A stretch of 64,000 nucleotides of DNA from an uncultured Croceitalea sp. (GTDB taxonomy: Bacteria > Bacteroidota > Bacteroidia > Flavobacteriales > Flavobacteriaceae), in assembly GCA_947495075.1 (NCBI GenBank), contig CANLXH010000002.1, positions 744,001-808,000 of the forward strand, in the 5' to 3' direction. Below are positions 1 through 64,000 of this stretch, in pieces; within the stretch, counting starts at the first letter, position 1, and each line of letters opens with the position of its first letter. The notes under the pieces were generated by a model. The model saw only the letters and a program-made list of their open reading frames with translations. It did not search any database and was not told the origin of the DNA. The position numbers and the translations under genes are program-made.

Positions 1-955
1 TTTGTACCGCATTGGTTGCAGCTCCTTTTCTGAGATTGTCAGACACAATCCACATGTTGAGGGTATTGCGTTGGGTTTCGTCTCTGCGGATACGCCCCAC
101 AAAAACATCGTCTTTATCATGGGCATATATGGGCATTGGGTAAGTGTTGGTATCTGGATTGTCTTGTACGGTGACTCCAGGAGTTTCACTCAGTAACTGG
201 CGAACTTCAGCCAGGTCAAAATCATTATGAAACTCAACATTTACCGATTCTGAATGACCGCCTGCAGTTGGTATACGCACAGCTGTAGCAGAAACAGAGA
301 AGGTTCTATCATCCATTATTTTTTGTGGTTCTCTAGCTAGTTTCATCTCTTCTTTAGTATAGCCGTTTTCTAGAAAAACATCACAATGAGGCAATGCATT
401 TCTATTTATAGGATATGGATAGGCCATTTCACCTTGTACGCCTGCCATTTCGTTTTCTAATTGTTTTACAGCTTTTACTCCTGTACCAGAAACTGATTGA
501 TAGGTTGAAATGACCACACGTTTCATCTGATACTTTTTATGAAGCGGGTTTAGCGCCATGACCAATTGTATGGTAGAACAGTTTGGGTTGGCAATAATTT
601 TATCAGCACTGGTTAGTTCTGAAGCATTGATTTCTGGAACTATTAGTTTTTTGGAAGCATCCATACGCCATGCAGAAGAATTATCTACTACAGTAGTACC
701 TACCTCGGCAAATTTTGGAGCCCATTCCAACGAGGTATCACCACCAGCAGAAAATATAGCGATATTTGGTTGAGCTGCTACTGCAGTTTCTAAACCAATA
801 ATGGTATGCTCTTCGCCTTTATAGCTCAATTTTTTGCCTACAGAACGTTCAGAAGCTACCAATAACAATTCTGTAATAGGAAAATTACGTTCTGCCAATA
901 CTTTTAACATGACCTCGCCAACCATACCGGTCGCACCAACAACTGCTACTTTCAT
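1..955 (-). CDS. asd: Aspartate-semialdehyde dehydrogenase, C-terminus cut by window edge
   Basis: Reduces aspartyl phosphate to aspartate semialdehyde with NADPH, the branch point to lysine/diaminopimelate, threonine and methionine. Read on the minus strand, the protein begins MKVAVVGATGMVGEVML, a Rossmann nucleotide-binding start with the GATGxVG motif. The catalytic cysteine is about residue 126 in the motif NPNCSTIQ. A later stretch contains PYPINRNALPHCDVF, typical of the substrate domain. About 318 residues are visible of the usual 330 or so; the end lies beyond position 1. A promoter-like sequence sits just upstream at 977-1007. Identification is secure. Confidence 0.95.
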   Translation of the reverse strand, partial: MKVAVVGATGMVGEVMLKVLAERNFPITELLLVASERSVGKKLSYKGEEHTIIGLETAVAAQPNIAIFSAGGDTSLEWAPKFAEVGTTVVDNSSAWRMDASKKLIVPEINASELTSADKIIANPNCSTIQLVMALNPLHKKYQMKRVVISTYQSVSGTGVKAVKQLENEMAGVQGEMAYPYPINRNALPHCDVFLENGYTKEEMKLAREPQKIMDDRTFSVSATAVRIPTAGGHSESVNVEFHNDFDLAEVRQLLSETPGVTVQDNPDTNTYPMPIYAHDKDDVFVGRIRRDETQRNTLNMWIVSDNLRKGAATNAVQ

Positions 956-976
956 TAAAAATTTATTTTAAAGGAA

Positions 977-1007
977 CAAATGTAGTCCGCAATTTGGAAA
1001 ATACAAG
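977..1007 (-). promoter_or_regulatory. Bacteroidota-type promoter of asd
   Basis: On the minus strand CTTG (1007-1004), a 19-bp spacer and TACATTTG (984-977) match the Bacteroidota consensus TTG/TTTG-N19-TAnnTTTG. The implied transcription start is about 970, giving a 15-nt leader before the asd ATG at 955. The match is seen in sequence; activity is inferred. Confidence 0.7.
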
Positions 1008-1504
1008 TAAAGAAGATAAGAAATATTAAAATACAACAAAAAGTTATATTTACAACAAATTATATTAAATGACGCCTAGAATTTGATTATCATTAGGGTG
1101 TATATTTTTTCACTCAATCTACAGAAGAAATAGAGAGTATTATTTTATAAAACAAACTCATTAGCTTACTCAAGCATTGCAATTAGCAATATTTTAATCC
1201 TGGGGCTAAGTGTCTAGGTTTTTTAATAGTTATCTGGGTTGTTAAATAGATTCAATTATGAGGATAATGCCTACCAAATAACCGCTTCCTGTTCGGGTTT
1301 TCTTTTGCTCCTGCGAATGTCAAAAAAAGTAGAATAGCAACAATTAATATAATTCCAATGAAAATATTTTCTAAGACAGATACTTATAATATTAATTCTT
1401 CATAAGTTTTAATTGTACACAACAATCGTATATAGATGATTAATATACTTTTTATGTGCAGAATTAAGATAGTATAACAAACTAGATTCCTATATAAGTA
1501 GTAA
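1008..1504. other. Intergenic stretch without a supported gene
   Basis: About 500 bp of AT-rich sequence between asd and the mscL terminator. I see no open frame with a normal start codon. One minus-strand frame (1252-1383) would encode a short hydrophobic peptide with a basic tail but has no ATG, GTG or TTG start, so it is not called. Confidence 0.5.
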
Positions 1505-1549
1505 TAAAAAACAACCCTTAATTTGTTCAGCTAACAAATTGAGGGTTTT
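1505..1549 (-). terminator. Intrinsic terminator of mscL
   Basis: Inverted repeat with 15-nt arms at 1513-1527 and 1533-1547, one imperfect pair. Read on the minus strand it is followed by a run of T residues (complement of 1505-1512). It lies about 50 bp past the mscL stop codon. Confidence 0.7.
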
Positions 1550-1596
1550 AGTTAAATGTGTGATGTAGCGGTTTGCTCAATTAGAGCATTTACTAT

Positions 1597-1998
1597 TTAT
1601 TTTTTTAAAGCATCACGAATCTCCATTAACAACTCTTCTTGTGTTGGACCTGCTGGTTCAGCTGGAGCTTCTTCTTCTTTTTTCTTCATTTTGTTCACAC
1701 CTTTAACAACCATGAACATTACAAATGCCACAATAATAAAGTCGATAACATTAGTTAAGAACTCTCCGTAAAGTACAGCGACTTCACCAACCTTTTCACC
1801 AGCATCATTCATAGCTCCTTCTTTAATAACATATTTTAAATCATTGAAGTTAGAATCAAATAATAATCCTATTAGAGGAGAAACAATTCCACCCGTGAAA
1901 GAAGCTACTACTTTATTAAAAGCAGCACCCATTACGAAACCTACGGCAATGTCTACCAGGTTTCCTTTCATTGCAAATTCTTTAAATTCTTTAAGCAT
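1597..1998 (-). CDS. mscL: Large-conductance mechanosensitive channel MscL
   Basis: Homopentameric inner-membrane channel that opens under membrane tension and releases solutes on hypo-osmotic shock. The 133 residues match the family length. The N-terminal amphipathic segment MLKEFKEFAMKGN is followed by TM1 with the family signature DIAVGFVMGAAFNKVV. A periplasmic loop leads to TM2 around residues 78-100. After it come a charged KMKKKEEEAPAEP linker and the C-terminal helix EELLMEIRDALKK. It stands alone with its own terminator downstream. Very secure. Confidence 0.97.
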   Translation of the reverse strand: MLKEFKEFAMKGNLVDIAVGFVMGAAFNKVVASFTGGIVSPLIGLLFDSNFNDLKYVIKEGAMNDAGEKVGEVAVLYGEFLTNVIDFIIVAFVMFMVVKGVNKMKKKEEEAPAEPAGPTQEELLMEIRDALKK

Positions 1999-2079
1999 TG
2001 TTTTTATAGTTTAAATGGTTATTAAGACTACAATGTACAAAAAAAGCCAAAGAAACATTGATGAGAAGACAGTAAGAGT

Positions 2080-3183
2080 CTATTGAATGGTTCGTTTTAC
2101 ACGTTGAGATATTGATGTAAGTATTTCGTAAGATATCGTATTTGCAGTATTTGCAAAGTCCTCAGCAGAGAAATTTTTACCAAAAATAATTACCTCATCT
2201 CCTTCTTTACAATCAATATCAGTAATATCTATCATAACCATGTCCATACAGACATTTCCGATGATTGGTGCTTTCTTGCCCTTCACAGAAACAAAGCTTT
2301 TACCATTACCGTGTTGTCTGGAAATTCCGTCTGCATGCCCGATTGGTAAGGTGGCTATTATTCGATACCCGTTAGATATGTAACCACGATTATAGCCAAC
2401 ACTTTCGTTAGGTTCAATCTTATGAATTTGAGAGATGATTGTCTTTAAGGTAGCAACAGGCTTTAGTTGGGTATCTATTTCTATATGATTGCTGTAGCCA
2501 TACATGCCTATTCCACTGCGGACCATTTCAAATTGTGCTTCAGGATAATTAATAATACCAGAAGTATTTAACATGTGTCTCATAGGTGAGTAGCCTAGCT
2601 TATTAGAAAGCACCGTGTTTATTTTTTTAAAGATTTTTATTTGTTGTAAGCTAAATTCATGTTCTTCTTTATCTTCTGAAGCTGCCAAATGAGAGAAAAT
2701 AGATAGTATTTTAACTTCAGCTCTATCCTTTAATTGTTCTAAAATATAGTCAGTGTCGTTTTCGCAAAATCCAAGGCGGTTAAGACCAGTATTAAATTTT
2801 AAATGTACTGGATAATTGGTCTGTCCTTTTTCTTGGGCAGTTTTTAAAAAGTTCTTTAGAATTCTAGGAGAATAAAGGCTTGGCTCTAAGCACCGATTAA
2901 TGAGTTCTTCAAAATTTATAGCCTGTGGGTGTAAAACTAGGATAGGGGATTTTATGCCAGCATCACGTAACAAAACACCTTCTTTTACATAGGCGACAGC
3001 AAAATAATCTACATGTAGACTTTCCAATTTTTTTGCCACGGCAACCATATCACTTCCATAAGCAAAGGCTTTTACAACAGCTAAGAATTTGGTTGTCGAA
3101 TTTAGTTTAGATTTTATAAAATTGATGTTGTGTTCCAGTGCGGAAAGGTTAATTGCTAAGGTGGTCTCTCCAATATTACTCAT
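2080..3183 (-). CDS. alr: Alanine racemase
   Basis: PLP enzyme that interconverts L- and D-alanine for peptidoglycan. The PLP lysine is Lys38 in [11 protein letters not shown]. The second catalytic tyrosine lies in VGYNRGYIS, and the C-terminal signature [13 protein letters not shown] is present. I chose ATG 3183 ([19 protein letters not shown]) because alignment-like features begin there; an ATG 14 codons upstream adds only a Leu/Lys-rich run. With this start the gene overlaps the end of tdk by 8 bp (ATGAGTAA), so the two are probably co-transcribed. At 367 residues the length is normal. Confidence 0.95.
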
Positions 3184-3820
3184 TAGCAGCCTTTTTTTTA
3201 GAAGTAACCTCTTCAGCATCAACATCCATTTGGCTTACTTTTTCTCTAAGCATTGCTTTATAAAAAGCGGCTCTACTTAGTGGTTCATACTCTTCGGTCT
3301 CTCCTAGTAAAACCAGTTTGTCATCGTCAGATTTTCTAAAGCTATAATTAGCCAAATTCCCTGTTCGGGTACATACAGCATGTACTTTAGTTACGTATTC
3401 TGCAGTAGCCATAAGTGCGGGCATTGGGCCAAAAGGATTACCTTTAAAGTCCATATCAAGACCTGCTACAACAACGCGAACACCACGGTTAGCCAAGTCA
3501 TTGCAAACAGTTACTATTTCGTCATCAAAAAACTGAGCCTCGTCTATTCCTACTACTTGGCAATTGTCTGCCAATAAGCGAATATTAGCTGCAGCGGGCA
3601 CAGGTGTAGAACGTATTTCATTGGCATCGTGAGAAACCACCATTTCTTCATTATATCTAGTGTCGACCTGCGGTTTAAAAATCTCTACGCGTTGCTTTGC
3701 AAATTGGGCACGTTTTAATCTTCTAATAAGTTCTTCGGTTTTTCCTGAAAACATGGAACCACAGATAACTTCTATCCATCCAAACTGTTCTTTATGGTTT
3801 ACGGTGTTTTCGAGAAACAT
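3176..3820 (-). CDS. tdk: Thymidine kinase, type II, without the zinc-site cysteines
   Basis: Salvage enzyme phosphorylating thymidine with ATP. The N-terminal P-loop is [14 protein letters not shown], the Walker B region is [14 protein letters not shown], and the lasso region [12 protein letters not shown] is recognisable. Canonical type II enzymes carry two CxxC pairs for a structural zinc. Here the first pair is reduced to one cysteine (AVCTRTGN) and the second is replaced (YEPLSRAAF), so zinc binding is unlikely. The C-terminal tail is charged. First gene of a tdk-alr pair with an 8-bp overlap. Confidence 0.95.
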
Positions 3821-3979
3821 ATTGTACTTTTAAACGAAAATAGGGGTTTATTCGTTCTTGTTATAAAAGCAGTAAAATTAGTAAAAAAATACCCCTAGAT
3901 TGTAGTATTAAATTTAACCTTTCGTTTTTAAAAAGGCATAGAATTTGGTAGTACATTTATATAGTTAAAGATTAAGTTG

Positions 3980-4657
3980 ATGAAACGACAGATAAGAGAA
4001 GAGTTAGTTAAACTTTCTACAGATATTATTACTTCACGTGAAGACAAGGAGTTAGCAGAGTTGTATGATGTAGCGAAGAATTTGTATGAAAAAATAGCTG
4101 TTTTAAAATTTATAGATGAAAAGCTAAATGATATTGAGGTCGATGTTTCCAAAAATGTGCTTGCTACTCGTTTTGAAAAAATGGCTGATGCGGTGATGAA
4201 TGAGAATAGACAGGTGCCAGAGAATAATCCTCATGAAGAAGATATTATATCTCACCCTGGTATGGATACTATAAAAGGAATGGTTTCTGAAATGCCCACG
4301 GAAGCTATAGAATATATTTTTGGGGATTTTATAGCAAAGCCCGAGACTATTAAGAATGATAAAGATTTACTATCTCCAAAACCTACAAAGGAGAATATAA
4401 GTCCTAAATCTTTAAATGATAGACTAACAAAAGAACTTCAAATAGGTTTAAATGATAAATTGGCTTTTGTAAAGCATCTTTTTAATGATAATGTAGAAGA
4501 TTACAACCGGGTGCTTTCACAACTAAACACTATAGATACAGAAGAACGTTCCATCGCTTTTATTACGAACATGGTGAAGCCCGAGTATAATAATTGGGTT
4601 GGCAAAGAAGAATATACAGAACGTTTTATTGGTATTATAGAACGTAAATTCGCTTAA
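3980..4657 (+). CDS. Conserved hypothetical cytosolic protein
   Basis: I do not recognise a named domain. The 225-residue product begins MKRQIREELVKLSTDIITSRED; an in-frame TTG one codon upstream is less likely than this ATG. It has no signal peptide or membrane segment. The N-terminal half is helical and acidic (AELYDVAKNLYEKIAVLKFIDE). The C-terminal half has a KLAFVKHLFNDNVEDYNRVLSQ segment that looks like a compact helical domain with aromatic anchors (NNWVGKEEYTERF). It stands upstream of a DoxX-like gene and rsmI on the same strand. Real as a gene by length and composition; function unknown. Confidence 0.8.
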   Translation: MKRQIREELVKLSTDIITSREDKELAELYDVAKNLYEKIAVLKFIDEKLNDIEVDVSKNVLATRFEKMADAVMNENRQVPENNPHEEDIISHPGMDTIKGMVSEMPTEAIEYIFGDFIAKPETIKNDKDLLSPKPTKENISPKSLNDRLTKELQIGLNDKLAFVKHLFNDNVEDYNRVLSQLNTIDTEERSIAFITNMVKPEYNNWVGKEEYTERFIGIIERKFA

Positions 4658-4703
4658 CTTTTTCTTTTTGTACATTTAGACTAACTAACCCAATGAAATA
4701 GCC

Positions 4704-5057
4704 ATGGTAAAAAAAATTCTCTTTTGGGTTTCGACAGGAATACTGACCTTAATCATGCTTTTTTCTATCTATAATTATTTCTTCAACCACCAAGGGATAG
4801 TAGATTTTTTTGTGAATATGGGTTATCCTACCTATCTAATTTATCCTTTAGCAATCGCTAAAATCTTGGGATTAGTATCCGTTTGGGGAAACTTTTCCAA
4901 GTGGTTAAAAGAATGGGCCTATGCTGGCTTTTTCTTTAATACTATGTTAGCTTTTTTTGCACATTATATGGTGAGCGATGGCCAACATCTGTTTGCTATC
5001 GTTGCTTTTTTTGCAGTTTTAATCTCATATTTTACAGGAAAGCAAGTAAGACCTTAA
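4704..5057 (+). CDS. DoxX-like small integral membrane protein
   Basis: A 117-residue protein with about four hydrophobic helices (residues 7-27, 43-62, 73-91, 94-112). The arrangement and the PLAIAKILGLVSVW motif fit the DoxX-like family, small inner-membrane proteins often linked to redox or thiosulfate-related functions whose biochemical role is generally unknown. Only 9 bp separate it from rsmI, so transcription may continue into that gene. Family assignment moderate to good; no reaction can be assigned. Confidence 0.8.
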   Translation: MVKKILFWVSTGILTLIMLFSIYNYFFNHQGIVDFFVNMGYPTYLIYPLAIAKILGLVSVWGNFSKWLKEWAYAGFFFNTMLAFFAHYMVSDGQHLFAIVAFFAVLISYFTGKQVRP

Positions 5058-5066
5058 CTTTGCCTA

Positions 5067-5738
5067 ATGGGGAAGTTATATTTAGTGCCCACTCCAATAG
5101 GTAATTTGGAGGATATTACACTTAGAGCAATTACTGTTTTAAAAGAAGTAGATTTAATTTTAGCAGAAGATACACGCACTAGCGGTAAGTTGTTACAACA
5201 TTTTAGCATTGGAACACCAATGCAAAGTCATCATATGCATAATGAGCATAAAACGATTGATGGAATTATAAAGCGTTTACAGAATGATGAAACTATCGCA
5301 CTAATTTCCGATGCTGGAACACCAGCTATTTCTGACCCTGGATTTTTACTAACTAGAGCTTGCGTTGAAAACGACATTCCTACTGAATGCCTTCCTGGTG
5401 CAACGGCTTTTGTGCCAGCTTTAGTGAATAGTGGTCTACCTAATGATAAATTTGTGTTTGAAGGTTTTCTGCCTGTAAAAAAAGGGCGCCAAAGTAGGCT
5501 TGAGATTTTATCAGAAGAAAAAAGGACAATGGTTTTCTATGAGTCTCCTCACAAATTACTAAAGACATTGGCTCAGTTTTCTAAATATTTTGGAGAAGAT
5601 AGACCTATTTCAGTTTCTCGTGAATTAACCAAATTATATGAGGAAACAGTTCGCGGGACAGTGGTTGAGGTTTTGGAACATTACACACAAAAGCCTCCTA
5701 AAGGAGAATTGGTTGTTATCGTTGGGGGGAAGAAATAA
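5067..5738 (+). CDS. rsmI: 16S rRNA (cytidine1402-2'-O)-methyltransferase RsmI
   Basis: SAM-dependent methylation of the ribose of C1402 in 16S rRNA, in the decoding centre. The N-terminus LYLVPTPIGNLEDITLRA carries the family's PTPIGNLxD signature. AEDTRTSGKLLQHF and LISDAGTPAISDPGFLL are also diagnostic of the tetrapyrrole-methylase fold subgroup. The 223 residues are slightly shorter than E. coli RsmI, as usual in this phylum, which lacks the C-terminal extension. A TAACTTTG box at 5055-5062 lies just before the ATG, but no -33 partner is visible. Confidence 0.95.
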   Translation: MGKLYLVPTPIGNLEDITLRAITVLKEVDLILAEDTRTSGKLLQHFSIGTPMQSHHMHNEHKTIDGIIKRLQNDETIALISDAGTPAISDPGFLLTRACVENDIPTECLPGATAFVPALVNSGLPNDKFVFEGFLPVKKGRQSRLEILSEEKRTMVFYESPHKLLKTLAQFSKYFGEDRPISVSRELTKLYEETVRGTVVEVLEHYTQKPPKGELVVIVGGKK

Positions 5739-5828
5739 ACATGATATAGAAGTGTAATTCGTACAATAGTTTATCCATTTGTCATGGCTTTTTAAGTTTT
5801 ACGACTAAAGATTAAAACCAACTAGTAA

Positions 5829-6881
5829 GTGGTCTCAAAACTTCTTCCTGAAATTGATAAAGTTTACTTTATCAATAAATACACACTAATCCATATCCTT
5901 TCTGGAAGAGGGGATATTCAGGTCGATTTTGAAAATTATGCCGATTGGCAGGATAAGGCCATATATTTAGAAAAGGGACAATACATTAAATTTCTTTCAG
6001 ATGAATTTATAGTTAGAAAAATTGAGTTTCCAGATGAAACTATGTTCAGGAATAAAGATGTACGCGTTCTTTTTAAGCATCTAATATCCTTAGGTTATAT
6101 TGATTTTAATGAATGCTCTGATTGTCAGAATTTTTTAAATAATTCTGTTTTTGCCGAGAAAACCCAACAAATTATTGACATTTCATCAAAACAATGGTAT
6201 TGGCAAAACCCATTTAAAGCCAGTAGAGATGAATATCAAATCATCTTTGATGTTAAGGAAGTAATAGACAAAGAATTTTCAAATCATTTGTCCAATAATG
6301 ACTTAGTTCATTTAATAAGTAAAAATGGGATTAATGCCCAAGCCCTGGTTCAACAGAAAATAGGATTATCAATCACAAAACTTTTAGGAAAGAAAAGATT
6401 GGTAGAGAGTAAGCGAAAAATAGCTTTTACAAATAAAAACATACAGGAGATTTCGTATGAAATGGGGTATAAGGACCCAGCATACTTTAGTAGAGTTTTT
6501 AAGAACACGACAGGCAACACCCCAGCCGAATTTCGGGAAGGTTTTGATTTTGAGAATAGAGACATTTTTGTGCAAGACATCATAAACCTTATTCAAGAGC
6601 ATCACAAGGAACAAAGGGCATTAGAATTTTATGCCGAAAAAATGAAACTTTCTGTTAAAACACTATCCAAAAAAACCAGAACTAAAATGAACGCTTCTCT
6701 TGGCCAATTAATAAGAAATGAAATCATTTCTACTTCTAAGGATTTATTGAATCAAGGAGCTTCTATAAAAGATATAGCCTTCCATTTGGGTTTTGAAGAA
6801 ACCAATCACTTCTCCCAATTTTTTAAAAACTACACGGGCAGTACCCCTTCCAATTTTAAAATTAAAAAGTACAATTTTTAG
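5829..6881 (+). CDS. AraC-family regulator with two tandem AraC DNA-binding domains
   Basis: Transcription regulator. The start is GTG 5829, directly after an in-frame stop, so no earlier start exists. Residues 1-150 form a sensor-like region with a CSDC pair. Two complete AraC-type helix-turn-helix units follow. Unit 1 (about residues 165-240) ends in MGYKDPAYFSRVFKNTTGNTP. Unit 2 (about 262-345) ends in LGFEETNHFSQFFKNYTGSTP. Both carry the second-helix signature GF/Y-x3-x-F-S-x-F-F-K. Family members normally have only one such domain and dimerise. It may control the downstream SnoaL-like, YHS and membrane-protein genes; that is inference from position. Confidence 0.9.
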   Translation: MVSKLLPEIDKVYFINKYTLIHILSGRGDIQVDFENYADWQDKAIYLEKGQYIKFLSDEFIVRKIEFPDETMFRNKDVRVLFKHLISLGYIDFNECSDCQNFLNNSVFAEKTQQIIDISSKQWYWQNPFKASRDEYQIIFDVKEVIDKEFSNHLSNNDLVHLISKNGINAQALVQQKIGLSITKLLGKKRLVESKRKIAFTNKNIQEISYEMGYKDPAYFSRVFKNTTGNTPAEFREGFDFENRDIFVQDIINLIQEHHKEQRALEFYAEKMKLSVKTLSKKTRTKMNASLGQLIRNEIISTSKDLLNQGASIKDIAFHLGFEETNHFSQFFKNYTGSTPSNFKIKKYNF

Positions 6882-6974
6882 CGTCTTTTTTATACCTATT
6901 CCGCAGCGTTCTATGCTGAAATTTGCAATGTAATTACAAAATAGAATTTGTTTTAATCATTAAAAATATCAGAA

Positions 6975-7328
6975 ATGGAAATTAAATCATTAGTTGCCCA
7001 AATGGATAGCATAGTAACAAAAGGAGCTATTGTAGATGCTGTAAAGCAATTTTTTGCTGAAAATGCAACAACATCAGACTATAACGGCGTAGCAACTAGA
7101 AACAAACAGCAGATGGTAGAAAAAATGGAAGGTTTTGCAGATGCAATTGCCCAGGTAAATGGAATCACTCATCACCATACCATTGTAGATGGTAATGTAT
7201 CAGCTTCAGAATTCACATTTGATTTTAACATGAAGGATGACAGTAAAATTTACTGGCATGAAATTATTAGAAGAGTATGGAATGATGAGGGGAAGGTAAT
7301 ACAAGAAGAATACTTTAACGCAGCATAA
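6975..7328 (+). CDS. SnoaL-like (NTF2 fold) protein
   Basis: A 117-residue single-domain protein. The order of elements (helix SLVAQMDSIVTKGAIVDAVKQFFAEN, then a Met/Phe-rich segment, then strands ending KVIQEEYFNAA) fits the SnoaL/NTF2-like cone fold used by polyketide cyclases, isomerases and many small-molecule-binding proteins. It has a histidine cluster (THHHTIVDG) that could line the pocket. No signal peptide. It follows the double-AraC regulator on the same strand, about 90 bp away. The substrate cannot be predicted. Confidence 0.8.
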   Translation: MEIKSLVAQMDSIVTKGAIVDAVKQFFAENATTSDYNGVATRNKQQMVEKMEGFADAIAQVNGITHHHTIVDGNVSASEFTFDFNMKDDSKIYWHEIIRRVWNDEGKVIQEEYFNAA

Positions 7329-7566
7329 ATGCACCTATATTTTTCTAATATAAAACAAAGAAATCAAGGGCATAATAATAGCCGAATAGATTTAGGAACC
7401 TTATTAATAAGGACAAGATGGTATTACCAGGCTAAACTTGATAATAGGCTTCATATGGCCAATGCAGCAAGTAGTGAAAGCGAAAGCTGATTATTAGAAA
7501 AGTATAAATGAAGTTATTCTTTGGTATAGAAGTAAAAACAACAAGTAATAATTTAAAAAACAACAA

Positions 7567-8037
7567 ATGAAAACATTAAAAATAACACTAACGGCTTTCA
7601 TATTTTTATTTGCTATTGCTTTATCTGCTCAAGATAAAATGGCTAATAATATAGACAATAGTAACATAGCTCTTCAAGGATATAGTCCTGTATCGTATTT
7701 GGATTTAGGTTTGGCGCAAAGAGGAAATAAAGCGTTTAAATCTGAATATAAAAAAGTGATATACTACTTTACATCTGCCGAACAAAAAGCTGCTTTTGAT
7801 AAGAAACCAAGTAAATATATGCCTCAGTATGGCGGGTTTTGCGCTTTTGGAATGTATGCGGGAGCAAAATTTAGAGTAGACCCAACAAAATTTATAGTTA
7901 AAGAGGGCAAATACTTTTTATTCTTAAATAATGTAGAGCTTGATGCCAAGCAATTATGGCTTGCAGAAAGCAACCATAATAAACTAAAAGATGTTGCAAA
8001 CACTAACTGGAAAAAGTTAGGTATAACACATAACTAA
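7567..8037 (+). CDS. Exported YHS-domain protein
   Basis: The 156-residue product has an N-terminal signal peptide (ITLTAFIFLFAIALSAQ, likely cleavage after SAQ). The YHS domain follows: IALQGYSPVSYL, then YYFTSAEQKAAFDKKPSKYMPQ and GGFCAFGMYAG. YHS domains are small metal-binding modules found on copper transporters and, as here, as stand-alone periplasmic proteins. The single cysteine in GGFCAFG is the likely ligand. Same strand and spacing style as the next membrane-protein gene 26 bp downstream, so the two are probably co-transcribed. Confidence 0.88.
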   Translation: MKTLKITLTAFIFLFAIALSAQDKMANNIDNSNIALQGYSPVSYLDLGLAQRGNKAFKSEYKKVIYYFTSAEQKAAFDKKPSKYMPQYGGFCAFGMYAGAKFRVDPTKFIVKEGKYFLFLNNVELDAKQLWLAESNHNKLKDVANTNWKKLGITHN

Positions 8038-8063
8038 ATCATTAAGAATTAAAACTTTTAATC

Positions 8064-8417
8064 ATGAAATTCGTAACCAAAAGAATTCACGCATTTTTAG
8101 ATTATCCAGTAGCTATAGCCTTAATAGCACTTCCATTCCTATTGGGATTAGGGGGTTCTAATCCAATTGCGCTCCAACTGTCTGTAGCTACCGGAATAGC
8201 CGCTTTTGTTTTAACACTATTAACAGACCATCATTTAGGGGTTTTTAAGGTTATTCCTTATAAGTTTCACTTAATAGTAGATTTTGCAGTGGCAATTGTA
8301 TTTATTCTGGCACCTTTTATTTTCTCATTTGAAGGAATCGATGCCTATTTCTATTGGATAAATGGTATTGCTGTACTTACTGTGGTTAGCCTACATAAAG
8401 CAGAAATGACTCCTTAA
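8064..8417 (+). CDS. Small four-helix membrane protein (SPW-repeat-like)
   Basis: A 117-residue protein consisting almost entirely of four hydrophobic helices (about residues 14-30, 35-53, 66-88, 93-110). The repeated LDYPVAIALIALPFLLG and VDFAVAIVFILAPFIF segments suggest an internal duplication, as in SPW-repeat membrane proteins. It is 26 bp downstream of the YHS gene. The function of such proteins is not established. Assignment to the family is by pattern only. Confidence 0.75.
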   Translation: MKFVTKRIHAFLDYPVAIALIALPFLLGLGGSNPIALQLSVATGIAAFVLTLLTDHHLGVFKVIPYKFHLIVDFAVAIVFILAPFIFSFEGIDAYFYWINGIAVLTVVSLHKAEMTP

Positions 8418-8565
8418 AGTGATTAGCCACCTCTAGGAATATAGAACACCTAGAAAACAATGTTCTTTTTCACATAAAACAACTAAAGATTTTTGGTTGG
8501 TTATGGCTCCAAGCACGTTAATCTTAGGATTGATGTGCTTTGGTGTTTTTTATACATTTAGACAA

Positions 8566-9144
8566 ATGAAAAATTTACTTTCAGAAATTCGAGATTGTAA
8601 GGTTTGCGATGCGCATTTGCCTTTAGGCCCAAGACCCATTGTGGCAGCACACCCAGAAGCAAGAATCATTATAATTGGTCAAGCACCAGGCACTAAAGTT
8701 CATGAAACAGGAGTGCCTTGGGATGACCCCAGTGGAAGACAATTGCGAAAATGGCTTGGGGTTTCTGATGAAGTTTTTTACGATGAAACTAAAATAGCTT
8801 TAGTTCCTATGGGTTTTTGCTACCCAGGAAAAGGGAAAGGAGGTGATTTACCACCAAGACCAGAATGTGCACCATTATGGCATCAAAAACTTTGGGACAG
8901 TATGCCAAACCTAGAACTCATAATTCTTATAGGCACTTATGCTCAGAAATATTACTTGAAAGGGGAAATGGAAAAGAACTTAACTGAAACGGTTAAAGCC
9001 TATAAAAAGTATCTGCCTAACTATTTTCCATTGCCACACCCATCACCCAGAAATAGATTTTGGCTCACAAAGAATCCTTGGTTTGAGGATGAGGTTTTAG
9101 AAGACTTAAGAAATCAAATTGCTAATTATCTTCATCAATCATAA
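8566..9144 (+). CDS. Uracil-DNA glycosylase family protein
   Basis: Likely removes uracil or a related damaged base from DNA. I chose ATG 8566 (MKNLLSEIRDCKVC); in-frame upstream starts would add an unrelated hydrophobic stretch. The segment IIIIGQAPGTKVHETGVPW is the GxAPG active-site motif of the UDG superfamily, and LPHPSPRNRFW provides the second motif (HPSP). A CxxC at residues 11-14 recalls Fe-S UDGs of families 4 and 5, but the full set of four cysteines is not obvious. At 192 residues it is a compact member. The 3' end overlaps the convergent XRE gene by 23 bp. Confidence 0.87.
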   Translation: MKNLLSEIRDCKVCDAHLPLGPRPIVAAHPEARIIIIGQAPGTKVHETGVPWDDPSGRQLRKWLGVSDEVFYDETKIALVPMGFCYPGKGKGGDLPPRPECAPLWHQKLWDSMPNLELIILIGTYAQKYYLKGEMEKNLTETVKAYKKYLPNYFPLPHPSPRNRFWLTKNPWFEDEVLEDLRNQIANYLHQS

Positions 9145-9322
9145 ATAGTTCTTCAACACTAAGTTTAAAGAGTTTTGCCATTTTTATGGCCAGTATCACC
9201 GAAGGGTTAAACTTATTTTTTTCGATGGCATGAATTGTTTGTCTAGATACTTCAAGTTTTTTGGCTAATTGTGCCTGAGTTAAACTTAGTCTTGCACGTT
9301 CTACTTTAACAAGATTTTTCAT
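9122..9322 (-). CDS. Small XRE-type (Cro/CI) transcriptional regulator
   Basis: A 66-residue single-domain DNA-binding protein. The helix-turn-helix is LTQAQLAKKLEVSRQTIHAI with the characteristic SRQTI recognition helix, followed by LFKLSVEELF. This resembles the YgzD-like group usually found beside a small membrane protein, and here its start overlaps the stop of exactly such a gene by 4 bp (ATGA). It probably regulates its own operon. Its 3' end overlaps the convergent UDG-family gene. Confidence 0.92.
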   Translation of the reverse strand: MKNLVKVERARLSLTQAQLAKKLEVSRQTIHAIEKNKFNPSVILAIKMAKLFKLSVEELFMIDEDN

Positions 9323-9729
9323 GAATTCGCCTGTTTTTTTATATAGAAAACTAAAAGAAACAGAAGCATAAAAAGAGATAAGAACCAGTCTAAACTAAAG
9401 TTTGTTTCAGGTTTTATAATGTAAAAAATAAAAGCAATAGCCAGAAAAGAAATCACAGTTATCTGGTAGGCTTCTAATCGTAATAATTTTATAAAATCGT
9501 CTTCGGTTCTCTCTTTTGATAGCATGTAGATAAGTAAACCAAGAGTGGGTAGAATATACAGAATATGAAAAAGAGTTTTGCCATAAAAATCCTTAAAATA
9601 GTGATGTGTGTCCATAGGAACATTATTCCATCCATCCATAAAGGAGTCCCCAGCTGTTAATATTGATGCTATAAAGAATAGTGCTAATCCTAGTTTCTTG
9701 AACCAATTGGGAAGTATTTGAAAATCCAT
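9319..9729 (-). CDS. Small membrane protein paired with an XRE regulator
   Basis: A 136-residue protein with about four hydrophobic helices (residues 11-28, 50-68, 88-105, 112-129), a short loop DGWNNVPMDTHHYFKD, and a basic C-terminus. It is first in a two-gene unit; its TGA overlaps the regulator's ATG. This layout, a multi-pass membrane protein translationally coupled to a 65-70 residue HTH protein, is recurrent in bacteria, but the membrane partner's activity is not known to me. Confidence 0.8.
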   Translation of the reverse strand: MDFQILPNWFKKLGLALFFIASILTAGDSFMDGWNNVPMDTHHYFKDFYGKTLFHILYILPTLGLLIYMLSKERTEDDFIKLLRLEAYQITVISFLAIAFIFYIIKPETNFSLDWFLSLFMLLFLLVFYIKKQANS

Positions 9730-9787
9730 AATGCTATTATTTTTGTCTAAAAGTATATAAAACTTTACATTTTGACAAATAAAATAT

Positions 9788-9822
9788 TATAAAAACTAGA
9801 CCCCGCTAATCGACAGGGTCTA
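9788..9822 (-). terminator. Intrinsic terminator of the AhpD-like gene
   Basis: Hairpin with arms AGACCC (9798-9803) and GGGTCT (9816-9821). Read on the minus strand it is followed by AGTTTTTAT. It lies 35 bp past the stop of the carboxymuconolactone decarboxylase-family gene. Confidence 0.65.
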
Positions 9823-9856
9823 AAATCTCATATGCAGCAGCGTAGCGTTCTAAAAT

Positions 9857-10459
9857 CTAGTAAACAGTTCCATCATGCTTTCCTTTTTCCCAACCATGTT
9901 TACCAAGGTATTGGTTAGCACTTTCAACAGCACCATCTTCAATATCTGTACCCTGAGAATCATTCCAACGATTTAAATAGCCAAATAAGGAAATTACCCC
10001 CAGCATTTCTACAATTTCACCTTCATTCCAGTGTTCATATAGACGTGCTTTGATTTCGGCATCTACTCCGTTTGGTACTTGTGAAGCCTGTAATGAAAAG
10101 TCCAAGGCAGCACGTTCCGCTTCAGAGAAAGCAGAGTGTGTCCGATACTCCCAAATATTATCTAATTGTTCTTGTTCTGCGCCATAACGTTCTGCGGCAC
10201 GTATGGCATGAGCTTGACAATAGCGACAACCTGTAGCATTACTACTTACCCAAGCTATCATTCTTTTTAAAGCAGAAGTCACACGACCTTCATTAGCCAT
10301 CACGGCTTTGTTCAGATTAATAAAAGCTTTTGAAATAGCAGGACGATGCTGCATGGTCAAAACTGAATTTGGACAAAAGCCCAGCGTTTCATTAAAGAAT
10401 TCAGCTAATTTTTTAGTGTCTGGGTCGTGGTTAGGGTCAAGTGGTTGTACTAATGCCAT
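9857..10459 (-). CDS. Carboxymuconolactone decarboxylase/AhpD-family peroxidase-related protein
   Basis: A 200-residue all-helical protein of the AhpD-like superfamily. The redox motif CRYCQAHAIRA (CxxC then His four residues later) lies around residue 80 and is intact, which in AhpD-type proteins supports thiol-dependent hydroperoxide reduction. The N-terminal LDPNHDPDTKKLAEFFNETLGF segment is typical of the longer peroxidase-related subgroup. It is divergent from an OsmC gene with only 47 bp between the start codons, suggesting a shared control region for two peroxide-defence proteins. Confidence 0.9.
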   Translation of the reverse strand: MALVQPLDPNHDPDTKKLAEFFNETLGFCPNSVLTMQHRPAISKAFINLNKAVMANEGRVTSALKRMIAWVSSNATGCRYCQAHAIRAAERYGAEQEQLDNIWEYRTHSAFSEAERAALDFSLQASQVPNGVDAEIKARLYEHWNEGEIVEMLGVISLFGYLNRWNDSQGTDIEDGAVESANQYLGKHGWEKGKHDGTVY

Positions 10460-10506
10460 TTGGTTTCTTTTATTGTATTTTTATACTTCACAAGAAACAA
10501 AAATTT

Positions 10507-10935
10507 ATGGCGACCACAAATCATATTTCCACAAAATGGCTAGGCAACATGGCCTTTGAAAGTAATAACCCTTCCGGACATAATTTTAAGATAGATATTG
10601 CAAAAGAAGACGGGGGTGATAGTAGCGGTTTTAGACCTAAAGCATTAATGCTATCTTCATTGGCAGGTTGTTCAGGGCTTGATGTTGCTTCCCTTATGAA
10701 AAAGATGAAACTTGAAGTAGATAACTTTCATATCGAAACCATCGCTAATCTTACCGATGAACACCCAAAATATTATGATGCTGTTGAGATTGAGTATCAT
10801 TTTTATGGTGCTAACTTAAATGAAGAAAAGCTTCAGAAAGCGGTTGATTTATCTATAGAGAAATACTGTGGAGTTATGGAAATGTTTAGAAAGTTTGCCA
10901 AATTAGAGATTAAGACGATGTTCCATCATAAATAA
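10507..10935 (+). CDS. OsmC/Ohr-family protein
   Basis: Probable thiol-dependent peroxidase for organic hydroperoxides. ATG 10507 gives MATTNHISTKWLGNMAFES, the usual OsmC start; in-frame upstream codons would run into the divergent promoter. The two reactive cysteines are in SLAGCSGLDVASLMKKM and EKYCGVMEMFRKF, and the helix carrying the first is the family hallmark. The 142 residues match the family. Divergent from the AhpD-like gene, which makes a functional pair likely. Confidence 0.92.
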   Translation: MATTNHISTKWLGNMAFESNNPSGHNFKIDIAKEDGGDSSGFRPKALMLSSLAGCSGLDVASLMKKMKLEVDNFHIETIANLTDEHPKYYDAVEIEYHFYGANLNEEKLQKAVDLSIEKYCGVMEMFRKFAKLEIKTMFHHK

Positions 10936-10978
10936 AGTTCAAGTACAAAAGTCAAACTCAAGCTGAGATTCAAATTCA

Positions 10979-11198
10979 ATGTCTAAAGCGTATAACCTTG
11001 CGGAAAGGTTGGTGAATTATGCTATAGAAATAGCTTTTATTTTGTAGAAAAATACCTAGCGATTTTACAAGGCAATATTTTGGTCATCAACTTTTGTGCT
11101 CATCTGGAAATTCTGCTCTAAATTTTGGAGAAATGTAAGGGGCGCAATCAAATAAAGATTTTAAAAATAAGGCTACAGTAATTAAGAATAAAAAATAG
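10979..11198 (+). pseudogene. Decayed four-helix-bundle (S23/IVS-type) protein gene
   Basis: This gap has no intact gene but keeps the fingerprint of the four-helix-bundle family (23S rRNA intervening-sequence type). Frame one, from ATG 10979, reads ERLVNYAIEIAFIL and stops at 11045. A second frame, shifted by one base, reads IPSDFTRQYFGHQLL then SALNFGEM, a stop at 11136, and GAQSNKDFKNKA. Intact members carry RLVNFAVEI, a QLLRSGTSPALNYGEAQ-type motif and ESRKDFIHK in the same order. At least one frameshift, one internal stop and loss of the C-terminal helix are visible. Confidence 0.72.
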
Positions 11199-11246
11199 AA
11201 TCATATCAATCTAACAAACTTTGGTTTTTGTACTTGAATTTCGCCT

Positions 11247-12935
11247 ATGCGCTGGACCATAAAACCTATTCCTAAAGAAGCTGAAATCGAAAAACTTTCA
11301 GAAGAGTTGAAAGTCGAAGGGTTGGTGGCTCAATTACTTTTGCAACGGGGTATTTCTACCTATGAAGAGGCAAAAAAATTCTTCCGTCCTCAACTTTCAG
11401 AGTTGCATAACCCTTTTTTAATGAAAGACATGGACATTGCCGTTTCGAGAATTGAAAAAGCAATTAAAAAAGAAGAAAATATCTTGGTTTACGGTGATTA
11501 TGATGTAGATGGTACTACGGCAGTAGCCCTTCTTTCTTCATACTTATTAGAGAATTACTCTAACGTGGCCACTTATATTCCAGACCGTTACGGAGAAGGT
11601 TACGGAGTTTCCTTAAAAGGAATCGATTTTGCCGAAGACAATAATTTCTCATTAATTATTGCTCTAGATTGTGGTGTTAAGGCTATTGAACAAGTAAATT
11701 ACGCCAAAGAAAAAGGAATCGATTTTATCATTTGTGATCACCACCGCCCAGGAGAAAAATTACCTAATGCTATTGCGGTTCTTGACCCTAAAAGAGAAGA
11801 TTGTAAATATCCATATAAAGAACTTTGTGGTTGTGGTGTAGGTTTTAAATTAATACAAGCGCTAGCATTTACCAAAGGTGATACTATAGAGGAATTAGTT
11901 CCTTATTTAGACTTAGTGGCTACCGCAATTGGAGCGGATATTGTTCCCATAACGGGAGAGAATCGAGTTTTGGCCTATTTTGGAATGCAAGTCATTAATT
12001 CTAAACCTAGAATAGGGTTTAAAGCTATTATTAATCAAATTAAAAAACAAGAGCTTACCATTACGGACGTTGTTTTTATAATCGCTCCTAGAATAAATGC
12101 CGCTGGGCGTATGAAACACGGTCAACACGCGGTAAACCTCCTTACCGAAATAAACCTAAAGCAAGCTGAAACTTTTGCTGCCGAAATCGAACGATTTAAT
12201 ACCGATAGAAGAGACCTTGACAAAGAGATTACAGAGCAGGCTCTAAAACAAATAAAAACACATAAAGAAGAAGACCGATTTACCTCGGTGGTTTATGATG
12301 AAAATTGGCATAAGGGTGTTATTGGTATTGTTGCTTCGCGTTTAACGGAGACGTACTACCGTCCTACACTGGTCTTTACAAAAAGTGGAGATAAACTCGC
12401 CGGCTCTGCACGTTCCGTAAAGGGGTTTGATGTGTACGATGCTTTAGAGGGTTGCACAGACTGTATTGAGCAATTTGGAGGACACAAGTATGCTGCGGGC
12501 TTAACGCTGCTGGAAGAGCAGTATGAAGCGTTTAAAGCGAAGTTTGAAAAAGTTGTCTCAGAAACTATTGACCCACAATTATTGACACCGGAACTAAACG
12601 TTGATATGCAGATTGAAATGCAACAGATTACCCCCAAATTGATGCGAATTATAAAACAGTTTGCCCCTTTTGGACCAGGAAATATGACTCCAACATTTAT
12701 GGCAAGAAATGTACAGGATACAGGTTATGGAAAGGGTGTTGGCGAAGATGAAAAGCATCTAAAGTTATCCCTTACCCAAAAAGGATTAAGACCTATAGGT
12801 GCAATTGGTTTTAATCTAGGAAATAAAATTGGGCAGATAAAAACCAAAGATCGTTTTGATATTGCTTTTACTTTAGATGAAAATGAATGGCAAGGCAATG
12901 TCAGCCTTCAACTGAAACTTAAAGACTTAAAGTAA
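11247..12935 (+). CDS. recJ: Single-stranded-DNA-specific 5'-3' exonuclease RecJ
   Basis: DHH-family exonuclease for recombination and mismatch/excision repair. Motif I is VYGDYDVDGTTAVALL, motif II LIIALDCGVKA, motif III FIICDHHRPGEKLP with the DHH triad. The DHHA1 domain contains QFGGHKYAAGLTL. The C-terminal OB-like RecJ domain contains QFAPFGPGNMTPTF. The 562 residues match the family. Only 6 bp separate the stop from the MFS gene that follows. Confidence 0.97.
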   Translation: MRWTIKPIPKEAEIEKLSEELKVEGLVAQLLLQRGISTYEEAKKFFRPQLSELHNPFLMKDMDIAVSRIEKAIKKEENILVYGDYDVDGTTAVALLSSYLLENYSNVATYIPDRYGEGYGVSLKGIDFAEDNNFSLIIALDCGVKAIEQVNYAKEKGIDFIICDHHRPGEKLPNAIAVLDPKREDCKYPYKELCGCGVGFKLIQALAFTKGDTIEELVPYLDLVATAIGADIVPITGENRVLAYFGMQVINSKPRIGFKAIINQIKKQELTITDVVFIIAPRINAAGRMKHGQHAVNLLTEINLKQAETFAAEIERFNTDRRDLDKEITEQALKQIKTHKEEDRFTSVVYDENWHKGVIGIVASRLTETYYRPTLVFTKSGDKLAGSARSVKGFDVYDALEGCTDCIEQFGGHKYAAGLTLLEEQYEAFKAKFEKVVSETIDPQLLTPELNVDMQIEMQQITPKLMRIIKQFAPFGPGNMTPTFMARNVQDTGYGKGVGEDEKHLKLSLTQKGLRPIGAIGFNLGNKIGQIKTKDRFDIAFTLDENEWQGNVSLQLKLKDLK

Positions 12936-12941
12936 GTTTAG

Positions 12942-14213
12942 GTGGAAAATAAAATAGACCCTTACGCGGCTTTACGCTTTAACGAGTTCAATATCTTTTT
13001 AGGGGTGCGTTTTGCCATGGTCTTCGCTTGGTCCATGCAATTTATTGTAATTGAGTGGCAGGTGTATTCCTTGACCAAAGACCCACTTTCTTTAGGTATT
13101 ATTGGTCTTATGGAAATAATCCCTGCAGTTAGTATTGCCTTGTTTGCGGGACATATTGTAGATCAAAGCGAAAAACGAAATCTGTTGGTTAAATGTATTT
13201 TAGGTTTTTCGGTGGTTTCTCTTGGTCTTTTTTTAGTCACCTTACCATCCATTGAAGCTGAATATACTACCAAAACAATACTCTACATCATCTATGCTTT
13301 GGTATTCTTGGGAGGCTTGGTAAGAGCTTTTATTGGACCAACTATTTTTTCATTAATAGCATTGATAGTTCCTAAAAAAATATACCCAAATGCTGCAACG
13401 TGGAGTAGCTCTACATGGCAAATGGCTTCTGTTTTAGGGCCAGCTTTTGCAGGATTCGCCATAAGCTGGATTGGTGTTCATTGGTCTATGTGTATCATTT
13501 TTGGGTTTTCTATTTTAGCACTATTATTTCTTTTTAGGATTTCAAAAAAACCTATTTTAAATCCCAAAATAGGAGAGCCGATAATACAAAGTTTAAAAGA
13601 CGGACTCCAATTTGTTTTTAATAGCAAGGCGGTGTTTGGTGCCTTAACCCTAGATATGATAGCCGTACTTTTTGGTGGTGCCGTAGCGCTACTACCAATT
13701 TACGCCCAAGATATTTTACATGTAGGTTCAGAAGGCTTCGGTATTTTAAGGGCGGCGCCAGCCGTTGGAGCTTCCATTACGATGCTGGGCTCTACAAGAT
13801 TTCCTTTACATAAATATGCTGGTAAAAAGCTGTTATGGGCAGTCTTTGCCTTTGGGATCTGTATTATCGTTTTTGGAATTTCAACATCATTCTGGATTTC
13901 GGTTATCGCCTTATTTTTAAGTGGCGCTGTGGATGGGGTATCTATGATAATAAGGCAAACTATTCTTCAACTGAAGACTCCAGATAATATGAGAGGACGA
14001 GTGGCATCGGTAAATTCAATTTTTGTTGGTTCGTCAAACGAACTGGGTGCTTTTGAAAGTGGTTTGGCCGCAAAACTACTTGGTACGGTTACCGCTGTGG
14101 TTTTTGGTGGATGCATGACCTTATTGACTGTGGCAACAACGGCAATAGTTTCACCTACATTTAGAAAACTAGATTTGTCTAAAGATGTAGAAGCCCACGA
14201 AAATGAAGATTAG
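12942..14213 (+). CDS. MFS transporter, EntS-like (MFS_3 type)
   Basis: Major facilitator protein with about twelve transmembrane helices in 423 residues. The start is GTG 12942, 6 bp after recJ. RGRVASVNSIFVGSSNELGAFESG near the C-terminus is the signature of the EntS/enterobactin-exporter-like subgroup, most members of which are uncharacterised drug or siderophore exporters. Co-transcription with recJ is likely from spacing. The gene ends 15 bp from the convergent lpxH. Confidence 0.9.
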   Translation: MENKIDPYAALRFNEFNIFLGVRFAMVFAWSMQFIVIEWQVYSLTKDPLSLGIIGLMEIIPAVSIALFAGHIVDQSEKRNLLVKCILGFSVVSLGLFLVTLPSIEAEYTTKTILYIIYALVFLGGLVRAFIGPTIFSLIALIVPKKIYPNAATWSSSTWQMASVLGPAFAGFAISWIGVHWSMCIIFGFSILALLFLFRISKKPILNPKIGEPIIQSLKDGLQFVFNSKAVFGALTLDMIAVLFGGAVALLPIYAQDILHVGSEGFGILRAAPAVGASITMLGSTRFPLHKYAGKKLLWAVFAFGICIIVFGISTSFWISVIALFLSGAVDGVSMIIRQTILQLKTPDNMRGRVASVNSIFVGSSNELGAFESGLAAKLLGTVTAVVFGGCMTLLTVATTAIVSPTFRKLDLSKDVEAHENED

Positions 14214-14228
14214 TGTTTGTAGATAATC

Positions 14229-14996
14229 CTAAGAGGTGTAGGTTTCTAGCTTCAAATTTTCACCATCGAAGACTGCATAGGTAAAATAAGAAATCCAATC
14301 ACCAAGATTGGTGTATTTCGATTTTTCGTTTAAGTTGATTTCTAAAGGAAGGTGACGGTGACCAAAAATAAAATGGTCGTAATGTTGTATCTCCAGTTTT
14401 CGTTTGCAGTACTGAACCAACCATTCTTTGTCCTCACCTAAAAACTTAGCATCCTCTTCGCCAGAGATTAATTTATTGCTGACGGATAAGTATTGCCCCA
14501 ACCGAACTCCTAAATCTGGATGTAGCCACCTGAAGAGCCATTTACTTAGTGGATTGATAAAGACCTTTTTCATGCGCTTAAAGCCTTTATCGCCTGGCCC
14601 TAATCCATCGCCATGCCCAATAAGAAAGGATGTAGTATTTAATATAATTTCTTGTGGTTTGTGAAATACGGGGATGTTTAATTCCTCTTCAAAATAACCG
14701 TTCATCCATAAATCATGGTTACCAACAAAATAGGTGATTGGAATACCTGCATCCGAAAGTTCTGCAAGTTTTCCTAGTGTTCTTGTAAAACCTTTTGGAA
14801 CTACCTTTTTGTATTCAAACCAAAAATCAAAGAGATCACCCATTAAGTATATGGCAGCTGCATCTTCTTTAATACTATCTAACCAGGCAACAAATTTTTT
14901 CTCCCTAGGAAGACTGCCTCGTGAGGTTGGAGCACCTAAATGATTGTCACTGGCGAAATAAACTTTTTTGCCTTTTGGTATGGTAAGGGTATTCAT
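14229..14996 (-). CDS. lpxH: UDP-2,3-diacylglucosamine diphosphatase (LpxH-type)
   Basis: Calcineurin-like metallophosphoesterase that makes lipid X in lipid A biosynthesis, at the inner face of the inner membrane. The dimetal motifs are all visible in order: ASDNHLG (DxH), MGDLFDFW (GDxxD), VGNHDLW (GNHD), HGDGLGPGD and FGHRH. A basic/aromatic insert around KRMKKVFINPLSKWLFRWLHP is the membrane-binding cap typical of LpxH. 255 residues. Convergent with the MFS gene. Confidence 0.93.
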   Translation of the reverse strand: MNTLTIPKGKKVYFASDNHLGAPTSRGSLPREKKFVAWLDSIKEDAAAIYLMGDLFDFWFEYKKVVPKGFTRTLGKLAELSDAGIPITYFVGNHDLWMNGYFEEELNIPVFHKPQEIILNTTSFLIGHGDGLGPGDKGFKRMKKVFINPLSKWLFRWLHPDLGVRLGQYLSVSNKLISGEEDAKFLGEDKEWLVQYCKRKLEIQHYDHFIFGHRHLPLEINLNEKSKYTNLGDWISYFTYAVFDGENLKLETYTS

Positions 14997-15021
14997 TTAA
15001 CGCAAAGATAGCTATTGCTTT

Positions 15022-15135
15022 CTAACGTTTAAACCTTCTTCTATTTCTAACTCGTGTAAAAATGTAGACCGCGATTACCAGTAATGCTACTGTAGGTAAT
15101 ACTAGGTCGCTATTTAAGATGGAAAGAATATCCAT
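15022..15135 (-). CDS. Candidate 37-residue single-pass membrane peptide
   Basis: A small frame from ATG 15135 to TAG 15022. It encodes a short N-terminal segment (MDILSILNSD), one hydrophobic helix (LVLPTVALLVIAVYIF) and a strongly basic tail (TRVRNRRRFKR), an arrangement expected for an inner-membrane microprotein with the C-terminus in the cytoplasm. It lies between lpxH and the DUF4199 gene on the same strand. No family is recognised; the evidence is composition and topology only. Confidence 0.5.
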   Translation of the reverse strand: MDILSILNSDLVLPTVALLVIAVYIFTRVRNRRRFKR

Positions 15136-15210
15136 AGATATGGTTTAATTAAAACTTCGTGCCTTAAGACGTCTTTTTAATGTATAACTAACAACGCACT
15201 TTTGAGGACT

Positions 15211-15687
15211 TTATTTTTTTCTCACAAATAGTGCTACACTAGCTGAAGTTACTGCGCCCATACCTAATGCCCCAAAAGCGGCTTGCAATAGATAACTCTT
15301 GAAACTAAAATAGACTTCCGCATTTTTTTGGGTCATCTTATCATTTTCAACAACATAGTTAATCATATTTTTAAAATAATCAGGGCTAATTAATTCGTGT
15401 GTGATGTACTGCGTTAATGGACTCAAAATAGCTATAACTACGCTTATTAACATACCTGATGCAACTCCTTGAAACCAGGTCATTTTTCCACCTAGGTCTC
15501 TGTTTCGTTTTTCCCACAAGGCCAAAACAAATAGAATAATGGCAATAACAGCAAAAAAGTTGGTGTAGATAGCATGCTTATCAATGTAAGTATCATGCCA
15601 ACCAAGCGCTTTTTCCAACAGTACCCATAACAAACTGGCAAGTGTAAAAATCAGAGCCCATTTAATTTCAGTTGCGAATTTTTTCAA
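15211..15687 (-). CDS. DUF4199 membrane protein
   Basis: A 158-residue protein with four predicted membrane helices. EIKWALIFTLASLLWVLLEK followed by LGWHDTYIDKH and a KMTWFQGVASGMLISVV segment are hallmarks of DUF4199, a family largely confined to the Bacteroidota. No ATG exists upstream in frame; the start is TTG 15687, supported because the conserved N-terminus begins there. Function unknown. It lies directly downstream of an enoyl-CoA hydratase-type gene on the same strand. Confidence 0.88.
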   Translation of the reverse strand: MKKFATEIKWALIFTLASLLWVLLEKALGWHDTYIDKHAIYTNFFAVIAIILFVLALWEKRNRDLGGKMTWFQGVASGMLISVVIAILSPLTQYITHELISPDYFKNMINYVVENDKMTQKNAEVYFSFKSYLLQAAFGALGMGAVTSASVALFVRKK

Positions 15688-15711
15688 AATAAAAAATGCG
15701 TTAAATAATTA

Positions 15712-16479
15712 TTATTTTTTGAACTTGGCTAAAGCTGCTTTTGTAGCTTCTGATAAGGCCAATCTTCCCGATTGTTCGGCTCTTTCTAAAAGCAATGAAC
15801 TCCAGTTCTCTGTTCCTTCCCACATTACTTTTTTCATAGCAGTTAAAGCTTCCAGATTGTAAGAAGCTAATTTTAAGCTGAAATCGTCCAATTCTTTATC
15901 GAGTGCTTTAATCGTATCGAATACTTTAGAAAAAAGTCCTTTTTCTTTGACCCAATAAGCATTTTTCCATTCGGTAGGAGACAAGGCGAGCTCTGCTAAT
16001 CCGCCTTTACCAATTTTCCGTTCTACAGCTGGGGCTATTACCAATGGTGCAATACCGATAGAGATTTCAGAAAGTTTGATAGATGCTGCTTCAGTTGCAA
16101 AAACATAATCACAAGTAGCTACTAAACCAACGCCACCCCCAACAACCTTGCCCTGTACCCTACCAATAATTGGTTTGTTACAGCTGCGCATGGCGTTAAT
16201 GACATTGGCAAATCCGCTAAAAAAAGCTTTACCTTCATCTAAATTAGAAATTGCTGCCAGTTCATCAAAAGATGCTCCGGCACAAAATGCTCGTTCACCT
16301 TCAGATTTTAATACGATAATAGAAACTTCATCATTTGATGAAAGTTGATTTATTTCAGATGTTAATCGTTGTAACAACTCTGAAACAAATGAATTACTTG
16401 CTGGATGACCGAATTCTACAGTTGCAATGCGATTATTGATATTGGTATAAAGACTTCCATTTGGTCTATCTGTTGACAT
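15712..16479 (-). CDS. Enoyl-CoA hydratase/isomerase family protein
   Basis: Crotonase-fold protein of 255 residues acting on CoA thioesters. The oxyanion-hole segments are visible: GERAFCAGASFDEL and GKVVGGGVGLVATCD. IKLSEISIGIAP aligns with the catalytic-glutamate region. The exact substrate is not readable; short-chain enoyl-CoA or methylglutaconyl-CoA hydration are possible. It is the middle gene of a same-strand series with MATE upstream and DUF4199 downstream, without obvious functional link. Confidence 0.9.
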   Translation of the reverse strand: MSTDRPNGSLYTNINNRIATVEFGHPASNSFVSELLQRLTSEINQLSSNDEVSIIVLKSEGERAFCAGASFDELAAISNLDEGKAFFSGFANVINAMRSCNKPIIGRVQGKVVGGGVGLVATCDYVFATEAASIKLSEISIGIAPLVIAPAVERKIGKGGLAELALSPTEWKNAYWVKEKGLFSKVFDTIKALDKELDDFSLKLASYNLEALTAMKKVMWEGTENWSSLLLERAEQSGRLALSEATKAALAKFKK

Positions 16480-16511
16480 AATTAAGCACTAATTTTTTGA
16501 AACGTTTAAAA

Positions 16512-17846
16512 TTACTGGTTTTGCAAGAGGGGACGAAATTTTCGTCTAAACTTCCATACCAATGCACCACCGCGAATAGCCATCCAAACCACAAAAGCAA
16601 GCCATATGGCATAAAACCCCAATCCAAAATATTTGCCTAGATAAAGAGCGGGAACAAAACCTAAAAATGTTGCTGTGAGTAATACATTACGCAGGTATTT
16701 CATTTCGCCTAAACCTTTAAACAGTCCGTCTAAAACAAAGGCAAGCGTATTCATGGGGAGCCCTAAAATTACAATAAAGAAAACCCCATAAAAGGTTTGA
16801 AGTACGATTTGTTCATTAGAGAAAATACGTCCTAAAGGATAATAGAAAATGAACCCTGCTAGCATCAGGATAAGGCTAACTATCATCCCATAAGTGATAA
16901 TCTTTTTTGCCAATTTCCATAATCCTTTATAATCCTTTTCTCCGAGTAACTTACCTCCCATACTATTGCCAGCAGCACCATAACCATCAATAAAAAAAGC
17001 TGAGAACAACCAGAGATTAATAGCTATAGTATGGGCTCCGATAAACCTATCGCCCAAAGCTGTAGCTTCTCGTACTGCAATAATTAAAGCTGCGTTTAAA
17101 GCCAAAGCCCTAACAAATAAATTTAAACTCATAAAAACAAGTCGCTTCAACTCTTTGTTCAAGGGAAAACGAAGTTTTAGACTGATGTCTGTCTTTGCAC
17201 GTAATAAGAAGAAAACCAGAATGGCCATAACACCTTGTGAAATAAGGCTTGCCCAGGCTGCGCCTTTTAAATACATTGCGGGGAGTATTCCCTCAATACC
17301 ATAAACAAAAATAAAATCGAGAACAATATTTAGAAGGGCTCCTATAATTGCGATAAGCATGGGGTAATAGGTATTTTGAAGCCCTCTAAAAATTCCGAAA
17401 ACTGCAAAAGTGAAAAGCGTTAACGGAAAACCCCAAACACGAATAGAATAGTAGGAGACGCAATAGTCTAGAATTTTACCTGAAGCTTCAAAAAGTCTAA
17501 AAATATCTTCAACAATAAAAATGGTTGATAGCAAGAGGAACAAACTCAACAGAACGTTAAAGAAAATCGCTTGTGCTGGAAGATTTTTGACTTCATGAAT
17601 TTTACCCGCCCCTAAATATTGAGAAATAATGGCAGAAATAGCGCTTCGGGTCTGTCCTAAAACCCAGATGAGCATGGATAAAAAAGACCCCACAATACCT
17701 GCGGCAGCCAAAGACTCCAAACCGTCTATTGGAATATTACCGACAATAGCGGTATCGGTAATAGATAGGATGGGTTCCGCAATTCCCGATATGGTCGCTG
17801 GAACCGCCAGATTATTTATGCTTTTTAGGTTTATAGTGGTTTTCAA
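16512..17846 (-). CDS. MATE-family efflux transporter
   Basis: A 444-residue Na+- or H+-coupled multidrug exporter with two six-helix halves. The start is TTG 17846, since no in-frame ATG or GTG precedes it and the conserved segment NLAVPATISGIAEPILSITDTAIVG begins a few residues later. QTRSAISAIISQYLGAG and the YGAAGNSMGGKLLGEKD region are typical of the DinF-like branch. It lies 13 bp after the GNAT gene, so the two are probably one operon. Confidence 0.92.
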   Translation of the reverse strand: MKTTINLKSINNLAVPATISGIAEPILSITDTAIVGNIPIDGLESLAAAGIVGSFLSMLIWVLGQTRSAISAIISQYLGAGKIHEVKNLPAQAIFFNVLLSLFLLLSTIFIVEDIFRLFEASGKILDYCVSYYSIRVWGFPLTLFTFAVFGIFRGLQNTYYPMLIAIIGALLNIVLDFIFVYGIEGILPAMYLKGAAWASLISQGVMAILVFFLLRAKTDISLKLRFPLNKELKRLVFMSLNLFVRALALNAALIIAVREATALGDRFIGAHTIAINLWLFSAFFIDGYGAAGNSMGGKLLGEKDYKGLWKLAKKIITYGMIVSLILMLAGFIFYYPLGRIFSNEQIVLQTFYGVFFIVILGLPMNTLAFVLDGLFKGLGEMKYLRNVLLTATFLGFVPALYLGKYFGLGFYAIWLAFVVWMAIRGGALVWKFRRKFRPLLQNQ

Positions 17847-17859
17847 ATCAGCAGATAAG

Positions 17860-18360
17860 TTACAGTACTAATTCGTAGCAATGAAAAGGATATTCACTTT
17901 GTTTAAGAAAAAAGATATCGCCAAGTTTTTGATACCCTCTAGTTTCATAAAATTTTTGATTTTGTTTATTTTGAGAGAATGTGTCTAATCTTACTGATAC
18001 AAAATCATTTTGTCTTGCATATTCTTCCGCAAAATCCATTAGCTGTTGTGCATAGCCTTTCCTTTGAAAATCTGGATGAACTGATAAACGATGTATATAA
18101 ATATTTTTCTCGTTTGCAGTAAGCCACTTTATAGGAATATATTCTTTATCCATATGTGTCGAAATTACAACTGTCCCGATAATTTTTTCATTCTCTGGTA
18201 GCACATATAATTCATTTCGGTCAACATCGATTAAAAAAGCTTCTTTAGAGGGGTAGTGCTCATTCCATTGATAAATACCTTTTGACTCCATATAAGCTGC
18301 GCAAGCCTTAGTAATTAATAAAATATCGCTTATTTCAGATATCTTTGCATGTCGTATCAT
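17860..18360 (-). CDS. GNAT-family N-acetyltransferase
   Basis: Acetyl-CoA-dependent acetyltransferase of 166 residues. The acetyl-CoA binding loop is VHPDFQRKGYAQQLMDFAEEYA (motif A, QRKGYA). The downstream strand VRLDTFSQNKQNQKFYETRGYQKLG is motif B of the fold. The acceptor is not readable. Just upstream of the MATE gene on the same strand. Divergent from the universal stress protein gene. Confidence 0.92.
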   Translation of the reverse strand: MIRHAKISEISDILLITKACAAYMESKGIYQWNEHYPSKEAFLIDVDRNELYVLPENEKIIGTVVISTHMDKEYIPIKWLTANEKNIYIHRLSVHPDFQRKGYAQQLMDFAEEYARQNDFVSVRLDTFSQNKQNQKFYETRGYQKLGDIFFLKQSEYPFHCYELVL

Positions 18361-18413
18361 TAAATGACTTGGATTAAATTGTAAATTTATAGTATAATCT
18401 TAATAACCAGACC

Positions 18414-19211
18414 ATGAATAATATTTTGGTTCCTTTAGGCACATCGCCAGATGCTCACCAGACCTTACAATATGCTGTGGATTTTGCAGCAGATTTTGGT
18501 GCTAACATATATATAATGGATGTTTTTACAGTTACTTCTGGAACAGGAAGTCTCGGAAATGTTCAAGAGAAAGTCGCAGAAAGCGGCAGAGAAAATGTAA
18601 AAGGGATTGTAGCTAAAATTGATGCCAAAGGACTGGATATAAAAATAGCATCGTACAATGGCGATATTATAGATGGCCTTTTAGAGATTAAAAAAGAATT
18701 AGGTATTGATTTAATTATTCTAGCGCCTAGAAGCAATGACGTAAATGAAGCTAATTATTTAGGAAATACTTCGGGGAGAATTATAAAACAAACCAATATA
18801 CCTGCGCTTATTGTTCCAAAAGAAACATCTTACTCACCTATTAAAAATATACTAACGGCATTTAAATCAGGCATTTTAAAACGAAGCAAGATTTTGTATC
18901 CTTTGGTAAGTATTATGAAAAAACATGAAGCCAATGTGAACTTACTTTTAGTAAAGACTCCAAGTTATTCTGAAGAAGATTTACAAATAAATACAGCACT
19001 TATGGATATTAGTAAGAACCTTACTATAACAGAAAATGCGACTACGTATTTAGGAGTTTTGGAACATTTTAGAACCAAACACCCCGATTTACTTTGTGTA
19101 TTCAGAAGAAAACGAGGCTTCTTTAAAAAGCTTTGGGAAAAAAGCACCGTAAAAAAGTCTGAATTTTTTGCGCCAGTTCCTTTGTTGGTGCTAAGTGTAA
19201 AAAAATACTAG
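18414..19211 (+). CDS. Universal stress protein, UspA-type
   Basis: A 265-residue protein with a complete N-terminal Usp domain (NILVPLGTSPDAHQTLQYAVD) ending in the ATP-loop-like GNTSGRIIKQTNIPALIVP. A second, more diverged half follows (residues 145-265), so it is a tandem Usp in which the C-terminal copy has lost the loop motif. Such proteins respond to starvation and oxidative stress. Directly upstream of the tRNA-Ala promoter. Confidence 0.9.
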   Translation: MNNILVPLGTSPDAHQTLQYAVDFAADFGANIYIMDVFTVTSGTGSLGNVQEKVAESGRENVKGIVAKIDAKGLDIKIASYNGDIIDGLLEIKKELGIDLIILAPRSNDVNEANYLGNTSGRIIKQTNIPALIVPKETSYSPIKNILTAFKSGILKRSKILYPLVSIMKKHEANVNLLLVKTPSYSEEDLQINTALMDISKNLTITENATTYLGVLEHFRTKHPDLLCVFRRKRGFFKKLWEKSTVKKSEFFAPVPLLVLSVKKY

Positions 19212-19228
19212 CTTATAGAAAATACAAT

Positions 19229-19259
19229 TTTGAAAGCAGCATTTAATATGCTTTCTTTG
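19229..19259 (+). promoter_or_regulatory. Promoter of tRNA-Ala
   Basis: TTTG at 19229-19232, a 19-bp spacer, and TTTCTTTG at 19252-19259 (consensus TAnnTTTG with one mismatch). The expected transcription start is about 19266, just before the mature tRNA 5' end at 19268. Spacing is exact; activity is inferred. Confidence 0.65.
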
Positions 19260-19265
19260 CCAATA

Positions 19266-19343
<78 letters not shown>

Positions 19344-19352
19344 AATATTTAC

Positions 19353-19390
19353 AGGGCTTCACAGAGTTTTCAACTCTTGAAGCCTTTTTA
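19353..19390 (+). terminator. Intrinsic terminator after tRNA-Ala
   Basis: Stem GGCTTCA/TGAAGCC (19355-19361 and 19379-19385), extended by AGAGTT/AACTCT with one bulged base, followed by TTTTT. It lies 12 nt after the tRNA. Confidence 0.8.
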
Positions 19391-19503
19391 TTTGCACGCA
19401 AATCTAATTTTAAATTAGGTGGGGCATTATTTGATACAAATTGGTCTACTTCAGTAATTCCTCACTCTATCTAACTTGGAAAAGAAGTAAGTTTGATGGA
19501 GCT

Positions 19504-20337
19504 TTAGGGAAATGAGCGTTTATTAAAATCGATGCTTTTTTCTTTTAAGAAAGTAATCAAAGATTCTTTATCGCCATCATCAAACATCTTGCTAAATCTA
19601 ACGTCATTTTGACAGAAAAAAATAAAAAGATATATTTCTTCTGATGGGATGCCTAATTCTAAATTAAAAAAAGTGGAAGGAAACATAAGTTTAAGTTGTT
19701 CAGCTTGTATCATATCACTCTCAATCTCAACATTTTTTTTTAGCTTCTTTGTCCTACCCGAAATACCATTAATTATTCTATTAAAGCTTAGTGTTAATCC
19801 AAAGCTTCCTGTCCCCCCTCTCATAAAGATTTTTTTTCCGTCAGTAGCTTCATAAAGTGCTCTTTGGCTTTTGTTCATTAATTTGACATTTGCATTTGGA
19901 AGGCCTAGTACATTGGAATTAAGTTGATTCTCAAAAGAAAATTTATCTAAATCACTATTTAAAGAACCTGAGAGATTATAAGGAGTAACCACAACTTCAT
20001 CAAGGGTATAAATTTTTTCCAATAAGCTTATGGAAATTGATGGATTTGAAATTATGGCTTCATTAACAATTATTCTTTTATTCTTAAAATTTATACTACT
20101 TATGTACAGGGTATCACCAACATTAGCAGGAATATTAAATCTTCCATTGGAATCTGATATCGTTGCGCTTTCAAATTTGTTAGTATATAAATGAATGCCT
20201 TCTAAAAACTCCCCTTTTCCTACAATAAATCCTTCTACATATTTCTTTAAATTTTGGGACAAGACATTTCCACTCATAATTAAAAATAAGAGCATGAAAC
20301 TATTATTCAAATTTTTATTCGAACCTCTTTTTTTCAA
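19504..20337 (-). CDS. Exported protein with carboxypeptidase-regulatory-like domain
   Basis: Third gene of the accessory operon. The start is TTG 20337, 3 bp after the protease gene; a signal peptide follows (NSFMLLFLIMSGNVLSQ). Residues 30-110 form a CarboxypepD_reg-like beta-sandwich (VEGFIVGKGEFLEGIHLYTN, SDSNGRFNIPANVGDTLYIS), then LDEVVVTPYN, a linker like those preceding TonB-dependent receptor plugs. The C-terminal 160 residues have no recognised domain. Probably periplasmic or outer-membrane-associated. Function unknown; its tight position suggests a role in export or surface display of the operon's product. Confidence 0.75.
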   Translation of the reverse strand: MKKRGSNKNLNNSFMLLFLIMSGNVLSQNLKKYVEGFIVGKGEFLEGIHLYTNKFESATISDSNGRFNIPANVGDTLYISSINFKNKRIIVNEAIISNPSISISLLEKIYTLDEVVVTPYNLSGSLNSDLDKFSFENQLNSNVLGLPNANVKLMNKSQRALYEATDGKKIFMRGGTGSFGLTLSFNRIINGISGRTKKLKKNVEIESDMIQAEQLKLMFPSTFFNLELGIPSEEIYLFIFFCQNDVRFSKMFDDGDKESLITFLKEKSIDFNKRSFP

Positions 20338-20340
20338 AAT

Positions 20341-21537
20341 TTAATTTCCCTTCAATTTTTTCCTTAAACCTAACATAAAGCTAAAAAATAGCTTACCAAC
20401 AATAAAGTAAAAAATTCCTGGAAGTAAAAATTTATATAAGGAGGAAAAAATAAATGTTTCCTCACCAAAAGTTATAGACATAATGTATTGATAAAATTCA
20501 ATTGGAAAATTTATAAGACCTAATGGGTCAATTAGAATTATGTATGTTATAAAAACAAAAATCAAAATATTACTTAAAAAACCATATAGTGCCAATAATT
20601 TAAGTCTTAAACTCATTTGACTTAAATGTAGTTTTCTAGAAAAGAAGTTTTTAAAGACCATATTTGACTCACTTCTAAGGTTAGGAACTTTAAATAAATC
20701 AGTAGCAATCCAATATCCATCATAACGAAAGAAAGGGTTTAAATTCCCTAAAATTGAAAGGATTATGATTCCACAGAAGGTAAGTATAAAAGGATTCTCA
20801 AAAACTAAAAAAGTCAATGATAAAAATGACGCAAACATAGCTTCCATGTAAATACCTGAAAAATTCACTATTATTCTCTTTTTGCGTTCAATTGTCCAAA
20901 TATTTGAAACATCGGCATACATCGCCGGAGATAATAAATAAAAACCAAAACCTATATCGCCATGTTTAGCACCAAATATCTTACATGCCGTAGCATGACC
21001 AAACTCATGTAAAAAGAGTGAAAAACCACTTAAAAGAATAAGGGATAACCATTGGAGATATCCAGAGCTATCTACATTTTTTTCTACACTTGATATATTT
21101 AAAAAAAATATTATTGATACTACCATAATATTGATAATCAATATTATATAGAAATATTTTAAAGATATTAATGGAGATAATAATTTAATAATAGGATTAA
21201 TATTCTTTGCTTTAAGCAAAGTGAAGCTTAGCTTAAGATATTTGGGTTTACCTATTTTTTCTAACTTAGTAATATCTGATTCAATTATCCCATATTTTCC
21301 TAATTTTAAATACAACAAGTCGTATAAACTTTCTAATGTGATAGTTTTATTACCTATTTCAAAATAAATTTCTTTAAGAGTTTTTTTACCATCAACTTTC
21401 GAAAGCACATTTTTTGTTTCTAGATTAATTTTTAGATTGTAACCTAACTCTTCATTTGTTACCACAAACTGATTATCGTCAAAAGGGGATATTTTTACTT
21501 TGTTTGATAGTTTAGGTATTTTATTTTCTTTCATCAT
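20341..21537 (-). CDS. PqqD-like domain fused to M50 membrane zinc metalloprotease
   Basis: A 398-residue two-part protein. Residues about 20-95 look like a PqqD-type peptide-recognition domain (LGYNLKINLETKNVLSKVDG, KTLKEIYFEIG). The rest is a multi-pass membrane protease with HEFGH around residue 177 and a second metal motif LNPFFRYDGYW around residue 270. This matches the putative peptide zinc metalloprotease group (YydH-like) found in RiPP loci. It starts 17 bp inside the upstream synthase gene and ends 3 bp before the exported-protein gene, so the three are translationally coupled. It may cleave or export a peptide; its substrate is unknown. Confidence 0.82.
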   Translation of the reverse strand: MMKENKIPKLSNKVKISPFDDNQFVVTNEELGYNLKINLETKNVLSKVDGKKTLKEIYFEIGNKTITLESLYDLLYLKLGKYGIIESDITKLEKIGKPKYLKLSFTLLKAKNINPIIKLLSPLISLKYFYIILIINIMVVSIIFFLNISSVEKNVDSSGYLQWLSLILLSGFSLFLHEFGHATACKIFGAKHGDIGFGFYLLSPAMYADVSNIWTIERKKRIIVNFSGIYMEAMFASFLSLTFLVFENPFILTFCGIIILSILGNLNPFFRYDGYWIATDLFKVPNLRSESNMVFKNFFSRKLHLSQMSLRLKLLALYGFLSNILIFVFITYIILIDPLGLINFPIEFYQYIMSITFGEETFIFSSLYKFLLPGIFYFIVGKLFFSFMLGLRKKLKGN

Positions 21538-23458
21538 ATTTTTTAAGTGCAGATAAACACACAGAAGTTGTAAAGAGTCTATTGAAATCTTCTAGAATAA
21601 TATTTGTTCCTCTCGTGTCAACCTTCCATGTTATTTTTTCATTTGAAAGGTTTAACATGTTCGGGGCTGGCATTCTCATTATTTTATTACTTTTCCAAGA
21701 ACCATCCACTAATTGATTTTCTAGTAGTTCTGAAACAATTCTTTCTTTTATTTCATGAAAGTCAGAGACAAATTCTTTTTCACAAATGCTATTAAGTATT
21801 AACCCCATATAAAATTCATTCTTAAAAAATGTTTTATCGGTACTAATCATCTCATACAATTTAGCTTTACAAATGTTTAGATGAATAAAATCACCTTCTA
21901 TGTAATAAGCTTGTAGTAAAAAACTAAGGGAATAATAATCTTTGGTCCACCAGTAAGTTTCAAAAGACTCATCTTTTAATTTTACAGATATATATTCTTT
22001 AAGTTTATTAAACCTTTCATTTTTAATACCCAATAAAATCATAGTATAATAAGCAAAAGTTGACACACAGAAATGGGATGATGTCCATCCTGAAACATTT
22101 AGAGATTCTTTTGTATTCAAGGATGCAATCAACACATCTGTGTCATTATATGTAGAAAAGCCCCCATCATTATTCTGATATTTAAACCAGTAATCCAAAT
22201 CTTGAACTTTAATGTCTATACCCATTTTAAAAAGCACCAATAATACAAATGATGTTGAATCGGCATCAGGTATCCAGGAGCTATTGTACGACCATAAAAA
22301 GCTGTTAGAACACCTTTTTGACAGTAGAAAACTTCTAACTTTCTTAATATTTAAATCTTTTGAATTAATCAAAAAGTAAGAAATGAATGCTGTAGCCCAA
22401 ACATCACTTAGTCCTGAATCATTTAAAAACTCATACCAGTAACCATCTGAATCCATTTTCTTCAAAATATAATTCTCAGCAAAACGTATGGATTTTTTAT
22501 GATTATTAGAACTCAAAGTTTTATTGGTAGAATCAGCAAGAATAGATTTATAATAGGTGTATCCTTGAACATTCAATTTATGACTGATTGTAGTATTGTA
22601 TAGGCTTTGGATTTCATACTTCCACAACGGTAAGTCTAAATCATCTACAATTTTAAATGCTTTATTCAGATAATTTAAACACTTAGTATATAGCATATCA
22701 GCTACTCCGTCAAGAAAAATATCCTTTCTTTGTTCTTCTAAGCTTTTCTCTGATACTTCGGGTTTTTGTTTATACAAATAGTACTTAGATATATTGAATT
22801 GATTATTATGAAAATCCTCATTGTAATCAGCAATATCATCCAGTATTTGAAAAGCAACATAAAAACTTTTATGTGATTCTAGAATTCTCAAATATTTTTC
22901 ATACTCACTCCTTTTCGTAAGAAGTTCGAGTGAGTCAAGAGCAATTTTGCCAAAAGTTGCTTTGTAGTCGGCAAGTTCTTCAAAGTCTTTAAAACACTCA
23001 ATACCTTTTAGACTTCTTTCAATTTTATATGCTTTTATAAACTCTAATTTTCTTTTTGTCCAGTATTTCCAAAACTTACTGTTTAAAGTGAATAAATCAG
23101 AAAGTAGTTTAACACTTTCATCTTGGGCGATATTGGAAATAAGAAAACTTTGAAATTTATTCAATGGGATTTCATTGTCAAGAATGGAATCAGAATGAAT
23201 AACAGAGACATATGTAAAGAATCCTGCTAGAGACAGTTTTTTTAATATCTGTTTATTATTTATTCCAAAAGCCTCTCTGAAAAGGTATGGGTAATAGAAA
23301 TAATAATCAGGATTCTCTTCAATGAAATGGGAATTACAAATAATATCAATTAACTTACTCTCATAACCATTTGATTGTAAAAGACTTTTGGCATCTTTAA
23401 CGGTCTCCTTTACTAAAAAATCACATTCTCTATTATAGTTATAAACGGTAATGACCAT
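21521..23458 (-). CDS. Isoprenyl-synthase-like domain fused to a terpene-cyclase-like barrel
   Basis: A 645-residue fusion. The N-terminal part (about 1-300) resembles trans-isoprenyl diphosphate synthases. An intact second aspartate-rich motif is FQILDDIADY near residue 208, and an altered first motif is IHSDSILDNE near residue 90. The C-terminal part (about 320-645) has repeated helix pairs with QW-like turns (DSDGYWYEF, NNDGGFSTYND, LVDGSWKS) as in squalene-hopene and class II terpene cyclases. PDADSTSF near residue 400 sits where these enzymes carry the DxDD acid. First gene of a three-gene operon. A terpenoid-forming or prenylating role is inferred; no product can be named. Confidence 0.75.
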   Translation of the reverse strand: MVITVYNYNRECDFLVKETVKDAKSLLQSNGYESKLIDIICNSHFIEENPDYYFYYPYLFREAFGINNKQILKKLSLAGFFTYVSVIHSDSILDNEIPLNKFQSFLISNIAQDESVKLLSDLFTLNSKFWKYWTKRKLEFIKAYKIERSLKGIECFKDFEELADYKATFGKIALDSLELLTKRSEYEKYLRILESHKSFYVAFQILDDIADYNEDFHNNQFNISKYYLYKQKPEVSEKSLEEQRKDIFLDGVADMLYTKCLNYLNKAFKIVDDLDLPLWKYEIQSLYNTTISHKLNVQGYTYYKSILADSTNKTLSSNNHKKSIRFAENYILKKMDSDGYWYEFLNDSGLSDVWATAFISYFLINSKDLNIKKVRSFLLSKRCSNSFLWSYNSSWIPDADSTSFVLLVLFKMGIDIKVQDLDYWFKYQNNDGGFSTYNDTDVLIASLNTKESLNVSGWTSSHFCVSTFAYYTMILLGIKNERFNKLKEYISVKLKDESFETYWWTKDYYSLSFLLQAYYIEGDFIHLNICKAKLYEMISTDKTFFKNEFYMGLILNSICEKEFVSDFHEIKERIVSELLENQLVDGSWKSNKIMRMPAPNMLNLSNEKITWKVDTRGTNIILEDFNRLFTTSVCLSALKKYDERK

Positions 23459-23603
23459 TATGTTAATTTCAAGGTTAATATTTGGGTTTTAATGGGTACA
23501 CCCAACACAATATTCTAGTATCTCCTAAATATAGTATTTCAACCAATAAGTCAGAAAATACTGGATATATAAATTGAAAAACTTTACCTTTATTTTGAAA
23601 ATT

Positions 23604-23813
23604 ATGCAAGGGGATGTCGAAAACCTTAAAAATAGAGTAGACATACAACTAAAACAATTTGTAATGAAAAACGTTCAAAACACGGATTATTTTAAAGTTG
23701 AAGAACTAGAACAGCGTTTGGAGATGGGTAAGTGGTCTGCCGATGTTAAAGGAGGTGGAACTAATGAATTTAAAGTTAAGGAAGCCTCAGTTAAATACAC
23801 TGCCAAATTTTAG
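23604..23813 (+). CDS. Unrecognised 69-residue protein, divergent from the synthase operon
   Basis: ATG 23604 gives MQGDVENLKNRVDIQLKQF; an in-frame TTG ten codons upstream is less likely. The N-terminus is helical, followed by YFKVEELEQRLEMGKW, a glycine patch (VKGGGTNEF) and a strand-like end (KVKEASVKYTAKF). There is no cysteine, signal peptide or membrane segment. A GC-rich hairpin follows 9 bp after the stop. It could be a precursor peptide or small partner for the adjacent locus, or unrelated to it. Not recognised; called on frame, start and its own terminator-like hairpin. Confidence 0.6.
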   Translation: MQGDVENLKNRVDIQLKQFVMKNVQNTDYFKVEELEQRLEMGKWSADVKGGGTNEFKVKEASVKYTAKF

Positions 23814-23822
23814 ATTTTATTC

Positions 23823-23849
23823 GGAGGGCCTATGTGGCCCTCCATTTAA
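23823..23849 (+). terminator. GC-rich hairpin after the 69-residue gene
   Basis: Perfect 8-bp stem GGAGGGCC/GGCCCTCC (23823-23830 and 23836-23843) with a five-base loop, followed by ATTTAA. The T tract is poor, so termination is likely but could be partial, allowing some expression of the next gene. Confidence 0.55.
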
Positions 23850-23883
23850 CCTTACTTTGTTATTATGCAAATTTTTCAATAAG

Positions 23884-25080
23884 ATGATTAATAGATTTCT
23901 AACTTTATTTTTTTTTCTTGGCATATGTTCATTGTATTCCCAAATTGTATATGATACAATAAATACTGAACCAGTGGCCTTGGTGGATATTTTCAATAAA
24001 GAAACGAATGAAGGAACCATTTCCAATGATGACGGTAAATTTAGTGTAGAGGTTTTCAACACCAAAAAAAAGCTCTCTTTACAGCTTAGTAAGTTAGGCT
24101 ACGAAACAAAAACAATTGAAGTTATATCAGAGTTTTTGAGAGATACTATTTATTTAATTCCGAAAGAAATTGTTTTAGATGAAGTTGTTCTTCGGAACTT
24201 TAGTCCTAAAGATACATTAATAAAAGCCATTAAAAATATTGATAAAAATTACTTCTATGAAAATTATAATCCATTTGGTTTTTATAGAGAAAGTTTAAAA
24301 GAAGATAATTCTGGAGTGAGTTTAATTGAAGTATCGTTTTTATCTCAGTTTTCTTCAAAGAATAAAGAAGATATTTCTTATGATGTAGAAATCCTTCAGG
24401 GACGTCAGACTAAAAATCTAATGAGCATGGATTTTGAAATTGTTGGCGGAATGTTACAAATTTTATATTTATCAGATCTTGTTCGTCAGAAAAACCTATT
24501 TTTTGATATTAAAAACCTTGAAGAGTATAATATTAGCTATGAGGGATACATACCAGAAACTGAATCTGAAGGTGTCTATTCTATTTTTTTAAGGCCTAGT
24601 AACCAAAAAGGAACACTTAATGCAAAAATTTATATAGAGAGTGAAAATTTGGCTATTGTACAAATAGAACTTTGGCGCGACGAAAATAAATTAAGAAAGA
24701 TGGCTATTGATGAAGGAATAGAGAATTTTGAACCAAGAGAAACCACTTCTTTTTTTATGAACTCATATAGTACAGTTAGATACAAAAAAATAAATAATAA
24801 GTATTTTCTATCATTTTCTGATATTGCAAATACAAGAAGAATTTTTCTCGAGGAAGAGAATCATGAGTACGAAATAAATGCAAAGTTGATTATTACCAAC
24901 AACCAAACGGTAAACGTCAAATCTGTCAAATCTAATTACAAATTTGGTAGTAATCTGTCAAGTCAATTGGAAATGATACCCAAATTAAAGCATTGGGATG
25001 AAAGCTCTGCTCTTTATTTTACTGAGAATGAAAAGAAGATTCTTAGAGAAATTACTAAAAAAAGTGTTCATAGGCACTGA
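23884..25080 (+). CDS. Exported carboxypeptidase-regulatory-like protein
   Basis: A 398-residue exported protein. ATG 23884 starts a clear signal peptide (MINRFLTLFFFLGICSLYSQ); in-frame upstream sequence covers the hairpin and is not coding. Residues 25-100 form a CarboxypepD_reg-like domain (VDIFNKETNEGTISNDDGKF, LSKLGYETKTIEV), then EIVLDEVVLRNF. The remainder resembles large Bacteroidota outer-surface proteins with beta-rich repeats but has no named domain. It is a second protein of this type flanking the synthase/protease operon, on the opposite strand. Function unknown. Confidence 0.78.
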   Translation: MINRFLTLFFFLGICSLYSQIVYDTINTEPVALVDIFNKETNEGTISNDDGKFSVEVFNTKKKLSLQLSKLGYETKTIEVISEFLRDTIYLIPKEIVLDEVVLRNFSPKDTLIKAIKNIDKNYFYENYNPFGFYRESLKEDNSGVSLIEVSFLSQFSSKNKEDISYDVEILQGRQTKNLMSMDFEIVGGMLQILYLSDLVRQKNLFFDIKNLEEYNISYEGYIPETESEGVYSIFLRPSNQKGTLNAKIYIESENLAIVQIELWRDENKLRKMAIDEGIENFEPRETTSFFMNSYSTVRYKKINNKYFLSFSDIANTRRIFLEEENHEYEINAKLIITNNQTVNVKSVKSNYKFGSNLSSQLEMIPKLKHWDESSALYFTENEKKILREITKKSVHRH

Positions 25081-25285
25081 TATAGTCATATAATCCACCA
25101 ACTTAATAACTCAATAAAACGAGTTTTTCTGGCAAGGAATTTTTCAGAAGAATGCAGAAACTTTCTGCAAGCAGCACTAATATTTTCCTATTTCAAGCCT
25201 TTAATTTTCTAATCTCAAGGTTTGCAAATGTTGATAACTCACTTTTCTTCTATTAAATCTCCTATTTGCCTATATTAAAAATAGC

Positions 25286-25414
25286 TTTATTTGGTGACAA
25301 ATGAAACCAAATAAAATTACTGGACCTTTAGCACTATCTAGTTTGGTGCTATTTGGTTTAATTTGTTGTATACCAGCTATTTGTGAATAACTCTTTGTAA
25401 TAATCTATTTGGTT
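25286..25414. repeat. Cluster of TATTTGGT repeats in direct and inverted orientation
   Basis: The 424-bp gap before the excisionase-like gene holds four near-identical motifs. An inverted pair TTTATTTGGT/ACCAAATAAA sits at 25286-25295 and 25306-25315. Direct copies are at about 25349-25358 and 25405-25414. A TAGCAC/GTGCTA inverted pair lies between (25329-25334, 25346-25351). The layout resembles protein-binding iterons or an operator, possibly for the downstream HTH protein or an old replication/excision site. Function is inferred. Confidence 0.5.
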
Positions 25415-25504
25415 ATTCGCCTATTTTCATACATTTATTCAACAATAATATTGAAGGAAAACAAAAGCGCTTTTGTTCATTTCACATCCCTAAAAAGAAA
25501 CAAA

Positions 25505-25774
25505 ATGGACAATTTTTTAATACTCGAACGGCTAGACCGTTTGGAAAGACTTTTGATAGCGAACAAAGAGGTACTGACCTTTGAGGAAACCTGTGACTAT
25601 ACCGACATATCCAGAAGTTACCTTTACAAACTTACCGCTGCGGGAAACATTCCGCACTCCAAACCCAATGGAAAATTGATTTTTTTCGAAAGGAAGAAAA
25701 TCGTTCGTTGGCTGCTGCAGAACGAAAGAAAATCCATAGGGGAAATCGAAACGATAGCGGATCCTGTTCGTTAG
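25505..25774 (+). CDS. Excisionase-like helix-turn-helix protein
   Basis: ATG 25505 (MDNFLILERLDRLERLL) gives 89 residues; an upstream in-frame start would lie in AT-rich non-coding sequence. The segment LTFEETCDYTDISRSYLYKL followed by NIPHSKPNGKLIFFERKKIVRWL is the HTH_17/excisionase (MerR-like winged helix) pattern used by Bacteroidota mobile elements. Its base composition is visibly richer in G+C than the genes to the left. It is followed by a broken primase-helicase gene, a common pairing in integrative elements. Confidence 0.85.
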   Translation: MDNFLILERLDRLERLLIANKEVLTFEETCDYTDISRSYLYKLTAAGNIPHSKPNGKLIFFERKKIVRWLLQNERKSIGEIETIADPVR

Positions 25775-25860
25775 GTAGTAGCAGGCGATACCGTTTCTGA
25801 TTTTTTTATCAACTCACTGTTACATCTTGGGAATCCCCTTGATGTTCAAAACGTCATTAT

Positions 25861-26712
25861 ATGAAAACAGTACCGTACTTACGGGTGGGCACTTCCTATT
25901 ATAAACTGGTGCTGGCACCGACCATAGCAGGCCATTTCAATGAAATCCTGGTGCATTGGAACATCGAGACCATACGCCAGGACCATGGAAAGGATTACCT
26001 GAGCAAAGTTCCCAAGTATGATGGATTTACCTGTATCCCCAGCCACGTCAATTTCAAACAGGAGTACCAAGGCTTCTATAATACCTACTCTCCATTACCA
26101 GCAATCCCCAAAGAAGGGGAGTGCGATACGTCATTGAGTTTCATTGAACATATTTTTGGTAAGCACTATGAACTGGGATTGGACTACTTGCAATTACTGT
26201 ACACAAAACCGGTACAGGTATTGCCCATTCTGTGCCTCGTCTCCAAGGAACGTTCCACGGGCAAGAGTACCTTCCTAAAATGGCTGAAGGTCATCTTCGA
26301 CAACAACATGACCTATTTGACCAATGACAGTTTTAGCAGCCAGTTTAATGCGGACTGGGCGAACAAGCTACTTATATGTATAGACGAAGTACTGTTCAAT
26401 AAAGAGGAGCTTACCGAACGTATCAAATACCTGAGTACGACAAATATCAACAAGTTGGAAGCCAAGGGAAAGGATAAACGGGAAGTGGAGTTCTTTGGCA
26501 AGTTCGTCCTATGCAGCAACAATGAGGATAATTTTATCAAAATTATGAGCGAAACTTCAATCAATATTTTACTTGGAGTAATTTTAGGTTTAGCTGTATA
26601 TATCTTTTTTTATTCAATCTATCTTTTGGCACCTTTAATTCAAGACTCCATAAGTAAAAGGAAACCTTTAAACATAAAAGTATTTCGGTTTAATTGTTTA
26701 CGTAACAAATAG
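25861..26712 (+). pseudogene. Truncated primase-helicase (DUF5906-like) joined to unrelated membrane peptide
   Basis: The first 228 codons encode the ATPase core of a mobile-element primase-helicase. Walker A is KERSTGKSTFLKWL, Walker B LLICIDEVLF, and the sensor-like motif VLCSNNEDNF. Homologs continue well beyond this point. Here homology appears to stop at FIKI (about 26544) and an AT-rich sequence follows in frame: a hydrophobic helix (INILLGVILGLAVYIFFYSIYLL) and a basic tail, ending at 26712. The switch in base composition at the same point supports a deletion or insertion junction. Probably a non-functional remnant; the tail could be an independent small ORF from ATG 26545. Confidence 0.7.
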
Positions 26713-26808
26713 CCACCTTTAATCAGATTATGCTAAAAGATAGTTAAGATATTGCTGTGACAATTTTTTATGAAATGCTACGTGTACTTTTGTCTCAAAA
26801 TTTAGATT

Positions 26809-27516
26809 ATGTTACAAGATAAAGTTGCGTATATCACTGGAGGAAGCAAAGGAATAGGTCTAGGTGTAGCCAAGGGTTTATTAAAGCAGGGAATGAAAGT
26901 TGCTATAAGCGGGCGAAACCTTAATAGTTTAACTAAAGCAGCTAAAACCTTAGGAGGTAACGACAGCGTTTTACCTTTAAGTTCTGATGTTACCCATCTA
27001 GAAGAGGAAGAGCAAGCAATAAAATCTATTTTGAATAAATGGGGTAAATTAGATGTGGTTATAGCAAATGCAGGCGTTGGCCGTTTTGCGCCCATAGACG
27101 AGATGGCTGTTGAAGATTGGAATAACATGATTAATACCAACTTAAATGGTGCTTTTCATACCTTAAAAGCCTCTGTAGAAGCATTAAAAGCTTCGGAAGG
27201 ATATTACATGACCTTAGCTAGTTTAGCGGGAACAAACTTCTTTGCTCATGGTGCTGGATACAATGCTACTAAATTTGGTGTTGTAGGTTTTACCCAAGCT
27301 GTGATGTTAGACTTAAGAAAATATGGCATAAAAGTGACTACGATTATGCCAGGCTCTGTATCTACTCATTTTAACGATAACCAGCCATCCGAAAATGATG
27401 CATGGAAAATACAACCTGAAGATATTGGAAAGTTGGTAGTTGACCTTTTAAAAATGCATCCTCGGACTTTACCAAGTAAAATTGAAGTTAGACCTACACG
27501 ACCAGATTTAAAGTAA
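26809..27516 (+). CDS. Short-chain dehydrogenase/reductase
   Basis: NAD(P)-dependent oxidoreductase of the classical SDR family, 235 residues. Cofactor loop TGGSKGIGLGVAKG (TGxxxGxG) and the NAG motif (IANAGVG) are present. The catalytic triad is Ser (TLASLAGTNFF), Tyr (GYNATKFG) and Lys four residues later. A TACTTTTG promoter-like box lies at 26785-26792 without a clear -33. Its stop codon abuts the stop of the convergent AddB-like gene. Substrate unknown. It marks the right end of the accessory region. Confidence 0.93.
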   Translation: MLQDKVAYITGGSKGIGLGVAKGLLKQGMKVAISGRNLNSLTKAAKTLGGNDSVLPLSSDVTHLEEEEQAIKSILNKWGKLDVVIANAGVGRFAPIDEMAVEDWNNMINTNLNGAFHTLKASVEALKASEGYYMTLASLAGTNFFAHGAGYNATKFGVVGFTQAVMLDLRKYGIKVTTIMPGSVSTHFNDNQPSENDAWKIQPEDIGKLVVDLLKMHPRTLPSKIEVRPTRPDLK

Positions 27517-30261
27517 TTAGACTTCTTTTTCAATAAAAGGAACAGAAGGGTTAAAGATTTCTAATACTAGCTTTTTCAATTGTACTTCAAATTTAGTGAG
27601 GACTTCACCATCTATTTGATAGTTTTTAACTCCTCTTGGAGAGAGTTTTGTGGCAAATCGGAGTAAGCCAGAACTTATTTTTTTAATTGAAATAATTCCC
27701 GCCTCTAAGGAATTAGTTGTATTATTATTTTTATACATAAGGGCATAACATAAGAGTTGAAATGCTTTGCTATATTTTTTATCCTCAAGGAGTTCTTCCC
27801 AATCTATTATTTCAATTTCTGATGAAGAAACACTACCAGTTTTGTAATCGATAATTCTTAACTGACCATCTATTGTATCTATCCTATCGATTTTTCCTTT
27901 AAGTATGATTGGAAAATCAAGTTCTGATATGACTAACTGAATTGCTAAACTTTCTTCAACACCCAAAAGCTTTATTTCATGCTTATTGACTTGATTGATT
28001 TCATTATTAATAAAATCAGTTAGATATTTGATAATTACATTATAAATAATAAGATTTTTTCCCTTAGTCAAGTCTACCCCAGGATTACTTTTTTCAAAAT
28101 TGTGTTTAATAGTTATGGCAATTTTTCCTTTAAGTGAAGTTAGAATCTCAGAGGATAAGACATGATTAATAAAGGGACGATATAAGTCCTCTAAAGAATC
28201 ATGTATAATAGTGCCAAAAGTATTTAAGGCGATACTTTCTTCTACCTCATTAGTTGTATTTATTTTTAGAACATTTTTCCTGTAAAAATCTAGTGGACTT
28301 CTTATATAATTTGTCAATGAAGTAGGAGAGAAGCCTTTATATGCTAACAACTTTAATTCTTCTAACAGTAAAGGAGATTTTTGAATGGAGTTGTCTTTTC
28401 CCCCATTGGACTTTAAACTAGGAGCTGCAATCGTATGAGTTATATATTGGTTTATATTTTCATCTGTTAATAGCTGATTTATAAAACGACTTTTTTCCCC
28501 ACCTTCCAACACATCTGGTTCTGTATTATAGATTAAATAAACTTTTTTGGCTCTCTGTAGTAAACGATAAAAATGATAGGTGTATATAGCGTCTTTTTCT
28601 CTATATGTAGGCAAACCAAATTCTTGTTTTACATCATAAGGGATAAAAGAATTGTTACTTTTTCCTGAAGGTAGTATACCTTCATTAACAGATGTAATAA
28701 TTATAGTTTCGAAGTCTAGAACTCTGGACTCTAGCATCCCCATAATTTGCAAGCCCTGAGTAGGATTTCCTCTAAAATCTAATGTTTCTGTACTTAAGAG
28801 TTCAAAGAATAGACTTTTTAATGACCTTAGATTAATAATAAAATCATAGGATTTAAAATGTTCTACTATCTGGTTGGTTACTTTATAAATATGATATAAC
28901 TGCTCCAAATGAAAGGAATCACTTTTTTGAGTTATTTTTTCCTTTAGTACAGTAATAATTTTTTGAAATAATTTTAAAAATAATAATGCATTTAGAGTTT
29001 CACTAAAAAGATGTTGAAATAAATAAGCATCCCCTTTAATTGCAGATTTAATATGTTCTAAATTTAGAAATACCCAGTTGTTGGCTAATATTTTATCATT
29101 AAGTATTTTGGAATTATCCGTATTGTTTTCTGTTAACAATATGCTACTAAAAGGATTAGACAGAAACTTTAATACATTTTGATAGAAAAAGCCTTTTTTA
29201 CTTTTGTTTATATGTAAATCTAATAGTGCATTAAAAAAATTTGCAATTGGACTTTTAGTTAGAGAAAGTCCCATTGTGATATTGATGTCTTTTATTTCTT
29301 TGGGAATTGAGTTGAGTATTGGCTCTAACAGGCTTTCGTCTGCGAGAATTAGCGCAGTATTTTTTAAGTGCTCTTTTTGGACACCGCTTATTTTTTTTAA
29401 GAGATTTCCAACGTATTTAGCTTGTGATATAGACTTTGGAACTCCTGTTATTTCAATTGCTTTTTCAGATTCATAGTTATCTGTTATACCGTTTAATTCT
29501 CTGGTTTTAAAGAAGTTCCAAGTTTTTTTGTAGTATCTAACAAAATAAGAAGCTGAATGAATTGGGTCATTGAGAAAGTAACTATCAATATCAAAGTAGA
29601 TTGTAGAGTTACCTTGTTCTAGAAACTTTTGAATTATAGATGATTCGGCATTATTTAGTGCATTAAATCCGATAAACGCAAAATCAATTTTGGCATTCAG
29701 TTTTAGAAAATTATCGACGTTTTCATAAGCTTTTTGATATACTAAACCCTGATATCCTTTCTTTTGCTCTAGCAATTTGGAATTGAAATGGTGATAAATA
29801 GTAGGTAGATTATTCCAAAAATTTAGATAATTGGTAACAAGTTCACTTTTCTTATCAGCTACCCCCCAATGCTTTAATTTTTGTATTGATGCAAGGTATG
29901 AGAATAAGCTGCTTTCGTCTATTAGATATCTATTTATTTCGTTGAAATCCTGGAGTAGTGTTTGTCCCCATTTTAGAAAAGAATCAAAATCATCTTTTTC
30001 GCCTAACTCTAATGATGAGTATGAATTATAGAGCTCAAAAAGAAGTTCTGTATTTGTAGCATAATCTATTTTAGCCATCTTGGCTATAAATTCTTCTATA
30101 CTATATATATGAGGTGCAAATATTGGTTTTGTTAAGTGAGAAGAGAGGTGTCTTTTTAAGAAAATAGAAGCTCTTCTACTAGGAACTATAAATGTTATGC
30201 TTTCTAAGTTATCGCATTTATTTTTTAATTGGAAAAGGACATTCTCTAAAAAACTACGCAT
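27517..30261 (-). CDS. AddB-like PD-(D/E)XK nuclease/inactivated helicase
   Basis: A 914-residue subunit of a RecBCD/AddAB-type end-processing complex. The C-terminal nuclease has motif LRIIDYKTGSV and the QxxxY segment (AFQLLCYALMY), preceded by FGTIIHDSLEDLY. The N-terminal part resembles a UvrD-like helicase domain without a functional Walker A. In Firmicute AddB four cysteines hold a 4Fe-4S cluster; here the first is replaced (YIRSPLDFY) and no C-terminal trio is seen, so the cluster is probably absent. Its AddA-like partner is at 33016-36144, with ompA and kbl in between. Confidence 0.85.
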   Translation of the reverse strand: MRSFLENVLFQLKNKCDNLESITFIVPSRRASIFLKRHLSSHLTKPIFAPHIYSIEEFIAKMAKIDYATNTELLFELYNSYSSLELGEKDDFDSFLKWGQTLLQDFNEINRYLIDESSLFSYLASIQKLKHWGVADKKSELVTNYLNFWNNLPTIYHHFNSKLLEQKKGYQGLVYQKAYENVDNFLKLNAKIDFAFIGFNALNNAESSIIQKFLEQGNSTIYFDIDSYFLNDPIHSASYFVRYYKKTWNFFKTRELNGITDNYESEKAIEITGVPKSISQAKYVGNLLKKISGVQKEHLKNTALILADESLLEPILNSIPKEIKDINITMGLSLTKSPIANFFNALLDLHINKSKKGFFYQNVLKFLSNPFSSILLTENNTDNSKILNDKILANNWVFLNLEHIKSAIKGDAYLFQHLFSETLNALLFLKLFQKIITVLKEKITQKSDSFHLEQLYHIYKVTNQIVEHFKSYDFIINLRSLKSLFFELLSTETLDFRGNPTQGLQIMGMLESRVLDFETIIITSVNEGILPSGKSNNSFIPYDVKQEFGLPTYREKDAIYTYHFYRLLQRAKKVYLIYNTEPDVLEGGEKSRFINQLLTDENINQYITHTIAAPSLKSNGGKDNSIQKSPLLLEELKLLAYKGFSPTSLTNYIRSPLDFYRKNVLKINTTNEVEESIALNTFGTIIHDSLEDLYRPFINHVLSSEILTSLKGKIAITIKHNFEKSNPGVDLTKGKNLIIYNVIIKYLTDFINNEINQVNKHEIKLLGVEESLAIQLVISELDFPIILKGKIDRIDTIDGQLRIIDYKTGSVSSSEIEIIDWEELLEDKKYSKAFQLLCYALMYKNNNTTNSLEAGIISIKKISSGLLRFATKLSPRGVKNYQIDGEVLTKFEVQLKKLVLEIFNPSVPFIEKEV

Positions 30262-30271
30262 GTATTAAAAA

Positions 30272-30300
30272 TAAAAAAGCCTCAGCAATTTGCTGAGGCT
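30272..30300 (-). terminator. Intrinsic terminator of the OmpA gene
   Basis: Perfect 11-bp stem AGCCTCAGCAA/TTGCTGAGGCT (30278-30288 and 30290-30300) with a T-rich tract on both sides, so it could act in either direction. It separates the OmpA gene from the AddB-like gene. Confidence 0.85.
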
Positions 30301-30325
30301 TTTTATTAAGAAAATTATCTTAAAC

Positions 30326-31699
30326 TTATTTTACCAAGTTGATTTCAACCCTTCTATTCTGAGTTCTACCAGCTCTTGTTTTGTTAGTAGCAATTGGCTT
30401 GTCTTCACCGTAACCAATAGCAGTTAATCTATCTGAACCAATTCCTTTGTCAATTAAGAAATCACGAACTGAATTAGCACGTTTTTCTGAAAGAGATTGA
30501 TTCAATTTAGCGCTACCAACACTGTCAGTATGACCTTCTACAGTAAATTTAGCGGTTGGGTATTCACTCAAGATTTGAATAATATCAACCATTACTGAAG
30601 TAGATTCTGCTTTTATAGAGGCTTTACCCGTATCAAACAAGATAGTTCTTGCATAATCGTTCAATTGCTTTTGTACTTCTTCAGTCACTTCAGGGCAACC
30701 ATTGTTAGCAACAGTACCAGCAACTTGTGGACATTGATCGTCTTTGTCTAGAACGCCATCGTTATCAGCATCTGGCCATGGACATCCTTTATTTTCAGCA
30801 GGTCCAGCTTCGCTAGGACAAGAATCATCTTTGTCGGCTACGCCATCACCGTCTGCATCAGGACAACCAGCTAAAGCAGCTATACCAGCTTCATTAGGAC
30901 AAGCATCATCTTTGTCTGCAATACCATCACCATCAGAATCAGGGCAACCATTCATTTCTTTAGAACCAGCTGCGTTAGGACAACTATCTTTACCATCTTC
31001 TATGCCATCACCGTCAGAATCAGGACAACCATTGAATGCTTCAAGACCAGCAACTTCGGGACAAGCATCATCTTTATCATAAATACCGTCACCATCAGTG
31101 TCAGTACCACCGAAACGAATGTTAAGACCAGCTAAGTGCTGAAAATGTTTAACACCATAGTCTTCGAATGCATGCTTGTACTGTGTTTGTACAGTTACAC
31201 CAAGGTTATCAGAAAACCAGTAATTTAAACCAACACCACCATTAACAGTACCAGCTCCAATTTCATCAACCCATGTGTAACCACCACCGATTTCCACAAA
31301 AGGGTCTAATTTTGTATCTTTAAGAATGTTATACTTAATAGTACCATCGATAGCATAGTGAGATAAATCATCTACACTAACGTCTCCTAAATTGTCAATT
31401 CTATTTAAAGAACCTCTTGCTCCAACAGAAAAACCGTCACCGATATATCTAGATACAGATACATAAGATATGGAAGGCAAAATATTCCAGTGATCGTTTG
31501 CATTAAAAAATTCACTAAATAATGAACCTGTCTCATAAGCTGGTAGGTTAGTACTTGTTGAATTATCACTAGTCGGGTAAACGTCTATTGCGTTTACTCC
31601 AAAACTGATTTGCCAAGGGTTATTCTCGTCTTGCGCTTGTAGGCCATTAAAGCCTACTAACAGTAGTACAACGACTAGAAATTTGCTAAGATGTTTCAT
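30326..31699 (-). CDS. OmpA-family outer-membrane protein with TSP type-3 repeats
   Basis: Outer-membrane protein anchored to peptidoglycan. ATG 31699 starts a signal peptide ([19 protein letters not shown]); a TTG two codons upstream is disregarded. The first 190 residues are an OmpA-like beta-barrel ([20 protein letters not shown]). Five calcium-binding thrombospondin type-3 repeats (DxDGDGxxDxxDxCP) follow. The C-terminal OmpA domain contains the peptidoglycan-binding motif [22 protein letters not shown] and ends [10 protein letters not shown] perfect promoter lies upstream and a strong terminator downstream, fitting an abundant single-gene transcript. Confidence 0.95.
30700..31112 (-). 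repeat. Five thrombospondin type-3 repeats inside the OmpA gene
   Basis: Five in-frame ~75-90 bp units encode D-x-D-G/N-D-G-x-x-D-x-x-D-x-C-P motifs, each with a C-P pair and six or more acidic residues. This Ca2+-binding linker family is common between barrel and OmpA domains in the Bacteroidota. The repeat creates long open frames on the opposite strand that are not genes. Confidence 0.9.
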
Positions 31700-31733
31700 G
31701 CTCAAAATTTTAAGTTTAAGTGTTTATCAGCTG

Positions 31734-31764
31734 CAAATGTAAGTTGTTAAGAATTATTAACAAA
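31734..31764 (-). promoter_or_regulatory. Promoter of the OmpA gene
   Basis: On the minus strand TTTG (31764-31761), a 19-bp spacer and TACATTTG (31741-31734) match the Bacteroidota consensus exactly. The inferred transcription start is near 31727, giving a ~28-nt leader to ATG 31699. Confidence 0.75.
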
Positions 31765-31812
31765 ATCAATTACTTGTTTTTTTTAATGCATTACATAGAA
31801 AAAAACATGCAG

Positions 31813-33006
31813 TTAAACGATGTTTAACTCTTTTCCGACTTCTATGAACGCTTTTATAGCAAGGTCTAAATGTTCTTTTTCATGAGCAGCAGAAAGTTGA
31901 ACTCTAATTCGGGCTTTGTTCTTTGGTACAACTGGGTAAAAGAATCCAATGACATAAATACCTTTTTCAAGAAGTTTATCTGCCATTTGCTGAGATAGTT
32001 TTGCATCGTATAACATGACAGGTACAATCGCAGAGTCACCATCAACAATATCAAAACCGGCTTGTTTCATACCATTTTTAAAATACGCTGTGTTTTTTTC
32101 AAGCTTATCTCTTAAAGAAGTATCATTTTTAAGCATATCAAAAACCTTAATCGATGCACCTACAATTGCTGGAGCAAGTGAATTGGAAAATAAATAAGGT
32201 CTTGAACGTTGCCTTAGAATTTCAATAATTTCTTTTTTACCAGTTGTATATCCTCCCATCGCACCACCAAGTGCTTTGCCTAATGTACCTGTAATAATAT
32301 CTATTCTTTCTAAAACACCTTTTTCTTCTAAGGTACCTCTACCTGTTTCTCCAATAAACCCAGCAGAATGGCATTCATCTATCATTACCAAGGCATCATA
32401 CTTTTCTGCTAAATCACAAATAGCATCTAATGGCGCCAGTAATCCATCCATTGAAAAAACACCATCCGTAACTATAATTTTGAATCTAGCATCATCATTA
32501 TTCGCTTGCTGCAGTTGTTTTTCTAGGTCTTCCATATTATTATTGGCATATCTGTAGCGCTTTGCTTTGCAAAGACGTACGCCATCGATAATTGAAGCAT
32601 GATTCAAAGAATCTGAAATAATAGCATCTTCTGCTGTTAACAGAGGTTCAAAAACACCGCCGTTAGCATCAAATGCAGCTGCATATAAAATGGTATCTTC
32701 AGTGTTATAAAATTCTGCTATTTTTTCCTCTAATTCTTTATGGATGTCTTGTGTTCCGCAAATAAAACGAACTGATGACATTCCAAAACCATGGGAATCT
32801 AAAGTATCTTTAGCAGCCTTTACAACAGCTGGGTGAGCTGACAAGCCCAAATAATTATTTGCGCAAAAATTTATGACTTCTTCTCCAGTAGAGATTTTAA
32901 TTATTGCTCCCTGTGGGGAAGTGATAATCCTTTCCTTCTTATATAGCCCAGCTTCTTGGATTTCGTTTAATTCTTTCTGAAGGTGTTCTTTTATTTTTCC
33001 GTACAT
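31813..33006 (-). CDS. kbl: 2-amino-3-ketobutyrate CoA ligase (glycine C-acetyltransferase)
   Basis: PLP enzyme that cleaves 2-amino-3-ketobutyrate with CoA to glycine and acetyl-CoA, the second step of threonine degradation. The 397 residues match the family. The substrate-binding [14 protein letters not shown], the PLP aspartate region [17 protein letters not shown] and the Schiff-base lysine in [17 protein letters not shown] are all present. Threonine dehydrogenase is not in this window. Its start is 9 bp from the AddA-like stop, so the two genes are probably co-transcribed. Confidence 0.93.
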
Positions 33007-33015
33007 GGTATTTAT

Positions 33016-36000
33016 TTATAAAAAAATTGGCTTTACTGTTTCGTTAATGTATACAATTATCATGTCTTTGACGACATAGTTCATTTTTTCTAAAATACTA
33101 GTATATTCTTTTAGTTGATTTTTATGTGTTTCACTTTTTGCTCCAGTCTTATAATCAATAAGAATTGCCTTATCATTTTCTATAACTATTCTATCTGGTA
33201 TAAAAAGTAAACCATCTGGAGTTAAAAGCTCTTTTTCGTTATAAATAATCAGGTCTTCTTTAAAATAAGAGCTTAATTGAGGATGATTAACAATTTGGCT
33301 AAGCTTTTCTTTTACATCAGGAATATCTGAAGAACTAATATCTCCATTATCAACCAACGAAGCAACTACATTGGTAATATCATCAGGAGTATAAATTTTT
33401 GATAAAGCTTTGTGAATTAAATTCCCTTTTTGAATTGCTTCTTGTCTCTCATTATCCCACAACATGGATGACTTAGTAACCATATTGAAACTAGAATCAC
33501 TTTTCTGGGTATATGTATAAGGTATACTTTGGTGAGGCCCATCATTGTTTTCCTTGATATCTTCGTTTTTATCAAAACTCCCAAAATTATATTGCAACTG
33601 CATATCGTTCCAATTTCCTAAATATTTTAGATAATCGATAAATAACTCAGCATAGGTGTCTCTTTTGTTTTCTATGTTGGAGATGATGAATAAAGCATTT
33701 TTAGCTCTTGTCATTGCTACATAAAGCACATTATAAGCATCTAATTCCAACTTGCTTAACTCATTGTTATAGATTTCTTCTGTTGTTGAATTGTAGTTTG
33801 CCAGTTCCTTGTTAGAATTTATTAAGAGTTCATTAAAACCTTCGAAAAATTCTTCTTCAACAGGAATCCATAATTTTCCAGATCTATGGTCAATTAACTT
33901 AGAATCCGCATATGGAAAAATTACAACAGGAAACTCCAAGCCTTTTGCTTTGTGTACAGTCATAATCTGGACAGCATTTAAGCTTTCGGGAGCTTTAACA
34001 CTTAATTTTTCTTTTTTGCGCTCCCAAAAACGTAGAAATGAAAATATACTTGAGTCTTCTTTTTGCGAAAAATCAAAAACTTCATCCATAAATTGGGCTA
34101 AATGCGCATCAGAAAGTCCTGCTAATTTAAAATTAGCGATTGCTTGCTCTAGAATATCGTAGGTAGAACTATTTTTTACTTTTGCTATCTCAAAACCATA
34201 TACATTGTTTAGAAGAGAAGGTAGACTTTCTAAATTCTTAATTATAAAATCATGTTTATACTCTTTACTATCATCAAATAGATATTCTAAAATAAAATAC
34301 TTGGCTTCGTTATTTTCGGAGTTATTTAAATATTTTAAAATAGAAATGAGGAAAGATATTTCACTATTATTAACTAATAATAGTGAATCTGACGATACTA
34401 ATGGAATTTCTTTTTTTGTTAGAAAATCTGCTAATAAAGTTCCTTTTTTATTATCCCTAACTAGGATACAGACGTCTTTTAGATTGTAGCCGTTGTGTAA
34501 AACTCTTTGCAAAATTTCCAATGTTTTTTCACAGTAAGAATCTTCAATAACTTGAGTTTCTTTGGTGGTAAATAGTAATTCTACATAGCCAGTATCGTGC
34601 TTTTTAGGTTTTTGGTTGTTACCCTCTTCAAATAACTTTTTGTAATTTAAATTATTGAGCCTTTTTGCAGAATATGTAAAAAAACTATTATTAAAATCTA
34701 TAATTTCTTTCTTACTCCGCCAGTTGGCACTTAAATTTTTTACTTCTGGTTCTAACGCAAAAGGATTCGTTGTTAGGTTTATAAGATTTAAAAACTGTTC
34801 TGCTCTCCCTCCTCGCCAGCGGTAGATAGCTTGCTTAGCATCACCAACTAGTAGTAAAGATCCCCTTTCACCTTTTTCATTTTCACCTTCAATAGCATTA
34901 CTTATTAAGGGAATAAGATTTTGCCACTGCATTTGCGATGTGTCTTGGAATTCATCTATAAAATAATGACGATACTTTTCCCCTAATCGCTCATAAATAA
35001 ATGGAACAGGTTGGTTTTTAATCTCTTTAGCAATTATGGAATTAAACTCGGAAATTGGTAAAACATCTTTCTCTTTTTGAAGCTGAACCAACTCTTTTGC
35101 TATCTGATTTAAAACAGTAAGAGGGACAATATTTTTATAGCAATTCGTTAAAAAACTCAGTTCATAATAATGCTTTTTTATTCCTTTAAAAAGATTGGAA
35201 AATTGTGGATGTAGGCCATCGAGCTTATTTTTTATGGAGTCTGCACTTGTTTTGTTATAAAGCGGATTTATATCAAAATTTTGCTTCCATGTGGCATTAA
35301 AATCAATTTTAGAATTGTTCTCAACAATCCCTTGCATGAATTTGGGGAAAGAACTTCGAGTAAAATCAGCAAATTCAAGCTCATTTTTAGTGATAAGCCC
35401 CAATGACTCATTCGCTAATTCCTTAATTATACTTTTACTTTTTAGGATTTTAGTTTTAAGTGCTTTTTGCAACTTAACAAAGTCTTCTATTTTATTGTCG
35501 GAAATATTTTTTAGATGTGTACTGTGGTTTTCTTGAAAAAGTAATTTTCCAATTTCGAAAAGGTCATAAGCTATATTCCAACTTTTATCATCTTCTATTT
35601 TTTCTATGGAAAAATCGAGTAATACTTTTGTGAGTATTTTATCTTCACCCGCACGGTTTAATAACCTTCCAACGCTTTCTTCTAAAAGAAGATCAGTATC
35701 TAAAACTACATCGAACCCTTGAGAAATCTTTAAGTCTCTAGCAAAGGTTCTAATTATTTTGTGAGTAAATTTATCAATAGTAGAAATCTCAAAAAATGCA
35801 TAATTATGCAATAATTCCTTTAAAACTTTTTCTGCTTTTAAGCTTAATTCATCCGGGGTAAGCTGAAGCTCATAAAGCATATCTTTAAAAAGGGCTATCT
35901 TATTCTTTGGTTTTTTATCTAAACTAAAAGCGTAAAGACTTTCCAGTATTCGCTCCTTCATTTCTGCAACAGCTTTGTTGGTAAAGGTGATTGCCAATAG

Positions 36001-36144
36001 CTCTCTATATTTTTGTTTAGAAAAAGGGGAAAGGATTAGCCTTAAATATGCCTTGGTAAGTTGATAGGTTTTTCCAGACCCTGCAGAAGCACTGTATATT
36101 TTAAAGGCGTTTGAGAGCAAGTGTTTTGCTTGCAAATTACACAT
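33016..36144 (-). CDS. AddA-like UvrD helicase with C-terminal nuclease
   Basis: A 1042-residue ATP-dependent helicase/exonuclease for double-strand-break processing. UvrD-type motifs: Walker A SASAGSGKTYQLTKAYLRL, motif II YFIDEFQDTSQMQW, motif III GDAKQAIYRWRGG, and a late VMTVHKAKGLEFPVVIF. VLYVAMTRAKNALF is motif VI. The nuclease domain is at the C-terminus (ILIDYKTGAKSETHKNQLKEY). The partner AddB-like gene is about 3 kb away on the same strand, separated by kbl and ompA. Divergent from the sod gene. Confidence 0.9.
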   Translation of the reverse strand: MCNLQAKHLLSNAFKIYSASAGSGKTYQLTKAYLRLILSPFSKQKYRELLAITFTNKAVAEMKERILESLYAFSLDKKPKNKIALFKDMLYELQLTPDELSLKAEKVLKELLHNYAFFEISTIDKFTHKIIRTFARDLKISQGFDVVLDTDLLLEESVGRLLNRAGEDKILTKVLLDFSIEKIEDDKSWNIAYDLFEIGKLLFQENHSTHLKNISDNKIEDFVKLQKALKTKILKSKSIIKELANESLGLITKNELEFADFTRSSFPKFMQGIVENNSKIDFNATWKQNFDINPLYNKTSADSIKNKLDGLHPQFSNLFKGIKKHYYELSFLTNCYKNIVPLTVLNQIAKELVQLQKEKDVLPISEFNSIIAKEIKNQPVPFIYERLGEKYRHYFIDEFQDTSQMQWQNLIPLISNAIEGENEKGERGSLLLVGDAKQAIYRWRGGRAEQFLNLINLTTNPFALEPEVKNLSANWRSKKEIIDFNNSFFTYSAKRLNNLNYKKLFEEGNNQKPKKHDTGYVELLFTTKETQVIEDSYCEKTLEILQRVLHNGYNLKDVCILVRDNKKGTLLADFLTKKEIPLVSSDSLLLVNNSEISFLISILKYLNNSENNEAKYFILEYLFDDSKEYKHDFIIKNLESLPSLLNNVYGFEIAKVKNSSTYDILEQAIANFKLAGLSDAHLAQFMDEVFDFSQKEDSSIFSFLRFWERKKEKLSVKAPESLNAVQIMTVHKAKGLEFPVVIFPYADSKLIDHRSGKLWIPVEEEFFEGFNELLINSNKELANYNSTTEEIYNNELSKLELDAYNVLYVAMTRAKNALFIISNIENKRDTYAELFIDYLKYLGNWNDMQLQYNFGSFDKNEDIKENNDGPHQSIPYTYTQKSDSSFNMVTKSSMLWDNERQEAIQKGNLIHKALSKIYTPDDITNVVASLVDNGDISSSDIPDVKEKLSQIVNHPQLSSYFKEDLIIYNEKELLTPDGLLFIPDRIVIENDKAILIDYKTGAKSETHKNQLKEYTSILEKMNYVVKDMIIVYINETVKPIFL

Positions 36145-36168
36145 TCTTATAGTGTTCTTAACATAAAT

Positions 36169-36203
36169 TTTGATGAATTTTTATGTTAAAATCCGTATTT
36201 TTG
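36169..36203 (+). promoter_or_regulatory. Probable sod promoter
   Basis: TTTG (36169-36172), a 23-bp spacer and TATTTTTG (36196-36203), a full match to the TAnnTTTG -7 element with longer-than-usual spacing. The leader to ATG 36238 would be about 28 nt. Confidence 0.5.
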
Positions 36204-36237
36204 AAAGACAACAATAATAACTTAAAAACACACAATT

Positions 36238-36846
36238 ATGCCTTTTGAACTACCTAGCTTACCATATGCTCATGATGCTTTAGAACCACATATAGATGCT
36301 CGCACCATGGAAATTCATCATGGAAAACACCATAACGGATATACAACTAAATTAAATGCTGCTATTGCAGGAACCGAACTCGAAGGAAAATCGATAGATA
36401 CAATCCTTACTAACTTGGATATGTCTAATGGAGCAGTAAGAAATAATGGTGGAGGTTTTTATAACCATTCACTTTTTTGGAGTATTATGTCCCCAGATGG
36501 AGGAGGAAGTCCCTCAGGTGAATTGGGTAATGCTATTGATGAAGCTTTTGACTCTTATGATGGCTTTAAAGAAAAATTTAGTGCATCTGCAGGAACGCGC
36601 TTTGGCTCTGGATGGGCTTGGCTTTGCGTACACAAAGGAGGTAAAGTTGAAATTTGTTCGACTCCTAACCAAGACAATCCGCTTATGCCAGGTGTAGGCT
36701 GTGGAGGATATCCAATTTTAGGACTAGATGTATGGGAACATGCATACTACTTAAATTATCAAAATAGAAGACCAGATTATGTGTCTGCTTTTTTTAATGT
36801 AATTAATTGGGATAAGGTAAATGAGCTGTATGCCGCTAGTAAATAA
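36238..36846 (+). CDS. sodA: Superoxide dismutase, Fe/Mn family (Mn-like signature)
   Basis: Converts superoxide to oxygen and H2O2 in the cytoplasm. The 202 residues match the family. Metal ligands are in [15 protein letters not shown] (His), FYNHSLFW (His), and [19 protein letters not shown] (Asp and His). The glycine before the NH pair (GGGFYNH) and the glutamine in NQDNPLMPG favour manganese or cambialistic use. It is followed by a strong terminator and then the sRNA array. Confidence 0.94.
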
Positions 36847-36873
36847 GATATAAGTTTCCTGTATTAAAATTTA

Positions 36874-36899
36874 GCGCATCTCTTCGATGCGCTTTTTTT
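36874..36899 (+). terminator. Terminator of sod
   Basis: Seven-bp stem GCGCATC/GATGCGC (36874-36880 and 36886-36892), loop TCTTC, then seven T residues. Ends the sod transcript before the small-RNA array. Confidence 0.9.
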
Positions 36900-36927
36900 A
36901 TGAAAAAATTCTCAAATGTATGAAATA

Positions 36928-36998
36928 GAAAAGGGCGGAGAAATCTCCACCCTTTTCGTCCCAAATCTTACCATAAACTTAACCTACTTATGCTATGG
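36928..36998 (-). ncRNA. Tandem small RNA gene, copy 1
   Basis: About 71 nt on the minus strand. It begins with the conserved CCATAGCATAAGTAGG segment (36998 leftwards) and ends in a terminator hairpin at 36928-36957. The 37-nt body differs at one position from copies 2-4. The one imperfect pair in the stem is G-U if read as minus-strand RNA but C-A on the plus strand, supporting the minus orientation. Its -7 element is TAATTTAG (one mismatch) with a perfectly spaced TTTG. No protein-coding sense is evident. Confidence 0.75.
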
Positions 36999-37003
36999 CA
37001 ATA

Positions 37004-37034
37004 CTAAATTACTGGTATTGTGAGAAATAACAAA
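37004..37034 (-). promoter_or_regulatory. Promoter of small RNA copy 1
   Basis: Minus strand TTTG (37034-37031), 19-bp spacer, TAATTTAG (37011-37004). The -33 is a full match; the -7 has one mismatch. Confidence 0.55.
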
Positions 37035-37122
37035 GGATATTTAACAATTTTTTGACTTTGAAAATAGAAGTGTAAACTTTTTTATTTGGAAATAAAGAGA
37101 TAAAACATTGATGTTCAAACAT

Positions 37123-37192
37123 AAAGAAGGCGGGGATATCCCCGCCTTCTTTCCCCAAATCTTACCATGAACTTAACCTACTTATGCTATGG
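37123..37192 (-). ncRNA. Tandem small RNA gene, copy 2
   Basis: A 70-nt unit on the minus strand, starting at the conserved CCATAGC (37192) and ending in a perfect 30-nt palindromic hairpin (37123-37152) whose 3' arm ends in TTCTTT. The hairpin centre reads GGGGATATCCCC, against GGAGATATCTCC in copy 3, a compensatory base-pair change showing selection on structure. It is preceded by a consensus promoter at 37198-37228. Possible relation to known Bacteroidota RNA families (for example the Rfam Flavo-1 motif) cannot be decided here. Confidence 0.82.
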
Positions 37193-37197
37193 TTCTT

Positions 37198-37228
37198 CAA
37201 ATGTATTGTAGTAATAAGGGTATACAAA
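37198..37228 (-). promoter_or_regulatory. Promoter of small RNA copy 2
   Basis: Minus strand TTTG (37228-37225), 19-bp spacer, TACATTTG (37205-37198), a full consensus match. The start is expected about 5-7 nt downstream, at the conserved CCATAGC. Confidence 0.75.
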
Positions 37229-37338
37229 AGGTTTTAGATGAGCCCCCTTTTATTAGGTTGAAATGCTTAATCAATTTAATTATACTATAAAGTCTAAAGA
37301 AGAGGGTTACAGATTTTGAAGAAGAATATGAATTAAAT

Positions 37339-37408
37339 AAAGAAGGCGGAGATATCTCCGCCTTCTTTCCCCAAATCTTACCATGAACTTAACCTACTTA
37401 TGCTATGG
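37339..37408 (-). ncRNA. Tandem small RNA gene, copy 3
   Basis: A 70-nt minus-strand unit identical in its ~37-nt body to copy 2, with hairpin 37339-37368 differing by the compensatory pair noted for copy 2. The flanking spacer on its promoter side is also nearly identical to copy 2, so the two arose by duplication of a ~216-bp block. Confidence 0.82.
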
Positions 37409-37413
37409 TTCTT

Positions 37414-37444
37414 CAAATGTATTGTAGTAATAGGGGCGTACAAA
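37414..37444 (-). promoter_or_regulatory. Promoter of small RNA copy 3
   Basis: Minus strand TTTG (37444-37441), 19-bp spacer, TACATTTG (37421-37414), a full consensus match, identical to copy 2. Confidence 0.75.
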
Positions 37445-37554
37445 AGGTTTTAGATGAGATTCCTTTTATTAAGTTGAAATACTAGTTCTAATTTAATGGC
37501 TTATAAAAGTTGAAGAAAAGGAGTACAAAATGTAAAGTATAAATAAAATCTAAT

Positions 37555-37625
37555 AAAAAAGGCGGAGAAGTCTCCACCTTTTTTGCCCCAAATCTTACCA
37601 TGAACTTAACCTACTTATGCTATGG
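37555..37625 (-). ncRNA. Tandem small RNA gene, copy 4
   Basis: Minus-strand unit with the same conserved body, and a hairpin at 37555-37584 that has an A/T-rich base and one G-U pair in the minus-strand reading (C-A on plus). The promoter is weaker: TAAATTAG at 37639-37632 and only a distant TTTG at 23-bp spacing. It may be the least expressed copy, or may be reached by read-through from purF, for which this hairpin could also serve as terminator. Confidence 0.7.
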
Positions 37626-37727
37626 TAAGTACTAATTTACCTTTTGCATCCTCCAAAAGAATCAAAATGACGTTGAATTGTTGTTTTCATCGATGAATTA
37701 CACAAACTATAGGATAAAACGCTACTA

Positions 37728-39626
37728 CTAATAAGCTCGTTCATTTTTACCTTCAAAGAAGTTAATAAAAGCACGGTTAACAACCCTGTTTCCTCCAGGA
37801 GTGGGGTAATCACCAGTAAAATACCAATCTCCAAGATTTTTTGGACAAGCTTTATGAAGGTTTTCTATGGTTTGATAAATAATTTGAACTTCAGCATTAA
37901 TAGTAGATGAGCTTAGTAATTCCCCTATCTTTTGCGATATCTCTTGAGCGGTAAAGGGCTTGTAAAATTCTTTGACGTAATTAACAACATCTTTGTCTTT
38001 AGAATCTACTTGTGTTAAACACTTTTTATAGATGTCTTCGATTTGGTTTGTTGTTCCTTTTTCCTGGTGAAGTACTAGAGCTGCTTTAAAGGCAATAAAG
38101 TCTTCAAGTTTGGCCATATCTATACCATAACAATCTGGATAACGGATTTGAGGTGCAGATGAAACAACGACTATTTTCTTTGGAGATAAACGGTCTAACA
38201 TTCTAAGAATGCTCTTTTTAAGAGTAGTTCCCCTAACAATACTATCATCAATAATGACCAAATTATCTTCTTTCTTTACAGAACCATAAGAAATATCATA
38301 AACATGCTCTACAAGGTCATCTCTGCTACTATCTTGAGTTATAAATGTACGCAACTTAGCATCTTTAATAGCAACTTTTTCTATTCGGGGTCTAACTTCA
38401 AGAATTTTATGTAATTGGTCCTTTGTGATAGCAGCTCCTATAGTTAGAATTTGTTCTTCTTTTTTTCTATTTAAATAGTTTTGAGCTTCTTTTACCATTC
38501 CAAAGAAAGAAGTTTCTGCTGTATTAGGAATGTATGAAAAGACAGTTTTCTGTATATCACTATCAATAGCTTTTAAAATTTGGGGAAAAACCAATTTCCC
38601 CAACTCTTTTCGTTCTTGGTAAATTTCTTTATCACTACCTCTAGAAAAATAAATACGTTCAAAAGAACAGGCTTTCCGTTCAGTAGGAGCTAAGATTTCT
38701 TCAAAAGAAACAGCACCACTCTTTTTAACGATAATTGCATGACCAGGGTCAAGCTCTTTTACATCTTCATATTTTACGTTAAAAACTGTCTGTATCGCAG
38801 GTCTTTCTGATGCAACTACAACAACTTCATCGTCCTTATAATAGTAACTTGGTCTTATTCCTGCTGGGTCTCGTAACATAAAGGCATCTCCATGGCCAAC
38901 CAAACCGCCCATGGCATAACCACCATCCCAGTTTTTAGCGGCTTTCCGTAAAACTTTTGCTAAGTTTAATCGATCCGCAATTAATGGCGTGGCCTCTCTT
39001 TTATTATAACCTTCTTTTTTTATTTGCTTGTATATCTTGGCAACAGCATCATCTAGAAAATGACCTATTTTTTCCATGACCGTAACGGTATCTGCCATTT
39101 CTTTTGGGTGCTGACCCAACTCTACCAAGTTGCCAAAAAGTTCATCAACATTGGTCATATTAAAATTACCTGCAACAATCAAATTACGGTGCATCCAGTT
39201 ATTTTGTCTTAAAAAAGGATGTACACTTTCAATACTATTTTTTCCAAAAGTCCCATAACGAACATGACCTAATAAAAGTTCACCTATGTATGGAATTTCT
39301 TTTTTCTGTCTTGAAACATCTTTGAATAACCCTTCATTTTCGGTAAGGGATTTATTTATTCTATCATTAATCTGCTTAAAAATATCTTGGATGGGCTGTT
39401 GTTCGGCAGACCTAACCCTACTCATATAGCGTTCCCCAGGATTCATATCAAGCTTAATACTAGCAAAACCAGCACCGTCTTGGCCACGATTGTGCTGCTT
39501 CTCCATCATCAGGTACATTTTGTTTACACCGTAAAAGGCTGTACCGTATTTTTCTTTATAGTATTCGAGAGGTTTTAACAATCGAATTAATGAAATCCCA
39601 CATTCGTGCTTAATAGCATCACTCAT
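37728..39626 (-). CDS. purF: Amidophosphoribosyltransferase, long form
   Basis: First committed step of purine synthesis: PRPP plus glutamine to phosphoribosylamine. An N-terminal glutaminase domain has the nucleophile cysteine in IKHECGISL, preceded by eight residues that would be removed. Its ring of motifs HNRGQDGAGFAS, GHVRYGTFG and NWDGGYAMGG is intact. The PRPP loop of the transferase domain is NLVIIDDSIVRGTT. At 632 residues it is about 120 longer than E. coli PurF, with inserts around residues 80-110 and at the C-terminus. It lies after the terminator of the PfkB gene. Confidence 0.92.
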   Translation of the reverse strand: MSDAIKHECGISLIRLLKPLEYYKEKYGTAFYGVNKMYLMMEKQHNRGQDGAGFASIKLDMNPGERYMSRVRSAEQQPIQDIFKQINDRINKSLTENEGLFKDVSRQKKEIPYIGELLLGHVRYGTFGKNSIESVHPFLRQNNWMHRNLIVAGNFNMTNVDELFGNLVELGQHPKEMADTVTVMEKIGHFLDDAVAKIYKQIKKEGYNKREATPLIADRLNLAKVLRKAAKNWDGGYAMGGLVGHGDAFMLRDPAGIRPSYYYKDDEVVVVASERPAIQTVFNVKYEDVKELDPGHAIIVKKSGAVSFEEILAPTERKACSFERIYFSRGSDKEIYQERKELGKLVFPQILKAIDSDIQKTVFSYIPNTAETSFFGMVKEAQNYLNRKKEEQILTIGAAITKDQLHKILEVRPRIEKVAIKDAKLRTFITQDSSRDDLVEHVYDISYGSVKKEDNLVIIDDSIVRGTTLKKSILRMLDRLSPKKIVVVSSAPQIRYPDCYGIDMAKLEDFIAFKAALVLHQEKGTTNQIEDIYKKCLTQVDSKDKDVVNYVKEFYKPFTAQEISQKIGELLSSSTINAEVQIIYQTIENLHKACPKNLGDWYFTGDYPTPGGNRVVNRAFINFFEGKNERAY

Positions 39627-39639
39627 GCTTTCTATAAAA

Positions 39640-39667
39640 TAAAAACGCCCCGAATTATCAGGGCGTT
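39640..39667 (-). terminator. Terminator between the PfkB gene and purF
   Basis: Stem AACGCCC/GGGCGTT (39644-39650 and 39661-39667) with a ten-base loop, followed on the minus strand by TTTATTTT. It lies directly past the PfkB stop; purF begins 14 bp downstream, so purF may depend on read-through or on a promoter inside the PfkB gene. Confidence 0.75.
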
Positions 39668-39670
39668 GAG

Positions 39671-40597
39671 TTATTGTAATTCAATATTAAATTGTGTCAA
39701 TGCTTTAAATTGATGCAATCTATTATCAACTTCCTGTTTATCTAAAGCCTGCATACGATCTGTGCCAAACTTCTCTACACTAAAAGAGGCTAGATTGGAA
39801 CCATGTATTACTGCATTTTTCATATTCTCGAACGAAATATTTTCTGTTGCTGCCAAATATCCAGCAAAACCACCTGCAAAAGTATCGCCTGCCCCAGTAG
39901 GGTCAAATACTTCTTCTAAAGGTAAAGCAGGAGCAAAAAAGATATGCTGGTAATGAAATAATAAAGCCCCGTGTTCCCCTTTTTTAATAACTACATATTT
40001 TGGTCCCATTGTATGTATTTTCTCTGCAGCTTTAACCAAGGAATATTCTCCTGTTAATTGCCTAGCTTCCTCATCATTTATGGTAATAACATCTATTTCT
40101 TTAATGACTTCTAATAACTCCGTTAACGTATTATCCATCCAAAAATTCATGGTATCCAAAATGATAAGTTTTGGTCGCTTTTTCATCTGATTAATTACGC
40201 TGAGTTGCACACTAGGATGTAAATTCCCTAACATTACTACACCAGCGTCTTTGTAATTCTCTGGAACAATAGGATTAAAATCAGCTAAAGTATTTAGTTC
40301 TGTAACGAGTGTATCACGGGTATTCATATCGTTATGATATTTGCCACTCCAAAAGAAGGTCTTTCCACCTTTTACGATTTCTACACCAGAAATATCAATA
40401 TTTCTATCCGTAAGCAAGTCAAAGTACTCCTGAGGAAAATCCTCACCAACTATAGATACAATTGATGAATCAACATCAAATTTTGAAGCTGCAAGACCAA
40501 TAAATGTAGCAGCCCCCCCCAGAATTTTATCTGTTTTTCCAAAAGGTGATTCAATGGCGTCGAAGGCTAGGGAACCTACAATCAAAAGTTTGCCCAT
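39671..40597 (-). CDS. PfkB-family sugar/nucleoside kinase
   Basis: A 308-residue ribokinase-fold kinase. N-terminal LIVGSLAFDAIESPFGKTD and the GGAATFIGLAASK sugar-binding motif are present. The C-terminal signature DPTGAGDTFAGGFAGYLA carries the catalytic aspartate and anion hole. The substrate is not readable; adenosine kinase-like or ribokinase-like activity is possible. A TATATTTG -7 box at 40616-40623 precedes it. It is downstream of rnhA and purN on the same strand. Confidence 0.88.
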   Translation of the reverse strand: MGKLLIVGSLAFDAIESPFGKTDKILGGAATFIGLAASKFDVDSSIVSIVGEDFPQEYFDLLTDRNIDISGVEIVKGGKTFFWSGKYHNDMNTRDTLVTELNTLADFNPIVPENYKDAGVVMLGNLHPSVQLSVINQMKKRPKLIILDTMNFWMDNTLTELLEVIKEIDVITINDEEARQLTGEYSLVKAAEKIHTMGPKYVVIKKGEHGALLFHYQHIFFAPALPLEEVFDPTGAGDTFAGGFAGYLAATENISFENMKNAVIHGSNLASFSVEKFGTDRMQALDKQEVDNRLHQFKALTQFNIELQ

Positions 40598-40639
40598 TCA
40601 ATTAGAATTTTGCTGCAAATATATGGCGATTTTCTAGAA

Positions 40640-41275
40640 CTATTTTCTTCCAAAATCTGCAGGGATTTCACCCCATGCTTTTGTTTCCCATTTTACTATT
40701 GGTGTATTGTAAGAATTTGTTTTTAACCATTTTTCGGCGCGTGCTACAAGTTCAAAGACAGTTTTGTTTTTAGCGTTAGGTTTTAACTTTGTTTTACACA
40801 TCTTTTTTCTAACCCAACCCATTGCAATGCGTGAGTCTGTATAGATAATGCGGTCACTTTTTTGTTCCTTTAAAAAAGCGAGCCCGTGTACTAAAGCTAA
40901 AAACTCTCCTATATTATTGGTTCCCTCTTTAAAAGGCCCTTGCTTGAACAGTTTCTTTTTGGTTTTGGTATCTACGCCTTGGTATTCCATTACTCCGGGA
41001 TTTCCACTTGAAGCCGCATCAACTGAAATAGAGTGCATATTGGGTTCCCCAATTTTTAATAATTCTTCTGGCGTAAGTGAAGGCTTTCCTTTTTTTGTTC
41101 CTTTATACTCGAGGTAATTTCCGTTAAAAGCTTTTTTTGCTTCGGCAAATGTTGAAAAAGATTTGTATTCTGCTCCTTTTATCCCTTTTATTTGTGCTTT
41201 ACAGTCGTCCCAAGACTCAAAAATACCTGGACGCTTACCTTTCCAAACCACATAAAATTTTTGTTTTTTAGCCAT
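40640..41275 (-). CDS. rnhA: Ribonuclease HI with N-terminal viroplasmin domain
   Basis: Cleaves RNA in RNA-DNA hybrids. The first 50 residues (KFYVVWKGKRPGIFESWDDC and a KSFSTFAEAKKAF helix) form the caulimovirus viroplasmin/RNase H N-terminal domain that binds hybrids. The catalytic domain has acidic residues in ISVDAASSGNPG, NNIGEFLALVHGL and IIYTDSRIAMGW. 211 residues in all. It overlaps the end of purN by 8 bp. Confidence 0.93.
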   Translation of the reverse strand: MAKKQKFYVVWKGKRPGIFESWDDCKAQIKGIKGAEYKSFSTFAEAKKAFNGNYLEYKGTKKGKPSLTPEELLKIGEPNMHSISVDAASSGNPGVMEYQGVDTKTKKKLFKQGPFKEGTNNIGEFLALVHGLAFLKEQKSDRIIYTDSRIAMGWVRKKMCKTKLKPNAKNKTVFELVARAEKWLKTNSYNTPIVKWETKAWGEIPADFGRK

Positions 41276-41840
41276 TAGGAAGGAGTAGTTTTTCTAATAC
41301 TTTAGGAAAATGCTCATACTCTAAAGCATGTACTTTTTCAGCTATTTGTTCTGGAGTATCATTAGGCAATAGATTGGTTTTAGCTTGATATATAATGGCT
41401 CCCTCATCGTAATTTTCATTTACAAAGTGAATGGTTATCCCCGTTTCGGTTTCTCCATTTTCTTTTACTGCCTCATGCACTTTACTACCATACATTCCTT
41501 TTCCTCCATACTTCGGAAGCAAAGCAGGGTGGATATTTACTATTTTATTAGGGAAAGAAGCTACAAGATTTTCAGGAATTTTCCATAAAAACCCGGCTAA
41601 AACAATTAAATCTGGTTCTTGAGAATTTAAAAAGTCTAAAATCACATTTGAATCTATGAAGGCAGATTTGTTAAAGTAAATTGCTGGAACTTTTAGCCTT
41701 TTGCAACGCTCAATAACAGGAGCGGTATTTTTATTAGTAAGCACTGCAGCTACTTCGATATAGGCGTTAGTACGAAAATGATTAATGATATTTTCCACAT
41801 TAGAACCAGAACCTGAAGCAAGTATTATAATTCGTTTCAT
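41268..41840 (-). CDS. purN: Phosphoribosylglycinamide formyltransferase
   Basis: Transfers a formyl group from 10-formyl-THF to GAR in purine synthesis. ATG 41840 (MKRIIILASGSGSNVENII) is preferred; ATG 41849 adds three residues. The signature HPALLPKYGGKGMYGSKVHE followed by ETETGITIHFVNENYDEGAII contains the catalytic Asn-His-Asp set. 190 residues, normal. It is the first gene of the purN-rnhA-pfkB group and divergent from acpP. Confidence 0.94.
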   Translation of the reverse strand: MKRIIILASGSGSNVENIINHFRTNAYIEVAAVLTNKNTAPVIERCKRLKVPAIYFNKSAFIDSNVILDFLNSQEPDLIVLAGFLWKIPENLVASFPNKIVNIHPALLPKYGGKGMYGSKVHEAVKENGETETGITIHFVNENYDEGAIIYQAKTNLLPNDTPEQIAEKVHALEYEHFPKVLEKLLLPNG

Positions 41841-41962
41841 ACTATTCATAGTCGGTTATAAAAACCGTTATAGATTACAGCTAAATTAAGTTTGTTACAC
41901 TTAAAAAAAGGTAATTTAAAGCACATTTTATCGACAAATGATGTATTTAATCCAAAGTTTTA

Positions 41963-41970
41963 TATTTTTG
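41963..41970 (+). promoter_or_regulatory. Probable -7 box of acpP
   Basis: TATTTTTG, a perfect TAnnTTTG, 32 bp before the acpP ATG. No TTTG at the expected distance, so only half of the promoter is recognisable. Confidence 0.5.
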
Positions 41971-42002
41971 CCCCGATTAAATTTTTTAAAACCAATATTA
42001 TT

Positions 42003-42236
42003 ATGTCAGACATTGCATCAAGAGTAAAAGCTATCATCGTTGATAAATTAGGAGTTGATGAAAATGAGGTGGTACCTGAAGCAAGTTTTACCAACGATTT
42101 AGGTGCAGATTCATTAGACACTGTGGAACTTATTATGGAATTCGAAAAAGAATTCGATATTCAAATTCCAGATGATCAAGCGGAAAACATTGCAACCGTA
42201 GGTCAAGCAACAAGCTATATAGAAGAAGCTAAGTAA
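42003..42236 (+). CDS. acpP: Acyl carrier protein
   Basis: Carries growing acyl chains in fatty-acid synthesis. ATG 42003 gives the standard 77-residue acidic ACP; in-frame codons upstream run through the promoter. The phosphopantetheine serine is in [17 protein letters not shown]. It is followed by a strong terminator and then fabF, the usual order. Confidence 0.98.
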
Positions 42237-42263
42237 TTTTATGATATCTTACTAAAGATTGTA

Positions 42264-42303
42264 AATTATCCATGTGGTAATACCCACATGGATAATTTTT
42301 TTT
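42264..42303 (+). terminator. Terminator between acpP and fabF
   Basis: Near-perfect 14-bp stem AATTATCCATGTGG/CCACATGGATAATT (42264-42277 and 42284-42297) with a run of T residues at 42296-42303. It allows acpP to be made in excess over fabF. Confidence 0.9.
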
Positions 42304-42337
42304 AATTTAAGGCGGAATAGGTTAAAAAATTAGTTCT

Positions 42338-43588
42338 ATGGAATTAAAGCGAGTCGTCGTTACCGGATTAGGAGCATTAACGCCCATCGGAAACAATATT
42401 GAGACTTATTGGGACGGACTTATAAGAGGGAAAAGCGGTTCGGCCCCTATTACGTATTACGATACAGAAAAGTTCAAAACAAAATTTGCCTGCGAACTTA
42501 AAGATTTTGACCCATTAAACTTTTTTGATAGAAAAGAAGCTAGAAAGCTAGATCGCTTTGCCCAATATGCGCTTGTTTCTTCAGACGAAGCTATTGCCGA
42601 TTCAGGCTTAGATTTAGACAAAGTCGATAAGTTTAAGGTAGGAGTTGTTTGGGGCGCAGGAATAGGAGGGTTAGAAACTTTCCAAAACGAAGTAATAAAT
42701 TTTGCCGCTGGTGATGGAACACCACGTTTTAATCCTTTCTTTATACCAAAAATGATTGCTGATATTGCCCCGGGCAATATATCAATTAAACATGGTTTTA
42801 TGGGGCCAAACTATACTACAGTTTCGGCTTGTGCATCTTCTGCAAATGCCATGATAGACGCTTTAAATTATATTCGTTTAGGACATTGCAACGTTGTGGT
42901 TACCGGTGGTAGTGAAGCTGCTGTTACTATTGCGGGAATGGGTGGATTTAATGCCATGCATGCATTATCGACTAGAAATGATAGTCCAGAAACAGCTTCA
43001 AGACCTTTTGATGCTACTAGAGATGGTTTTGTCTTAGGAGAAGGAGCGGGAGCTTTAATTCTTGAAGAATACGAGCATGCAAAAGCTAGAGGAGCAAAAA
43101 TATATGCAGAGGTTTTAGGTGGTGGGCTTTCAAGTGATGCATACCATATGACGGCACCGCACCCAGAAGGAATAGGAGTTGTTAAAGTAATGGAGAATTG
43201 TCTTGAAAATGCTGGTTTAAAAGCAGAAGATGTGGACGCCATTAATACACATGGTACCTCTACACCGTTAGGAGATGTCGCTGAATTGAAAGCTATCTCT
43301 AAAGTATTTGGTTCTCATGCAACCAATATTAATATTAATTCTACCAAATCTATGACGGGACATTTACTTGGCGCTGCGGGAGCTATTGAAGCTATTGCTT
43401 CTATTCTTGCCATGAAGCATAATATAGTTCCTCCAACAATTAATCATACTACGGTAGATGAAAATATAGACCCCTCGTTAAACTTGACGCTGAATAAAGC
43501 ACAAAAAAGAGAAGTAAATGTTGCTATGAGCAATACATTTGGCTTTGGAGGACACAATGCTTGTGTTTTGTTCAAAAAAATTGGCTAA
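42338..43588 (+). CDS. fabF: Beta-ketoacyl-ACP synthase II
   Basis: Condenses malonyl-ACP with acyl-ACP in fatty-acid elongation. 416 residues. The nucleophile cysteine is in TVSACASSANAMIDAL and the two histidines are in INTHGTSTPLGD and STKSMTGHLLGAAGA, the full KAS II triad. The conserved GFGGHNAC end is present. It is followed 8 bp later by rnc, the common fabF-rnc arrangement. Confidence 0.97.
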   Translation: MELKRVVVTGLGALTPIGNNIETYWDGLIRGKSGSAPITYYDTEKFKTKFACELKDFDPLNFFDRKEARKLDRFAQYALVSSDEAIADSGLDLDKVDKFKVGVVWGAGIGGLETFQNEVINFAAGDGTPRFNPFFIPKMIADIAPGNISIKHGFMGPNYTTVSACASSANAMIDALNYIRLGHCNVVVTGGSEAAVTIAGMGGFNAMHALSTRNDSPETASRPFDATRDGFVLGEGAGALILEEYEHAKARGAKIYAEVLGGGLSSDAYHMTAPHPEGIGVVKVMENCLENAGLKAEDVDAINTHGTSTPLGDVAELKAISKVFGSHATNININSTKSMTGHLLGAAGAIEAIASILAMKHNIVPPTINHTTVDENIDPSLNLTLNKAQKREVNVAMSNTFGFGGHNACVLFKKIG

Positions 43589-43596
43589 TATTACAT

Positions 43597-44334
43597 ATGA
43601 AATTTTATCCAAAAATATTTAATTCCCATCCAAGAACGGATGGGGGTTTTTTTTGGGGCATAAAAAAAATTTTAGGCTTTACACCTAAGAACATTCGCTT
43701 TTATAAAAAAGCATTTCTTCACCGATCAGTAAACAAGAGGGATAAGAAAGGCAATCCAATGAATTACGAGAGATTAGAATTCTTAGGAGATGCCATGCTG
43801 GGAACTATTATCTCTAAACACCTTTATAATGAAGTTCCTGAAGGGGACGAGGGATATTTGACTAAAATGCGTTCTAAAATTGTTAGCAGAAAACATTTAA
43901 ATGAGCTTGGAAAAGATTTAGAACTCTTAAAATTTGTGGAAAGTCGTATTCCAAAATCGCATTTTGGTGAAAATATCCATGGCAATGTTTTTGAAGCTTT
44001 GGTAGGTGCCATTTACTTGGACAAAGGATATAAATATTGTGAAAAATTTATCCAAAGCCAGGTAATTGAACCTTATGTGGATATTGAACAGCTAGAAGGT
44101 AAGGTAATAAGCTATAAAAGCCTTGTTATAGAGTGGTGTCAAAAACAAAAAAAGAATTTTGACTATGATGTATATGAAGATACGGGAAACGATGCTTTAA
44201 AGCATTTTGCAGTCAAACTTACTATTGGAGATAAAATAACTGCGAAAGCTAGGGCAACATCTAAAAAAAAGGCAGAAGAAAAGGCATCGAAACGGGCTTA
44301 TTTTGCCCTACAAGACAAAATAGACAACCCTTAA
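43597..44334 (+). CDS. rnc: Ribonuclease III
   Basis: Cleaves double-stranded RNA in rRNA maturation and mRNA decay. ATG 43597 (MKFYPKIFNS) fits the group's usual N-terminus. The catalytic signature ERLEFLGDAMLGTIIS and the metal-binding FEALVGAIYLDKG are intact. The dsRNA-binding domain (YKSLVIEWCQKQKKNFDY, AKARATSKKKAEEKASKRAYF) ends the protein. 245 residues. A terminator-like hairpin at 43625-43654 falls inside the first 20 codons. Confidence 0.95.
   Translation: MKFYPKIFNSHPRTDGGFFWGIKKILGFTPKNIRFYKKAFLHRSVNKRDKKGNPMNYERLEFLGDAMLGTIISKHLYNEVPEGDEGYLTKMRSKIVSRKHLNELGKDLELLKFVESRIPKSHFGENIHGNVFEALVGAIYLDKGYKYCEKFIQSQVIEPYVDIEQLEGKVISYKSLVIEWCQKQKKNFDYDVYEDTGNDALKHFAVKLTIGDKITAKARATSKKKAEEKASKRAYFALQDKIDNP
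43625..43654 (+). promoter_or_regulatory. Terminator-like hairpin inside the 5' end of rnc
   Basis: Stem CCCATCC/GGATGGG (43625-43631 and 43638-43644), a six-base loop, then GG and eight T residues (43647-43654). All of it lies in codons 10-19 of rnc. It has every mark of an intrinsic terminator yet sits within the reading frame, so it could attenuate rnc expression or mark the real end of the fabF transcript. Confidence 0.6.
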
Positions 44335-44448
44335 AATATTAAAAAAACGTAAACTCAAACGTTTTCGCTCTCTTTTAGAGTTGTAAAGACTGACCACAAC
44401 TAGGCTGGTTTATGTATTAGTTCTATATTTACAATTCGCTTAAATTTA

Positions 44449-44928
44449 ATGGTGACAACGCATAAGATATCGGCAGAGCTCTATGACGATTCTTTTAAAC
44501 TCATTGCTATGCATTGTGGTTTAGAAAGTTACGCAATAGCCTATCATTTAAATAACGCAATTAAACTTCGATTAAGTAGAAGGGAAGAAAAGAAAGAAGA
44601 TGATGAGGATAAAGATGAATGGTTAGAATCTTTTCCGATTTACGAATGGAAAGATGAATTAAATGATCATTATTGGACACTTATATCTAATAGTGTAAAG
44701 GAAGAAAAACAAAACGAATCTTTTGGAATTTTCTCAAATGAAATAGCAATAAATACATTACATCTGGTAAAAGAACGTAAAGAAGTAGATTATTTCTTAA
44801 AAATAGAAGCAGAAGACACCAGCTTATTAAACGAAGCAATAAAAAAAATTAATTTGATTCCAAAAGTAGTTACGGCCTATAGTATTGATGTGGATACTTT
44901 AAAATCAAAAAGAAACTTAATTTTCTAA
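44449..44928 (+). CDS. IPExxxVDY-family protein
   Basis: A 159-residue Bacteroidota-specific protein of unknown function, known from this same position between rnc and pyk. It has the diagnostic valine-aspartate-tyrosine motif in ERKEVDYFLKIE. The N-terminus (HKISAELYDDSFKLIAMHC) and C-terminus are helical; a charged stretch REEKKEDDEDKDEW lies in the middle. Its stop is 2 bp from the pyk start. Confidence 0.88.
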   Translation: MVTTHKISAELYDDSFKLIAMHCGLESYAIAYHLNNAIKLRLSRREEKKEDDEDKDEWLESFPIYEWKDELNDHYWTLISNSVKEEKQNESFGIFSNEIAINTLHLVKERKEVDYFLKIEAEDTSLLNEAIKKINLIPKVVTAYSIDVDTLKSKRNLIF

Positions 44929-44930
44929 AA

Positions 44931-46361
44931 ATGCCAACTAAGAAAAAAACTAAGATAGTTGCAACTCTAGGACCAGCAACAAGTAATAAAAAAGTTTTAA
45001 GACGTATGATGGAAGAAGGTGCAGATGTATTTCGCATCAACTTTTCCCATGCTAATTATGATGATGTTATCGAACGTATTAAAATGATTCGAGAACTTAA
45101 TGAGGAAACAGGAAAGCATACTTCTATTTTAGCGGATTTACAAGGACCTAAGCTAAGAGTTGGAGTAATGGGAGGTGAAGTCGTAGTTGCCCCTGGAGAC
45201 GAAATTTCTTTTTTCACCGGAAAACCTTTTGAAGGTAATTCTGAACGAGTTTACATGAACTATGACAATTTTCCTAAAGATGTTAAAGCTGGAGAACGTA
45301 TTTTATTAGATGATGGTAAACTAATGTTCGAGGTGCTTTCTACTAACGGGAAAGATGAGGTAAAAGCTAAAGTTATACAGGGAGGTCCTTTAAAATCTAA
45401 GAAAGGAGTTAACCTTCCAAACACCAATATATCACTGCCCGCACTAACAGAGAAAGATGTAAAGGATGCCATTTTTGCTATTTCTCAGGAAGTAGATTGG
45501 ATAGCCTTGTCCTTTGTGCGTTTTAGTCAAGATTTAATAGACCTTCAAAATATAATCAAGGAACATTCTGAGCATAAGATTCCAATAATTGCAAAAATTG
45601 AAAAGCCAGAAGCTGTAGAAAATATTGAAAAGATTGTTGCTTATTGCGATGGTTTAATGGTTGCACGTGGTGATTTGGGAGTTGAAGTTCCTGCTCATGA
45701 AGTTCCTCTAATCCAAAAGAAATTGGTTCTTACAGCCAAAAGGGCAAGAATACCTGTAATCATTGCGACACAGATGATGGAAACAATGATAACTAGTTTA
45801 ACACCAACAAGAGCAGAAGTAAATGATGTTGCAAACTCTGTTATGGATGGTGCCGATGCTGTAATGCTATCTGGAGAAACTTCAGTTGGTAATTATCCCG
45901 TTCAAGTAATTGAGAAGATGGCCAGCATTCTAAAAAGTGTGGAAGGCTCAGATTTGATATCCGTACCACAAAGTCCACCACATATTCGCACAAAAAGATA
46001 TATCACAAAATCTATTTGCTATCATGCATCTTTGATGGCAAATGAGATTCAAGCAGAAGCAATTTCTACCTTAACAAACAGTGGTTATACTGCCTTTCAG
46101 ATTTCAGCTTGGAGGCCAAGTTCTCATATTTTGGTATTTACTTCTAATAGAAGAATTTTAACTCAATTAAACCTCTTATGGGGGGTTAAAGCGTTCTTTT
46201 ATGATAAGTTTGTCTCAACGGATGATACCATAGAAGACGTGAATAAGATAGCCAATGAAAGAGGCTTTTTAAAGAAAGGTGATATGGTTGTTAGTTTGGC
46301 GGCAATGCCAATTAAAGCTAAAGGAATGGTAAACACCTTAAGAGTGACTGAAATGGAGTAG
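44931..46361 (+). CDS. pyk: Pyruvate kinase
   Basis: Last step of glycolysis, PEP plus ADP to pyruvate plus ATP. 476 residues. The start KTKIVATLGPATSNKKVLRRM, active-site IPIIAKIEKPEAVENIEKI, the MVARGDLGVEVPAHEVPLIQ segment and the C-terminal domain (HILVFTSNRRILTQL) are intact. It is 2 bp after the IPExxxVDY gene. Convergent with the PAS gene with only one base between stops. Confidence 0.97.
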   Translation: MPTKKKTKIVATLGPATSNKKVLRRMMEEGADVFRINFSHANYDDVIERIKMIRELNEETGKHTSILADLQGPKLRVGVMGGEVVVAPGDEISFFTGKPFEGNSERVYMNYDNFPKDVKAGERILLDDGKLMFEVLSTNGKDEVKAKVIQGGPLKSKKGVNLPNTNISLPALTEKDVKDAIFAISQEVDWIALSFVRFSQDLIDLQNIIKEHSEHKIPIIAKIEKPEAVENIEKIVAYCDGLMVARGDLGVEVPAHEVPLIQKKLVLTAKRARIPVIIATQMMETMITSLTPTRAEVNDVANSVMDGADAVMLSGETSVGNYPVQVIEKMASILKSVEGSDLISVPQSPPHIRTKRYITKSICYHASLMANEIQAEAISTLTNSGYTAFQISAWRPSSHILVFTSNRRILTQLNLLWGVKAFFYDKFVSTDDTIEDVNKIANERGFLKKGDMVVSLAAMPIKAKGMVNTLRVTEME

Positions 46362-46362
46362 C

Positions 46363-46884
46363 CTAGGCCACTTCTTTTTCAAATGCAATAAAGTTTACAA
46401 CTTTTCCAGTAATATCTTTAATAGGCATGCCTTTAATCCAACAATTATAGGTAGACCCATCTTTTCTGTAGTTAAGAATAGTAGCTTCAAAAGGAATCCG
46501 TTCTCTTACTGCTTTTCCAATTTTACGTGAGGTTTCTTGGCAAGTTAATTCTCCCTGGAACATTTTAGGTTTTTTGCCTATAAGTTCTTCAGAAGTATAT
46601 CCGTTCATCTGATGAATATTTTGTGAAGCGTGAACAATATTTAAAGAAGCATCCGTTACTACAACAATATGGTTTTTATCTAAAATTTCTTGCTTAAAAG
46701 GGATAGTGGCATCCCATTTATTTCCTTCAGCAAGTTTTGTGAATTTTACGATATCACTTAAACCTTCTCCAGTTATTCTAAACTGTTCTGCAAACAAGTC
46801 CCAGGTGGTAATTGGGAGGGCATTAAAACGCTGCCCATTATAGAATTTATGTGCAGCTTTATCGTAATGTTGTATCTCTTCCAT
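46363..46884 (-). CDS. PAS-domain protein, LOV-like but without the flavin cysteine
   Basis: A 173-residue single PAS-domain protein with no output domain, so it may act by protein interaction. The C-terminal half is the PAS core (HIVVVTDASLNIVHASQN, then YTSEELIGKKPKMFQGELTC). In LOV photoreceptors the equivalent of GKKPKMFQG reads GRNCRFLQG; here the photo-active cysteine is proline, so no LOV photocycle is expected. The N-terminal 80 residues have no recognised domain. Convergent with pyk. Confidence 0.8.
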   Translation of the reverse strand: MEEIQHYDKAAHKFYNGQRFNALPITTWDLFAEQFRITGEGLSDIVKFTKLAEGNKWDATIPFKQEILDKNHIVVVTDASLNIVHASQNIHQMNGYTSEELIGKKPKMFQGELTCQETSRKIGKAVRERIPFEATILNYRKDGSTYNCWIKGMPIKDITGKVVNFIAFEKEVA

Positions 46885-47047
46885 ACATCAATACTATAAA
46901 AAGTTGGAAATGCACTAAAATTTATGGGAAGGATTAACATTTTTGTTCAATCTATTCCGCTCAAATTGATGCATATTGTCTGTAAGAATCAACAGAAAAA
47001 ATGGACTAATAGGTTAATTTTATTGACTTTCAATCATAAATACAATT

Positions 47048-47896
47048 ATGAAATTAGAATTTAGAGAAAATAAATTAAACTCTATCTTAGGTTTAACAGA
47101 TGACATTAAGAATAATGAAAAACGATTTTCTCTAACAGACGGGACCATTAAATTGCTATGGAATAGGAATAAAGAAGCTGTTTGTATAGAAGTAGATGGA
47201 ATTCACTTTAATTTACTTCCTAACCAAATAGTAACCACTACTTATTTACAGCATATTTCTTTTAATAAATCTAAACTTCCACTGACTGCATTTTTATTTA
47301 ATAGAGAATTTTATTGTATTTCTGATCATGATGAAGAGGTTTCGTGTAATGGAATTTTGTTTTTTGGAACACAAGATTTACCAGTTATTACAATTCCGCC
47401 AGAACAACAAAAACGATTCGATAGTTTATATGATGTTTTTGTAGAAGAATTTTCTACGCCAGATAAGATACAAGGAGACATGCTTCAAATGATGCTCAAG
47501 AGACTTATTATTATGAGCACCCGTTTGGCAAAACAACAACTTATCGTTAAAGAACTTAATAATGACCAAATAGATGTGATTCGTAAATTTAATTATTTGG
47601 TTGACCTTCATTACAAGACCAAAAGAAAAGTAAGTGATTATGCAGACCTTCTTTTTAAATCCCCTAAAACACTTTCTAATCTTTTTTCAATTTATAACCA
47701 TAAGTCTCCACAACAGATTATTTTAGATAGGTTAGCACTAGAGGCAAAACGTCTCATCCACTTTACAGATAAGCAAAATCAGGAAATAGCTTATGACTTA
47801 GGTTTTAATGATCCAGCGCATTTTAGTCGTTTTTTTAAAAAAATGACCCAATTAACACCTTCACAATACCGGGAAAAGGCTGAATTTTCTACCTAA
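47048..47896 (+). CDS. AraC-family transcriptional regulator
   Basis: A 282-residue regulator with an N-terminal cupin-like sensor region (about residues 20-150) and a C-terminal AraC DNA-binding domain. The first helix-turn-helix is KVSDYADLLFKSPKTLSNLF, and the second ends LGFNDPAHFSRFFKKMTQLTPSQYR. Single-domain, unlike the tandem regulator at 5829-6881. It is likely to govern the small redox group (47986-49137) that follows on the same strand, inferred from position. Confidence 0.92.
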   Translation: MKLEFRENKLNSILGLTDDIKNNEKRFSLTDGTIKLLWNRNKEAVCIEVDGIHFNLLPNQIVTTTYLQHISFNKSKLPLTAFLFNREFYCISDHDEEVSCNGILFFGTQDLPVITIPPEQQKRFDSLYDVFVEEFSTPDKIQGDMLQMMLKRLIIMSTRLAKQQLIVKELNNDQIDVIRKFNYLVDLHYKTKRKVSDYADLLFKSPKTLSNLFSIYNHKSPQQIILDRLALEAKRLIHFTDKQNQEIAYDLGFNDPAHFSRFFKKMTQLTPSQYREKAEFST

Positions 47897-47985
47897 GGGA
47901 AATTTTGGTAAGTGGTCGGGAAATCACTACTAACAAACAGGCTTTGTTTAGCGACATCTTTGCAGTGTAATTAAAATTAATAGCA

Positions 47986-48147
47986 ATGAATGTAGCACAG
48001 AAGTCGATTTTTAATCTTATTGAGATATTTAGAACATCTAAAAAACCCGCAGTACAAATCATTTCAGCTGAAGGACATTGCGAGAAAAAATACCATCATG
48101 ATTTTTATTGTGATGTAGAGAAACCATTTATAGAACAATTTAAATAA
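47986..48147 (+). CDS. Small 53-residue protein
   Basis: A frame from ATG 47986 to TAA 48147. It contains an IFNLIEIFRTSKKPAVQII segment and a cysteine/histidine-rich stretch (HCEKKYHHDFYCD) that could bind a metal. It stops 8 bp before the next gene, and its spacing to the AraC gene is normal. I do not recognise a family. Modest evidence: start, spacing and an unusual Cys/His cluster. Confidence 0.5.
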   Translation: MNVAQKSIFNLIEIFRTSKKPAVQIISAEGHCEKKYHHDFYCDVEKPFIEQFK

Positions 48148-48155
48148 ATAAAACT

Positions 48156-48704
48156 ATGAGCACATTTAATATACCTAAAAGAGAAGAAGTAAGTAGTAAC
48201 AATCAAGCAATTTTTGACAACTTAGAAAAAGCTGTTGGTTTTGTGCCTAACCTATTCGCAACCTATGCGCATTCAGAAAATGCATTAGGTAATTATCTAA
48301 ACCTATCAAATGCTAAAACGTCTTTAAAGACAAAAGAAAAAGAAGTTGTGAATTTAGCTGTTAGTGAAGTAAATAATTGTGTTTACTGTTTGTCTGCGCA
48401 TACCGCCATAGGAAAAATGAATGGATTTACAGATGAACAAATATTAGAATTAAGAGCTGGAGAAGCCTCTTTTGATAACAGACTAGATGCTTTAGCAAAA
48501 CTGGCAAAGAACATAACAGAGAATAGAGGAGCGACAAGTCCAGAAGTATTAGAGAACTTCTTTGAAGCAGGATGGACCAAAGAAAACCTAATAGACACTA
48601 TAGTTTTAGTAGGAGATAAGACTATATCTAACTATATAAACAATACAACTGAAGTTCCAGTTGATTTTCCAATAGCGCAACCATTAAAAGTTGCAACAGT
48701 ATAA
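48156..48704 (+). CDS. Carboxymuconolactone decarboxylase/AhpD-family protein
   Basis: A 182-residue member of the AhpD-like fold. The redox motif is NNCVYCLSAHTAIGKM (CxxC with following His). GFVPNLFATYAHSENAL is typical of the peroxidase-related subgroup. It is the second such gene in the window (the first at 9857-10459). It sits between the 53-residue protein and an exported cupredoxin-like gene, all on one strand downstream of an AraC regulator, a plausible stress operon. Confidence 0.9.
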   Translation: MSTFNIPKREEVSSNNQAIFDNLEKAVGFVPNLFATYAHSENALGNYLNLSNAKTSLKTKEKEVVNLAVSEVNNCVYCLSAHTAIGKMNGFTDEQILELRAGEASFDNRLDALAKLAKNITENRGATSPEVLENFFEAGWTKENLIDTIVLVGDKTISNYINNTTEVPVDFPIAQPLKVATV

Positions 48705-48732
48705 TTAAGTATTAATTTTAAAAACAATAAAG

Positions 48733-49137
48733 ATGAAAAAAGTAGTAGCAATTTTAGTATTAGCAGTAGGAACAGTTTTTACAGCTAACGCTCAGGATAA
48801 AATGATGAAGGATAAGATGACGAGTAAGGCTGTAAAAACAATCTCATTAGAACAGACAGAGGGAGAATTTACCCAGAAGCAAGTAACAGTATCTGAAGGT
48901 ACTTACATATTTGAAATTGCCAATAATGGAGTAGATCATAATGTTGGTTTTGTATTGGTAGAAAAAGGGAAAGACATTAGCGATGCAAAGAATCATATTC
49001 AGACAGCTTATGTAACAGCACCAGTAGGGACTAATTCTACTCAAACTTCTAAAGCAACAACATTAAGTAAGGGAGAGTATGTTTATTTTTGTCCTTTGAA
49101 CCCAACATCAACTGATAATACGTTGATAGTAAAATAA
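48733..49137 (+). CDS. Exported cupredoxin-like protein with incomplete copper site
   Basis: A 134-residue exported protein with signal peptide (VVAILVLAVGTVFTANAQ), then a Met/Lys-rich linker (DKMMKDKMTSK) and a cupredoxin fold (EGTYIFEIANNGVDHNVGF). The canonical type-1 copper site needs His...Cys...His...Met. The first His (VDHNV) and the Cys (VYFCPLN) are present, but the later His and Met are replaced (PTSTDNTL), so a normal blue-copper site is unlikely. It has a terminator after its stop. Confidence 0.85.
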   Translation: MKKVVAILVLAVGTVFTANAQDKMMKDKMTSKAVKTISLEQTEGEFTQKQVTVSEGTYIFEIANNGVDHNVGFVLVEKGKDISDAKNHIQTAYVTAPVGTNSTQTSKATTLSKGEYVYFCPLNPTSTDNTLIVK

Positions 49138-49157
49138 GTTTTTAAGTGTTTAAAAAG

Positions 49158-49190
49158 CCCTGTAACTTTTATAGTGACAGGGTTTTTTTT
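49158..49190. terminator. Bidirectional terminator between cupredoxin and TetR genes
   Basis: Stem CCCTGT/ACAGGG (49158-49163 and 49177-49182), followed by eight T residues on the plus strand. The opposite strand also has a T-rich flank, so it can end both convergent transcripts. Confidence 0.8.
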
Positions 49191-49770
49191 ATTGTATTAA
49201 TTTAGATTCTGCAAATAAAGAAGGTGCTATACTCTTTGCAAGGTGAATAGGCCAATCGTTTTTATGAAGATGGCTTTCTGTAATTGCACTCTCATAAAGA
49301 AGATAAATACCCCCTGATATTTTCTCAGTTTCCGCAATCGAAATATTAGCGATATTATCTCCAACAATTTCTCCTAAGAACAGTAGGAGCTCTTTTTTTT
49401 GACGTTGAATTACACTTAAGATTTTTTGATTTTCAGGAGGCAACTCAGCTAAAGTTTTTATACCCCAACACCCGTAAAAATCTCCTTTACGATATAGCTC
49501 CCTTAAATAGTCAAAAATACTTAGCAATTGTTGTCTACTTGAATTTGCTTTAGGAATAAATTCTTTTAAATCTTCTAGAAAACTTTTATGTCTTTGTTCT
49601 AAATAAGCAACACAAATATCTTCTTTGGACTTAAAGTGATGGTAAAGCGTGGCCTTAGCAATTTCAGATTTAGCTATAATTTCATTAATACCAGTGGAAT
49701 TGTAACCATTAACATAAAAAAGCTTGCTTGCGACATTAATAATATGTTGCTTAATATTAGTTTTCTTCAT
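49189..49770 (-). CDS. TetR/AcrR-family regulator
   Basis: A 193-residue repressor-type protein. The helix-turn-helix lies in the first 50 residues (TGINEIIAKSEIAKATLYHHFKSKEDI) with the AxxTLYHHF recognition helix. The C-terminal ligand domain contains FYGCWGIKTLAELP, usual in the YcdC-like group. It is divergent from the small membrane export gene at 49926 and may regulate it. Ligand unknown. Confidence 0.92.
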   Translation of the reverse strand: MKKTNIKQHIINVASKLFYVNGYNSTGINEIIAKSEIAKATLYHHFKSKEDICVAYLEQRHKSFLEDLKEFIPKANSSRQQLLSIFDYLRELYRKGDFYGCWGIKTLAELPPENQKILSVIQRQKKELLLFLGEIVGDNIANISIAETEKISGGIYLLYESAITESHLHKNDWPIHLAKSIAPSLFAESKLIQ

Positions 49771-49925
49771 GCTTTAAAAATACTAAAAAAGACTGGTCTG
49801 TCTATCTTGTAAATCACTATTTTTCCTTTCGAGTTACGAGAATTTCTAACATTTTGGGATTACTAAAAAATTTAATCAATTTTTAGGCTTTATAGTAGAG
49901 TATAAAGTATTTTTCAAACGTAGCT

Positions 49926-50396
49926 TTGCAGCAAATTATAGCTGTGGTCGAAGATTTAATTATCTCTATACTTTGGAGTATTTCGCCCTTTGGGGAATCT
50001 AAAGTTGGCATCCCTTACGGGATTGCGAAAGGTGTAAATAGTTACTTGGTTTTTTTTGCCTGCTTTTTAGCAAATCTATTAGTCTTTCCTATAATGATGT
50101 TCTTTTTAGATTATGTGAACAAAATTCTTGTACAATGGCGACCTTATAAGAAAGCAGCAGTTTGGGTAGCACAACGAGCAAAAATCGGGAGTAGAGATAA
50201 GATTAAAAAGTTTGGTTTTTTTGGACTTGTGCTATTTGTAATGGTTCCTTTGCCAGGGACCGGGGTCTATGCAGGGACTATTGCCGCTTATCTATTTAAA
50301 ATAGAACGCAAAAAGGCATTTATGGCAAACGCTGTTGGCATTTTCTTTTCTTCAATAATAATATGGTTTTTAACTGTTTCTGTTAAGGGATTTTAA
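49926..50396 (+). CDS. Small multi-drug export family membrane protein
   Basis: A 156-residue protein with four membrane helices. The conserved segments SPFGESKVGIPYGIAKGVN and VPLPGTGVYAGTIAAYLF match the COG2426-type small export family, whose substrates are unclear. No ATG is usable; TTG 49926 lies inside a TAGCTTTG promoter-like box (49921-49928), so GTG 49944 (VVEDLIISIL) may be the true start. Divergent from TetR. The 3' end overlaps the convergent dinB by 4 bp. Confidence 0.82.
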   Translation: MQQIIAVVEDLIISILWSISPFGESKVGIPYGIAKGVNSYLVFFACFLANLLVFPIMMFFLDYVNKILVQWRPYKKAAVWVAQRAKIGSRDKIKKFGFFGLVLFVMVPLPGTGVYAGTIAAYLFKIERKKAFMANAVGIFFSSIIIWFLTVSVKGF

Positions 50397-51499
50397 AAAT
50401 CAAAACGCAATTGCACGGATAACTGATCTGGTTGTGTATCTTTTTTGGGTTTCTTTTTATCTGTGTTAAGGTTTGCCAATGAAATGCCTAGCAAGCGTAC
50501 GGAATTTTCTAAACTTTCCTGATATAAAAGCTCTTTTGCGGTTTCTAGAATTAAGTCTTTTTTAGCTATAAAATAAGGAAGCGTTTTGCTACGGGTCTGG
50601 AGCGTAAAATCACTGTACTTAATTTTAAGTGTAATTGTCTTTCCTGCGATTTTAGATTTTTGAAGTCGTCTATCTAGCTCAACAGCTATATTTTCAAGCT
50701 TTTCAAGCATGAAAATTTCACTACTAAGGTTTTCGTTAAAAGTACGTTCTGCACCTACAGATTTTGGAATCCGGTGAGGCTTAACTTCGCTTAAGTGAAT
50801 ACCACGAACAACATCGTAATAAAACTTACCGCTTTTGCCAAAGTTGGTATCAAGAAACTCAAGAGGCTTTTGTTTCAAATCCTTACCAGTGAAAATGCCT
50901 AGTTTGTACATCTTTTCTGCAGTTACTTTACCCACTCCATAGAATTTACGAATTTCCAGGTCTTCTAGAAATTTTAGTACCTCTTCTGGGTTTACAGTTT
51001 TTTGGCCATTAGGTTTGTTATAATCGCTAGCTATTTTAGCAATGAATTTATTAATAGAAATTCCTGCAGAAGCCGTAAGACCAGTTTTGTCAAGTATTTT
51101 TCCACGAATTTCTTCTGCGATTAAGGTAGCAGACGGATTTCCCTTTTTATTTTGAGTAACGTCTAAATAAGCTTCATCTAAAGAAAGAGGCTCTACTAAA
51201 TCTGTATACTCAAAAAAGATGCTTCTAACTTGTTGGGAAACCTCCTTGTAACGTTCGTATCTGGGTTTTACAAAGATTAAATCAGGACAATTGCGTTGCG
51301 CGATATAACCACTTATGGCACTGCGAACACCAAATTTACGTGCTTCATAACTAGCAGCGGAGACGACCCCGCGTTTAGAACCTCCACCAACAGCGATAGG
51401 TTTTCCTTTAAGTTCAGGATTGTCATGTTGTTCTACAGATGCATAAAAAGCATCCATATCTACATGAATAATCTTTCGTAATGGAAAATCAAAGCCCAT
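50393..51499 (-). CDS. dinB: DNA polymerase IV (Y-family)
   Basis: Translesion DNA polymerase. 368 residues. The catalytic aspartates are in HVDMDAFYASVEQ and PLSLDEAYLDVT; the thumb HhH region (RKFYGVGKVTAEKMYKLG) and the little-finger domain (SVGAERTFNENLSSEIFML) follow. The C-terminus has QLSVQLRF, which fits a beta-clamp binding motif. No LexA-type operator is visible nearby. Divergent from the CYTH gene. Confidence 0.95.
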   Translation of the reverse strand: MGFDFPLRKIIHVDMDAFYASVEQHDNPELKGKPIAVGGGSKRGVVSAASYEARKFGVRSAISGYIAQRNCPDLIFVKPRYERYKEVSQQVRSIFFEYTDLVEPLSLDEAYLDVTQNKKGNPSATLIAEEIRGKILDKTGLTASAGISINKFIAKIASDYNKPNGQKTVNPEEVLKFLEDLEIRKFYGVGKVTAEKMYKLGIFTGKDLKQKPLEFLDTNFGKSGKFYYDVVRGIHLSEVKPHRIPKSVGAERTFNENLSSEIFMLEKLENIAVELDRRLQKSKIAGKTITLKIKYSDFTLQTRSKTLPYFIAKKDLILETAKELLYQESLENSVRLLGISLANLNTDKKKPKKDTQPDQLSVQLRFDF

Positions 51500-51527
51500 A
51501 CATCAAATTTAGGCTATATTTAGATGG

Positions 51528-52004
51528 ATGAAACATATAGAAGTAGAGCGAAAATTTTTGGTAAAATCAGACACTTATAAAAGGGAAGTTAAATCCCGAA
51601 CCAAAATTATTCAAGGCTTTTTAAATACGGACCCAGAAAGGACAGTACGTGTTAGAATTAGAGGAGATGAGGGCTACTTAACTGTAAAAGGAAAAAGTAA
51701 CGCTACAGGCACCACCCGTTTTGAATGGGAAAAGGAAATTAGATATAAAGAAGCCGCTAGTTTAATAGATTTATGTGAACCTAGTGTTCTTGAAAAAATA
51801 CGTTTTGAAGTTTCAGTGGGGAAACACATTTTTGAAGTTGACGAATTTTTAGGTCTTAATAAGGGATTAGTAGTTGCTGAAATTGAATTGCAACATGAAA
51901 ATGAGGCTTTTGAAAAACCAGACTGGTTGGGAGAAGAGGTAACGGGACAAATAAAATATTACAATTCACAATTGAGCAAGAAACCTTATTCAAATTGGAA
52001 ATAA
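51528..52004 (+). CDS. CYTH-domain triphosphate tunnel enzyme
   Basis: A 158-residue CYTH protein with the ExExK motif at the N-terminus (HIEVERKFLV). Beta-strand motifs of the tunnel (RTVRVRIRGDEGYLTVKG, TTRFEWEKEI, VVAEIELQHENE) are present. Such proteins are triphosphatases or related phosphohydrolases in bacteria. Followed by the convergent hypothetical gene with a 12-bp gap. Confidence 0.92.
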   Translation: MKHIEVERKFLVKSDTYKREVKSRTKIIQGFLNTDPERTVRVRIRGDEGYLTVKGKSNATGTTRFEWEKEIRYKEAASLIDLCEPSVLEKIRFEVSVGKHIFEVDEFLGLNKGLVVAEIELQHENEAFEKPDWLGEEVTGQIKYYNSQLSKKPYSNWK

Positions 52005-52015
52005 GTTTTTAAGTT

Positions 52016-52411
52016 CTATTCAGCAAGAATTCCATCTTGCTCCAAAAGAGGAATTTGAACTAAATTCTTTTCAGAAACACTATTTTTCTCAAAAAGAAAA
52101 CGTTTTTCATACAACTTATCATCAGCATAATAGGTTACATAAAATTCATTGGTCAAACCTAGTACGTCTTCGGTTACCATTTCTATCTTTTCATATTCTT
52201 TGGCTTTTACAAGACCAAAAGCATAACGCATGGTTGAGGTTTTGCGGTCGCCATCGTATCCTTTAGATACCACTAGTGCCATTTCAATAGGCGTTTCACG
52301 ATTGTTTAAAATATAGGCATTCCAGTCTTTGGAAAGAAATTCTTTATTCCACTCATGTACTATAGCTACATAAACATCCTTAACAATAGGGACTTCTATA
52401 TCCTTTTTCAT
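52016..52411 (-). CDS. Conserved hypothetical protein downstream of pheS
   Basis: A 131-residue cytosolic protein with no recognised domain. Its beta-rich pattern (DVYVAIVHEWNKEFLSK, PIEMALVVSKGYDGDRKTS, YAFGLVKAKEYEKIEMVTED) looks like one compact domain. Homologs I recall are placed next to pheS and sometimes mislabelled as a PheRS subunit. It is 9 bp downstream of pheS and probably co-transcribed. Function unknown. Confidence 0.8.
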   Translation of the reverse strand: MKKDIEVPIVKDVYVAIVHEWNKEFLSKDWNAYILNNRETPIEMALVVSKGYDGDRKTSTMRYAFGLVKAKEYEKIEMVTEDVLGLTNEFYVTYYADDKLYEKRFLFEKNSVSEKNLVQIPLLEQDGILAE

Positions 52412-52420
52412 AAAGTGGTA

Positions 52421-53440
52421 CTATAACGCACTTCTAAACTGCTCTAAAAACCGCACATCATTTTCGCTCAATAAACGAATATCAGAAATTTGATGAAGTA
52501 ATAGTGCGATACGATCTATACCCATACCAAAAGCAAAACCTGAGTAGACTTCAGGGTCTATGCCGCAATTGGTTAAAACATTAGGATCTACCATTCCACA
52601 GCCCATAATTTCTAACCAACCTGTTCCTTTGGTCATTTTATAGTCTGTTTCGGTTTCTAGTCCCCAATACACATCTACTTCTGCACTTGGTTCTGTAAAT
52701 GGGAAATACGAAGGGCGAAGTCTAATTTTTGACTTCCCAAATAGCTCTGAAGTAAAGTATTGTAGCGTTTGCTTTAAATCAGCAAATGAAACATCCTTGT
52801 CAACGTAAAGCCCTTCTACCTGATGGAAAAAGCAGTGCGAACGAGCCGAGATAGCCTCGTTTCTGTATACCCTGCCTGGAGAAATAGTTCGAATAGGAGG
52901 TTTGTTATTCTCCATATAACGCACTTGTACCGATGAGGTGTGAGTACGCAGTAAAATATCTGGATCTGTTTGTATAAAAAATGTATCCTGCATATCTCTG
53001 GCAGGATGATATTCTGGTAAATTCAGTGCCGTAAAATTATGCCAATCATCTTCTATTTCTGGACCTTCAGACACATTAAAACCAATTCTTGAAAAAATAT
53101 CGATAATCTGGTTTTTTACGATTGAAATAGGGTGTCTTGCACCAATTTCTATAGGTTCCCCAGGGCGGGTTAAATCACCATATTTACCCGTAGTATCTAA
53201 TTGATTTTCTAATGCTGCCTTCAAGGAATTTACCTTTTCAGTAGCAGTAATCTTTAACTGATTGATAACCTGTCCAAACTCCTTTTTCTGCTCATTAGGA
53301 ACATTCTTAAATTCAGCAAAGAAGTCATTAAGCAAGCCTTTCTTACCTAGATACTTAATTCGGAAATTCTCAATTTCATCTTTTGAAGTAGAAGAGAACT
53401 TTTCAACTTCAGCCAAATGTTCTTTTATGGTCTCAATCAT
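52421..53440 (-). CDS. pheS: Phenylalanine--tRNA ligase alpha subunit
   Basis: Catalytic subunit of the (alpha-beta)2 PheRS. ATG 53440 gives 339 residues; an in-frame GTG four codons upstream is disregarded. The N-terminal coiled-coil (IKEHLAEVEKFSSTS, RIKYLGKKGLL) is followed by class II motifs: motif 1 HPISIVKNQIIDIFSRIGF, motif 2 RTISPGRVYRNEAISARSHC and motif 3 GFAFGMGIDRIALLLHQ. The beta subunit gene pheT is not in this window. Followed by the hypothetical gene. Confidence 0.96.
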   Translation of the reverse strand: MIETIKEHLAEVEKFSSTSKDEIENFRIKYLGKKGLLNDFFAEFKNVPNEQKKEFGQVINQLKITATEKVNSLKAALENQLDTTGKYGDLTRPGEPIEIGARHPISIVKNQIIDIFSRIGFNVSEGPEIEDDWHNFTALNLPEYHPARDMQDTFFIQTDPDILLRTHTSSVQVRYMENNKPPIRTISPGRVYRNEAISARSHCFFHQVEGLYVDKDVSFADLKQTLQYFTSELFGKSKIRLRPSYFPFTEPSAEVDVYWGLETETDYKMTKGTGWLEIMGCGMVDPNVLTNCGIDPEVYSGFAFGMGIDRIALLLHQISDIRLLSENDVRFLEQFRSAL

Positions 53441-53510
53441 GATTGATGGCACTATTAGCGGACAAATTTAGTTCTTTTTTAATCCTTCTCCTAGTTTTGA
53501 TAAATATAGG

Positions 53511-55364
53511 CTATACTATATCTTTAATGTTTTCTTTAACCCATTTCAAGCAAGCCTCAAAGGTTTTAAAGATGTGTTCTTGGGGGATTAAATCTGGAAT
53601 AATATCAATTTTTTCCATCATCAGCCTAGGTTGGTTTTGGATATCTACTAATAACACAGTTATGGTGTTTTTTTTTAGTTCTTGTACTATCTCTTCCATA
53701 GTATATAACCCAGATTGATCCATATAGTGCATTTTATCCATTCGAATAATCACAGTATTTGCCGTATCGGGAATTTGATCAGCTAATATTTGAAACTCAT
53801 TATTTGAACCAAAAAATAAAGGACCATTTGCATGCTTAATAAAGACTTCTTCTTTTAATTTGGATGGAAAATCTTTTTCATCTGCCCATGGAACTTCTTC
53901 TAAAGACGCAATGTTGGAGCGTTCTGCAGTAAGATCTCCAATTTTTTTCATAAATAAAAGAGAAGCAAAAACAAGTCCAATACCTACAGCATATACCAAA
54001 TTCCAAATAGATGAAAGCACAAATACTAGCACCATAATTATAACTTCTGAGCTTAATTTTAAGGGTCCAAATTTGATGTCTTTTGGTAAATAGGGTATGG
54101 CTTTAAGACCTTTATAATCCATCACGCCAATACCAACGGTAATTAAAATTCCTGCTAATACTGCTGCGGGTATTTGCGATGCCACAGGACCTAGTGCGAG
54201 TAAAATTATTAGAAGGAGTACAGCTGCAATCATACCTGAAAGACGAGTTTTACCACCAGACTTTATGTTAATTACGGTTCTAATAGTTGCACCAGCTCCT
54301 GGTATACCTCCAAATAGGGCTGCAATACTGTTCCCTATACCTTGTCCAACAAGTTCCTTATTTGGTTTGTGCTTAGTTTGCGTCATATTATCTGCGATAA
54401 CAGAAGTTAGCAGGGAGTCTATTGCTCCTAAAAGGGCTAATGTTAATGCCGTAAAAAAATAGGGTAGGATATTTCCAATTTTAAATTTGGTAAATATTTC
54501 AAAATTTGGAACTGGAAGACCACCCGGAATTTCTTGGATTGGTCTATAATTTAGACCAAAACCATAGGCAATACCAGTGACGACTACCAAGGCTACTAAG
54601 GTACTGGGTATTGCTGTTGTAATGCGTTTAAAGCCGTAGATTATAATAATGGTAACAAGGGCCAAAACAAATTCTAACCAATTAATATTTTTAAAAGCAT
54701 TCCCTAAAACCTTAAAAGTACCCAGAACACCAGATGCATTATTAGCAGCTAAAGTTTCGGCTTCCTTTAAGATAGCAGTTTCTGTTATCGTCTCCGCTTT
54801 TACAATGGTCTGTTTAAAATCTTCTGGTGTTAGGAAACGGTCTTCTTTATTCTCGGCTAGAAAGCTTTCTAATATTTTTTCCTTGGCTGCTGGTTTGAAT
54901 TGAGTTACATATTCTGAATCTTCTTTTGGGTAATAGCCAATCGCAGGGAGTATTTGTGTGACCAAAATAATTATTCCAATAGCAGTCATAAATCCAGAAA
55001 CTACAGGATAAGGAATATACTTTATGTAGGTGCCAAGACCCAAACCTCCTAGGGCTATTTGCATTAAACCTGCTAGCAGGAATACGGTTAAAATAATAGG
55101 CAATGCTTTTGAAATATCACCTTCATTTAAAGCAATGATACTTGCTATGGCAATCATACTCACCGCAGTCATCGGGGCCGTCGGACCTGATATTTGTGTA
55201 TTTGTACCCCCGAATAAGGCCGCAAAAAATGCTATGAATATGGCTCCATACAATCCAGCACTTGGACCAAGACCAGAACTTACACCAAAAGCTAATGCCA
55301 ATGGCAATGCAACAATACCTGCAGTTATTCCTCCAAAAAGATCTCCTTTTATGTGTTTGAACAT
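53511..55364 (-). CDS. SulP-family anion transporter with STAS domain and large insert
   Basis: A 617-residue SLC26/SulP transporter. It begins with the family signature GDLFGGITAGIVALPLALAFGVSSGLGP and TQISGPTAPMTAVSMIAI. It ends in a STAS domain (about residues 500-610, VIIRMDKMHYMDQSGLYTMEEIV). Between two membrane helices there is an unusual hydrophilic insert of about 80 residues (around 145-225, with YYPKEDSEYVTQFKP). Its position next to carbonic anhydrase and a second SulP gene suggests bicarbonate rather than sulfate as substrate; inferred from context only. Confidence 0.9.
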   Translation of the reverse strand: MFKHIKGDLFGGITAGIVALPLALAFGVSSGLGPSAGLYGAIFIAFFAALFGGTNTQISGPTAPMTAVSMIAIASIIALNEGDISKALPIILTVFLLAGLMQIALGGLGLGTYIKYIPYPVVSGFMTAIGIIILVTQILPAIGYYPKEDSEYVTQFKPAAKEKILESFLAENKEDRFLTPEDFKQTIVKAETITETAILKEAETLAANNASGVLGTFKVLGNAFKNINWLEFVLALVTIIIIYGFKRITTAIPSTLVALVVVTGIAYGFGLNYRPIQEIPGGLPVPNFEIFTKFKIGNILPYFFTALTLALLGAIDSLLTSVIADNMTQTKHKPNKELVGQGIGNSIAALFGGIPGAGATIRTVINIKSGGKTRLSGMIAAVLLLIILLALGPVASQIPAAVLAGILITVGIGVMDYKGLKAIPYLPKDIKFGPLKLSSEVIIMVLVFVLSSIWNLVYAVGIGLVFASLLFMKKIGDLTAERSNIASLEEVPWADEKDFPSKLKEEVFIKHANGPLFFGSNNEFQILADQIPDTANTVIIRMDKMHYMDQSGLYTMEEIVQELKKNTITVLLVDIQNQPRLMMEKIDIIPDLIPQEHIFKTFEACLKWVKENIKDIV

Positions 55365-55417
55365 AATAGTAATTATTCTAATTTTATTTCTAATCCAAGA
55401 TAGTTATTTTGTGTTAA

Positions 55418-55450
55418 CAAAAAAGACCAATGATATGTTAATCAATGGCC
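55418..55450 (-). terminator. Possible terminator between carbonic anhydrase and SulP genes
   Basis: Imperfect 10-bp stem GGCCATTGAT/ATCATTGGTC (55450-55441 and 55434-55425 on the minus strand) with one mismatch and one G-U, then TTTTTTG. Termination may be partial. Confidence 0.5.
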
Positions 55451-55478
55451 TTTAGAAAGTTTCTGCTAATAATCTATA

Positions 55479-56105
55479 TCACATCCAATGGACTTTTCCG
55501 TCAGCAATATCATACATTGCACCTACAACAGCAATTTCTCCATTGTCTTCCATCTCTTTTAGAACACTGCTTCTATGTCTAATGTCTTCAATAGCCATCT
55601 CTACATTTTTTTTGGAAACGGCATTAACAAAATCAATATTCTTAGAGGTACGTTGTTCATCATCGGCAGGCTGCTTTACAGCGGCCACTGCAGGCTCTAT
55701 TTTGTGTATCAATGCCGTTAGGTTTCCTAGTCGGGCATGATCACAAGCACCTTTAACCGCACCACATGCGGTATGTCCAAGTACTACTACTAACTTTGTA
55801 CCTGCCAGTTTGCAAGCAAACTCCATACTTCCTAAAATATCTTCGTTTACAAAGTTTCCTGCGATACGAATACTGAAAACATCCCCTATACCTTGATCAA
55901 ACAATAATTCGGCAGAGACTCTAGAATCAATACAATGCAAGACTGTAGCAAATGGATATTGCCCAGAAGCCGTATCAGAAACCTGACTATTTAGATTTCT
56001 ATTGGCCATTTGATTATTTACGAATCTTTCGTTACCGTCTTTTAAAGCTTGCAACGCAGAGGCAGGAATCATTGCTGCCTGTGTTTCTTTTGTTTGTGCT
56101 TTCAT
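55479..56105 (-). CDS. Beta-class carbonic anhydrase
   Basis: Interconverts CO2 and bicarbonate. 208 residues. The zinc ligands are Cys in LHCIDSRVSAELLFDQG (with the Asp-Arg dyad) and His plus Cys in VLGHTACGAVKGAC. No signal peptide is evident, so it is cytosolic. It is 2 bp downstream of one SulP gene and upstream of another. Confidence 0.95.
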   Translation of the reverse strand: MKAQTKETQAAMIPASALQALKDGNERFVNNQMANRNLNSQVSDTASGQYPFATVLHCIDSRVSAELLFDQGIGDVFSIRIAGNFVNEDILGSMEFACKLAGTKLVVVLGHTACGAVKGACDHARLGNLTALIHKIEPAVAAVKQPADDEQRTSKNIDFVNAVSKKNVEMAIEDIRHRSSVLKEMEDNGEIAVVGAMYDIADGKVHWM

Positions 56106-56107
56106 AA

Positions 56108-57688
56108 TTATGCTGATGTTTTTGGTCTTAGTTTAAAAAATTCTATATAACTAGGTGGATTTTCCACAATACCTCGTTCAGAAATTAACTTTATGTTGAT
56201 ATTCTTGTTTTTGGCTTTGGTCGAAAAATCCTCTAATATCTCAATGATGTCGTTATCAAGGTATCTTGTTTTTGTAACATCAAGTTCGAGATATGAATTT
56301 TCTGGAAGTTTATCCAGTTCTTTTAAAATTGCACCTTTGTTAAAAAAGGTTACTTCTTCAGCCAAGGTCATTTTAATTTTTCCATCATCAACATCCTCTC
56401 CTTCAATATGTAAGAAATGCGAGTTTTGATAGCTTTTTATTAATATTACAACTATGCCAACGGCAAGGCCAATACCGATTCCCCAAAGTAAATCTTTGAA
56501 CACAATTACCAATACGGTTGTTATGAAAGGTAAAAACTGTTTCCACCCAAGTTGATACATTGTTTTGAAAAGCTTTGGTTTAGCTAGTTTATAACCAACA
56601 ATAAATAGTATTGCCGCTAAAACAGACAACGGAATCATATTCAGTAAGGTTGGAATTAGCATCACTGAAATCAATAGAAAGAACCCATGAATAATAGCAG
56701 AAGCTTTTGTCTTTCCTCCAGATTGAATATTTGCGGAACTACGCACGATTACCTGCGTTATAGGGATACCTCCTATAAGACCAGAAACAATGTTTCCTGC
56801 ACCTTGGGCTAATAGTTCACGATTAGTTGGTGTAACGCGTTTCTCAGGATCTAATTTATCCGTAGCTTCAACACACAACAATGTTTCTAAACTTGCTACC
56901 AATGCAATAGTGAAAGCCGTTAACCATACAGCTGGGTTAGTAATGGCAGCAAAATTTGGAAAACTAAATTGTGCTAAAAAAGAACTAGCATCTTCTGGAA
57001 CAGGTACACTAACCAAATGATCTGCTGATATTGCAAGCGTTTCATTGTCTTTGGTGAAAACATAAAACAATATTCCTATAACAACAGCTACAAGTGGACC
57101 TTGAACTAGCTGAAATAGCTTCCCTTTTTTAGAAAGCACATTGCTCCACAACAACAGAATGCCTAGACCAATTATAGCTATTAAAGTAGCTCCAGGACTT
57201 ATGTTGTTTACAGTTTCTAAAATTTCAGAAAATGTATTCTTTCCATCTATTTGAAAGAATGCAAAATCTCCCTCTGGATCGGGATCATAACCAAAAAAGT
57301 GCGGGATTTGTTTCAGTATAATAATGATACCGATACCTGTTAACATACCTTTAATCACAGAAGAAGGGAAATAGTAACCGATAATACCTAAACGAAGTAC
57401 TCCAAACAGTAACTGAATGGCACCACCTAAAACTACGGCTACTAGAAAGTTTTCATAACCTAATGTGGCTATTGCAGCTAACACAATAGCAGCCAGTCCT
57501 GCTGCGGGACCACTTACCCCAATTTGTGAGCCACTTAAAGCGCCAACCATAATACCTCCTATAATTCCAGCGATTAAACCTGAAAAAAGCGGAGCGCCAC
57601 TAGCAAGTGCAATACCCAAACATAAAGGTAATGCTACAAAAAACACCACAATACTTGCGGGCAAGTCTTTTTTAATATTCTTAAACAT
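56108..57688 (-). CDS. SulP-family anion transporter with STAS domain
   Basis: A 526-residue SulP transporter lacking the long insert of its neighbour. N-terminal DLPASIVVFFVALPLCLGIALASGAPLFSG with GSQIGVSGPAAGLAAIV is typical of the BicA-like group. The C-terminal STAS domain contains YLELDVTKTRYLDNDIIEILED. Its stop is 2 bp from the carbonic anhydrase start, so the two are certainly co-transcribed. Most likely Na+/bicarbonate symport or CO2-linked anion uptake, by context. Confidence 0.9.
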   Translation of the reverse strand: MFKNIKKDLPASIVVFFVALPLCLGIALASGAPLFSGLIAGIIGGIMVGALSGSQIGVSGPAAGLAAIVLAAIATLGYENFLVAVVLGGAIQLLFGVLRLGIIGYYFPSSVIKGMLTGIGIIIILKQIPHFFGYDPDPEGDFAFFQIDGKNTFSEILETVNNISPGATLIAIIGLGILLLWSNVLSKKGKLFQLVQGPLVAVVIGILFYVFTKDNETLAISADHLVSVPVPEDASSFLAQFSFPNFAAITNPAVWLTAFTIALVASLETLLCVEATDKLDPEKRVTPTNRELLAQGAGNIVSGLIGGIPITQVIVRSSANIQSGGKTKASAIIHGFFLLISVMLIPTLLNMIPLSVLAAILFIVGYKLAKPKLFKTMYQLGWKQFLPFITTVLVIVFKDLLWGIGIGLAVGIVVILIKSYQNSHFLHIEGEDVDDGKIKMTLAEEVTFFNKGAILKELDKLPENSYLELDVTKTRYLDNDIIEILEDFSTKAKNKNINIKLISERGIVENPPSYIEFFKLRPKTSA

Positions 57689-57763
57689 AAAAAAATAATT
57701 TTAGCCTTCTTAATTATTTCATTTGAAGACAGTTGAAGGAATAATTTTAAAAAAAGTTGAGAA

Positions 57764-58069
57764 CTAAACCAAATTTTTAGGAGGAGGGAGTACTATATCG
57801 GCAGAAAAATCTGAGTACGAAAGTAAAGAAGTTTGACTTTTGGTTATCTCTTTAAAAAGAGAAAAACTACTTTTTTCAACACTATTTGAAAAAAATAATT
57901 CTTTTTGATCAAACTTTTTTTCGGACTCTTTATTGTTGTTTTCTTCTTCATTAAAATCCATTGCTAGAATATTGTCAGAACTAGATTTACATAATATTTC
58001 AATAGAAGGCGCAAGAATAGATATGACCAACATTATCGATAATAATGAAAAAGTAAAAGATTTAAGCAT
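57764..58069 (-). CDS. Small exported hypothetical protein
   Basis: A 101-residue protein with an N-terminal hydrophobic segment (FSLLSIMLVISILAPSIEIL), an acidic Asn/Glu/Lys run (DFNEEENNNKESEKKF) and a C-terminal Pro motif (IVLPPPKNLV). This combination occurs in short flavobacterial proteins of unknown function. It lies upstream of the SulP gene and downstream of BatE on the same strand. No reaction can be assigned. Confidence 0.7.
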   Translation of the reverse strand: MLKSFTFSLLSIMLVISILAPSIEILCKSSSDNILAMDFNEEENNNKESEKKFDQKELFFSNSVEKSSFSLFKEITKSQTSLLSYSDFSADIVLPPPKNLV

Positions 58070-58129
58070 TTAAAAATTTCTAAAAAATAAAGATAATAGT
58101 AAAGCTATTGAGATTTTGTTAAATCTACG

Positions 58130-58891
58130 CTAAAAAACCTTCAACAGTTTTAAACTTTCTGAAGGAATCCAACCGGTTTGTCCGTCTGCAATCTTAATTT
58201 TCATCCAATCGTTGAGCTCTTCAAGCACGTTTACCTTAGTGCCCTCATGCAAAGTAAATATGCGCTCACTACGATTATTAGGTTCTGAAGTTATAGCAAC
58301 TTCGCGTTCAAAAATAATAGCAGGATTATTAGCATTATATGCGTCATATTGCAAATACGCAAAACTTAAAGAGGTTACGCATAAAAGCAGCGCTAAAATA
58401 CTTATGATAAAAGAAATACGTTTTTGTATTGCAATTCTCAAAAGATAATATGCTAGATAGGCAAGTACAAATAGAACTATCATCCCGATACTGAAATAAG
58501 CCCATTGGTCAAAAGAGAATTTCCCAATTATGGTACTATAAAACCTTATCATAGCACTTTCAGGCATTTTGTCAATAGCATCTAGGCGCATATTTTGAGC
58601 ATATCCTAAATTATTAAGTATTTCTGGGTCGTTTGGTTTTAAAAGCAAGGCTTTTTCGTAGTAATAAATACTTGGACCAATTTCATCGCGCTTGTAATAG
58701 GCATTAGCCATATTAAAATATAGTTCAGCAGAGTGTTTCCCATTGTCAACTATCTTTTTATAATATTCAATAGCTTTTTCAAACTCACCGGCGTTGTATG
58801 ACTCTGTAGCACGAGTAAATAGAACTTCATTCTGTGCAGATACGCCAGTAATAAAAAATAAAACCAAAATAACAAGTATATTTTTCATCAT
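58130..58891 (-). CDS. batE: BatE-type TPR protein with SH3-like domain
   Basis: A 253-residue exported membrane protein. A signal peptide (LVILVLFFITGVSAQ) is followed by TPR units (SYNAGEFEKAIEYYKKIV, AYYKRDEIGPSIYYYEKAL). Two membrane helices (about residues 132-152 and 158-178) precede a C-terminal bacterial SH3-like domain (GTKVNVLEELNDWMKIKIADGQTGWIP). Last gene of the Bat cluster; its ATG overlaps the BatD stop by 4 bp. The Bat system is linked to aerotolerance and stress in Bacteroides, but its mechanism is unclear. Confidence 0.85.
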   Translation of the reverse strand: MMKNILVILVLFFITGVSAQNEVLFTRATESYNAGEFEKAIEYYKKIVDNGKHSAELYFNMANAYYKRDEIGPSIYYYEKALLLKPNDPEILNNLGYAQNMRLDAIDKMPESAMIRFYSTIIGKFSFDQWAYFSIGMIVLFVLAYLAYYLLRIAIQKRISFIISILALLLCVTSLSFAYLQYDAYNANNPAIIFEREVAITSEPNNRSERIFTLHEGTKVNVLEELNDWMKIKIADGQTGWIPSESLKLLKVF

Positions 58892-60666
58892 AATTGCTTG
58901 TCTATTTGAGAGATTACTTCACTTGCTTTGTCATAATCCTGCTGCATTTGAACATCTGTAAAAGGGCTATAACGAGCTAGTTCACAGTTTTTAAGTAAGT
59001 TGATAAAATCCTCTATTGTTATTAAATCAACTTTTTTTCCTGTTAAGAGCGATGTGATTTTTTCTTTGCTAAATTCTGATGTTTCGATTTTAAGTTTAGC
59101 CTTTAGATAGTTGTGTAGGCCTTTTTCCAAAGCGATATAAAAATTAGCTTCATTACCTAATTCTTTTCTAGCTGTAGATAGGTACTTCCTAGCAAGTCGA
59201 TTTGCCTTTTTTGCTTTGTTCCCAACAATATCTTGTTCTTTTTCTTTGCGCTTTCTGTAAAGCAAGATGAATAAAGGTATTAGTAAAAGTGGGCCTAAAA
59301 GGAATAAGTAAAACTTATTTGAGCCAAAGAAATGGTTGCTGTTTATTGAGGTAAGATTAGTTTTAACTTTAATAAAATGGAATTGTTTCCCTGTTGGTAC
59401 AACTAATTTTTGATTGGAGATATCTGCTGCAATATTAGCATTAGTGCCTTCTGGCCCCTCCATGACATTAATGATTATTTCATCTGAATTAAGCGTGTTA
59501 TATCTTCCCGTTTTTGGATTAAAATAACTGAAAGATATACTAGGTATTGGATACTTGCCTCTATAAGATGGCACAACAGTATAATTATTGGCAACCTTAC
59601 CTTCCATACCTGAAAGTGTAGTTCTTACACTTTCATCAAATTCTGGTTCATAAACTTCAAGAGCACTTGGGAGTTCAGGTTTTGGAAGTTGGAATAATTT
59701 TAGATTTCCTTTACCGGAGACCTCAACTCTTGCTTGTAAAGATTCCGAAGCGTTTAAAGCGCTTTTACTAGTAGTAACAGAAAATTCAAAATCACCAACT
59801 GCTCCACCAAAATCAGCAGGTTTTCCAGCTTCGGGAAGATTTTTTACATTTAAAGTTCTTTTGCCAGCAGATACTGTTTTTTTGGCTTGCTTAAATATTT
59901 TACCACCAAAGAAATCTCTCCGGTTTGTTGGAACATCCACATAGATTTCTAATGCAAGCGGCTCAATAGTTAGCGTACCTGCTTTTTGTGGATATAAGAC
60001 AACTCGCTTTAGAATAACACTTCTAAATGGTTTCCCATCATAGGTTGCATTTTTGGTATCGTATCTTTTTACGGGTATATCTTGACTCCAAAAATTATTA
60101 TATTTTGGACTATCTAGAGGTCTAAAATTAGTAACACTAACTGATGGACTTATGTATAATTTATAGACTACAGTAACAGCCTCATTTAGATAAGGACTCC
60201 CTTTAGAAACTTCTGCTACTAAATGTAGATTTTCGTCCGCGATATCATCCGCGGTTTTTGGAGCATTTGGATTGGCAACTGCTCCAGTTATTTGAACTTT
60301 TTTTGGAAGTGTCTTATAAGTTTTACCATCAATCTCAATAGTGGCTTGACCTATTTCAAAATTACCCGTATTTATTGGAGTAAGAATGTAACCGTAAGAT
60401 TTTGAAAAGCTTCTTTTACCATTTATCCATGAAGAGCTTATGGACTGTGAAGGCCCCATAACAACTTTAAAACCATTAAAGTTTGGAGGATTAAAGTTGT
60501 CACCATCTTTGTTCATGGTAAACTCAACCCGTAAACGCTCATTAACACCTAACTTCTGTTTGCTAAGTTTCATTTCAAAAGTAATTTCATCCTGAATAGG
60601 AGTAGTATTACCAATTAGAAAAACAGGCAGGAATAAAAATAGATATGTGAAGAATAGACTTCGCAT
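58888..60666 (-). CDS. batD: BatD family protein
   Basis: A 592-residue exported protein with multiple beta-sandwich domains. ATG 60666 overlaps the BatC stop by one base and begins a signal peptide (LFFTYLFLFLPVFLIG). The early segment DEITFEMKLSKQKLGVNERL is the BatD start. A membrane helix lies near residue 440 (FYLFLLGPLLLIPLFILLY), with a cytosolic tail rich in Lys/Glu. Part of the Bat complex in the cell envelope. Confidence 0.88.
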   Translation of the reverse strand: MRSLFFTYLFLFLPVFLIGNTTPIQDEITFEMKLSKQKLGVNERLRVEFTMNKDGDNFNPPNFNGFKVVMGPSQSISSSWINGKRSFSKSYGYILTPINTGNFEIGQATIEIDGKTYKTLPKKVQITGAVANPNAPKTADDIADENLHLVAEVSKGSPYLNEAVTVVYKLYISPSVSVTNFRPLDSPKYNNFWSQDIPVKRYDTKNATYDGKPFRSVILKRVVLYPQKAGTLTIEPLALEIYVDVPTNRRDFFGGKIFKQAKKTVSAGKRTLNVKNLPEAGKPADFGGAVGDFEFSVTTSKSALNASESLQARVEVSGKGNLKLFQLPKPELPSALEVYEPEFDESVRTTLSGMEGKVANNYTVVPSYRGKYPIPSISFSYFNPKTGRYNTLNSDEIIINVMEGPEGTNANIAADISNQKLVVPTGKQFHFIKVKTNLTSINSNHFFGSNKFYLFLLGPLLLIPLFILLYRKRKEKEQDIVGNKAKKANRLARKYLSTARKELGNEANFYIALEKGLHNYLKAKLKIETSEFSKEKITSLLTGKKVDLITIEDFINLLKNCELARYSPFTDVQMQQDYDKASEVISQIDKQL

Positions 60667-61541
60667 TACCAATCTTTTTCGTTTTTAACTTTAGCTCCTC
60701 TTACTTTTTTAGCATCAATCTTCTCTTGTACTTTTTTTTCTTCATTCTGCATAGCCTCTAATAAATTCTGAACCTGTTGTTTTGAGAGTTGATTAGGACG
60801 AGGTTTCTTCTTTTGTTCAGGTTTGTCTCCTTCATTTGGTTTTTTCTTTTGCTCCTTTTTTTCATCGCCATCACCCTCTTTATTTTCTTCAGGCTTTTTT
60901 TCACCCTTATCCCCATCGTCACCTTCATCTTTATTTTGGTCGTCTTTTTGATCGCCCTCCTTATCTTCTTTGTTGTCGCCTTCTTTATTCTGGTCTTTAT
61001 TTTCTTCCTCTTTTTTGTCTTTATCGTTCTTGTCGTCCTTATTTTGGTCGTTTTTCTGCTCGTCTTGTTGCTTTTTTAATAGTTCCTTAGCTAGGGCAAG
61101 ATTATAGCGTGTTTCTTCATCTGTTGGATTAGCACGCAAAGCTTCTTTATATGCTTCTACCGCTTTTTCATACTCTTTGTTTTGCATAAACACATTACCC
61201 ATATTATGATAAGCTTTGTGTTTTTCACCTTTTGAAGCTGCTTTTTCACCAGCCTGTTTAAATTTTCCAAAGGCTTCTGAAAAACTTTCTCTATTGTAGT
61301 AAGCACGACCTAGATTGTATGGAGCAGCTATATTTTCAGGACTTTTGGAAATGGCGCGCCTGTAGTCTGCCTCTGCATTTACAAAGTCGTTTTGGACTAA
61401 ATTCTCGTTTGCTTCGTAAGTAATGTTTTTAGATTCGCGCAATGCTTTTTCAGCTTCTCGTTGTGCTTTTTTATCCTCTTCTTGTGCTTGGAGGCAAAAT
61501 GGTATTAAAACAACTACTAAAATTACTTTTATCCTATTCAT
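60666..61541 (-). CDS. batC: BatC-type TPR protein with charged low-complexity tail
   Basis: About 291 residues. ATG 61541 (MNRIKVILVVVLIPFCLQ) begins a signal peptide; ATGs at 61547, 61550 and 61553 lie just upstream, inside the BatB end. TPR repeats (VNAEADYRRAISKSPENIAAPYNLG in pieces, AYHNMGNVFMQNKEYEKAVEAYK) occupy the first half. The second half is almost pure Lys/Asp/Glu/Asn/Gln (about residues 180-260). Such tails are common in BatC and produce hydrophobic frames on the other strand that are not genes. It overlaps BatB by 8 bp and BatD by 1 bp. Confidence 0.85.
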   Translation of the reverse strand: MNRIKVILVVVLIPFCLQAQEEDKKAQREAEKALRESKNITYEANENLVQNDFVNAEADYRRAISKSPENIAAPYNLGRAYYNRESFSEAFGKFKQAGEKAASKGEKHKAYHNMGNVFMQNKEYEKAVEAYKEALRANPTDEETRYNLALAKELLKKQQDEQKNDQNKDDKNDKDKKEEENKDQNKEGDNKEDKEGDQKDDQNKDEGDDGDKGEKKPEENKEGDGDEKKEQKKKPNEGDKPEQKKKPRPNQLSKQQVQNLLEAMQNEEKKVQEKIDAKKVRGAKVKNEKDW

Positions 61542-62580
61542 CATCATGTTCATTAAAAAGATTCAACTTTTTTAACCACTTGGTTTTTCTATCTAATAAG
61601 AAAATGTCTAAAAATAGAAATAATAGTCCGATACCCAGAAACCATTGAAACTGGTCTTTATATTCTGCAAATTGTTTTGCCTCGAACTCTTTTTTATCCA
61701 TTTGGTTTAATTCTTCTTTAATAAATTCTACAGCTTCTTCCGTGTTTGAACCATTAATGTATTGTCCATTTCCTTCTTGAGCGATGGCATCAAGAACTGC
61801 TTCATTAAGCTTAGTTATTACTACTTCTCCTTGTGCGTTTTTCTTTAAACTTTCAACTACGCCTCTTCTTTTTATTGGAATAGGGGCGCCTTTGGGTTTG
61901 CCAACACCAATAGTAAAAATTCGAATACCGTTTTCTGTAGCTTTTTCTACAGCGTCTATGGTAGTGCCCTCAGAATGGTCTTCCCCATCAGAAATGATAA
62001 ACAAAACGCGATTGGTTTGTTCTGCGTCGTCATAAAAAGTAGTCGCCAGTTCTATTGCCGAATTGATAGCTGTTCCTTGGGAAGAAAGCATATCTGTATT
62101 CATACTTTGCAGAAACATTTTTGCAGCTCCGTAATCTGTTGTAATGGGTAATTGGGGATATGCCTGTCCTGCATAAGCAATAATACCAATACGGTCACTA
62201 GCTAATTGATTAATAATTTCTGAGACTAATCGTTTAGATTTTTCAATACGATTAGGTGCAATATCTTCGGCGAGCATACTTTTAGAAACGTCAACAGCAA
62301 ATACAATATCTACTCCTTCGCGTTTTACAGTTTCTAATTTTGTTCCAATTTTTGGATTAACTAAACCTAAGGTTAAAAAAGTAATTCCAAGTAACAAAAA
62401 GATGAGCTTTAAGGTAGATTTAAAACTTGATTTTTCTGGAGCTAGACGTTTTAGTAATTTGGTATCAGCAAATTCACGTTGTTTACTTTTTTTCCAAACT
62501 TGCAACAATAGGAAAAGTAATACCAATACTGGAATAAGTCCCAGCAGATAGAAGTATAATTTTTCGTCGAATTGCACCAT
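61534..62580 (-). CDS. batB: BatB-type VWA membrane protein
   Basis: A 348-residue protein with an N-terminal membrane helix pair, a VWA domain (MIDAS motif VFAVDVSKSMLAEDI with DxSxS) and a C-terminal membrane helix (FQWFLGIGLLFLFLDIFLLD). It begins 2 bp after BatA. The VWA domain faces the periplasm or cytoplasm and presumably binds a partner metal-dependently. Part of the Bat operon. Confidence 0.92.
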   Translation of the reverse strand: MVQFDEKLYFYLLGLIPVLVLLFLLLQVWKKSKQREFADTKLLKRLAPEKSSFKSTLKLIFLLLGITFLTLGLVNPKIGTKLETVKREGVDIVFAVDVSKSMLAEDIAPNRIEKSKRLVSEIINQLASDRIGIIAYAGQAYPQLPITTDYGAAKMFLQSMNTDMLSSQGTAINSAIELATTFYDDAEQTNRVLFIISDGEDHSEGTTIDAVEKATENGIRIFTIGVGKPKGAPIPIKRRGVVESLKKNAQGEVVITKLNEAVLDAIAQEGNGQYINGSNTEEAVEFIKEELNQMDKKEFEAKQFAEYKDQFQWFLGIGLLFLFLDIFLLDRKTKWLKKLNLFNEHDDE

Positions 62581-62582
62581 TT

Positions 62583-63581
62583 TTAAATAAAACTTTTAAA
62601 TATTGTTGCTCTTAATAACGACTCTAACAACAAGAAAATACCAGCAATAAAAACCCAGAATCTAAACTTTTCCTCGTATTTAGTATACTTGAATTCTTCA
62701 ATTTCTGTCTTTTCTAGTTTATTTATTTCATCATAGATTTCCTCTAATTTATCATTATCGGTAGCTCTAAAATATTTTCCGCCAGTTACATCGGCAATAT
62801 CTTCTAATAATTCCTCATCAATTTCTACTTGACGCATACCATATTGAAAAGTGCCATCACGTTTGTAAGCAATTGGAGTAAGTGCGTTTCCATTTGTTCC
62901 TAAACCAATAGTATAAGTTTTAATATCGTATTCTACAGCTAAATCGGCAGCGGTTTGTGGTTCTATAAAGCCAGCATTATTTACACCATCTGTCAATAAA
63001 ATAATCACCTTACTTATTGCTTTGCTTTCTTTGAGCCTGTTAACTGAAGTAGCTAACCCCATTCCAATGGCAGTGCCATCTTCTAGTTGCCCATAATCGA
63101 TATCTCTTAACGCAGCTAAGACAATGGATTTATCACTAGTAATAGGTGTTTTGGTGTAACTTTCGCCTGCATAAGCTACTAAACCAATTCTATCGTTAGG
63201 GCGTTTTTTTATAAAGTCTTCCGCAACATCTTTTAAGGCATCTAAACGATTAGGTTTTAAATCTCTTGCTAACATACTAGAAGAAACATCGATTGACATT
63301 ACAATATCTATCCCCTTAGTGGTCTTTGTTCTTGTGGAAACTTCTTTGGTTTGTGGTCTAGCTAGAGCGGTAATTACGGCAGCTAAAGCTAACAAACGAA
63401 GTACAAACAATAATGGCTTAAGCTTAGAAAAGATACTTGAGGTCTTAAACCCTTTTATACTGGATATCCTTAAAGAAGCAACTTGATTCTTACGAGTGAG
63501 AATATACCATACCAAAGCTATAGGAAGCAGTGAAAGCAACCAAAATAACTGTGGATTCGCAAATTCTATATTCTCAAACAT
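62583..63581 (-). CDS. batA: BatA-type VWA membrane protein
   Basis: A 332-residue VWA protein. The MIDAS motif is IVMSIDVSSSMLARDL; the threonine and aspartate ligands are in IILLTDGVNNAGF. Membrane helices flank the domain (PQLFWLLSLLPIALVWYIL and FRFWVFIAGIFLLLESLL). Its ATG overlaps the stop of the upstream gene by one base. It is the second visible gene of the Bat operon in this window. Confidence 0.92.
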   Translation of the reverse strand: MFENIEFANPQLFWLLSLLPIALVWYILTRKNQVASLRISSIKGFKTSSIFSKLKPLLFVLRLLALAAVITALARPQTKEVSTRTKTTKGIDIVMSIDVSSSMLARDLKPNRLDALKDVAEDFIKKRPNDRIGLVAYAGESYTKTPITSDKSIVLAALRDIDYGQLEDGTAIGMGLATSVNRLKESKAISKVIILLTDGVNNAGFIEPQTAADLAVEYDIKTYTIGLGTNGNALTPIAYKRDGTFQYGMRQVEIDEELLEDIADVTGGKYFRATDNDKLEEIYDEINKLEKTEIEEFKYTKYEEKFRFWVFIAGIFLLLESLLRATIFKSFI

Positions 63582-64000
63582 TATGCTTGTGTTTTTACAT
63601 CAACCGAAGTTAAAATACGTTCAACAATCTTTTCGGCATATTCGTCACCCTCTTCCCATGTAATAATGATTTGTTGCATAAAACCTTTTCCTCCAAAATT
63701 TAACATGGTGTATTTAATATTTTTCTTGTCTTTGGATATAGGGTCTTGGTATTGTCCAGAACCATAAGTTTTTAAACCTTTTATTTGGGAAGCGGTTATA
63801 AATTCTTCTTGTTTTGGAATAATATTTTTAATTCCGTTTGCTTCAAGAGAAGCTAGACTAGTACCAATAGCCGCTTCAAAATTTGGCTCGTTCTGTTCCT
63901 TATATGTTGTAGAAGCAGTTGTAATAGAGAACAATCCTAAATAGCTTCCATAAGAAAAAAGCTGCATTTCTTTCACCACTTCTACCGCCTCTGGTGGTAA
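63581..64000 (-). CDS. Unrecognised protein upstream of BatA, N-terminus cut by window edge
   Basis: C-terminal 139 residues of a gene that runs off the right edge, reading LPPEAVEVVKEMQLFSYG at the edge. No domain recognised; the sequence is mixed helix and strand (ITTASTTYKEQNEPNFEAAI, GFMQQIIITWEEGDEYAEKI) without membrane segments in the visible part. Its stop overlaps the BatA start by one base, so it belongs to the same transcript. A longer stretch is needed to identify it. Confidence 0.7.
   Translation of the reverse strand, partial: LPPEAVEVVKEMQLFSYGSYLGLFSITTASTTYKEQNEPNFEAAIGTSLASLEANGIKNIIPKQEEFITASQIKGLKTYGSGQYQDPISKDKKNIKYTMLNFGGKGFMQQIIITWEEGDEYAEKIVERILTSVDVKTQA

Follow-up and report, generated by a model that had tools for sequence, protein, structure and literature searches.

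A tandem array of probable base-pairing sRNA genes between sod and purF and its relatives across the Flavobacteriaceae

What do the four near-identical repeats between a superoxide dismutase gene and a purF-like gene of an uncultured Croceitalea sp. encode? The preliminary description of the window, the 64,000-nucleotide stretch of DNA analysed here, took them for non-coding sRNA genes with their own promoters and terminators. Recurrence in other genomes, compensatory base changes, promoter elements and synteny all support this proposal, making it close to certain that the units are sRNA genes. As to their role, the best reading is a new multicopy family of base-pairing sRNAs that would work like Qrr, LhrC or FopS, whereby we infer transcription, pairing and regulation from sequence. 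In its full form, to which we assign a probability of about two in three, the proposal is that the array consists of four copies of a trans-acting sRNA of approximately 72 nt belonging to a Flavobacteriaceae-wide family with a shared operator, a response-regulator target, and sponges. To our knowledge, few sRNA families have been characterised in the Flavobacteriaceae. The present one occurs in most sampled genera and mostly at the same place in the chromosome; together with its predicted target and natural antagonists, it would offer a starting point for studying post-transcriptional control in these bacteria.

Architecture of the array

The minus strand between sod and purF carries four near-identical sRNA units of 73 nt each (36929-37001, 37123-37195, 37339-37411, and 37556-37628) and no protein gene, as originally proposed. 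The start-to-start spacings are 194, 216, and 217 bp; three copies had been described as spaced exactly 216 bp apart, which is correct for one of the two distances, the other being 217 bp. A search of the window's own genome with a 121-base query yielded six matches, one for each of the four units and two in reverse orientation to their hairpins, and the array was the sole locus found with this query. Each unit comprises a nearly invariant body of about 41 nt, ACCATAGCATAAGTAGGTTAAGTTCATGGTAAGATTTGGGG or a near variant, followed by a hairpin ending in Ts, with copy D showing the body variants GCCATAG..., TTTATGG, and GGGA. The same layout recurs in every copy: a promoter-like box, an ACCAU/AUGGU hairpin exposing AGUAGGUU, the single-stranded linker GGUAAGAUUUGGGG, and the terminator hairpin, resulting in a predicted sRNA length of about 72 nt. 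The features are compiled in Table 1.

Table 1. Predicted features of the array and its flanking genes (positions in the window)
Feature	Position	Strand	Remarks
sRNA copy A (first after purF)	37555..37626	-	predicted 5' end ACCATAG at 37626; terminator hairpin 37555-37584
sRNA copy B	37338..37409	-	predicted 5' end 37409; terminator hairpin 37339-37368
sRNA copy C	37122..37193	-	predicted 5' end 37193; hairpin 37123-37152
sRNA copy D (last)	36927..36999	-	linker end GGGA, not GGGG; predicted 5' end 36999; hairpin 36928-36957
Loop box AGTAGGTT of copy C	37175..37182	-	invariant in alignment A1; a few diverged units elsewhere differ
Linker box GGTAAGATTTGGGG of copy C	37153..37166	-	proposed seed for mRNA pairing
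-7-like box TAAATTAG of copy A	37632..37639	-	without TTTG at 19 bp
Promoter of copy B	37414..37444	-	TTTG, 19 bp, TACATTTG
Promoter of copy C	37198..37228	-	TTTG, 19 bp, TACATTTG; box TAnnTTTG at -12 to -5
Promoter of copy D	37004..37034	-	TTTG, 19 bp, TAATTTAG
Direct-repeat operator of copy B	37453..37479	-	TTTCAAC ... CTCATC, 20-bp period
Direct-repeat operator of copy C	37237..37263	-	TTTCAAC ... CTCATC, 20-bp period
purF-like gene	37728..39626	-	name from sequence; Pfam: glutamine amidotransferase domains only
Fe/Mn superoxide dismutase gene (sod)	36238..36846	+	convergent with units

On folding, every unit outperformed all 200 shuffled sequences (z = -3.90, -5.61, -5.28, and -5.27). A terminator scan of 36300-38300 on both strands gave five sites as compared to 1.0 ± 1.0 in shuffles, and these include three of the four units (37368, 36957, and 37584). 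The hairpin at 37123-37152 is absent from the list of the scan, yet it is a perfect inverted repeat.

The TTTG box located 19 bp from a -7 element, reported initially for three units, is present in copies B, C, and D, with TAnnTTTG or TAATTTAG as the downstream element. The flavobacterial sigma-A box is TAnnTTTG at -12 to -5 according to the accessible text of PMC9723704, and the position of this box served to predict the 5' ends of the sRNAs (37409, 37193, 36999, and ~37626). A generic sigma-70 scan revealed no promoter excess (5 sites, 8.2 expected), its consensus not being the Bacteroidota one.

Upstream of most copies we found a direct repeat, TTYANC/TTYATC, with a period of 20 bp and a distance of about 8 bp to the TTTG region. 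It is reminiscent of LytTR sites, the period of which is typically longer than 20 bp. When scored with a matrix trained on the very units it was applied to, 258 of the 278 non-redundant upstream regions exceeded the 99.9th percentile of the background and 20 were below it. In the last copy of the window's clade (D-type units, n = 54) a strongly conserved block, TTTgTTATTTcnCaCAATACCAGTAaTTTAG, ending with CACAATACCAGTAATTTAG, takes the place of the direct repeat, and such a unit is present at 26 of 31 array loci, which were chosen by high score. Most copies may answer to a single transcription factor that binds the TTYANC/TTYATC repeat, and in the window's clade, which includes Maribacter and Zobellia, the last copy may respond to another input. 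Several separately promoted copies would then provide both dosage and signal integration.

A short peptide encoded by each copy would be suggested by the ATG that is present in each body and by reading frame 1, which reads MVRFG in all four window copies. In these copies, however, there is a stop codon within the body in each reading frame. Moreover, many units of other genera are one base shorter in the body (AGATTT instead of AAGATTT) and so continue in another frame, and the frames diverge through the hairpin. As no peptide frame is kept, a conserved peptide, considered from the outset as the coding alternative, is very improbable.

Conservation and covariation in the family

The search for homologues in the Flavobacteriaceae suggested in the preliminary description was carried out with a covariance model derived from alignment A1, which contains 71 of 79 distinct units. 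The model matched 246 of 299 sampled Flavobacteriaceae genomes (E <= 0.001), which represent 199 of 236 genera, with one to seven matches per genome. In 237 genomes the match was strong, in the other nine it was weak (best E 1.5e-6 to 9.8e-4). Of 295 genomes sampled across the class, 49 matched at E 0.01. Six of these scored above 60 bits, all from Flavobacteriaceae; three further Flavobacteriaceae genomes listed for this sample had no such match. The other 43 reached 26-39 bits, and the body was absent in the five of these loci that were examined. A pattern scan of named genomes gave at least 118 stretches, those of Maribacter, Zobellia, Flagellimonas, Flavobacterium, Winogradskyella, Algibacter, Aquimarina, and Aequorivita among them, and an exact match to the body pattern was not found in viral contigs. 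Among these at least 118 loci, one that contains the sRNA body (L200) is titled Lentimicrobium sp. MAG and is, by title, outside the Flavobacteriaceae.

The genomic position of the units is conserved as well. Of the at least 118 loci, the 118 listed have purF and/or sod next to the units in 111 cases (purF and sod 78, purF only 20, sod only 13, neither 7). Among the loci listed purF is always located upstream of the units on the same strand (98/98), sod is always convergent with them (91/91), and where both genes are present the units lie between them (78/78). In one genome (G014; L375 and L376) purF and sod are ~18 kb apart and one sRNA copy is kept at each, which looks as if a rearrangement divided an array. 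Another genome (G012, contig C13; L374) has two additional sRNA copies that are dispersed, with 8.6 kb between them, and located away from purF and sod.

Covariation in homologous arrays had been set beforehand as a test of the sRNA assignment. We assessed it in alignment A2, comprising the window and 61 named loci of the at least 118, with 131 distinct rows. With the rows aligned to the covariance model, which favours the model structure, 97.6% of the cells were paired and 210 cells were changed on both sides. Double-sided changes occurred in 13 of 22 pairs, none of 500 shuffles reached any of five covariation measures, and slid controls were paired to 40-55%. By helix, compensation was observed in 9 of 11 pairs of the terminator and 3 of 8 pairs of the outer 5' helix. 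An inner apical helix was discarded as unsupported, one of its pairs being broken in 35 of 131 rows. Within the window, the covariation noted earlier between the second and the third copy corresponds to one base pair changed on both sides, from G-C to A-U. The body is more conserved than the terminator and most promoters; the loop AGUAGGUU does not vary at all in alignment A1, and the linker hardly does.

The comparison with Rfam, including Flavo-1, that had been recommended likewise was carried out. The scan of the whole window detected no family at gathering score in 36850-37740, and none of the 59 matches obtained for this region at E up to 5 reached that score. Flavo-1 was absent both at gathering score in the whole window and among the 59 matches. 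FopS (BTncRNA_FopS) reached 18.8 bits as compared to a gathering score of 56 (E 3.7, one copy only), and STnc40 at best 37.9 bits as compared to 45, on the plus strand, with 34.1 bits on the minus strand; both were rejected. Near-misses such as STnc40 owe their scores to the terminator hairpin, which, together with the 216-bp tandem duplication (37121-37336 / 37337-37552, 81% identity), would be compatible with functionless repetitive or terminator-derived DNA copied in tandem. But the body, the promoter spacing, the compensatory changes, and the locus are kept across genera, so that this explanation is hardly credible. Elsewhere in the window, at 23607-23643 on the plus strand, the DUF805b cis-regulatory RNA of Rfam scored 36.7 bits (gathering score 35.6).

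A response-regulator mRNA as candidate target

In the preliminary description the function was given as unknown, with dosage or sponge effects as general options. This view can now be sharpened, as the linker resembles a seed for pairing with a response-regulator mRNA and sponge-like complements were found. The linker GGUAAGAUUUGGGG shows complementarity to the site where translation of the mRNA of a NarL/LuxR-type response regulator (PF00072 and PF00196) begins. In the window's genome the gene of this regulator adjoins genes for a PorP/SprF (type IX secretion) plus SPOR protein and for a PD40 protein; in all four other genomes looked at the neighbours are similar by sequence. In the window itself, no gene start (55 ORFs) shares a match of over 8 nt with the sRNA complement.

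We searched 30 related genomes for the linker complement CCCCAAATCT and examined sites among the matches listed, 58 stretches in four same-genus genomes and, later, another 20 and a few more. In four of the 58 stretches the site is located directly before an ATG, three times at the response regulator, in three genomes, and once at an ABC-2 permease-like gene, and most of the others are inside or antisense to ORFs. For one genome (G004) the reading covered 20 of 25 sites, and the response-regulator site of this fourth genome is among the five left out. The ABC-2-type permease-like gene belongs to the window's own genome (L242, G000:C1:1122797), and CCCCAAATCT precedes its ATG by 18 nt.

The response regulator is present in six of eight genomes of the genus, the other two being 54% and 88% complete. 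All six same-genus orthologues, which were found by motif search, have the 10-nt linker complement, motif AACCCCAAATCT, just before the ATG; the proteins are 60-100% identical to the query and the flanks of the motif in the leader have diverged. Another 24 orthologues come from other genera and were not chosen by motif. Their leaders differ from those of the genus, but in some of them the complement is kept as CUUACC|AUG or CUACC|AUG over the start codon, in some as a (C)CCCAAATCT-like stretch ~60 nt upstream of the start. We then determined the longest exact match to CCCCAAATCTTACCATGAAC in the region from -80 to +3 of the resulting 30 orthologues, two duplicate loci having been dropped from 32. 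Of the 30 orthologues, 15 have a match of at least 8 nt, as do 9 of the 24 outside the genus, as compared to 2.7% of 556 control starts, which were pooled over all loci and not genome-matched. The mean was reached by none of 2000 shuffled queries for the 30 orthologues and by one of 2000 for the 24. At a lower threshold, 19 of the 30 leaders match over at least 7 nt. Predicted pairing of the linker with the response-regulator mRNA is thus well supported for part of one clade, in which the sRNA would block translation of the regulator, its best-supported target; more generally, the linker would pair with translation starts.

It is also conceivable, if rather unlikely, that the units are real mRNA-pairing sRNAs but do not act directly on the response regulator, AACCCCAAATCT being a leader or operator element and the main targets lying elsewhere. 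With a partly artificial query, no more than 26 of 199 family genomes were found to have the response regulator, which rules it out as the target throughout the family, whereas the sRNA itself is family-wide. In addition, conservation within the genus extends to the AA preceding the motif, which pairing does not explain, and 11 of 30 leaders have no match longer than 6 nt. What speaks for direct pairing is that the complement is enriched in other genera though its position moves between the start codon and ~60 nt upstream. The D-promoter motif (at most one mismatch) occurs in 20 of the 26 genomes with the response regulator and in 13 of the 173 others, with part of the matches placed at arrays (reversed control: 3 genomes), an association that common ancestry within one clade can explain. 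Another genome offers a possible target beyond the response-regulator clade, the start of a secreted M14 zinc-carboxypeptidase-like gene (L355, G015:C77:2584), where CCCCAAATCTG is located directly before the ATG.

Small RNAs of this design are known from other bacteria. Qrr sRNAs of Vibrio are encoded in several near-identical copies with their own promoters, which are sigma-54 promoters, and act on a regulator mRNA. The units share with them the near-identical copies, the separate promoters, and a regulator mRNA as predicted target, sequences having been compared by the Rfam scans; the promoters of copies B, C, and D, in contrast, are of the TTTG-19-TAnnTTTG type. LhrC of Listeria has targets different from those of the present sRNA and comes from another phylum. 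It is a multicopy sRNA under a two-component system according to the accessible text of PMC4132741. Qrr is named in the main text of PMC11697453, which describes FopS as multicopy Bacteroides sRNAs of ~65-70 nt with canonical primary-sigma promoters that pair near start codons, target mainly SusC-type transporters, and are bound by RbpB. According to the same text nine FopS genes are intergenic, four antisense, and one lies in a 3'-UTR; the word 'tandem' is absent from this main text. Like FopS, the family studied here is a multicopy Bacteroidota sRNA with (predicted) pairing close to start codons; unlike FopS, it forms a tandem array, and the Rfam model of FopS stays below gathering score. 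The Rfp sRNAs of Flavobacterium psychrophilum, e.g. Rfp18 and Rfp11, are also flavobacterial, and some are conserved in other species, as stated in the accessible text of PMC9723704. The present family occurs in Flavobacterium species too and may coincide with some Rfp RNA. Rfp18 is described as pairing via a third stem-loop (PMC9723704, accessible text), whereas the present RNA has one body hairpin and a terminator. In the full-text literature searched, including the accessible part of PMC5069720 and excluding supplements, preprints, and most subscription papers, no description of this sRNA was found. An own promoter and terminator, a conserved structure, the lack of a conserved ORF, and conserved complementarity to an mRNA start (one target gene in one clade, 19 of 30 leaders) place the RNA in a kind that is already known, whereas the family itself was not found in Rfam or the literature searched.

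Candidate sponges and integrase-linked elements

Intergenic stretches complementary to the sRNA occur in two genomes from different genera (G012 and G015) and in the window's genome; if transcribed, they would titrate the sRNA. The stretch in G015 and one of two in G012 (G012a) are flanked alike, by genes that Pfam assigns in both genomes to a CoA-transferase on one side and an oligopeptide-type ABC ATPase on the other, and carry TTTGCCCCAAATCTAYCATGA and, further on, ACCTACTT. The duplex predicted with the host sRNA has -52.7 kcal/mol in G015 (z -11.6) and -44.7 kcal/mol for G012a (z -8.3), with none of 300 shuffles as good in either case. Upstream of both there is an operator in sense orientation that scores above every background window (up to 60,000 drawn), and the G015 candidate ends in a hairpin with a T tract. 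These two are strong candidates for sponges, and, as they carry the same operator, sRNA and sponge might be induced together. Two further stretches are suggestive. G012b has TTTAACCTACT and then a hairpin with CCCCAAAT in its loop, which mirrors the sRNA, with 4 of 300 shuffles as good and the operator oriented opposite to the candidate sponge. The stretch in the window's genome (L370, 4056), located between genes for an HflX-type GTPase and a DUF3078 protein, comprises CCCCAAATCT, TACCTACTTA, and a terminator; here 3 of 300 shuffles were as good and no operator was above threshold. In the few hosts seen the complement tracks the variant of the host sRNA, being CCCCAAATCTACC where the sRNA has GGTAGATTTGGGG.

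The nature of these matches also bears on the idea that the RNA binds a protein, with hairpin and linker forming a recognition element and the copies titrating the protein in a CsrB/RsmY- or 6S-like manner. Such a role could account for the 5' hairpin loop being invariant in alignment A1 beyond what pairing needs, and the presence of several copies fits it. The matches in leaders and intergenic regions, however, are complements of the RNA and not copies, and there is one hairpin per unit instead of repeated sites. We regard protein titration as quite improbable and retain the base-pairing sRNA as the preferred reading.

Complements of the sRNA were also found in what may be mobile elements. 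In four genomes (G001, G003, G004, and G148) CCCCAAATCTTAC(C) is located at or just 3' of the ends of phage-integrase-type genes and is followed by a long hairpin; one of these genes was assigned by Pfam (L249, Phage_integrase, E 6.3e-16), the others by sequence resemblance. There are seven such stretches (L249, L250, L253, L273, L288, L294, and L305), with sites at about 800 or 1500. In five of them (L249, L253, L273, L288, and L305) ACCTACTT follows 94-97 nt further on, and the elements in these five thus hold complements of both sRNA boxes; L250 has CCCTACTT and L294 has none. The pattern CCCCAAATCTTACCNAA was detected in 5 of 199 family genomes (reversed control 0), and only one of the five is an integrase-linked element. 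These elements may act as a sponge or an other-strand mimic, or may be an attachment site. Taken further, the array and dedicated antisense sponges sharing a signal-responsive operator could constitute an RNA-versus-RNA switch that in one clade sets translation of the regulator, itself linked to type IX secretion and surface proteins, and into which recombinase-linked mobile elements intrude with complements of both boxes. We put this forward tentatively, with the odds somewhat against it. A similar hairpin is present in G014 (L350), in a version that matches the sRNA variant of this host.
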